Virus record (IMG/VR): IMGVR_UViG_3300022226_000016
Coordinates: 1-30,262 of that record
From: a virus
DNA: 30,262 nt
Direction: 5' to 3' (one strand)
The translations under genes were made by a program, and so were the position numbers. Below the pieces are notes generated by a model. It was given only the letters and a program-made list of their open reading frames with translations. It did no database searches and was not told where the DNA came from. Shown in pieces: positions 1-30,262 of this stretch (position 1 is the first letter of the stretch; each line of letters starts with the position of its first letter).

Positions 1-828
1 GGCTCGACGACGACGATTACCATCGGCTGGCAACCTGTTTTTGTTTTTATTGCGTCTACTAGAAATAGTGGACCAACTAGCCAACGAGGAGCTGGATTTA
101 AATTAACTACAATGACCGGCGATGACTGGCTGGACTTAAGCACTGACGGTGTGTATAGGACGGTCAACGGGGTCACAATTAATTCAACTGGGTTTAGTGT
201 TGGTAGTTCCCTTCAAATTAATCGTAACAACACAGTTTTCCATTGGTTCGCTGTTCGTGACGGTCCTCACCTAGACACAGGACAATATATTGGAAGCGGT
301 AGTACTAATGCCTTAGTGCATGGAAGGCAGCCTGGCTTTATGCTTGTGGCAGATCAAACTGATTCCGATTTATATTTTAATTACACATCTCAAGGCAACT
401 CAATTGCTCGTGATTTTAAAGATCAAGTGGGATCCACTTCAAGTGGCATGGGGTTTTATAGCACTGGGGCGACCACCGCTTTCTCTCTCTCAACTACCGA
501 CAATGTTTATGATTGGATAAAACTTTACGATCTGGTTGGGAGCACTCGTCACATTGAATCAGGTACCTATACCGGGAATGGGACTAATCCGAGAACCATC
601 ACGCTTGGACGTCAACCCAAGTGGGTTATCGTTGTGGGCATTTCAGCTGATGAATGGGGTTGGAAAACCGATACAATGTCGAGTGCAGATTTTGCTTATT
701 TACAAACACAGTATGATTGGGACACATCTGGAAACGGTATCACGATTATTTCAACTGGGTTTACTGTGGGTAGTCTTTTCAATGATGGTCTTCCTCGGCT
801 TTATAATTACATTGTGGGGTACTATTAA
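1..828 (+). CDS. Tail fibre/adhesin-like protein, C-terminal part (5' end outside window)
   Basis: The frame is open from base 1, so the ATG at 112 is probably internal and the gene starts upstream of the window. The visible 275 residues contain three related modules about 95-99 residues apart. Each is marked by a G-x-Q-P signature followed by hydrophobic beta residues (GWQP near residue 9, GRQP near 108, GRQP near 203). The modules share stretches such as STGFSVGSS and STGFTVGSL, and the protein ends in an aromatic-rich segment (YNYIVGYY). Repeated beta modules rich in Gly, Ser, Thr and Asn are typical of phage fibre or receptor-binding proteins. Other fibre-like genes follow in the same direction. 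The assignment as an adhesin is inferred from composition and context; no enzymatic motif was seen. The stop overlaps the next ATG (TAATG). Confidence 0.6.
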   Translation, partial: GSTTTITIGWQPVFVFIASTRNSGPTSQRGAGFKLTTMTGDDWLDLSTDGVYRTVNGVTINSTGFSVGSSLQINRNNTVFHWFAVRDGPHLDTGQYIGSGSTNALVHGRQPGFMLVADQTDSDLYFNYTSQGNSIARDFKDQVGSTSSGMGFYSTGATTAFSLSTTDNVYDWIKLYDLVGSTRHIESGTYTGNGTNPRTITLGRQPKWVIVVGISADEWGWKTDTMSSADFAYLQTQYDWDTSGNGITIISTGFTVGSLFNDGLPRLYNYIVGYY

Positions 829-1217
829 TGGCTTTTTTTGATCAAAACTTAAACGCCGGTATTGCTGGTAAAACAGTTTCCGGACTTTCTCTTACACAGA
901 CAGCAGCTATGACACTAGAGGTTGCATCTGGAAGTGTTAATCTTCACAATGACGGAACTTCACACGTATTATCAGCATCTCAATCGCATGTTTTTGCAGC
1001 CGATTCTACTAATTCGACAGAAGTTGTTATGAATCTAATTTCTGATGATGGTTCTAATGTTGATGTGTGGATTGACGCTTATGTTGATGATGGACTAACT
1101 GAAAGAGCCGATGTTCCAGCTGGATTCCGGGTCGTGTCAGACATCGCATGGTTTACAATCGCAGCAAACGAAACTGATTTGTTGAGCGGAAGCGTAAACA
1201 GGAGGGTTTGGATCTAA
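828..1217 (+). CDS. Hypothetical beta-rich virion protein, 129 aa
   Basis: The ATG overlaps the preceding stop by one base (TAATG), which suggests translational coupling with the fibre gene. The protein is rich in Ser, Thr, Val, Asp and Ala and reads as alternating beta-strands with no transmembrane segment, signal peptide or catalytic motif. I do not recognise the family. Its place between a fibre fragment and other fibre-like genes suggests a small virion component or fibre accessory protein, such as an attachment or chaperone subunit. That is inference only. Confidence 0.6.
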   Translation: MAFFDQNLNAGIAGKTVSGLSLTQTAAMTLEVASGSVNLHNDGTSHVLSASQSHVFAADSTNSTEVVMNLISDDGSNVDVWIDAYVDDGLTERADVPAGFRVVSDIAWFTIAANETDLLSGSVNRRVWI

Positions 1218-1633
1218 TGGGCAAGCAAGTAACAAGCGGTAGTGCGATTGAGTTTGACACCTTCCAGTTTTGGGAGCAAAATGCCTCTTCTTCTACGAAT
1301 CAAGAAACGTGGCAAGAAGTATTCAGTCGCACTCCCAACCCAATGGCTGAAGGTCCCTATAGGTTGTCTTGGTATTTTGAAATGCGCGTAAACCCAACCG
1401 GACCTCTTAATTCAAATGCTATGGGAAGATTTTTGGTGAGCGGAAGTGTTAAAGGCTCGGCAAACGTAGCGACTCTTCATTGGCATGCATTTAGTGGTTG
1501 GGACAGGTATGCTGCAAGCGTCTCGGCTCAGCCGCCACTTTCAATTGAAATACAAAGAGATCCAGACGAAGGCGGGAATGATACTATTGAAATACGAAAG
1601 ATGAAACTTGGCGTTGAAAGGATGGAAGAATAA
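1217..1633 (+). CDS. Hypothetical structural protein, 138 aa
   Basis: The ATG at 1217 is preferred over an in-frame TTG at 1208. AGGAGG at 1200-1205 leaves 11 bases before the ATG but only two before the TTG, and the ATG again forms a TAATG overlap with the upstream stop. The protein has Trp-rich beta-like segments (FQFWEQNAS, YRLSWYFEMR, LHWHAFSGWDRY) and a charged C-terminus. No family was recognised. The overlapping run of genes from 1 to 1633 suggests they are produced together, probably as parts of the fibre or adsorption apparatus. Confidence 0.6.
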   Translation: MGKQVTSGSAIEFDTFQFWEQNASSSTNQETWQEVFSRTPNPMAEGPYRLSWYFEMRVNPTGPLNSNAMGRFLVSGSVKGSANVATLHWHAFSGWDRYAASVSAQPPLSIEIQRDPDEGGNDTIEIRKMKLGVERMEE

Positions 1634-1634
1634 A

Positions 1635-1709
1635 ATGGAAAACGATATCCCGCCTGATGGGTGGGCAGCGATTGTAACGTTCTATGGACTAAGCGAAGAC
1701 GACAGTTAG
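1635..1709 (+). CDS. Possible 24-aa microprotein
   Basis: A short ORF begins one base after the preceding stop and encodes MENDIPPDGWAAIVTFYGLS plus four residues (EDDS). A purine-rich AGGATGGAAG stretch lies just upstream and could act as a ribosome binding site. It fills most of the space before the promoter-like motif at 1722. No homology is recognised, and the size makes a chance ORF possible. Confidence 0.3.
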   Translation: MENDIPPDGWAAIVTFYGLSEDDS

Positions 1710-1721
1710 AGAAAAGCCAAA

Positions 1722-1728
1722 CTAGTTA
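1722..1728 (+). promoter_or_regulatory. Late-promoter-like motif CTAGTTA
   Basis: CTAGTTA followed by T lies in the 46-base gap before the fibre gene at 1756. It is one of nine gap-located CTANNTA sites that resemble the 3' part of the T4 late promoter TATAAATA. An RBS (GGAGGA, from 1742) follows it. The promoter role is inferred. Confidence 0.4.
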
Positions 1729-1755
1729 TAAGGAACCACCCGGAGGAAGATCAAA

Positions 1756-3246
1756 ATGGCGAAAGGCTTAGCAGTAATTACAGGGAGTAGCACTCAAGTA
1801 GTAAAATTTCTTGAGGATGGTACAGTTGAATTAGGTGTTGATGTACCTGTTTCTGCTAGTATTTCGGGAACTTTGGTTCTTGATTTGGCTGGCGAACAAG
1901 GTGATGGTCTGTTTTTGCGGTCAGATGCTGTTGGTTCGGCTTCGTGGAATCAGGTCTCTGCTTCCGAAGTGGTTGTTGTACCGTTCAGTGACGTTACCTC
2001 CTCTAACGTTCAAGATGCTCTTCAAGAGATTCGCGGCGATATTGCAGCTGCTGCGGGCTCAGGAAGCTTCTCTGTAAGCGATGGTGGTAATACCGAATCT
2101 ATTGCTACAGACGGTACTCAGACTCTGACATGGCAGGGAACTGTTGAAAACATTACTGCTTCGTATGCAGCTGGAGCAAATACTTTTACTCTTGCCCTTA
2201 CAGATGATGTCAGAATTGTAAATGATCTTGATGTCGGCGGCGACCTTGATGTAACAGGAAATCTTGCTGTCGTTGGAAACCTTACCGTAAATGGTACGGC
2301 TTCTTACCTAAACAGCAACAATCTTCTTGTTGAAGACCCGTTGATTCTCCTTGCTAGTGGAAATGCAGGAACAACTCTAGACATTGGTATGATTATGGAG
2401 CGAGGTGGAGCCAACAACAGGGGCTTTATCTTTGATGAATCGCTTGATGAATTTGCAGTAATCGACACTACTGATGGTGGATTTACTTCTGGAAACGTAG
2501 CAATTGTTGATTATGTTCCGTTGCACGTTGGCGGCTTGACTGCTGATGATGATGTTGTCGTTGCTGGAAATGTAGAGGTCACAACCGATCTTGAAGTTAC
2601 GGGCGCAGCGCGTCTTGTTGAAGTTACTGCAAGTGCTGGTGTTCTTATTACTGGTGGTGGCTTAGAGGTCACTGGTGCGGTTCTTCTTCCAGACGACTCA
2701 ATTACGAATGCAGAGCTTGTAAATAGCACGTATGACGTTACTGCAAGCACTGGTCTTACTGGCGGTGGTCTTGCTGAACTTGGAACATCACTTACGCTTG
2801 CTGTTGATTTTGGTACAGGCGTTGGTCAGGTGGCAGATGGTGCCGCAGTCCTCCAGGTTACTGGTACTGCGAATGAAGTTAATGTGAATGGCGGACTGGA
2901 AGTTGCTGTTCCTCTCGGTACAGGCAGCGTTTTGACCATTGGTTTGCCTGCTGATGTTAACATTGAAAATAACCTGAACGTTACTGGCAACCTTAACGTA
3001 ACTGGAAGCACTTACCTCGGGAACGACAACACTGATAGCATCATTATGCAGGGTCAGATGCGAATTCCTGTGTTCACTACAGCTTCTGTTCCTCCTGCTT
3101 TCACTGGTAGCGCAGAGTTGTTCCACGGGTACTCATTCTACCTTACTGGCAGTGGGTTCCCATCTGGAGATTTCTTCAGAACTGCAAACAAATGGTACTT
3201 CAATGAGGGTGGGGAATGGTACAAGAGCTTCTTCAAAGTGGACTAA
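1756..3246 (+). CDS. Beta-repeat tail fibre/virion structural protein, 496 aa
   Basis: The N-terminus (MAKGLAVITGSST) is shared with the next gene. Residues about 75-96 hold a VPFSDVTSSNVQDALQEIR-type segment common in fibre proteins of large marine myophages. Residues about 155-200 and 255-310 are short beta repeats (DLDVGGDLDVTGNLAVVGNL and similar) expected to form an elongated beta-helix or triple-stranded shaft. The last about 45 residues carry a small C-terminal module with the pattern NKWYFNEGGEWY, also found at the ends of the proteins at 8765 and 9559. The RBS is GGAGGA upstream of ATG 1756. Function as a fibre is inferred from repeats and context; receptor specificity cannot be read. 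Confidence 0.7.
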   Translation: MAKGLAVITGSSTQVVKFLEDGTVELGVDVPVSASISGTLVLDLAGEQGDGLFLRSDAVGSASWNQVSASEVVVVPFSDVTSSNVQDALQEIRGDIAAAAGSGSFSVSDGGNTESIATDGTQTLTWQGTVENITASYAAGANTFTLALTDDVRIVNDLDVGGDLDVTGNLAVVGNLTVNGTASYLNSNNLLVEDPLILLASGNAGTTLDIGMIMERGGANNRGFIFDESLDEFAVIDTTDGGFTSGNVAIVDYVPLHVGGLTADDDVVVAGNVEVTTDLEVTGAARLVEVTASAGVLITGGGLEVTGAVLLPDDSITNAELVNSTYDVTASTGLTGGGLAELGTSLTLAVDFGTGVGQVADGAAVLQVTGTANEVNVNGGLEVAVPLGTGSVLTIGLPADVNIENNLNVTGNLNVTGSTYLGNDNTDSIIMQGQMRIPVFTTASVPPAFTGSAELFHGYSFYLTGSGFPSGDFFRTANKWYFNEGGEWYKSFFKVD

Positions 3247-3264
3247 TGTCTGAGGCTTGGACGA

Positions 3265-3271
3265 CTAGCTA
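3265..3271 (+). promoter_or_regulatory. Late-promoter-like motif CTAGCTA
   Basis: CTAGCTA followed by T lies in the 41-base gap before the gene at 3288, with a GGAGAA ribosome binding site just downstream. It is a one-base variant of the CTAGTTA consensus. CTAGCTA also occurs by chance inside genes, so this copy is weaker evidence than the others. Confidence 0.3.
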
Positions 3272-3287
3272 TGGTGGAGAATAAGAA

Positions 3288-3839
3288 ATGGCAAAAGGAT
3301 TTGCGGTTGTTAGTGGTTCAAACACCATTGTTCACCAGCTTACAGAAAATGGGCGAGCTAGCTTTAGCGGCTCAGTTGAAATTACTGGCAGTATTGTTCC
3401 CGATGCAGATGGGTCTAGAGATTTTGGAGATCCCGTCAACCGCTGGAATGATGTACATGCCGTTCAGACGACTGTAGGTGCGATCTTCGAAACAGGCTTA
3501 ACAACTAAGGGTATCGGGAGGTATCCTACTGGCACTGTGTTGGTGTGGCGTGACGGTCTTACTCCATGTTTTGAAAACGAAGACTCAACGGTGTTGGGCG
3601 TGGTTAAAAAAGGAAAGGATCAGCCAATTATCCTTGGTGCTGAACCGGTTTTGGTAACTGGAAAAGTGAAAGTTGGTGACATGCTTGTTACGAGCAAAAA
3701 GCCAGGACACGCCAAAGCTGTGAGTTTGAGAAAATGGTTATTTTTTTCAAAAAACCTCACAGGTAGAATAATAGGGCAAGCTTTGGAATCTTTTGAAGGA
3801 GAGTCCGGCTTGGTCAAATGTATGATTTTGCGAATGTAG
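3288..3839 (+). CDS. Fibre-associated structural protein, 183 aa
   Basis: The N-terminus (MAKGFAVVSGSNTIVHQL) is clearly related to that of the preceding fibre. It is followed by a short repeat (GSVEITGSI) and a region with DFGDPVNRWNDVHAV, like the segment before C-terminal chaperone or head domains of phage fibres. Residues about 80-150 read PTGTVLVWRDGL, GAEPVLVTGKVKVGDMLVTS and GHAKAV, a pattern I associate with C-terminal domains of marine myophage structural proteins, some related to self-cleaving chaperone domains. No catalytic Ser/Lys pair can be assigned with confidence. It probably works with the 496-aa fibre. Confidence 0.6.
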   Translation: MAKGFAVVSGSNTIVHQLTENGRASFSGSVEITGSIVPDADGSRDFGDPVNRWNDVHAVQTTVGAIFETGLTTKGIGRYPTGTVLVWRDGLTPCFENEDSTVLGVVKKGKDQPIILGAEPVLVTGKVKVGDMLVTSKKPGHAKAVSLRKWLFFSKNLTGRIIGQALESFEGESGLVKCMILRM

Positions 3840-3847
3840 GAGAAAAA

Positions 3848-4054
3848 ATGCAAAACGAAAAGAAAGTATCTTATTTCAAATTGGAACCAGAATTGGCACA
3901 AAGTGTTGTCAATTATTTGGCAACTAGACCTTATCAGGAAGTTTTTCAATTGATGCCACACATCATGAACCTTGAGGGTGTTCTTTCTGAAGAGGAAGCT
4001 CCTCAAGAAGAAGATGACAAGGAGATTCTTGATTCGCTCACCGATGAGGGTTGA
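3848..4054 (+). CDS. Small acidic protein, 68 aa
   Basis: The start at 3848 is chosen because AGGAG at 3838-3842 lies five bases upstream; an earlier ATG at 3818 overlaps the preceding gene and has no such site. The N-terminal half contains YLATRPYQEVFQLMPHIM, probably helical, and the C-terminal third is strongly acidic (SEEEAPQEEDDKEI). In T4 a small acidic prohead-core protein (gp67) lies upstream of the scaffold, so a similar role is possible from position and composition. There is no sequence match I can claim. Confidence 0.6.
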   Translation: MQNEKKVSYFKLEPELAQSVVNYLATRPYQEVFQLMPHIMNLEGVLSEEEAPQEEDDKEILDSLTDEG

Positions 4055-4093
4055 TAGTTTCCTTGTGATAAAGGATTCTCGCTTCTCAGAACA

Positions 4094-4100
4094 CTAGTTA
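4094..4100 (+). promoter_or_regulatory. Late-promoter-like motif CTAGTTA before the scaffold gene
   Basis: CTAGTTA followed by G lies in the 90-base gap between the small acidic ORF and the scaffold gene, 45 bases before the ATG at 4145. The rest of the gap holds only a weak CCTT/AAGG inverted repeat near 4063-4076 and a GGAGAA ribosome binding site. Confidence 0.4.
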
Positions 4101-4144
4101 GAGAGAGTGGAATCGTTCATCTTATGAGAAATGGAGAAACATAA

Positions 4145-5638
4145 ATGTCAAGCATGCTAGAACAAGCCTTGGTAGATGCAACCGCATTGAGAGAAGCAGC
4201 GTTGAAGAGTGCCGAAGCAGCTGTACTTGAAGCTGCCCAGCCAAAAATTGAAGAGACCCTAAAGGCTCTTCTAGAGCAAGATGAAGAGGATGGGCTAGAC
4301 GACCTTCTTGGTGGCGGTGGTGGAGGGCTTGAGCCTGACATGGGCGCTGGTGAGGTTGGTGGCGTAGCAGATTCACTTCCTCTGGGCGTAACTGATGGGG
4401 AAAATATGTGTCCCTGCCCAGACGAAGAAGAAGAAATCGAGATTGATTTTGGTGAGTTGGAGCGTCAAATGGCATCCGACGAGCAAGCAGCTGACATGGG
4501 TCAGGCAGAATTGGCTCAAGACTTGAACCTCAGTGCTCCTGGTGATGAACTAGGTGCAGAAATGGGCGCAGAAGACGAAGAAGAAATTGATCTAGACGAA
4601 GAGACTCTTTTTTCAATTCTTGCAGAAAACGATGGAGAGGAAGAAGGCGAGTCAGGACACCCCGACAAGGAGTGTCATTCAGCACATCCAAACATGACTC
4701 ACGCTGAGTGGACCCATAAGGGAAACATTGAAGAAGGTTTTTTGAGCAAGCTTTTTGGCGGTGGTGACAAGAACCCGGTTCAGTCCATGAAGGGTGACAT
4801 GATGGGAAGCATGAAAGATACCATCGCCGCAGCCGACAACATCAAGGCAGCCTTGGCACAACAGGGCATTACTGATTTTGATCAGAAAATTGAAAGCTAT
4901 GGGGCTGATTACGAGGCTAACCCAAACGATGTGAGAAGTATTGTTCCTTATGCTTTGGTTCTTTCTGACGCCCTTAAGGCTATTAATCTTGGTGGAGAAG
5001 GCGACATGGAAGAAGCGAAGATGACTCGCGACATGATCGCACAGGCAAGCAAAGACGCACACATGGCGCACCTTGCCAGCAAGGGCGACCAGCCAGAAGC
5101 TAAGCCCGCACCGCGACACAAATCAATGGGACAAGAATTTGATCTAGATGCTGACGATGAACTTTCATCGTTGGAGTTAGCCCGCGAAGGGAAAATGATT
5201 GTCACAAAAGAAAAACTCATGGAAATAGTCCGTTCGTCTACGAAGGATCTATTTACAACACAAGCGGAAAAAGATAAAGAGATTTCAAATCTCAAATCTT
5301 TCGTCCGGAGGCTCTCGGAAGAATTGAAAGATACTAATCTTCAAAACGCCCGATTGCTTTACACTAACCAGATTTTGGAAAGCGTCTCCCTGAATGAGCG
5401 ACAAAAAAGAAAGATTGTCGAGGCTGTTTCAAAGGCTGGTTCTGTTGAAGAGGCAAAAGTGATTTACGAAACACTTTCGAACTCAGTGGGCTCATCTAAA
5501 AAGAAGAAGCCACAATCGCTGAGAGAGGCAGTAGAAAAGCGTAGCACACCACTGATTGCTCGACGCAACAAACCAGAAAACGCACCCAACCCCGTAGCGG
5601 AGAGGATGCAGAAACTAGCAGGAATTACCAAAAAGTAA
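4145..5638 (+). CDS. Prohead core scaffolding protein, gp22-like, 497 aa
   Basis: It sits directly upstream of the capsid gene, as T4 gene 22 does before 23. Residues about 375-460 form a predicted coiled coil followed by ELKDTNLQNARLLYTNQILE and LNERQKRKIVEAVSKA, a pattern conserved in gp22 proteins of T4-like marine phages. The C-terminus is basic (SSKKKKPQ, ITKK). The N-terminal half is very acidic with a Gly run (LLGGGGGGLEP), as expected of a core protein that binds the capsid protein. At 497 aa it is much longer than T4 gp22 (about 269 aa). The extra length includes a Met/His-rich middle segment (about residues 175-330). No protease gene lies next to it, unlike T4 gene 21. Confidence 0.8.
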   Translation: MSSMLEQALVDATALREAALKSAEAAVLEAAQPKIEETLKALLEQDEEDGLDDLLGGGGGGLEPDMGAGEVGGVADSLPLGVTDGENMCPCPDEEEEIEIDFGELERQMASDEQAADMGQAELAQDLNLSAPGDELGAEMGAEDEEEIDLDEETLFSILAENDGEEEGESGHPDKECHSAHPNMTHAEWTHKGNIEEGFLSKLFGGGDKNPVQSMKGDMMGSMKDTIAAADNIKAALAQQGITDFDQKIESYGADYEANPNDVRSIVPYALVLSDALKAINLGGEGDMEEAKMTRDMIAQASKDAHMAHLASKGDQPEAKPAPRHKSMGQEFDLDADDELSSLELAREGKMIVTKEKLMEIVRSSTKDLFTTQAEKDKEISNLKSFVRRLSEELKDTNLQNARLLYTNQILESVSLNERQKRKIVEAVSKAGSVEEAKVIYETLSNSVGSSKKKKPQSLREAVEKRSTPLIARRNKPENAPNPVAERMQKLAGITKK

Positions 5639-5672
5639 TTCTACATTTCATTCAAAAAGGAGAAAAAAAGAA

Positions 5673-7373
5673 ATGTCTGTCTTGAAAACACTAACAGAAG
5701 GTATCGTGCAGCGCGACCTCCAGAAGGAAGGCGCAGCACTTATGTCGAAGTGGGAACAGACTGGTCTATTGGAAGGGCTCGATAGCGAGCGCACCAAGGC
5801 TGGTATGGCTCGGCTTCTAGAAAATCAGGCTAAGGAGCTTTTGCGAGAAGCAAGCACCATGGCTGGCGGCGACGTCGAAGGTTTTGCAGCTGTTGCATTC
5901 CCAATCGTCCGTCGTGTCTTTGGATCGCTTATTGCGAACGAGCTTGTCTCGGTTCAGCCAATGAGTCTTCCATCGGGTCTAATCTTCTTCCTTGATTTTA
6001 CCACTGATCGAACCCGTCTTGGTTCGGAGGCTGATGAGTCGGTCTACGGTGGTGGTCGAGTAGCAAGCGAAATCACCGGAGGTGTAAGCCTTTCAGGTGA
6101 CGAAGCGGAAGATTCGTTCTACAACTTGAACAACGGTTACAGTTCACCAACTGGATCGAACACTGTCACATTGACTCTCGTTGATTCGGGAATTTTTGGA
6201 GCAGGTGATTCTACTCTTGACCTTTTGGTTCGTCATGACCCAGATTTGGTCTCGGGTACCTCAGCAGTTGCTGTTGTAACCACTACCGTCGCTTCTCTTG
6301 AAGCTTCGGGACAGCCCCTTAACAAGAATGACCTTGTTACCATCACTATTGATGGCTTGGGCGCTGGCGTAACTCAGCTTCGTCGTTTGACCAAGCCTTC
6401 TGGCTCGGGACTCGGTGTCACTTACGATGATGTTCTGCTTTACGTATCGTCAGACACTCTTACTGTTGCACAATTGACTGCTTCAACTGGTGTTACTGGC
6501 TCGCAGACTGTCACATTCGCAATGGACGACAACTTCGAAAGCGGCAACGCTCTTGGATCGGTTCGTGGTGTTGTTGAGTGGGGCTTGGAAAACGAGGAAG
6601 CAATTCCCGAAATCGACATCAAGGTTGACTCAGTAAGCGTTACTGCCAAGACCAAGAAGTTGAAGGCTAAGTGGACCCCTGAGCTTGGACAGGACTTGAA
6701 TGCGTACCACAACCTTGACGCAGAGGTTGAGCTTACAAGTATCCTTTCGGAGCAGATTGGTCTTGAAATTGATCAGGAAATTCTTGAGGACCTTCTCAAG
6801 GGTGCATCAGCTGGTACCTACCACTGGTCGCGTCGTCCAGGTCGATTCTTGATTCGCGACACTGGTCTTCCAATCAGCACTCTTGCCAACGAATCAGTTC
6901 TTGGAGCCGATTTCACTGGTACCGTGTCTGAGTGGTACGAGACTCTTGTTGAAACGTTGAATGACGTCTCGGCACAGATTCACCGTAAGACTCTTCGTGG
7001 TGGAGCCAACTTCCTTGTCTGCGGACCTGAAGTTGCAAACATCCTTGAGTTCACCAGTGGATTCCGTGCAAACGTGACTCACGATGACGGCAAGGGCGAT
7101 GTTGGCGCAGTGAAGACTGGTCAGCTTAGCAAGAAGTGGGACGTCTATGTTGACCCATACTTCCCACGCAACGTTATCTTGATTGGACGTAAGGGTGGTT
7201 CATTCCTCGAAAGTGGATTTGTCTACTCACCATACGTACCTCTCCAGGTAACCCCAACCATCTTTGGAACCGAGGATTTCGTGCCTCGTAAGGGTGTCAT
7301 GACTCGATACGCCAAGAAGATGGTACGACCAGATATGTACGGATTGGTCATCGTACAGGATCTCAAGGGCTAG
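5673..7373 (+). CDS. Major capsid protein, gp23-like, 566 aa
   Basis: Residues 76-102 (FPIVRRVFGSLIANE then LVSVQPMSLPSG) match the conserved N-terminal part of gp23 capsid proteins, which continues with GLIFFLDF. The C-terminal half has the expected order of conserved segments, including WDVYVDPYFPRN, GFVYSPYVPLQVTPT and a basic Arg/Lys-rich end. The first about 65 residues are helical and charged and probably form a propeptide removed by the prohead protease; the exact cleavage site is not assigned. Residues about 155-285 are Thr/Ser/Val-rich, look beta-structured and resemble an inserted surface domain. The RBS is AAGGAG about ten bases upstream. The gene ends just before a strong terminator. 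Confidence 0.92.
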   Translation: MSVLKTLTEGIVQRDLQKEGAALMSKWEQTGLLEGLDSERTKAGMARLLENQAKELLREASTMAGGDVEGFAAVAFPIVRRVFGSLIANELVSVQPMSLPSGLIFFLDFTTDRTRLGSEADESVYGGGRVASEITGGVSLSGDEAEDSFYNLNNGYSSPTGSNTVTLTLVDSGIFGAGDSTLDLLVRHDPDLVSGTSAVAVVTTTVASLEASGQPLNKNDLVTITIDGLGAGVTQLRRLTKPSGSGLGVTYDDVLLYVSSDTLTVAQLTASTGVTGSQTVTFAMDDNFESGNALGSVRGVVEWGLENEEAIPEIDIKVDSVSVTAKTKKLKAKWTPELGQDLNAYHNLDAEVELTSILSEQIGLEIDQEILEDLLKGASAGTYHWSRRPGRFLIRDTGLPISTLANESVLGADFTGTVSEWYETLVETLNDVSAQIHRKTLRGGANFLVCGPEVANILEFTSGFRANVTHDDGKGDVGAVKTGQLSKKWDVYVDPYFPRNVILIGRKGGSFLESGFVYSPYVPLQVTPTIFGTEDFVPRKGVMTRYAKKMVRPDMYGLVIVQDLKG

Positions 7374-7401
7374 TCCCAGATTGAGAATATCTGAATAAGT
7401 T

Positions 7402-7429
7402 GAGCGCCCTCCGGGGCGCTCTTCTTTTT
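7402..7429 (+). terminator. Rho-independent terminator after the capsid gene
   Basis: A perfect 8-bp GC-rich stem (GAGCGCCC/GGGCGCTC) closes a TCCG tetraloop and is followed by TTCTTTTTG. It lies 28 bases after the capsid stop and should insulate capsid transcription from the neck genes. Confidence 0.93.
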
Positions 7430-7436
7430 GTGCTTA

Positions 7437-7443
7437 CTAATTA
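7437..7443 (+). promoter_or_regulatory. Late-promoter-like motif CTAATTA
   Basis: CTAATTA followed by C starts eight bases after the terminator T-run and 30 bases before ATG 7467. A promoter directly after a strong terminator is what the downstream neck genes would need, which supports the promoter reading of this motif. Confidence 0.5.
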
Positions 7444-7466
7444 CTGTGAACAACTGAGGAAATTGA

Positions 7467-8759
7467 ATGTCAACTCCAGCACTAACGCCATTAACTCAAA
7501 CTAGCAGAATTAAATTGCCATCGGTTGGTGCTATTTCTGATGTCGCAGACGCTTTGCCATTTGCAGTGCCTCAGTATGTCGATGAACCTGCTTTTTTGTC
7601 TGGTGCGGTAGATCAGGTGGCTTTTACATATAAGATGTTCGGAGGCGATGTTCTTGATATCGAAATTACAGATTGTCAAGTATATGCTGCCTACGAGTAC
7701 GCTACCCTAGAATACTCATCGATGATCAACAGCCATCAGGCACGCAATGTGCTTTCGGATGTTTTGGGATTTCCCACAGGAACGTTCGATTCTGACGGTG
7801 AATTGAAATCTGGGTCAGAGCTAAGTTCAAGTTTGAGCGGAGCCAGTTTAGCGGTAATGTATCCCGAATTTGATCTAAAGGGAGCACTGGATATCTCTAA
7901 AGCTATCTCGACAGAGGCAGGAATCGGAGGCACCAAAACATTCTATTCAGCTTCGGTAGATGTTGTTGCTGGAATACAAGATTACGACCTTCAGGCAAGA
8001 GTGGTAGAATTGGGAGCTTCAGGTTCTGGAGAGCTTTTTGAGGGGCTCATTGGGGACAGCCGAGTCACCATCCGCAGAGTCTGGTACAAGACCGCTAGAG
8101 CGATGTGGAGATTCTATGGATACTACGGTGGACTCAACGCTGTAGGAAACCTTTCTACATATGGGCAGTATTCTGACGATTCCACATTTGAAGTCATCCC
8201 ATCGTGGCACAACAAGCTACAGGCTATGGCATACGAAGATAATATTTGGACAAGGATTTCACACTACTCGTTTGAGTTGCGAGACAACAAGGTTCGCTTG
8301 TTTCCAATGCCTTCTACCAGTGAATTGTTGAAAATGTGGTTTGAATTTACCATTGACGACAATGACGTTTACAACTTGAACGCTTCAGGTAGCGTGGGTA
8401 CGGCTAGGAGCCGAGGAGTTAACAACTTCAACACAGTTCCTTTTGCGAATATTCCATATTGCAACATTAACTCGATGGGCAAGCAGTGGATTCGACGATT
8501 TGCTCTTGCTATCTCAAAAGAGCAGCTTGGTTTGGTTCGTAGCAAGCTTGACAGCATTCCTCTCCCAGGAGACAAGGTGACGTTGAATGGTCCCGCACTG
8601 GTTGAGGCTGGCGTGTCTGAACAGGACAAACTTAGAGAGACCCTGAAGGAATATCTAGATCTTGTCACTTATAACGCTTTGGCTGAACAGAGAGCAGAGC
8701 TTGTAGAGAATTCAGAGAGAGTGAATCAGAAGATTCCTAAGCCAATTTTTGTAGGATAA
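7467..8759 (+). CDS. Neck/head-tail connector-type structural protein, 430 aa
   Basis: A 430-residue soluble protein with no membrane segment. The C-terminal region includes WIRRFALAISKEQLGLVR, SIPLPGDKVTLNG and a long helical end (LRETLKEYLDLVTYNALAEQ), a pattern I associate with conserved structural proteins of T4-related marine phages near the neck genes. The middle has aromatic segments (WYKTARAMWRFYGYYGG). It lies between the capsid and the neck/tail-completion genes, the region where T4 encodes gp13, gp14 and gp15. The precise T4 equivalent is not established. The RBS GAGGAA precedes the ATG. Confidence 0.65.
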   Translation: MSTPALTPLTQTSRIKLPSVGAISDVADALPFAVPQYVDEPAFLSGAVDQVAFTYKMFGGDVLDIEITDCQVYAAYEYATLEYSSMINSHQARNVLSDVLGFPTGTFDSDGELKSGSELSSSLSGASLAVMYPEFDLKGALDISKAISTEAGIGGTKTFYSASVDVVAGIQDYDLQARVVELGASGSGELFEGLIGDSRVTIRRVWYKTARAMWRFYGYYGGLNAVGNLSTYGQYSDDSTFEVIPSWHNKLQAMAYEDNIWTRISHYSFELRDNKVRLFPMPSTSELLKMWFEFTIDDNDVYNLNASGSVGTARSRGVNNFNTVPFANIPYCNINSMGKQWIRRFALAISKEQLGLVRSKLDSIPLPGDKVTLNGPALVEAGVSEQDKLRETLKEYLDLVTYNALAEQRAELVENSERVNQKIPKPIFVG

Positions 8760-8764
8760 AATAG

Positions 8765-9556
8765 ATGACTGAGAACATTACATGGAGCCGCCCGGCTAGT
8801 CCTCCACCTCCACTTTTTTTTGGAGAGAAGGAGAGGAACTTCGTTAAGCAAATCAACGACGAAGTAACTGAGTGCATCGCACCTCAGGTTATTATCTATT
8901 ATCCAATCAGCGTGCAACATTCTAATTTTCACGAGTTGTATGGAGAGGCTATTGAGAAAACCTTTCTTCCTCCTGTGAGAGTGGCAACTCGTGTCTATTG
9001 GGGCGATGGACGACAGACCACAACAGAAAAACACAATATCGACTCTGAGTCACGAATCATCGTTAGATTTCAGAAGAGAAGAATTACAGAGGACTTGGAT
9101 CTATTCGTAAGGCAGGGAGACATCATCTTCTATGGTAATCAGTTCTACGAGATCCACAAAATTGGTGAGCCTGATGAGCTTTTCTCACAAGCAGACCAAA
9201 GATTTGAAATTACGGCTGAATGTTTGAGGGTGAGAGGCGGTCAGTTCGACGAACCAGAAGCCATCACTCAGGCTAGGGAACTGTTCAGGGTCGCTCCTGT
9301 AGGGTCTCAGGAAGCGGCTGGAGAGGCAGTCACCATCGGGTGTAACGGCAAGATTCAGGTGCTCTCTGCGAAGGACACTTCTTCTGATTTTTCTACGATA
9401 CAGTCAATGATTAGTAGTCCGCTTGACTATAAAGGTTGTATCGTGTACATCAGTGAAGTTGGTTCTACTCTCTATCCTCCCTTTGACAGGGCTGATAAAC
9501 TATATTTCAATGAAGCTGGCACATGGTTTGCTAGTCCTTTCATTTTGTGTGTGTAA
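8765..9556 (+). CDS. Neck protein (gp14-like?) with appended C-terminal module, 263 aa
   Basis: Residues about 20-185 form the main domain (ERNFVKQINDEV, IIYYPISV, EKTFLPPVRVATRVYWGDG, FVRQGDIIFYGNQFYEIHKI). The size and position suit a gp14-like neck protein. The phrase for an interface that a partner occupies, QGDIIFYGNQFYEI, resembles neck or connector proteins of myophages. Residues 208-259 are a separate module (DFSTIQ through WFASPF) that is repeated in the next ORF and partly at the end of the fibre at 1756. The RBS AGGAT is nine bases before the ATG. Main-domain identity is moderate; the module boundary is seen directly. Confidence 0.6.
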   Translation: MTENITWSRPASPPPPLFFGEKERNFVKQINDEVTECIAPQVIIYYPISVQHSNFHELYGEAIEKTFLPPVRVATRVYWGDGRQTTTEKHNIDSESRIIVRFQKRRITEDLDLFVRQGDIIFYGNQFYEIHKIGEPDELFSQADQRFEITAECLRVRGGQFDEPEAITQARELFRVAPVGSQEAAGEAVTIGCNGKIQVLSAKDTSSDFSTIQSMISSPLDYKGCIVYISEVGSTLYPPFDRADKLYFNEAGTWFASPFILCV

Positions 9557-9771
9557 TTATGGGTTCTTTGACGCAATTAAAGATCTTGACTCTGTCTGCC
9601 AACCAAAATTCGGCAGATTTTTCCACTATTCAAAACATGATTAGTTTTCCGAACAATTGGAAAGGGTACATAGTCTATATTTGCGACGTGGGGACGACAC
9701 TGTTTCCTCCTTTCGATCAGGCTAACAAGTTTTATGCAAATGAAGGCGGACAGTGGTACGTAGCCCCATTC
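9386..9771 (+). repeat. Tandem duplication of a 52-residue protein module
   Basis: Bases 9386-9541 and 9616-9771 encode two copies of the same module. By hand alignment 33 of 52 residues are identical (shared DFSTIQ, KG.IVYI, PPFD, NE.G.W and a final PF). The first copy is the C-terminus of the neck-like protein and the second makes up most of the next small protein. Confidence 0.85.
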
Positions 9772-9783
9772 TATGAGGAATAA
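9559..9783 (+). CDS. Stand-alone copy of the duplicated C-terminal module, 74 aa
   Basis: ATG 9559 is chosen over a GTG at 9547, which would overlap the preceding gene. No clear Shine-Dalgarno sequence is visible, so translation is probably coupled to the upstream stop at 9554-9556. Residues 20-71 duplicate the C-terminal module of the preceding protein at about 63% identity. The end (NKFYANEGGQWYVAPF) matches the pattern at the end of the fibre at 1756. The module may be a small beta-domain exposed on the virion surface, or a binding partner for the neck. This is inference from its reuse on structural proteins. Confidence 0.7.
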   Translation: MGSLTQLKILTLSANQNSADFSTIQNMISFPNNWKGYIVYICDVGTTLFPPFDQANKFYANEGGQWYVAPFYEE

Positions 9784-9787
9784 GTAA

Positions 9788-10660
9788 ATGGCGAACGGTA
9801 AAGAATTGCTACAAGGTGTGGTAACTGGTGGAGAGAAGAGCAGAGAGTCATATCCTCTGTCTCCTTCTACTATTGAGACCATCGATCTGGCAATGTACGA
9901 CTGGCTTAACAAAGAAATGGATCTTTATTGCACAACCAACAAGGGCTGGAAAAAAACTCCAGTTGTGTGGGTTGGGCACGAGCGAGCATATGCAGTCAAA
10001 AACAACAGAGATCTGAGAGACAGAACTGGAACGTTCATTCTTCCCGTAATGACCCTTGAGAGGCTAGATGGAGAAAAGAACCCAGCTAGGAAGGGAAGCG
10101 TATGGTCGAATATCGTTCCTCCTGGGGACATTCAGGGAGGCTCATATGAGGTTTCTCGCAGGATCAACCAAGAAAAAACTTCTCAGTTTGCGAACGCAGA
10201 TTCAGCATTATTTAATCGTAATGAGAAGCAGTTTTCTTTGAGAGAAAACAAAAAGATTGTGTACGAGACAGCAGTTATTCCATTGCCTGTCTATACTGTG
10301 TTCACCTATGAAATTGAGTTGAAGACAGAGTTTGCGCAGCAAATGAACCAGTTGACCCAACCGTTTATGACGACCTCTGGCGGCATCAATAGATTTGTCA
10401 TTATGAGAGATGGTTGGCACTATGAGGCATTTTTCAAGCCTGAATTCTCAACAGACAACAATGGTGATGATTTAGACGATCAACAGCGACTATTTATCAC
10501 GAAAATCCAAGTGGAAGTTCTTGGAAAACTAATTGGCGAAGGAGCTAACAGGAAGCAACCCCAGGTAGCTGTTCGTCAGAATATCGTCGAGGTCAAGATC
10601 CCTAGAGAACGAGTCATGGTAGGGGATTTGAAAGACATTGATGTGAAAAAGACTTTCTAG
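9788..10660 (+). CDS. Tail completion/sheath-stabiliser-type protein (gp15-like?), 290 aa
   Basis: The central region contains ETAVIPLPVYTVFTYEIEL followed by FAQQMNQLTQPFM. This is the pattern of a conserved proline turn, a beta-strand and a helix with Q-x-M-N that I associate with tail-completion or terminator proteins. The C-terminus is a beta-rich segment ending KIPRERVMVGDLKDIDVK. It lies just upstream of the sheath gene, whereas T4 gene 15 is separated from gene 18 by the terminase genes, which are absent here. The RBS GAGGAA is in the end of the preceding ORF. The role is moderately supported; gp15 equivalence is tentative. Confidence 0.6.
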   Translation: MANGKELLQGVVTGGEKSRESYPLSPSTIETIDLAMYDWLNKEMDLYCTTNKGWKKTPVVWVGHERAYAVKNNRDLRDRTGTFILPVMTLERLDGEKNPARKGSVWSNIVPPGDIQGGSYEVSRRINQEKTSQFANADSALFNRNEKQFSLRENKKIVYETAVIPLPVYTVFTYEIELKTEFAQQMNQLTQPFMTTSGGINRFVIMRDGWHYEAFFKPEFSTDNNGDDLDDQQRLFITKIQVEVLGKLIGEGANRKQPQVAVRQNIVEVKIPRERVMVGDLKDIDVKKTF

Positions 10661-10684
10661 TGAATTTCCGTTGGTTCATTTCAA

Positions 10685-10714
10685 CACTATTTACTTGAGA
10701 AAGCGCCAATAGTG
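10685..10714 (+). repeat. 7-bp inverted repeat in the sheath leader
   Basis: CACTATT (10685-10691) and AATAGTG (10708-10714) are perfect inverted copies separated by 16 bases. The left arm overlaps the CTATTTA motif at 10687. The repeat has no T-run and does not cover the ribosome binding site, so its role is unclear. Confidence 0.5.
10687..10693 (+). promoter_or_regulatory. Late-promoter-like motif CTATTTA before the sheath gene
   Basis: CTATTTA followed by C lies in the 86-base gap before the sheath gene. It is one of the closest copies to T4 TATAAATA in composition. An RBS (AAGGAG) precedes ATG 10747. The late-promoter role is inferred from the set of nine sites. Confidence 0.45.
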
Positions 10715-10746
10715 CATACACGCCAGTTTTTAAGGAGAGCCCAAGA

Positions 10747-13629
10747 ATGTCATCAATCAAAAAGTACCGCTTTGTTTCGCCCGGCGTACAAATCAAGGAA
10801 ATTGATCAGTCGCAGCTTCCAAGGCTTCCTGATCCCGTTGGTCCAGTAGTAATCGGTCGAGCCCAGAAGGGACCCGCTCTTATTCCAACCAAGGTAAACG
10901 ATTATCTTGAATTTGTGGAGGTTTTTGGTCTCCCTGTTCGTGGTGCGGGTACTGGTGATATTTGGAGAGATGGAAACACTACTTCTCCAACGTATGCTGC
11001 ATATGCAGCAGAAGCGTACTTGAAGAATTCTCGTCCTCTTACGTTCGTTCGCCTTCTTGGTTCTGAGAGCGACAACCCAACAGCTGCTCTTACTGCCCAG
11101 GCTGGTTGGACCACTGAAAACACCTCAGCTGATCCTACTAATGCGTCAAACGGCGGCGCTGTTGGTCTGTGGATTATTCCATCATCTTCGGCAGGTTACG
11201 CATCAGATATTACCGGCGCTTTGGCAGCTGTTTGGTACCTTGACAAGGGTTCCATCCGCCTAGTCGGAGATGACCCTGTTGGAAGCGATGTTGGAACCGA
11301 AGGTGCAGCTGTTCTTGTACAGAACATTGGTAGCTCTTACGAGTTCCGCCTTGTTATCGAAGATGAAACTGCGGCTGTAGTGAAGGATACTGCTTTTAAC
11401 TTCAATCCAAATTCATCGAAGTACATCCGAAAGGTATTTAACACCAACCCAACTTTGACAAATGATGAGGTGACTCCAGCGGCATCGCTTGAGAATTACT
11501 TCCTTGGTGAAACTTTCGAGAGTCACTTGAAGAGCGTTGTCAACGAAAACAGCGGAAACATCGCTGGTAGTGTTCTTGGTTTTGTTGCAGCTATTGAAAA
11601 CAGCACAATTAACAAGGCTGACTACAAGGGTATCGAAGCTACCGCAGCTAAGACTGGCTGGGTAATTGGTCAGGATCTTAACACTATTACTGGAAGCTAC
11701 ATGGCTGACGCGATGCCACGTTTGTTCCGATTTGTTGTAAACAAGGGTGACGGCTCTGGAGAATGGGAGCAGAACAACGTCAAGGTTTCTATCACTGACG
11801 TTCAGGCATCAATTAGTGAGTATGACCGATACGGTACCTTTACTGTTGAGATTCGTGGAATTGATGACACAGACGCAGCCAAGGAAGTTCTTGAGGTTTA
11901 CACTCAGTGCAGCTTGGATCCAAATTCTCTCAACTATGTTGCTCGAAAGATTGGTGACAAGAATGTCGCATGGGACAAGACTGAGCGACGTCATCGTGAA
12001 TATGGTGATTTCCCGAATGTTTCAAACATTGTTCGAATCGAAATGAACCCTGTAATTGAGCAGGGTGGATTGGAGCCTGAGCTTCTTCCATTCGGATTCT
12101 TCGGACCTGTTCGATTCAATTCAATTGATTTGGTTAGTGGTTCGGCAGTTGACTCGACAGCGCTCATGGTTGGTTCTGGTTCAATGCCAGATACTCCAGT
12201 CGCTGGCGGTGGAACTATCGCAATCCCTGGAATCACAGATTTCAGCGCTTCTCTTGAGTTCCCAACAATGCAGATGCGAGTTTCAAGCTCGGATGCAGGG
12301 GTACTTTCGCCTGATGAGGCATACTTCGGCATTATCACTCAGAAGGTTGGTGCTCAGAAATTCGACGAAGATGTTCGAGACCTTGTACGAATTCAGCCAG
12401 ACGGCGTAGATTCACACATTGCCGGAACTGCAACTGAGTATCAGTTTGTATTCAGTCTTGATGATGTCGTTCCAGTTTCTGGTTCGAGCACTGAGTCATA
12501 CTGGATGTCTGGTAGTCGTGCAGCAGGTATCTCAGAGACTGCTATTTTCGCAGCAGCTTCTGGCTCAGAGGAAGGATACAAATCTATTCTTAGCCGAGGA
12601 CACGACAAGTTCACCATGCCTATGTTTGGTGGATTCGACGGTCTAGACATTGTTGAAAGAGACCCGTTTAGAAACAATTACCTTACCAAGGGTGGTGGAG
12701 CACAGGACGCAAACTACGCTGTAGCAAGTATTCGTCGTGCGGTGGACTCGATTCGTGACCCTGAAGTTGTAGATTTGAATCTTGCAACTCTACCAGGAAT
12801 CACTGTTCCAGGTCTTACCAACCACTTGATGGACACAGTTGAACGACGTGCTGATGCTTTGGCAATTATCGACATTGAAGGCGGATACACTCCTTCACAC
12901 GAAAGCACTGCTGATGAAGCCTCGCGCCTTGGTTCAGTTGACGCAACAATTACAGCACTTAGGGCTCGTGCTCTTAACACCAGCTATGCCTGCGCTTACT
13001 ACCCATGGGTTCGAGTAAATGACTCGGAGACTGGATTCCCACTTTGGATGCCACCTTCGGTTGTAGCTCTTGGTACTATGGCTAGCTCACAGGAGAAGAG
13101 TGACGTTTGGTTCGCACCTGCTGGATTCAACCGTGGTGGTTTGACCGAGGGAGCATCAGGACTACAGGTTGTTGATGTTCGTGAGAAGCTTACTCAGCCA
13201 CAGCGTGACAGCCTTTACGAAGTGAACATTAACCCAATTGCTTCGTTCCCAGCAGAAGGAATTGTTATCTTCGGACAGAAGACACTTCAGGCAACTCCTT
13301 CGGCTCTTGACAGAATCAACGTTCGACGTCTTTTGATTCACCTTAAGAAGGAAATCTCAAGAATCGCTTCTAGGATTCTGTTCGACCAGAACCTCAAGGT
13401 TACTTGGGCACGATTCTTGGGACAGGTTGAGCCTTTCCTTGACAGAGTTCAGACAAACTTTGGTCTTTCTGACTACCGTGTCATTCTTGATGAGTCTACA
13501 ACCACAGCTGATTTGATTGATAGAAACATCATGTACGCAAAGATCTTCTTGAAGCCTGCTCGCGCAATCGAGTTCATTGCTCTTGATTTCATCGTTGCAA
13601 GAACTGGAGCTTCGTTCGAAGACCTGTAA
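10747..13629 (+). CDS. Tail sheath protein, gp18-like, 960 aa
   Basis: The start FVSPGVQIKEIDQSQLP is the classic N-terminal motif of contractile sheath proteins. The last about 130 residues (INVRRLLIHLKKEI, FDQNLKVTWARFLGQVEPFL, ARAIEFIALDFIVA) match the conserved C-terminal domain that makes the contraction mesh. In between are several beta-rich segments, probably surface domains. At 960 aa it is much longer than T4 gp18 (659 aa), and most of the extra length lies between residues about 100 and 600. The gene is followed by the tube gene as in T4 (18 then 19). The RBS AAGGAG is well placed. High confidence in function. Confidence 0.95.
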   Translation: MSSIKKYRFVSPGVQIKEIDQSQLPRLPDPVGPVVIGRAQKGPALIPTKVNDYLEFVEVFGLPVRGAGTGDIWRDGNTTSPTYAAYAAEAYLKNSRPLTFVRLLGSESDNPTAALTAQAGWTTENTSADPTNASNGGAVGLWIIPSSSAGYASDITGALAAVWYLDKGSIRLVGDDPVGSDVGTEGAAVLVQNIGSSYEFRLVIEDETAAVVKDTAFNFNPNSSKYIRKVFNTNPTLTNDEVTPAASLENYFLGETFESHLKSVVNENSGNIAGSVLGFVAAIENSTINKADYKGIEATAAKTGWVIGQDLNTITGSYMADAMPRLFRFVVNKGDGSGEWEQNNVKVSITDVQASISEYDRYGTFTVEIRGIDDTDAAKEVLEVYTQCSLDPNSLNYVARKIGDKNVAWDKTERRHREYGDFPNVSNIVRIEMNPVIEQGGLEPELLPFGFFGPVRFNSIDLVSGSAVDSTALMVGSGSMPDTPVAGGGTIAIPGITDFSASLEFPTMQMRVSSSDAGVLSPDEAYFGIITQKVGAQKFDEDVRDLVRIQPDGVDSHIAGTATEYQFVFSLDDVVPVSGSSTESYWMSGSRAAGISETAIFAAASGSEEGYKSILSRGHDKFTMPMFGGFDGLDIVERDPFRNNYLTKGGGAQDANYAVASIRRAVDSIRDPEVVDLNLATLPGITVPGLTNHLMDTVERRADALAIIDIEGGYTPSHESTADEASRLGSVDATITALRARALNTSYACAYYPWVRVNDSETGFPLWMPPSVVALGTMASSQEKSDVWFAPAGFNRGGLTEGASGLQVVDVREKLTQPQRDSLYEVNINPIASFPAEGIVIFGQKTLQATPSALDRINVRRLLIHLKKEISRIASRILFDQNLKVTWARFLGQVEPFLDRVQTNFGLSDYRVILDESTTTADLIDRNIMYAKIFLKPARAIEFIALDFIVARTGASFEDL

Positions 13630-13646
13630 AAAACAACTTTACCCGT

Positions 13647-13653
13647 CTAGTTA
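13647..13653 (+). promoter_or_regulatory. Late-promoter-like motif CTAGTTA before the tube gene
   Basis: CTAGTTA followed by G lies in the 53-base gap between sheath and tube genes, 30 bases before ATG 13683. Separate promoters for sheath and tube would allow different amounts, but this is inferred only. Confidence 0.4.
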
Positions 13654-13682
13654 GGGTATAGGACAAAGGGAGATAATATCTA

Positions 13683-14318
13683 ATGGCTAATCAAGTAGAT
13701 GCATTTTGGACACAGCCCCAAAGGGACCCTAAGCGAGCGTATCGTTGGCTCGTAGTGTTCCCTAACATGCCCAATGGCGCTACTTGGTACGCCAAGAAGG
13801 TAAAGAAGCCAAAAATCAACGTGAGCAAAACTGAGCACGCATATTTGAATCATACGTTCAAATACCCAGGTCGTGTAACCTGGGACGACGTGACAGTTAC
13901 TCTTGTAGACCCTGTTTCGCCTGATGCCGCACAGCATCTCGCAGCAACAATCCAGGGTTCTGGTTACATCGTGCCCAAGACGTTCAACGACGTTACCACC
14001 ATTTCGAAGGCTCGTGCTGTAGAAATGATTGGTGGACAAGTTTTGATTATTCAGATTGATGAAAGCATCACCGAAGACGGTGCTCCGCTCTCAGGTGGTC
14101 GAGCAGTCGAAATTTGGACCCTCAGGAATCCATGGATTATGGATGTGGATTTTGGCGAGTTGGATTATGAATCAGACGATCTCACCAACATTGAGTTAAC
14201 ACTCGCATACGATTATGCTACTCTGTCATCTCCTGATGCACTTCAGGATCCGATTGCGTCATTGGTACAGAATCTTCTCCCACAAGGGAAGGACACTTTT
14301 GACCTCCACGGAGCCTAA
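13683..14318 (+). CDS. Tail tube protein, gp19-like, 211 aa
   Basis: The length and position directly after the sheath fit gp19-type tube proteins. Typical features are the N-terminal aromatic segment (KRAYRWLVVFPNMP), TFKYPGRVTWDDVTVTLVDP, which matches the tube-protein beta-sandwich pattern, and a C-terminal ELTLAYDYATL with the usual beta-strand and aromatic end. It would form the inner hexameric tube through which DNA passes. An RBS (GGGAG) lies before the ATG. Confidence 0.92.
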   Translation: MANQVDAFWTQPQRDPKRAYRWLVVFPNMPNGATWYAKKVKKPKINVSKTEHAYLNHTFKYPGRVTWDDVTVTLVDPVSPDAAQHLAATIQGSGYIVPKTFNDVTTISKARAVEMIGGQVLIIQIDESITEDGAPLSGGRAVEIWTLRNPWIMDVDFGELDYESDDLTNIELTLAYDYATLSSPDALQDPIASLVQNLLPQGKDTFDLHGA

Positions 14319-14337
14319 TTTCTAATACGAGGTTGAA

Positions 14338-15195
14338 ATGACAAGAGATAATGAAAAGCGCTCCGGTGCGGCAGTAACGCCACCCGTGGGCGCTTTCCCA
14401 CAACAGACGGAGAGTGCGGCTCCCGTCTTAAAGTTCGCAGCACCATCAGAGATTGTCGAACTTCCATCACAAGGCAAATTTTATCCAGAAGGACACGCAC
14501 TACATGGCGTTACTTCTGTAGAAATTCGTCATATGACTGCGAAGGAAGAAGACATTCTGACAAACACTTCACTAATCAAGAAAGGCGTGGCAATCGATAG
14601 AATGTTGGAGAACATTATCGTTAGTCCAAAGGTCAGCGTTAGTGAATTCCTTGCGGGAGACAAGAATGCCTTGACTGTCGCTGCGCGAATCACAGGATTT
14701 GGAGCAGACTACAAGACAAAGGTACGATGCCCAGCTTGTGGAGAAACAGCAAACTTTCAGTTTGATCTAAATGAGCACGCGGTCATTGATGGAACAGAGA
14801 CTCCAGAGGGAGTTGAAGCCACAGAGAACGGCACATTTGTGTTTACTGGTCTTCCCAGTTGCGAGCATGCAGTTGAGGTGCGACTGATGACAGGGCGTGA
14901 TGAGCAGGCTCTAGCAAAAGCTTCAGACCAGAAAAAGAAGCACAATTTGCCACCCACCTTGGTTACCGATCAGTTGAAGATGGTTATCGTAGCTGTTGGT
15001 GGTTCAACTCAGCCGCAGGATATTAACTTTTTTGTAGAAAACATGCCCCTGGTTACGACCAAAAGGCTAAGGAGCCTTTACCGACAGGTGACTCCTAACA
15101 TCGACCTCACCCAGGACTATTCTTGCAAGAATTGTGAATTTGAGGAACGAATGGAGGTTCCGTTTAGTACGGAATTTTTTTGGCCTAAGCAATAA
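14338..15195 (+). CDS. Tail assembly chaperone/baseplate assembly protein (gp26-like), 285 aa
   Basis: The core begins at about residue 38 (EIVELPSQGKFYPEG, then HMTAKEEDILTN), the pattern of the T4 gp26 baseplate-assembly family. Two Cys pairs, C131-x2-C134 and C263-x2-C266, could bind zinc. The gene lies between tube and tape measure, where tailed phages encode the tail assembly chaperone. The zero frame ends FFWPKQ, with its codons F280-F281 on a run of seven T. A conserved-looking ORF continues in the +1 frame, suggesting a longer frameshifted product. The RBS GAGGT precedes ATG 14338. Function is supported by family pattern and position. Confidence 0.75.
   Translation: MTRDNEKRSGAAVTPPVGAFPQQTESAAPVLKFAAPSEIVELPSQGKFYPEGHALHGVTSVEIRHMTAKEEDILTNTSLIKKGVAIDRMLENIIVSPKVSVSEFLAGDKNALTVAARITGFGADYKTKVRCPACGETANFQFDLNEHAVIDGTETPEGVEATENGTFVFTGLPSCEHAVEVRLMTGRDEQALAKASDQKKKHNLPPTLVTDQLKMVIVAVGGSTQPQDINFFVENMPLVTTKRLRSLYRQVTPNIDLTQDYSCKNCEFEERMEVPFSTEFFWPKQ
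15175..15181 (+). promoter_or_regulatory. T7 run, candidate programmed frameshift site
   Basis: Seven consecutive T span the zero-frame codons TTT TTT T(GG). A +1 shift (skipping 15181) or a -2 shift (re-reading 15179) would move ribosomes from the 285-aa frame into the ORF ending at 15379. It lies 12 bases before the zero-frame stop. No downstream pseudoknot is obvious by eye. Confidence 0.5.
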
Positions 15196-15379
15196 GTATA
15201 TCCAAGGAGTTTACGACGAATTCTTTGCGATGAAATACTACGGAAACTGGAGCTTCATTGAGGCGTACAACCTGCCCATCACCATTCGCAGGTACTTCCT
15301 AAAGAAGCTCAAAGAACAGATTGAGAAAGAAAACGAAGCAATTGAAAAGGCAAAAGCCAAAGGCAGTAAGGGCAGATAG
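15182..15379 (+). CDS. Frameshift extension of the tail assembly chaperone, or separate gp51-like ORF
   Basis: In the frame one base later, the segment GLSNKYIQGVYDEFFAMKYY, GNWSFIEAYNLPITIRRYFL and a charged helical end (KKLKEQIEKENEAIEKAKAK) reads as a compact helical domain. No good start supports it: a GTG at 15134 lacks a clear RBS, and ATG 15230 falls inside the domain and too far from AAGGAG near 15204. A +1 shift at the T run would give 281 + 65 = 346 residues. Tail assembly chaperones are classically made as a short and a frameshifted long form just before the tape measure, which fits. Independent translation from GTG 15134 (81 aa) is the alternative. Confidence 0.6.
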   Translation, partial: GLSNKYIQGVYDEFFAMKYYGNWSFIEAYNLPITIRRYFLKKLKEQIEKENEAIEKAKAKGSKGR

Positions 15380-15384
15380 CAATT

Positions 15385-15410
15385 AGGGGCATGAGCCCCT
15401 TTTGCTTTTT
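15385..15410 (+). terminator. Rho-independent terminator
   Basis: AGGGGC/GCCCCT form a 6-bp GC-rich stem with an ATGA loop followed by TTTGCTTTTT, six bases after the extension ORF stop. It separates the sheath/tube/chaperone unit from the tape measure unit. Confidence 0.85.
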
Positions 15411-15415
15411 GTAGT

Positions 15416-15422
15416 CTACTTA
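15416..15422 (+). promoter_or_regulatory. Late-promoter-like motif CTACTTA
   Basis: CTACTTA followed by C begins directly after the terminator T-run and only a few bases before the AGAGGAGG ribosome binding site of the gene at 15440. This is the second terminator followed at once by the motif. Confidence 0.45.
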
Positions 15423-15439
15423 CAGAGGAGGATTGTGCA

Positions 15440-15841
15440 ATGAAAGAAATGGACGAGTCATATCGTATGGGACCTATCGGACCCTATATGGACCCAGAGA
15501 ATGGCGATGAAGGTCAGGTAGAAGATTTGGTGCCCATTTTGATTGATTTGGGGTCTTCACGTAGGGGTGATTTGGACGAGTCTTTTCTTCGTATGTTTGG
15601 GTCAGGAATTCAAGCAATTCTTTCAAGAATGTTTGGTGGTCCATCTGTCCCAGTGTCAGTTAGAGGAACACGCTCGCAGATTGACTCATTTTCTAAGGTT
15701 CTTTCGAGAGAGAAGAAATACCTAGAGTCGTGGCAGGAGCTTGGGCTTGACAATCCTGCAACCTACAAAAACAAATTCAAGCTAGATTCAGCAATCCGGC
15801 AATTCGAGAGAAAAACTGGACTCAAGTATCCATTCAAGTAG
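15440..15841 (+). CDS. Conserved structural/assembly protein, 133 aa
   Basis: The strong RBS AGAGGAGG precedes the ATG. The central part is hydrophobic and helical (DESFLRMFGSGIQAILSRMF). The C-terminal half has SVRGTRSQIDSFSKVLSREK, KYLESWQELGLDNPATYKNK and FERKTGLKYPFK, a pattern I have seen in small proteins located before the tape measure in T4-related marine phages. The function is unknown; its place between chaperone and tape measure suggests a tail-assembly or tape-measure-associated role. Confidence 0.65.
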   Translation: MKEMDESYRMGPIGPYMDPENGDEGQVEDLVPILIDLGSSRRGDLDESFLRMFGSGIQAILSRMFGGPSVPVSVRGTRSQIDSFSKVLSREKKYLESWQELGLDNPATYKNKFKLDSAIRQFERKTGLKYPFK

Positions 15842-15860
15842 GATCCTTATTCAATTGGGG

Positions 15861-15882
15861 TTCCTTAATTCGCGCTAAGGAA
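15861..15882 (+). promoter_or_regulatory. Hairpin overlapping the tape measure ribosome binding site
   Basis: TTCCTTA (15861-15867) and TAAGGAA (15876-15882) form a perfect 7-bp stem with an 8-base loop. The right arm contains the AAGGAA part of the likely ribosome binding site for the GTG at 15897, so folding could limit translation of the tape measure. There is no T-run, so it is not a good terminator. Confidence 0.5.
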
Positions 15883-15896
15883 GGGGCATAAACTAA

Positions 15897-18593
15897 GTGG
15901 CTGATGAGCTAACACCAGAACAAACAGCAGCGATAGCAGCAGATTTTGCTAGAATGCAACAATCTACTGAGCAGACTCGTCTTGCTTTGCAATCACAACT
16001 AGCCTTGATTAGCGAGGAAGCTGAGGTTTTTCAGTCTATTGGTGATCAGGTTGATGCAAATAATGATTTGTTGAAGATTGAAGCCCAGATGGCTCAAAAT
16101 CAAATCAAAGCCTTGGAACTTCAACTTCAAGAGAAGATTAAGTTGGGTGAGGCTGACGAGGCTGCTCTCAAATCTATTGGAGAGCAGATCGCAAAGCAGA
16201 AGAAGCTTATTGAAGGGAACCAAGATAGAGTCAAGGCTTCAGAGGCTCTTCAAAACACTACAGCTGGATTAGTCACAACGCTTACAGGAATTGATGCTTC
16301 TTGGAAGAACACGTTTGTTGGTTCTTTTACAGAATCTATCAACACAGCCACTAATCTGAGTCAGGTTATTGGCGATGTTAGGGCAGGGCTAGCTAGCACC
16401 ATTTCTCCTTCTAATGTCTTGGGGTCTTCAATCAGTAAAGTGGTGGAAATGACCGCTTTGATGGCAATCACCCAAGATGAAGCCACAGCAGCATTTAGCA
16501 AGACAACTGGCACAGGAACTCAGTATCATGGAATGATTACTGAGATTGCTGATGCAAACAGGTTATATGGGATTTCAGCAGAAGATTCGGCAAATGCTGT
16601 AAATTCTCTGTTCTCTCAGTTGAATCTATTTTCTGGCATGGCGCCCAGCACACAAAAAGATTTGGCTGTGATGGCTGCCAGAATGGAATCTTTTGGAATT
16701 AGCACAGACACGACAGCGGCAAATATGGAACTTGCTATGCGAGTTCTGGGGATGAGTGCCAAAGAGACAGGAAACCTTCAACTAGAGGTCGCTGGATATG
16801 CAAAACAACTTGGTTTAGCTCCTCAGGTACTGGCAGAAGGTTTTAGCAAGACAATGCCAACTCTAGCTGCTTATGGCAAAAACGCAGTAAATGTGTTCAA
16901 AGCTATTGCGAAGCAGTCTAAAGAGACTGGCATCGCAATGGAGCGGTTGGTCAATTGGGGCTCCAAGATGGACACTTATGAAGGTGCTGCTTCAATAGCT
17001 GCGGATTTCAACCACCTGATGGGTGGTGCATTTTTGAATGGACTGGAGTTGGTTAATGCCAGTCACGAAGAGCGAATTGATTTGGTTCAGCAATCGATGG
17101 CAGCTTCCGGCAAGAGTTTTGACCAAATGTCTGAACACACCAAACGTGCTATGGCTCACAGGTTGGGTCTTGAAAGCGTAGCAGAAGCCGCTCGCTTGTT
17201 GAATCCCAACATGATTGGTTTAACAAAAGCACAAAGAGACGCAAGGATGGAAGAAGATGCCTTGGCTGAGCAAGCAAAAGTTGCACAATCTATGCTTACT
17301 CAGCTGAAAAATGCAGCCATTGGTCTTGCTGTAGGAATTCAACCTCTCGTTAAGGGCTTCACAGGGCTGATTTCTAAAATTGTAGAATTCAACGATTGGA
17401 CTCGGGTCACATATGATGGGTGGTCAATTAGTCTTATTCCTGCTCTTGTTTTGGGAGCAGGAGCAATTTGGGGCATAGTGACAGCTATCAAAGCAGCTGC
17501 TCTCATTAAGGGAGCTTGGGTTACTGTTACTACTGCCGCTACATTCTGGCAAGGTTTGATGAACCTCGCATTAGGCACAGGTGCTACAGTGGCTAGCGCC
17601 GATGCTGCTGCCAATACAGCTGATGCCGCGTCTAAAGTTGAAAATGCTGTTGCTACAACTGGAATGACAGCGGCTCAGAAAGCAGCCAATAAAGCTGGTA
17701 CATCTGGCATCAAAACAATGCTTGCTCTTGGTGGAGCGATTGCTTTGATGGGTGTCGGTATTGGTGCGGCAGCAGCTGGCATTGGGTTTATGGCAGAGGG
17801 ATTCTCAAAGCTTAACGCTGAACAGATTAATGCTGTTTTGATCGTATTGGGTGGCTTGGCGGCTATCATCCTTCTCATGGGTCTTTTGATGTTGTCTCCT
17901 GTAGGAGTCGGAGCAACGGTTGGCATTCTCGCTCTTGGAGCAGCTATCTTGCTAATGGGTGCTGGTGTAGCTATTGCTGCATTGGGTCTTAGTGTGCTTA
18001 TGGCTTCAATGTCAAGCGTCAAGCCAGAGACTATTTTGGCAGCGGGTGCTGCATTCACTGTGTTCGCCGCAGCACTATTACCGTTGATGCCGTGGATTTT
18101 GACTGGTCCCCTTCTTGCAGCAGTTCTTGTTGCAATAGGCGTGGCAGCACTGATGATTGGTGGCGGATTTGCTCTAGCGGCAGAATCTATTGCCACGTTC
18201 GACAATCTTCTATCAAATATTTCGTCCGAGTCGGTTGCCAATTTGGCAGCGATTGCGGATCAGATTGAGAGAATTGTTGATTCAATTAATGATATGTCAA
18301 CTTTGAAAGCTGCACTCTTTGAAAACATCGTTGCAAAGTTAGTCCCTGAGGGCGCCGAGATTGCCCCCACTGGAGGAGCCGCAGGAGTTACTACCGCAGC
18401 CGTCCAAAGGTCTCAGGCGGGCGTACAGACAGCCGTGCAGACTACCCAGAAGGGTACCAAGAACAACGCCGCAGTTCAACCAATCAACATTATCGTAAAG
18501 ATCAACGAAAAGGAGATTGGAAAGGTTGCATGGGATAAGGTAAAGGAACAACTCAATAAGGTTGGCAAGGTGACGGGACCTCTATCGGCATAA
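15897..18593 (+). CDS. Tape measure protein, 898 aa
   Basis: This GTG-started gene follows the chaperone region in the usual tail order. The first about 120 residues are Gln/Glu/Lys-rich coiled coil (ALQSQLALISEEAEVFQ, IKALELQLQEKIK). A helical middle follows. Residues about 505-780 hold several long Ala/Gly/Ile/Leu stretches (IPALVLGAGAIWGIVTAIKA, MLALGGAIALMGVGIGAAAA, VGILALGAAILLMGAGVAIA) like the hydrophobic segments of tape measure proteins. The C-terminus has IIVKINEKEIGKVAWDKVKE, typical of tape measure ends. By the usual rule of about 0.15 nm per residue, the tail would be roughly 135 nm. A hairpin over the RBS may restrain translation. Confidence 0.85.
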   Translation: MADELTPEQTAAIAADFARMQQSTEQTRLALQSQLALISEEAEVFQSIGDQVDANNDLLKIEAQMAQNQIKALELQLQEKIKLGEADEAALKSIGEQIAKQKKLIEGNQDRVKASEALQNTTAGLVTTLTGIDASWKNTFVGSFTESINTATNLSQVIGDVRAGLASTISPSNVLGSSISKVVEMTALMAITQDEATAAFSKTTGTGTQYHGMITEIADANRLYGISAEDSANAVNSLFSQLNLFSGMAPSTQKDLAVMAARMESFGISTDTTAANMELAMRVLGMSAKETGNLQLEVAGYAKQLGLAPQVLAEGFSKTMPTLAAYGKNAVNVFKAIAKQSKETGIAMERLVNWGSKMDTYEGAASIAADFNHLMGGAFLNGLELVNASHEERIDLVQQSMAASGKSFDQMSEHTKRAMAHRLGLESVAEAARLLNPNMIGLTKAQRDARMEEDALAEQAKVAQSMLTQLKNAAIGLAVGIQPLVKGFTGLISKIVEFNDWTRVTYDGWSISLIPALVLGAGAIWGIVTAIKAAALIKGAWVTVTTAATFWQGLMNLALGTGATVASADAAANTADAASKVENAVATTGMTAAQKAANKAGTSGIKTMLALGGAIALMGVGIGAAAAGIGFMAEGFSKLNAEQINAVLIVLGGLAAIILLMGLLMLSPVGVGATVGILALGAAILLMGAGVAIAALGLSVLMASMSSVKPETILAAGAAFTVFAAALLPLMPWILTGPLLAAVLVAIGVAALMIGGGFALAAESIATFDNLLSNISSESVANLAAIADQIERIVDSINDMSTLKAALFENIVAKLVPEGAEIAPTGGAAGVTTAAVQRSQAGVQTAVQTTQKGTKNNAAVQPINIIVKINEKEIGKVAWDKVKEQLNKVGKVTGPLSA

Positions 18594-18613
18594 TGTCATT
18601 TTCAAGTGAGAGG

Positions 18614-18620
18614 CTAAATA
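18614..18620 (+). promoter_or_regulatory. Late-promoter-like motif CTAAATA
   Basis: GCTAAATAC is the copy closest to T4 TATAAATA. It lies in the 45-base gap before the gene at 18639, just upstream of the AGAGGAAA ribosome binding site. The rest of the gap shows nothing else. Confidence 0.5.
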
Positions 18621-18638
18621 CAGTAGAGGAAAAGAAGA

Positions 18639-19457
18639 ATGGCATTTAATGATGTATCTGACGGGCTGGCTGGTTCCAACTCTCATGGTGGAAAGATTAA
18701 TCGAGACAATGCGAGTGGAATGGTTATCCATTTCGTTCACATTCCTACGGGTGAAACTTGCCACTTCAAGGCGTTTTTGACAGCTTTTGAGGATCAGTAC
18801 GAATCGCAGTGGAACGAGGAAGAGGTGTTCGGACGTATGGATCCCATTTCAACCTTTAAGAGAACGCGCAGACGTATTAGACTGGGTTGGGACATTCCAG
18901 CAGCTTCAGAAGAAGAAGCTATTTTGAATCTCAAGGAATCTGAGAAACTTCTGAATATGCTTTATCCAGTTTATGAGGAAAGGTTAGCTAGAAATTTTGT
19001 TGAAGGCGGCGCGACAGGGACCCTAACAGAAGCAAACATTGGAGACCAAAGAGTGGTGGGAACGATGGTCGCACCTCCTTTGTTCAAAATGAAGTTTGCA
19101 AACCTCATCATGGATGCCAAGACAGGAGCTATTTCAGCTGGAGCATCAAGGGCAGGCTTGGTTGGCACGATCGCTGGTTTGAGTTATAGACCAGACATTG
19201 AACAAGGATTCTTTGGTGGGTTTTTTGGAAACATTGACCCCGGAGCCCTTGTCCCACAGACAATTAGTTTTGATATCGATTTCGTAGTTCATCACCAACA
19301 TGGTCTTGGATATAGTCGTCAAGTTCTAGAAGCTCCGGAACTTGTTGGTCCACCGGCACCGGGTCAGACGCCAGAGCCGGATGTTGTCACTACTTCACAG
19401 CGTGGAGGCAAGGGCTTTCCTTATCGATCTGACAAGATTTTGAAGCCGAGAACATAA
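18639..19457 (+). CDS. Baseplate tube-cap/tail tube initiator-type protein, 272 aa
   Basis: It directly follows the tape measure, where myophages encode proteins that start the tube on the hub (T4 gp48/gp54; P2 gpU-like). Residues about 60-90 read WNEEEVFGRMDPISTFKRTR followed by RIRLGWDIPAASEEEA, the pattern of small tube-like baseplate proteins with a conserved F-G-R-x-D-P segment. Later segments include PPLFKMKFANLI and LVGTIAGLSYRPD, also tube-fold-like, and the C-terminus is Pro-rich. The RBS AGAGGAAA is well placed. The broad role is likely; the exact T4 counterpart is uncertain. Confidence 0.65.
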   Translation: MAFNDVSDGLAGSNSHGGKINRDNASGMVIHFVHIPTGETCHFKAFLTAFEDQYESQWNEEEVFGRMDPISTFKRTRRRIRLGWDIPAASEEEAILNLKESEKLLNMLYPVYEERLARNFVEGGATGTLTEANIGDQRVVGTMVAPPLFKMKFANLIMDAKTGAISAGASRAGLVGTIAGLSYRPDIEQGFFGGFFGNIDPGALVPQTISFDIDFVVHHQHGLGYSRQVLEAPELVGPPAPGQTPEPDVVTTSQRGGKGFPYRSDKILKPRT

Positions 19458-19459
19458 TC

Positions 19460-19801
19460 ATGCCAATTTCAAGATACGAACAAAGACGAAAATTCATCAA
19501 CGCTCGACGAATGTACGAGCCGTTGTTTGAAGCTCGTGATGTAAAGTTCATCAGGCAGTACAACAGCGCCAATTTTGATTATCCAACAGATGATCAGATT
19601 AACAGCTTGAATCTAATTGCCCACACTTGGCACCGAGGGAATAAGCTGTCTAAACTTGCAGAGACCCACTACGGAGATCCAAAATTGTGGTGGATCATCG
19701 CTTGGTTCAATAGGACGCCCACTGAAGCTCACATCAAATTCGGTGATGAGATTCAGATTCCTTCTCCACTGGAGAGGGTGTTAGATTTTATGGGGATTTA
19801 A
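19460..19801 (+). CDS. LysM-containing baseplate wedge protein, gp53-like, 113 aa
   Basis: Residues about 50-103 form a LysM-like domain: AHTWHRGNKLSKLAETHYGD, then WWIIAWFNRTPTEAHIKFGD and EIQIPSP. This is the arrangement of short phage baseplate LysM proteins such as T4 gp53. The N-terminus (SRYEQRRKFINARRMYEPLF) is basic and helical and could bind a wedge partner. The start lies two bases after the previous stop and lacks a strong RBS, suggesting coupling. LysM here is a structural domain in the baseplate, not necessarily a cell-wall-binding one. Confidence 0.85.
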   Translation: MPISRYEQRRKFINARRMYEPLFEARDVKFIRQYNSANFDYPTDDQINSLNLIAHTWHRGNKLSKLAETHYGDPKLWWIIAWFNRTPTEAHIKFGDEIQIPSPLERVLDFMGI

Positions 19802-19804
19802 TAG

Positions 19805-22600
19805 ATGAGCCTTAAAGACGGAACAGGTCCAGAAGGAAATGCCGCAGCTAAGGCTTTGGGCGTGCCTACGGCTGATGAACGAAGGAAAGAAGCTGCTAAG
19901 AAGCAGGTTGATCAAATTGTCCTTGACAGTAAAGCGTTCAAGAACGAAGATGAGCGGCAGGCTGCTTTACGCTTTCAGGAGCAGTGCCACCTCATGCTCA
20001 AGTGGAAGCAGTTTACGAGTCAAAATCCTGGGCGACAGTCTGGGATTTATTACAACAATTTTCTCACAATCGATCATGATACACCCTTTGATTTCATCAA
20101 TAAACTTTTTCACAAAGGTGCTGATTCTGATATCCTGTTTAATCTAAATGCTTCTCAGTTGTCTCTCTTGGTTCCACAAGTGAGAATCTTCAAAATCTTC
20201 ATCGACCCGGTGACCAAGGAAGAGTTTCCCATTGAGTTGCCATTTGACGATTCGCTCAGTAGGAGAGAAGTAGCGAACATAACCAAGACTAGTAGCGGTA
20301 GGGGTCGTGGAGCAGGTTTGACCTCTTTTACTTGGAAGACTGTTGGAGATATGCCAGCTAATAGTTTCCAGTTTGAAGCAAATATGACCTTGCACTTGCA
20401 AAGTGTGGAGGACATTTTCGCTATTCGCGATATTAGAGAGGTTCAATTTGCAGCATCTAAAAAGACTGTTCCACTGAGTTTTGCCGATTTGTTGGTTCCG
20501 CAAGCACAGTTCAAAAAAGGTGCCAACGACGGTCCTCGCGTTTGGGATCCAACGTATTTTAAAATCAAGGCAGTAGTTGGTTGGAAGGTTCTTGCTCCTC
20601 GTGGTACAACCAGCTTCATTCCTACCAAGGCAAGAGAGGCTCTAGAGAGGACTCAGAATGTTTTCATTTTGGCAATGTTTCAACACGAAATGGACATCAG
20701 AGATGATGGTTCGGTAGATTTGAGCATAAACTTCATGACCATGCCAGAGATGGTGGCTAGCGATCCGCTGAAATCCAACATTTTGTTCCCTAGTGCTGAA
20801 ACTAAGTTGGAAATTGAAAGGCTGGTAGAAACCGCTAATCAGTTAGAATTTGAGCTTTTAACCAACCAGGACGTTGGCAATCTCAGGGATGAAGATAATG
20901 AACAATCCTTGGCTTCTGGTGTTACACAATCTCTCGCTCCAGGTGCTCCAGGCGCTTTAGATCCTAACACAGCAAACGCGAAGAAAGCAGCACTTGCAGA
21001 TGTTCAAACGAAACTTGCTCTCTTTGACAATTCAAAAAAGAGTCAGTCCTACCGCAGAATTTTGAGTTCCTTGTTCGTTCAGGACAAGCTCTTTTTCACC
21101 TTGGCAAACAAGGATTTTTTCAATAGACAAATTAACCTAAGAAATAGCAATGAAGCTGGAACCCAGGATATCGGTCTTGAGAATGCTGAAAGAACAGCAG
21201 AGAGAAACTCAGCTGAAGCTGGTGGTACTGGAACCGGAGGAGAGAATCCAACTCTCCCTGTGGCTATCGCAGCAAAAGAGGGCGACCCTAACAATGATTT
21301 AGCCAATTTCAAAGAAGGCTTAGACAAGCTTAGTGAGTTTGATGTAGATGAACCAAATCAAGACTCTTACAAAATTATCTATTTCTATTTTGGAGATTTG
21401 TTGGATGTTGTTTTGGACGGAATGTTCAAGAAGAGCTTGAGCAAGCCAGATACTTTCGAGAATAAAGACGTGAAGGTGATTCTTGGACCTCTTACTTTTT
21501 ATGACTATGGGAATTTGATAGACCACGGGGTAGTAGGAAAGGCTGCTGGACTCCGTCACGATCTTGCTGAAACTGACAGAATTTACACTGGGACGCTTTC
21601 TAGTGTGAATATAGCAGACATTCCAATTTCTATGAAAGTTTTCACTCGCTGGTTCAACAACAACATCGCCAACGAAGGAATAGAAACTTACACGTTTCAC
21701 GACTTCATTACAAAAGCTCTAAACGATTTGGTCATTGAAGCTGTTAAATCGCAGTGCTACGATTTTGCCCCTAGGCAGACTCAAGCAAAGCTCACCTACA
21801 AGACATTTAGTGTTCCAGAAAACCCAAAACGAACCGAACTGTTCAGAGAGACAACTAGAATTACAGCGGAAGATCTCAAAGATACTCCATTCATCACTGA
21901 GGAGCATCGTGCTCTAAGCGATACGAAAAAGATGGAAAATTACATTCTTTTGCACGCTTCGGTGGACCACCCGTGGGCATTGAGCGGAGACTACGAAGAA
22001 GACAGACAAAATGGTATTTTTCACATGTTTTTCGGAAATGAACGAGGCATTGTAAAGAACATCAAATTCAAGCGTGAAGATAAGCCCCTCGTCCGCGCGG
22101 CAAATATCGCAAACAATTATAATGAAAGCCAGGGTTCAACTAAGGTTTTGAGAGAAGCATACAACGCTAATGTTGCTATGGTTGGAAACAATCTTTTTGA
22201 AGTGGGAAGTTTGGTTAGAATAATTCCTTCTCTAGGTGGCAGCGGCGACTCTACGCGATTGCTCAAAATTGTGGACGATTTAGGTATTGGTGGCTATTTT
22301 ATGGTTCTTGGGAGGGAAGACAGGGTCGAAGCAGGGCTATATCAAACAGACCTAGATCTCAAGTGGATGAGTCCTGCGAATAAGGAGACTGCTGGCAAAA
22401 TTGCCCTTGGAGACAAGGCACTACCACCTAACGCTGTTGTGAGCAAAATACCTAAAACTGAAGAACAAGCGAAGACCCAAACAAAGGCAGAAGAAGTTAA
22501 GGCTGTTCAAAACGCTCAAAAAGATACCAGCGTAAATCAAGCATCAGCTAAACTTGGGCAAGCAGAGAGGAGAAACCGTGGTGGAGGACGTAGATTCTAA
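19805..22600 (+). CDS. Baseplate hub-like protein (gp27/gpD-type features), 931 aa
   Basis: A large soluble protein. Residues about 185-330 include FQFEANMTLHLQSVEDIF and VQFAASKKTVPLSFADLLVP, seen in structural proteins of large myophages. Residues about 720-860 include GIFHMFFGNERGIVKNIKFK, LREAYNANVAMVGNNLFEVG and SLVRIIPSLGG, a pattern typical of gp27/gpD-like hub rings, followed by YFMVLGRED and a Lys/Ala/Gln-rich tail ending RRNRGGGRRF. Middle regions rich in Asn, Glu and Ala are likely linkers. It follows the LysM wedge protein by three bases. The hub role is inferred from the C-terminal pattern and position. The stop overlaps the next ATG. Confidence 0.6.
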   Translation: MSLKDGTGPEGNAAAKALGVPTADERRKEAAKKQVDQIVLDSKAFKNEDERQAALRFQEQCHLMLKWKQFTSQNPGRQSGIYYNNFLTIDHDTPFDFINKLFHKGADSDILFNLNASQLSLLVPQVRIFKIFIDPVTKEEFPIELPFDDSLSRREVANITKTSSGRGRGAGLTSFTWKTVGDMPANSFQFEANMTLHLQSVEDIFAIRDIREVQFAASKKTVPLSFADLLVPQAQFKKGANDGPRVWDPTYFKIKAVVGWKVLAPRGTTSFIPTKAREALERTQNVFILAMFQHEMDIRDDGSVDLSINFMTMPEMVASDPLKSNILFPSAETKLEIERLVETANQLEFELLTNQDVGNLRDEDNEQSLASGVTQSLAPGAPGALDPNTANAKKAALADVQTKLALFDNSKKSQSYRRILSSLFVQDKLFFTLANKDFFNRQINLRNSNEAGTQDIGLENAERTAERNSAEAGGTGTGGENPTLPVAIAAKEGDPNNDLANFKEGLDKLSEFDVDEPNQDSYKIIYFYFGDLLDVVLDGMFKKSLSKPDTFENKDVKVILGPLTFYDYGNLIDHGVVGKAAGLRHDLAETDRIYTGTLSSVNIADIPISMKVFTRWFNNNIANEGIETYTFHDFITKALNDLVIEAVKSQCYDFAPRQTQAKLTYKTFSVPENPKRTELFRETTRITAEDLKDTPFITEEHRALSDTKKMENYILLHASVDHPWALSGDYEEDRQNGIFHMFFGNERGIVKNIKFKREDKPLVRAANIANNYNESQGSTKVLREAYNANVAMVGNNLFEVGSLVRIIPSLGGSGDSTRLLKIVDDLGIGGYFMVLGREDRVEAGLYQTDLDLKWMSPANKETAGKIALGDKALPPNAVVSKIPKTEEQAKTQTKAEEVKAVQNAQKDTSVNQASAKLGQAERRNRGGGRRF

Positions 22601-23844
22601 TGGCAAACAAATTGGATCTCTTCAGACCTGAACCACTGTTGGTCAACACTGAGCCAGAGGCAACAAACAGTCTCACCTCAAGAGCTACCTTTTATCAGAG
22701 GAAGCTTTATGAGCTAGTTGCGTTTAATTCTTCTCTTATTGGAGACACCAAGCCAATTGATTTTTGGTATGAGAAGACATTTTATGGCAGAATCAATCCA
22801 GATTCTAAGGCAGTCCACGTTTCTGAGGCTTTTCTGAAGCAGATTCCTGGGACTCCTGATTTGTTCTTGTTGAATTTTGTGACCGATGCATTCGAGGATT
22901 TGAGAGAGTTCTTCGGTTTCATGATTTCTAGGGATGCTATTGAAACTCAGAGTGTATACACCACGCTCAACCCTACAGCTGCATGGACAAGGTTGAATAC
23001 GTTTTACCACGATTACATCACCGTCATTTATGACAAATTCAAGGTTTTTGTTTCTGACCACAAGAAGGATAGAGACATTAAAGATTTCAAAACATTTGTT
23101 AGCATTTTTGTTGAGTTTATAGACTCCATCACTCCGTTGCTTTCTCTTACTCGGTCAAAAATTGTGGTATCGCGGTTTGCCGATCCCAAGGCGTCTGGAT
23201 TGATTGTAGAGGTCGGTAACGATCTTCACGGCACAGACCGTCCCAAGGTTGAGACATATCTGAATGATCCTAATTTTCCCGTTTTCAAAGAAACAGCCCA
23301 AAGGTTTGGGTTTGTGGTGGACCGTCACGCACCGTGGCGCTTGGTCGCTGATCTTGGCTCCCCTGCCATGAAGCCATATCTAGATGACTACGAGCTAAAC
23401 CTGGAGACGCTCTTTGAGAGGTATTACTACACTTCATTTGAGATTGATCTACAGGCACTCAAGGCATATATCATTCAATTTTACAATTCCTATGTCACAG
23501 GGAAGAGAGTCCTGGTTGAGCCGATTTTTTCTTTTGATGAAAGTGGCAGGGTAGTAATTGAGAATAGGGAAATCGTCCGAGAACCCAAAACAACATTCGA
23601 AATCGATCAAGAAACTTCAGATGAATTTTGGTTACGGATGTACGCATTTATCCGCGCAAGAGAAGAGAACAAGGAGTGGAATCAGGCTGAATTTGAGAAA
23701 GTGGTTCGGAATGCATTTTTCTTTCTTGAAGGGGTTGACATGGAGCACGCGATCGAGTACATTCATCGCAGGAGTCGATTGGCTTCGGGATCACCCCGCA
23801 AGCAGAGAGATTACCACTTCATCAACTTCCAGAGACTTAATTGA
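22600..23844 (+). CDS. Virion/baseplate structural protein, 414 aa
   Basis: TAATG overlaps the end of the hub-like gene and GGAGGA lies 11 bases upstream. The protein is rich in Phe, Tyr, Asp and Lys with mixed helix and strand and no membrane segment. Segments such as RFGFVVDRHAPWRLVADLGS and LETLFERYYYTSFEIDLQAL are like conserved positions in structural proteins of T4-related marine phages, but I cannot name the function. It is the last structural gene before the replication module; the next gene starts inside its stop codon. Confidence 0.6.
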   Translation: MANKLDLFRPEPLLVNTEPEATNSLTSRATFYQRKLYELVAFNSSLIGDTKPIDFWYEKTFYGRINPDSKAVHVSEAFLKQIPGTPDLFLLNFVTDAFEDLREFFGFMISRDAIETQSVYTTLNPTAAWTRLNTFYHDYITVIYDKFKVFVSDHKKDRDIKDFKTFVSIFVEFIDSITPLLSLTRSKIVVSRFADPKASGLIVEVGNDLHGTDRPKVETYLNDPNFPVFKETAQRFGFVVDRHAPWRLVADLGSPAMKPYLDDYELNLETLFERYYYTSFEIDLQALKAYIIQFYNSYVTGKRVLVEPIFSFDESGRVVIENREIVREPKTTFEIDQETSDEFWLRMYAFIRAREENKEWNQAEFEKVVRNAFFFLEGVDMEHAIEYIHRRSRLASGSPRKQRDYHFINFQRLN

Positions 23845-25025
23845 CGACATTCATAGCGCTAGACGACAAAGAAAAGTGTTTTGCCTATTACGCGCAGGGT
23901 AGGTTGGTATACGACACCGAACTTCCACCTACTCTCACGAGGACGTGGAAGTTTTTGCCATTTATGGATTTTGAGAACGGTACATATGCATTCCTTTACG
24001 TCGGTGGGGGAATGGATTCGTGCTGTCCTGAAGAGCTACGCCCGCGCTGGGATAAAGTAAACGACAAGATGCAGGCATTCCTTCGGTCTTTCGCTGAAGC
24101 TAAGGTCAGCCTGATTGACAACTGTTTGTATGACATGGTCCCAGAACAGTTTCTCTTGGAGTATTTCGACACACAGTGTAAGATTGTTGATTACATTTTT
24201 GACAACTACGAAAAGCCTCAAGATTATGAGCACAGGTTGGCTCTACACAAGATGTTGAGCCACATTGCTACCCAGCGCATCACCCTAGATAAGCGCGCTT
24301 TGAAAGATCAACTTGCAAACCCTCAGGCACGTCAGTTCGTAAAGAAGCTGGAAAATTGGGACTCTATCTCGTTTAACCAATTCGGAACCAAAACCGGAAG
24401 ACTGACAACAGAGAGGGATAGCTTTCCTATCCTGACCATGAACAAAGAATATAGGTCAGTTCTGAAGCCACAAAATCATTTCTTTGTGGAGTTTGATTAC
24501 AATGCAGCTGAGCCTCGTGTGTTTTTGGCTCTGGCGGGCTGGGAGCAGCCTGTAGGGGATATTCACCAGTGGAATGCCGACAAGGTATTCAAGGGTGAGA
24601 AAAGTAGGGCAGAGGCGAAGAAAGAATTTCTCGCGTGGTTCTATAATCCGTCTGATGAGCGAGAGTTTGGACAATTTTACAACAGGCAAGATGTCCTTGA
24701 CAAGTTCTGGGATGGGTGCTATATTGAGAACCCGTTTGGTCGGAAGATCGAAGCAGATCACCATCATGCTCTGAATTACATTATCCAGAGCACCACTTCA
24801 GACCTAGTCCAGAGACAGGCAGTGAAGATTTTCGATTTTCTGAAAGACAAGAAATCAACCGTGGCTTTTACCATGCACGATTCGGTTGTGGTAGATTTGC
24901 ACGTTGAGGACAAAGAATTGATTTCTGTAATCTCCAGAATGTTCGGTAACACTCAGTTTGGCAAATTCAAGGTGGGTGTGTCAGCTGGACAAGATTTTGG
25001 AAACCTAGAGGAACTAGATGTCTGA
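23841..25025 (+). CDS. Family A DNA polymerase, polymerase domain only, 394 aa
   Basis: The palm and fingers motifs are visible in order: GTKTGRLTT (182-190); motif A DYNAAEPRV (219-227, catalytic D219); motif B-like RAEAKKEFLAWFYNP (256-270, R256 and K260); NYIIQSTTSDLV (312-323); and motif C MHDSVVVD (345-352, catalytic D347, with Ser in place of the usual Glu of HDE). The first about 170 residues do not show 3'-5' exonuclease motifs, so proofreading would need a separate protein. It is far shorter than T7 gp5 (704 aa). The start is TTG overlapping the previous stop (TTGA); the protein reads sensibly from there, but the first ATG in frame is near 23963. T4 itself uses a family B enzyme. Confidence 0.85.
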   Translation: MTTFIALDDKEKCFAYYAQGRLVYDTELPPTLTRTWKFLPFMDFENGTYAFLYVGGGMDSCCPEELRPRWDKVNDKMQAFLRSFAEAKVSLIDNCLYDMVPEQFLLEYFDTQCKIVDYIFDNYEKPQDYEHRLALHKMLSHIATQRITLDKRALKDQLANPQARQFVKKLENWDSISFNQFGTKTGRLTTERDSFPILTMNKEYRSVLKPQNHFFVEFDYNAAEPRVFLALAGWEQPVGDIHQWNADKVFKGEKSRAEAKKEFLAWFYNPSDEREFGQFYNRQDVLDKFWDGCYIENPFGRKIEADHHHALNYIIQSTTSDLVQRQAVKIFDFLKDKKSTVAFTMHDSVVVDLHVEDKELISVISRMFGNTQFGKFKVGVSAGQDFGNLEELDV

Positions 25026-25356
25026 ACGCATAAAATACAACAAATTGGTTCGTGATAAGATTGGCGACCATCTGGCGCATAATGCAGAAGACGTGGTTGG
25101 GTTTGAAATCCGCGCTTGCAGAGACACAGCTGAATACAAGCAGCGCCTGTATGATAAACTAGAAGAAGAGGTTCAAGAATTCCTTAACGATCCTTGTGCA
25201 GAAGAAGCAGCTGATGTACTTGAGGTGCTCTATGCTGTTTTGAAGCTTCACAATATTCCGTCCTTTGAAGTAGACGATGCTCGTTTTCACAAGGCAGCAG
25301 AAAAGGGACGTTTTGAGGATGAGCTTGTCCTAGAGTGGGTGGAGAGAAATGAATAA
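25018..25356 (+). CDS. MazG-like nucleotide pyrophosphohydrolase, 112 aa
   Basis: The start YNKLVRDKI (residues 7-15) and the helical metal-binding pattern E50-E51-x2-E54 with E63-x2-D66 (KLEEEVQEFL then EEAADVLEVL) match the all-alpha phosphoribosyl-ATP pyrophosphohydrolase/MazG superfamily. Such enzymes hydrolyse (d)NTPs or related nucleotides to monophosphates and are common in phages. The substrate cannot be read. Its ATG overlaps the polymerase stop by eight bases, with GAGGAA before it, so it is coupled to replication. Confidence 0.85.
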   Translation: MSERIKYNKLVRDKIGDHLAHNAEDVVGFEIRACRDTAEYKQRLYDKLEEEVQEFLNDPCAEEAADVLEVLYAVLKLHNIPSFEVDDARFHKAAEKGRFEDELVLEWVERNE

Positions 25357-25528
25357 AGACTACGTTAGAGGAACACCAATTTCAGCCAAAGAAGCGCTTG
25401 ACGAGATGCGTGATCAATTGCGGCGAGATATGGGAGCCAGAGATGCTCCTGTTGAGGAAATGAAGGATTCTGACCGTGATTTCTTTGAGGCTTGGGATCG
25501 TTACGCTGCGAGGATTTTGAGACAGTGA
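25349..25528 (+). CDS. Small charged helical protein, 59 aa
   Basis: An ATG overlapping the MazG stop region by eight bases opens a 59-residue ORF. It begins MNKDYVRGTPISAKEALDEM and ends WDRYAARILRQ. It is rich in Asp, Glu, Arg and Ala and looks fully helical. The end overlaps the GTG of the next gene as GTGA. The tight overlaps on both sides support a real gene and there is no competing reading of this gap. Function unknown. Confidence 0.65.
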   Translation: MNKDYVRGTPISAKEALDEMRDQLRRDMGARDAPVEEMKDSDRDFFEAWDRYAARILRQ

Positions 25529-26364
25529 TCGTAATCGGATTGGGACATGCGGGATGCGCGATTGCTCAGAAATTTGAGCAATATCCGCAGTATTCTGTGC
25601 GCTATATCGACACTGAAAAGTGGGGCAAAAAATCCCAATCTTACGTTCTAGATGAGTATGCAAAACCCGAGGAATATGAGGATAACTGCCCGAACTTGCA
25701 CAAGTTTCTGGGCGATTGCAAGGGCGATGTACTATTTACTGTAGGTGGTTCGGGGATGATCTCCGGAGCATCTTTACGCATTTTGGAGCAGATTAAGGAC
25801 TGTCAGATTTCCGTATTGTATATTCAACCCAATCGAGATTTTCTATTTGGTGACAATGCTTTGCAGGAGAGAGTGACGTTCGGTGTGTTTCAACAATTCG
25901 CGCGCTCTGGTTTGTTTGAACGGTTGTATTTGGTGAGTAACGTGGATGTGGAAGAGAGCTTGGGTAACGTGACAGTCACTGACTATTTTGAAAAGATTAA
26001 TGAAGCGATTGTTTCAACCCTTCATATGGTTCATGTATGGCAGCACACTCCACCAGTTATGGGAAACCTGACCAAGCCAGCCAAGACAGAAAGAATCTCT
26101 ACGCTTGGGGTAATGGACGTAGAATCGGGAGATGAAAAGATGTTTTTCTCCTTGAAAAATCCCACAAGCAAAAACATTCTATATGCAATTAATGACAATT
26201 CTCTAAAGAAGGAGAATCAGTTGCACGGAAATATTCAAAAGCAAATCAAAAGCAAGATGTCTGACGACACCAAGGTTTCGTTTGGCATTTATGCAACCGA
26301 TTACGAGGGTAGTCAAGCGTATGTTCTTGCACACACCAAAATTGTGCAGGAAGAAGGGGCTTGA
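25525..26364 (+). CDS. Tubulin/FtsZ-like protein with degenerate catalytic loop, 279 aa
   Basis: The GTG at 25525 overlaps the previous TGA as GTGA and places the glycine-rich loop at the N-terminus; a TTG at 25492 would add 11 residues. MIVIGLGHAGCAIAQKF resembles the tubulin/FtsZ T1 loop. DVLFTVGGSGMISGASLRIL (68-87) resembles the strand, G-box and helix of FtsZ/tubulin. LYLVSNVDVEE followed by YFEKINEAIV (134-163) resembles the nucleotide-contacting Asn region. The C-terminal FGIYATDYEGSQAYVLAHT resembles the end strands of FtsZ. The T7 loop region reads GNLTKPAK, lacking the acidic N-x-D-x2-D/E residues needed for hydrolysis. No standard database name is claimed; a Rossmann-like nucleotide-binding protein is the alternative. 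Confidence 0.6.
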   Translation: MIVIGLGHAGCAIAQKFEQYPQYSVRYIDTEKWGKKSQSYVLDEYAKPEEYEDNCPNLHKFLGDCKGDVLFTVGGSGMISGASLRILEQIKDCQISVLYIQPNRDFLFGDNALQERVTFGVFQQFARSGLFERLYLVSNVDVEESLGNVTVTDYFEKINEAIVSTLHMVHVWQHTPPVMGNLTKPAKTERISTLGVMDVESGDEKMFFSLKNPTSKNILYAINDNSLKKENQLHGNIQKQIKSKMSDDTKVSFGIYATDYEGSQAYVLAHTKIVQEEGA

Positions 26365-26389
26365 CAGCTGAAGTGATCTGTGTTAGAAT
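26361..26389 (+). promoter_or_regulatory. Sigma70-type promoter
   Basis: TTGACA (26361-26366) and TAGAAT (26384-26389) are separated by exactly 17 bases. The -35 is perfect and the -10 has one mismatch to TATAAT. Transcription would begin near 26396, giving a leader of about 34 bases before ATG 26430. The -35 overlaps the stop codon of the tubulin-like gene. It probably gives early or middle expression by host polymerase. Confidence 0.8.
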
Positions 26390-26429
26390 GGTCGTCCACT
26401 AGACAGTGATCAAAACACAGGAGGTTTCA

Positions 26430-26741
26430 ATGTCTAAGATTTCAATTAACACTACCACTGGCGGTCGCGGTTTTGAGCGCCCATCCATTGAGAATCTCAA
26501 TCCGGGTGAGACTTTCCGTTTTCGGTTTGGTCGCGGCGATCAGGTTTACATGAAGGTGGCTGACGATCGTGCCCAAGATGTGAATTATGAGGATGAAATT
26601 CTCAACGGTGGCTATGATTGGTCCGGTCCACGGTGCGCTGATGCGTTTTACGCTTCGCTTGGCTCTGGTCAGATCTACCGCGCTCGTCCGAATGCGGACA
26701 TCGTTCGTGTCCGAGTAGAAGCCACTGTGGAGCGTGCATAA
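26430..26741 (+). CDS. Hypothetical protein, first gene after the sigma70-type promoter, 103 aa
   Basis: ATG 26430 is chosen because AGGAGG (26419-26424) lies five bases upstream; an ORF start at 26406 would precede this RBS. The protein has an Arg/Gly/Phe-rich region (GETFRFRFGRGDQVYMKVAD) and a beta-like C-terminus (ADIVRVRVEATVERA). I do not recognise the family. As the first gene after a strong promoter it should be well expressed early or mid infection. Confidence 0.7.
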   Translation: MSKISINTTTGGRGFERPSIENLNPGETFRFRFGRGDQVYMKVADDRAQDVNYEDEILNGGYDWSGPRCADAFYASLGSGQIYRARPNADIVRVRVEATVERA

Positions 26742-26742
26742 T

Positions 26743-26997
26743 ATGGCGCTGCTTAAGGTCTACGAGGGTCATTTCGAGAAACAAGACGGTGACGTGCGCA
26801 GCATGCGATTTGTCAAGTTGAACGAAGTGCCCTCGGATCTTCTCCCTGAAGCAAAGGGAGGAGCCACACCAAGGAAATATTCTGAGGGTGTGGAACTGGT
26901 TTGGGATCTCGATAAACAGGGATTTCGAGCATTCAACTGGAGCACCGTTGTGGGGCTGGTGGTTGAGAAACAAGAAGAAATAACCAAACTGCGGTGA
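26743..26997 (+). CDS. Small conserved beta-rich protein, 84 aa
   Basis: ATG 26743 lies one base after the previous stop; an upstream GTG at 26734 has no better RBS. The sequence includes YEGHFEKQDGDVRSMRFVKL and ELVWDLDKQGFRAFNWSTVV, a small SH3-like beta pattern that resembles short proteins common in marine T4-related phages, of unknown function. It is co-transcribed with the ssDNA-binding protein that follows. Confidence 0.65.
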   Translation: MALLKVYEGHFEKQDGDVRSMRFVKLNEVPSDLLPEAKGGATPRKYSEGVELVWDLDKQGFRAFNWSTVVGLVVEKQEEITKLR

Positions 26998-27018
26998 TGT
27001 GAACAATTCCACATCATC
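26993..27018 (+). promoter_or_regulatory. Leader hairpin before the ssDNA-binding protein gene
   Basis: GGTGATGTG (26993-27001) and CACATCATC (27010-27018) pair over nine positions, one a G-U, with an 8-base AACAATTC loop. An A-rich single-stranded region with the AAGGAG ribosome binding site follows. There is no T-run. It may be a translational operator, comparable in position to the T4 gene 32 leader pseudoknot. Confidence 0.45.
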
Positions 27019-27037
27019 ATAACAAAGGAGAAAAATA

Positions 27038-27796
27038 ATGGCTATTGATATGAAGAAAATGCGTGCCAAGTTGGACGCAGCAAAAAACAAGGGTGGAAAG
27101 GTATGGAAGCCCAAGATCGATTCGGAGACCAAGGTCCGTGTCCTTCCTACCCCGGATGGCGATCCTTTCAAGGAGAAGCACTTTCACTACAATCTTGGCA
27201 AGCAGAGCGTGCTCTGTCCCAAGCGGAACTTCGATGAGGAGTGTCCGGTGTGTGAATTCGCTTCTCAGCTTTGGAATGAGGGTGATAAGGAAAGCCAGGA
27301 AATGGCTAAGAAGCTCTTCGCTCGTCAGCGATTCTTCTCTCCCATCATCCTGCGTGACGATAAGGACCCTGTTGTCAAGGTCTGGGGTTACAGCCAGTCC
27401 GTTTATGAGGACCTTTTGAGTACGTGCCTCAATCCTGAGTACGGAGATATTTCCGACCCAGAGAATGGTACTGATTTTGTTATCAAGTACGAGAAGGGAG
27501 ATGCTCAGTTCCCAAGCACCAAGCTTGTTTACTCACGTAATGCAAGTTCGCTGTGCGGTGATTTGGGCGAAGAGAAGTGTGCAGAGCTTTTGGATAATCT
27601 GCCAGATTTCGATTCGCTTTATGAGCGTAAGACTACTGCCGAGGTCCAGAGCATCTTGGATGCCTACATGGACGCTGACGGTGGAGACGGTGAGGGTGGC
27701 GATACTGAGAAGTACGCTGGCAGCACCACCGAAGAGACCAATGTTGATGGGGCACTCGATGACCTCAAGCCTAAGAAGGCTAAGAAGAAAGCGTAG
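27038..27796 (+). CDS. ssDNA-binding protein, gp32-like, 252 aa
   Basis: Residues 48-72 contain H50-x9-C60-x8-C69-x2-C72, close to the zinc motif of T4 gp32 (H-x12-C-x9-C-x2-C). The N-terminus is basic and helical (MKKMRAKLDAAKNKGGK), like the cooperative-binding end of gp32. The core VRVLPTPDGDPFKEKHFHY matches the start of gp32-type OB domains. The C-terminal tail is acidic (DADGGDGEGGD), the usual site for partner binding, but ends in a Lys-rich stretch (KPKKAKKKA). Some T4-like phage SSBs have similar basic ends. It coats ssDNA in replication and recombination with the neighbouring UvsX-like protein. The RBS AAGGAG is well placed. Confidence 0.88.
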   Translation: MAIDMKKMRAKLDAAKNKGGKVWKPKIDSETKVRVLPTPDGDPFKEKHFHYNLGKQSVLCPKRNFDEECPVCEFASQLWNEGDKESQEMAKKLFARQRFFSPIILRDDKDPVVKVWGYSQSVYEDLLSTCLNPEYGDISDPENGTDFVIKYEKGDAQFPSTKLVYSRNASSLCGDLGEEKCAELLDNLPDFDSLYERKTTAEVQSILDAYMDADGGDGEGGDTEKYAGSTTEETNVDGALDDLKPKKAKKKA

Positions 27797-27809
27797 AGTC
27801 TCGTGCCTG

Positions 27810-27843
27810 AGGGGGAGGTGTATCCAAAGCACCTCCCCCTTTT
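27810..27843 (+). terminator. Rho-independent terminator after the ssDNA-binding protein gene
   Basis: An 11-bp stem (AGGGGGAGGTG/CACCTCCCCCT) with a 9-base loop is followed by TTTC. It lies 14 bases after the stop and should limit readthrough into recA/uvsX. Confidence 0.88.
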
Positions 27844-27868
27844 CATTTAACAAAGGAGGAAAAGGAGA

Positions 27869-29068
27869 ATGGCAGGAAGAACACCTAAGCCAAACGCTAT
27901 AGATATAGCTGCGCGGCGAAAGCTCTTGAACAAAATTGCTGGCGGAAACGTCACATACGACCTGAATGAAGAAAACCCAACTGATGTGAATTACTGGATT
28001 CGCACAGGTTCTACGTGGCTTGATGCGATTATCTGTCGTGGACAAATGGCAGGCATTCCAGGTGGAAAGATCACTGAGATTGCTGGGCTCCAGTCGGTTG
28101 GTAAATCATACGAGGCTTTGCAGATTGCGGTAAATGCTCAGAACGATTTGGACATGACCGTGGTCTATGGCGATCCTGAATCGGGAATGAATTCTGATTT
28201 CATGCGCCAAGCTGGATGTGATTTGAACAAACTGATTTACGTACAGCCGCCAGATTTGGAGACGTGGTACGAAATCATGGAAGAAATGCTTAAGAATTGT
28301 CAGCCAGGAGAGAGGATGCTTTTCATTCTTGATTCGTTGGCGTCGATTCCATGCAGAGCAGACAACGAGGGAGATTACAACCCCAACTCTTCAGTCGGCG
28401 TAAAAGCTAGAGTTCAGTCGAAATCGCTGATGAAGCTCAACATGCCTCTGGCTCACGCTGATGCAACCTACATCATTCTGAACCAGTTGAAGACAAACAT
28501 CACTGGAATGTCGAAGGTTCCGAATCCGAAGTACGCCACAGACAGTCAGCGCTACATTGCTCCAGGTGGCAAGGCAGCTGAGTATTTTGCTAGTCTAAGG
28601 ATTTGGTTGACTGGTTCACAATCTAAGAAGTTGAAGGTTCTCGACGAGAATGGATATCGAATTGGTTCTTACGTCAAGGCTCGTCTTGAGAAGTCTCGAT
28701 TTGGGTCTCAGGATCGCACATGTGAATTCAAAATCCTTTGGGGTGATGAAGTTGGAGTAATGGACGAGGAGAGTATTCTTGAAGCAATCAAGCCTGCCGA
28801 TGAGATTACACTTGGACAGTGGTGCAAATTGGAACATGGAGGGAAGACGTGGAAATGGCAGGGCGCTGAGCCTGGATTTGTTAAGCTCATGCGTGAGGAT
28901 GAAGAATTCAACAAGGCAGTTATGCACATTTTGCATCGGGACATTGTTCTGGCTTTTGAAGAGCGGACTGGCGATGCAAAGAATTTCTACGATCCGACAC
29001 CTGAAGAAATGAGAGAAGCGGACAAACTAGCTAAAGCAGCTGAAGAGGCTGCGGCAGAAAACGACTGA
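27869..29068 (+). CDS. uvsX: RecA/UvsX-like recombinase, 399 aa
   Basis: Walker A is GLQSVGKS (73-80) and Walker B is MLFILDSLAS (catalytic region near D155). Residues GDPESGMNSDFMRQAG and the later TYIILNQLKTNITG followed by APGGKAAEYFASLRIWL match the RecA/UvsX core, including the L2-like DNA-binding loop region. The C-terminus is acidic and Ala-rich. It drives strand exchange in recombination-dependent replication with the gp32-like protein just upstream. Two purine-rich RBS sequences (AAAGGAGG and AAGGAG) precede ATG 27869. No promoter was recognised between the upstream terminator and this gene. Confidence 0.92.
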   Translation: MAGRTPKPNAIDIAARRKLLNKIAGGNVTYDLNEENPTDVNYWIRTGSTWLDAIICRGQMAGIPGGKITEIAGLQSVGKSYEALQIAVNAQNDLDMTVVYGDPESGMNSDFMRQAGCDLNKLIYVQPPDLETWYEIMEEMLKNCQPGERMLFILDSLASIPCRADNEGDYNPNSSVGVKARVQSKSLMKLNMPLAHADATYIILNQLKTNITGMSKVPNPKYATDSQRYIAPGGKAAEYFASLRIWLTGSQSKKLKVLDENGYRIGSYVKARLEKSRFGSQDRTCEFKILWGDEVGVMDEESILEAIKPADEITLGQWCKLEHGGKTWKWQGAEPGFVKLMREDEEFNKAVMHILHRDIVLAFEERTGDAKNFYDPTPEEMREADKLAKAAEEAAAEND

Positions 29069-29073
29069 GAAGT

Positions 29074-29098
29074 AGCCCCTTCGGGGGCTTTCCTCTTA
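29074..29098 (+). terminator. Rho-independent terminator after recA/uvsX
   Basis: AGCCCC/GGGGCT form a 6-bp stem closed by a TTCG tetraloop, which stabilises RNA hairpins, followed by TTTCCTCTT. The T-run is imperfect, so termination may be partial. It begins six bases after the stop. Confidence 0.75.
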
Positions 29099-29109
29099 GA
29101 GGAGGGTAA

Positions 29110-29313
29110 ATGTTGGGAAACTTATTGAAAAACGACAAGGTAAAGAACTTGGAGGAGATCATTGAGTCTCTTCGATATGACAAGAAATCTCTACAACAAA
29201 CCATAGAGATGCAAATGGAGGCTGTTGAAGAACAACAACTAACCATTCAAACTCTTCAGGAAGAACTGGAAAAACTAAGGAGACAAAATGACCAAACGAG
29301 TGATGATAGTTGA
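29110..29313 (+). CDS. Coiled-coil protein, 67 aa
   Basis: The RBS AGAGGAGGG precedes ATG 29110. After a short basic start the protein is one long heptad-like helix (NLEEIIESLRYDKKSLQQTI, then EEQQLTIQTLQEELEKLRRQ). It probably forms a dimer; the function is unknown. Its 3' end overlaps the next ORF by 26 bases. The overlap contains the RBS and start region that are duplicated again at 30103, so this 3' end may have been altered by the insertion that brought the endonuclease. Confidence 0.65.
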   Translation: MLGNLLKNDKVKNLEEIIESLRYDKKSLQQTIEMQMEAVEEQQLTIQTLQEELEKLRRQNDQTSDDS

Positions 29314-29323
29314 TGCGTTGAAT
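29277..29323 (+). repeat. First copy of the RBS and start of the 5' nuclease gene
   Basis: AAGGAG, five bases, start codon and the codons for KRVMIVDALN are found here and again at 30103-30152. The peptides are identical over ten residues, but by hand about 20 of 30 bases match and most differences are synonymous. The two copies flank the homing endonuclease gene. Confidence 0.75.
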
Positions 29324-29476
29324 AAACTGTTGGACATTTGTGAAGTAAAGTGTTGTATTTGTGATACACCCTATAGCAAAGAGATTCACGAGTGGCTGGA
29401 TAATCCTGGGGTTTGTTGTTATTACACATTTAGATCTGGTGGTTCAGATGGTGTGAAGATGAAGGTAGATTGTTGA
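29288..29476 (+). CDS. 62-aa Cys-rich ORF with a 5'-nuclease-like N-terminus (possible gene remnant)
   Basis: It starts MTKRVMIVDALNKLLDIC, nearly the same as the start of the 5' nuclease at 30114 (VNKKRVMIVDALNQFL). After about 17 residues it diverges into a Cys-rich segment (CEVKCCICDTPYSKEI, later GVCCYYTF) and stops at 29476. The spacing from AAGGAG to the start codon (five bases) is the same in both copies. It may be a truncated or replaced duplicate left by insertion of the endonuclease, or a short chimeric gene. Four of its six Cys lie within five residues, but no standard zinc motif can be assigned. Confidence 0.55.
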   Translation: MTKRVMIVDALNKLLDICEVKCCICDTPYSKEIHEWLDNPGVCCYYTFRSGGSDGVKMKVDC

Positions 29477-29477
29477 C

Positions 29478-29498
29478 CCTCCTAGTTACATTAGGAGG
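29478..29498 (+). promoter_or_regulatory. Hairpin sequestering the homing endonuclease RBS
   Basis: CCTCCTA (29478-29484) pairs perfectly with TAGGAGG (29492-29498), with two more possible inner pairs. The right arm contains the AGGAGG ribosome binding site of the endonuclease start at 29506. In long transcripts this would block initiation. Confidence 0.7.
29482..29488 (+). promoter_or_regulatory. Late-promoter-like motif CTAGTTA at the homing endonuclease
   Basis: CTAGTTA followed by C lies across the left arm and loop of the RBS hairpin. A late transcript beginning shortly downstream would lack the left arm and leave AGGAGG or most of it free. The motif matches the set found before structural genes. 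Confidence 0.5.
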
Positions 29499-29505
29499 AG
29501 ATGAT

Positions 29506-30117
29506 ATGAGTGGTGGAGTTTATCTTATAGAAAACAAAAAGAATGGAAAAGTTTATGTTGGGAGTACCAAAAATCTAAAACGAAGGTGGTGGTTTCATCA
29601 ATATCTACTGAAAAAAGGAAACCACACCAATAAATATTTGCAGCAAGATTGGGACGAGTGTGAAGATTTTCAATTTTTAGTTTTGATGGAGAGTGATGAT
29701 AGAGAGAAAAGGTTGGAATTTGAAGAGAGGTTGATAGAAGAAAAGAAGTGTTATATTCGAGAACTTGGATACAATATTTTTAAAATACCTACAGCCAATA
29801 GTGATGGAAAAATTCCTTGGAATAAAGGGGTTCCGATGAGAAGAGAAGTGAAAGAAAAAGTAAGAAATACCCTTCTCGGACGTCCTTCTCCCATGAAAGG
29901 GCGGAAACACTCTGAAGACACTAAGCAGAAAATGGCAGGCAAGAAGAAAGGAGAAAATAATCCTCGTGCAGTTTTTACAAACGAGCAAGTCGCGAAAATA
30001 AGGGAAGAATATGCACAAGGCGGGATTTCACAAAGAAATCTTGCCAAAAAACATGGAGTCTCTCGTGGCGCTATAAGAGGGGTTCTGTTGAATCGCACAT
30101 ATAAGGAGATAATGTGA
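29506..30117 (+). CDS. GIY-YIG homing endonuclease with NUMOD3-like motifs and HTH, 203 aa
   Basis: ATG 29506 is chosen because AGGAGG (29493-29498) is seven bases upstream; a TTG at 29470 precedes this RBS. GIY-YIG core: GVYLIENKKNGKVYVGSTKN, then RRWW with the catalytic Arg, and the catalytic Glu in KRLEFEERLIEEKK. The middle (IPWNKGVPMRREVKEKVRN, LGRPSPMKGRKHSEDTKQKM) has NUMOD3-like repeats, and the C-terminus (KIREEYAQGGISQRNLAKKH, GVSRGAIRGV) is a helix-turn-helix that would bind the target. The gene is visibly A-rich compared with its neighbours, consistent with transfer. It is free-standing, not in an intron, and its last codons contain the RBS of the next gene. Confidence 0.88.
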   Translation: MSGGVYLIENKKNGKVYVGSTKNLKRRWWFHQYLLKKGNHTNKYLQQDWDECEDFQFLVLMESDDREKRLEFEERLIEEKKCYIRELGYNIFKIPTANSDGKIPWNKGVPMRREVKEKVRNTLLGRPSPMKGRKHSEDTKQKMAGKKKGENNPRAVFTNEQVAKIREEYAQGGISQRNLAKKHGVSRGAIRGVLLNRTYKEIM

Positions 30118-30152
30118 ATAAGAAAAGGGTTATGATTGTGGACGCTCTCAAC
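30103..30152 (+). repeat. Second copy of the RBS and start of the 5' nuclease gene
   Basis: AAGGAG (30103-30108) lies in the last codons of the endonuclease gene, five bases before GTG 30114, followed by codons for NKKRVMIVDALN. It is the counterpart of the copy at 29277. Confidence 0.75.
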
Positions 30153-30262
30153 CAATTCCTCAGGGTTTATATTGTCGACCCAAGTCTCTCGTCCAACGGA
30201 CAACCGATTGGTGGGCTCAAGGGTTTCTTTAAGGTATTGCAGAAACTGAACCGACAAATCAA
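30114..30262 (+). CDS. 5' nuclease (RNase H/flap endonuclease-type), N-terminal part, cut by window end
   Basis: GTG 30114 overlaps the endonuclease stop (GTGA). The 49 visible residues, KKRVMIVDALNQFLRVYIVD then GGLKGFFKVLQKLNRQI, match the N-terminus of phage 5' nucleases such as T4 RNase H. These have an Asp in the first strand (IVD) for metal binding, an Asn/Phe/Arg helix and a G-x2-GF segment. It would remove RNA primers during replication. No terminator or end is visible, as the gene runs out of the window. The first codons are duplicated upstream at 29288. Confidence 0.75.
   Translation, partial: MNKKRVMIVDALNQFLRVYIVDPSLSSNGQPIGGLKGFFKVLQKLNRQI

Follow-up and report, generated by a model that had tools for sequence, protein, structure and literature searches.

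Tubulin-fold proteins of phages are known from few groups, and tubulin homologues of nucleus-forming jumbo phages, marine ones included, have already been published (PMC9123017). PhuZ of the phiKZ-like nucleus-forming phages is dispensable there: it is non-essential and is missing from 24% of chimalliviruses (PMC11724907). It has been reported that the PhuZ mutant D190A has no GTPase activity, yet polymerises only with GTP and gives stable filaments (PMC4244570). FtsZl1 and FtsZl2, published by Makarova and Koonin in 2010, are divergent superfamily members of cells that have lost motifs, and FtsZl1 lacks a tubulin-like C-terminal domain as well as a recognisable T6-H7 (PMC2875224). The other described systems compared here are FtsZ, the archaeal CetZ and TubZ, which acts in plasmid and phage partition.

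In this study, we analysed an ORF in a virus contig from IMG/VR (IMGVR_UViG_3300022226_000016). The window, which is the whole stretch of DNA that was analysed, is 30,262 nucleotides long, and the source record is a 30 kb contig with no sequence beyond it. The ORF product is almost certainly a tubulin-fold protein. By the features tested, it is a member of neither the FtsZ nor the PhuZ family. It is filed only as a divergent family with a tubulin fold, not as a canonical tubulin, because the acidic T7 motif is missing from all of its aligned members. In the open-access literature, to which the search was limited, no report of this tubulin family in T4-like phages was found.

Predicted tubulin fold of the window protein

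An AlphaFold model of the window protein was built on an alignment of 48 environmental relatives. The model (pLDDT 94.4, pTM 0.92) showed a complete two-domain tubulin fold, and the best 50 Foldseek matches in the PDB were FtsZ and TubZ, with E values down to 5e-13 and probability 1.00. VIA re-alignment of the model gave Z scores of 21.8-25.3, spanning residues 1-279. The best structural match was CetZ (Z 25.3, rmsd 2.8 over 257 residues), followed by TubZ (Z 23.4 over 275 residues), FtsZ (Z 22.9) and tubulin (Z 22.2), where scores less than 1 Z apart count as tied. CetZ belongs to archaeal cells and has about 13% identity to the window protein. The best viral structural match was A0A6J5RW92, a BFVD entry named 'FtsZ' from an uncultured Caudovirales phage (TM 0.77 on the query), although this protein has 452 aa and 14% identity. 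A second family member (L048), modelled on its own alignment, gave a pLDDT of 93.5 and a CetZ Z of 24.2. Since the matches span residues 1-279 and the second member agrees, both domains are present. A sequence-only reading of this DNA had proposed a tubulin/FtsZ fold, to be checked by structure prediction and Foldseek; the listed top matches were all FtsZ or TubZ and covered both domains, the outcome that it had named as support.

Sequence profiles were also compared. The family profile scored 44.6 against FtsZ over 158 columns in hhalign (E 2e-5 over the GTPase domain) and 45.3 against PhuZ over 97 columns of the N-terminal part; these scores do not separate the two. The maximum in 100 column shuffles was 21, and the polymerase and SSB profiles scored below 20; for reference, FtsZ and PhuZ score 66.6 against each other. 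The profile comparison is support for a predicted tubulin homology that is independent of the model. No match above cut-off was found in Pfam or PHROGs, neither of which has a family covering the tubulin-fold protein. Against PDB sequences, a single-sequence search gave nothing useful and a profile search gave chance matches only.

Some family members had weak scores with TrkA_N (best E 0.0004) and with further families that bind dinucleotides, as would be expected if the protein were not a tubulin and its glycine loop merely mimicked tubulin on an ordinary Rossmann nucleotide-binding protein. This explanation is already contradicted and retains almost no credibility. Among the listed rows, two high-confidence models matched only tubulin-fold chains, over both domains, and the profiles matched FtsZ and PhuZ.

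Guanine pocket and T7 region

Relatives of the window protein are encoded on at least 550 IMG/VR stretches. In all, 193 non-identical members align without stops; they have 260-299 aa and are 28-73% identical to the window copy. The positions of T1, T4, T6 Asn139 and H7 were assigned by hhalign alignment with FtsZ. The features of the window ORF are as follows.

25525..26364, + strand: predicted tubulin-fold protein, 279 aa; GTG start, stop codon at 26362-26364
25537..25560, + strand: T1 loop GLGHAGCA, residues 5-12, from the 193-member alignment
25744..25770, + strand: T4 loop GGSGMISGA, residues 74-82, aligned to the FtsZ G-box GGGTGTGA
25891..25911, + strand: QQFARSG motif, residues 123-129, at the end of helix H5, from alignment and model
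25939..25941, + strand: T6 Asn139, kept in 93% of 193 members, equivalent to the guanine-contacting Asn of FtsZ
25984..26043, + strand: central helix H7, residues 154-173, from model and alignment
26044..26094, + strand: T7 region, residues 174-190, from the alignment of 193 and two models
26095..26361, + strand: reduced C-terminal domain, with four main strands and one main helix in the model

The ORF and all peptides quoted in the sequence-only reading are present, at the fold positions assigned there. In the model, GLGHAGCAIAQKF forms T1 and H1 (residues 5-17), VLFTVGGSGMISGAS forms the strand, T4 and the beginning of H4 (residues 69-83), LYLVSNVDVEE forms strand S6, T6 Asn139 and H6, and FGIYATDYEGSQAYVLAHT forms the final two strands (residues 253-271). 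NLTKPAK (181-187) sits in the loop after central helix H7, at the T7 position of FtsZ.

The family is like FtsZ in T1, the position of T4, the T6 Asn and the aromatic-Asn spacing of H7. Among the 193 members, the T1 glycines are well kept (G5 95%, G7 98%, G10 88%), and the T1 Asn of FtsZ and tubulin (position 12), which is Ala in the window copy, is kept in 49%. In the T4 loop, G75 is found in 93% and S/T/A80 in 96%, and the central TG is gone. The exact signature GGGTG[ST]G is absent; at the aligned position the window has GGSGMISGA and the family consensus is GSGxISGA. In H7, residue 155 is aromatic in 89% of members and residue 159 is Asn/Asp in 94%, with the spacing of the guanine contacts of FtsZ and tubulin. 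We take the guanine-contact roles of the T6 Asn and of the H7 aromatic and Asn/Asp residues from general knowledge of these families.

The sequence-only reading had also described a degenerate T7 loop in the window copy. The loss extends through the family, as the acidic motif N-x-D-x2-D was found in none of the 193 members, and no column of their T7 region is acidic in more than 68%. In the comparison sets, N-x-D-x2-D is present in 8/8 FtsZ and [LI]DxxD in 8/8 PhuZ. Both models, those of the window protein and of L048, have coil at the place of H8 and a short strand or hairpin at that of H9, with no tail helix packed behind the last strand; H9 and the C-terminal tail are missing from the C-terminal domain. 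The window model stops about 8 residues past the last strand and has neither an FtsZ-type partner-binding tail nor a PhuZ-type helix and acidic tail. Unlike FtsZ, the family therefore has no N-x-D-x2-D, H8, H9 or C-terminal tail, and it lies in a phage replication locus. PhuZ is also phage-encoded, has a tubulin fold and is of similar size (about 315 vs 279 aa), but keeps its T7 acids and a longer C-terminus, whereas the window family is without T7 acids, H8, H9 and tail. FtsZl1 and FtsZl2 differ in being cellular and longer, with extra regions; the window family keeps T6 and H7 and loses only the T7 acids, H8 and H9. The GTP pocket looks kept and the element that would act in catalysis in trans looks lost, as judged from alignment and models. 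Binding of GTP without hydrolysis would fit this conservation pattern, and both functions are inferred.

Conservation in the family peaks in QxYARSG, where H5 ends, with Q123 in 100%, R127 in 100% and S128 in 99% of the 193 members. R190 (91%), H167 (93%) and N170 (88%) are further conserved. None of these are known catalytic residues, and their conservation suggests a putative specific contact surface.

The conserved arginines bear on a further explanation, in which the protein forms a dynamic PhuZ/TubZ-like filament that moves or centres phage DNA, with Arg127 or Arg190, for example, in place of the T7 acids. The fold is the same as that of dynamic tubulins, TubZ among them, and R127 and R190 are present at the frequencies given above. 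However, we know of no tubulin that uses such arginine-based catalysis. No adaptor gene of the TubZRC kind was seen among its conserved neighbours, and the family differs from TubZ in its lost T7 acids. We consider a dynamic filament improbable.

Gene neighbourhood and distribution

The window comes from a T4-like myovirus, with matches to the gp23 family head protein, tail sheath, tube, and baseplate hub and wedge. The T4-related setting inferred by the sequence-only reading was thus confirmed through the gp23, sheath, tube and hub matches. The neighbouring features are as follows.

23841..25025, + strand: family A DNA polymerase-like protein, 394 aa, conserved upstream neighbour
25018..25356, + strand: MazG-like ORF, weak PRA-PH match (E 0.03)
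25349..25528, + strand: 59-aa ORF from the ORF list, its stop overlapping the tubulin start
26361..26389, + strand: sigma-70-like promoter TTGACA-17-TAGAAT at the tubulin stop, from the sequence
27038..27796, + strand: gp32-like single-strand DNA-binding protein (SSB), conserved downstream neighbour
27869..29068, + strand: UvsX-like recombinase, from match and neighbourhood
29470-30117: GIY-YIG homing endonuclease gene, 3' of UvsX

The order in 86 loci is wedge, large protein, p414, polymerase, (MazG), tubulin, SSB and UvsX. The sequence-only reading had proposed a look for relatives beside MazG and a family A polymerase; the polymerase was found adjoining, and the MazG-like ORF lies between polymerase and tubulin in only a subset. 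No other gene beside the tubulin in relatives is conserved except the SSB. In the window, the GTG at 25525 overlaps the TGA (25526-25528) of the upstream 59-aa ORF, and two small ORFs separate the tubulin gene from the SSB. At 125 of 184 distinct junctions, the tubulin start falls no more than 16 nt before or 11 nt past the end of the polymerase stop codon; the commonest junction is a 4-nt overlap, of the kind that goes with translational coupling. Several relatives also have a sigma-70-like promoter at the tubulin stop. This predicted promoter suggests that the tubulin gene may end the polymerase transcript and that the SSB genes have their own start.

Two other features of the locus were observed. 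In nearly all relatives, the stretch from the gp25-like wedge protein to the polymerase holds two large conserved proteins without a PHROGs match (931 and 414 aa; window 19805-23844). Just upstream of the SSB start, at 26994-27017, lies a hairpin whose 8-bp stem closes an 8-nt loop (consensus GANATTNG). It occurs in most relatives, with all 8 pairs formed in 113 of 188 distinct regions compared with 3 of 188 shuffled ones. There were 85 different 5' arms among 148, and the stem therefore shows strong covariation. No Rfam match was found in five loci. The hairpin is likely a translational operator of the SSB, on sequence evidence.

Four different family members used as queries retrieved no relatives of the tubulin from named phages. 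Leptolyngbya phage Lbo-JY46 gave a weak match only (E 0.006 over 71 positions). By tblastn, none of the bacterial and archaeal genomes encode a relative, and there is therefore no host or prophage link. To test whether linkage of the tubulin to its neighbours merely reflected how the loci had been chosen, contigs were instead retrieved through the neighbouring polymerase or SSB. The tubulin was carried by 78/78 contigs with enough sequence in the polymerase search and by 73/73 in the SSB search. These counts cover the best 80 contigs per search, and the queries were alignments of tubulin-carrying loci.

The nearest named phage found by gene order was Microcystis phage Mel-JY01 (L266, PP395634.1 48686-61600), a sister lineage at this replication locus, which has a homologous polymerase (E 3e-16), SSB (E 4e-60) and UvsX. 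No tubulin match was found anywhere in its 190 kb, and three unrelated ORFs occupy the place of the tubulin. A 428-aa Mel-JY01 protein between polymerase and SSB was checked as a diverged tubulin and rejected. The tubulin was likewise found in 0 of 128 environmental contigs related to the Mel-JY01 SSB, including 0 of the 61 that reach over 3 kb upstream. Tubulin presence needs one change (gain or loss), with support 100, on a tree of 82 SSB rows; intermediates may be hidden on the long branch that separates the two SSB clades. Therefore, the tubulin is a clade-defining core gene of uncultivated T4-like phages that was gained or lost once in the sample. Here the family differs from PhuZ, as it is present in every sampled member of its clade.

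One large contig of the tubulin clade (G004, L256-L265, 187,750 bases) has a gene for a DNA polymerase III alpha as well, and the family A protein is therefore not its only polymerase. It further encodes a chaperonin, Clp protease, ribonucleotide reductase, IMP dehydrogenase, adenylosuccinate synthetase, glycosyltransferases, T4-like structural genes and 11 tRNAs. In 12 large contigs, nothing was found with the T4 sliding-clamp family PF02916, a family close to T4 whose absence says little, and chimallin (201phi2-1 gp105) gave no match in a search without a positive control.

The distribution bears on whether the protein acts on the host. An FtsZ-like pocket without a catalytic loop would suit a capping subunit, and a phage decoy that co-assembles with FtsZ or caps it would block division. 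However, anti-division phage genes are usually accessory and early. An antagonist of host FtsZ is less likely because the gene is an invariant core gene tied to replication genes, found in all sampled members with a fixed place between polymerase and SSB. We regard such an antagonist as very doubtful, and found no specific support for the filament-capping and host-FtsZ ideas raised in the sequence-only reading.

Possible role in phage replication

The explanation that we prefer as a whole, with confidence evenly balanced, is a compact core tubulin-fold family that is GTP-bound, hydrolyses slowly or not at all, and acts as a static replication scaffold. The protein would bind GTP, and GTP would be hydrolysed slowly or not at all because no T7 acid would complete the catalytic site of the neighbouring subunit. 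GTP-dependent self-association would then give static protofilaments or short oligomers, as in catalytically dead PhuZ. These assemblies would form a scaffold to keep the replication complex or the replicating genomes together. By analogy, PhuZ is the closest functional model, as the whole window family resembles the D190A state at T7, and it is this resemblance that favours a GTP-bound static scaffold. GTP binding, hydrolysis and polymerisation are inferred without experiment, and the scaffold role itself is held tentatively, at slightly less than even confidence.

Several points stand against a scaffold. T7 and H8 are also assembly (longitudinal) contacts in FtsZ and tubulin, and a protein that has lost T7-H8 may be unable to polymerise. 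The signature of T4 has degenerated, and only half of the family retains the T1 Asn. Location beside replication genes does not prove a replication role, and the sister lineage has a homologous polymerase and SSB without a tubulin.

Because of the assembly contacts at T7 and H8, the main rival is a GTP-binding accessory factor that does not polymerise, a monomer or dimer that would bind the polymerase or SSB as a nucleotide-sensing switch. The loss of T7, H8, H9 and the C-terminal tail together would agree with it, as would the overlap of the tubulin start with the polymerase stop. The residues that vary least (QxYARSG) do not belong to the catalytic set of tubulins and could bind a partner. 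However, there is no fusion or interaction evidence, and the sister lineage does without the tubulin despite its homologous polymerase and SSB. This rival is possible but unlikely.

What is new is a tubulin fold and pocket that lack the catalytic loop and belong to the core genes of a replication module. Every sampled member of a group that spans hundreds of environmental contigs has this compact tubulin as a fixed core gene. The tubulin is physically tied to polymerase and SSB and is without the catalytic loop that drives tubulin dynamics. The fold may by now be a structural or regulatory component that the replication complex requires and that does not hydrolyse GTP, with the invariant QxYARSG patch as a new working surface; we consider this possible, though rather doubtful. 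If true, a tubulin relative would serve DNA replication itself, not movement, division or segregation. The family widens the known uses of the tubulin fold, is a natural test case for the parts of the fold that assembly needs, and provides a marker gene for this uncultured T4-like group.
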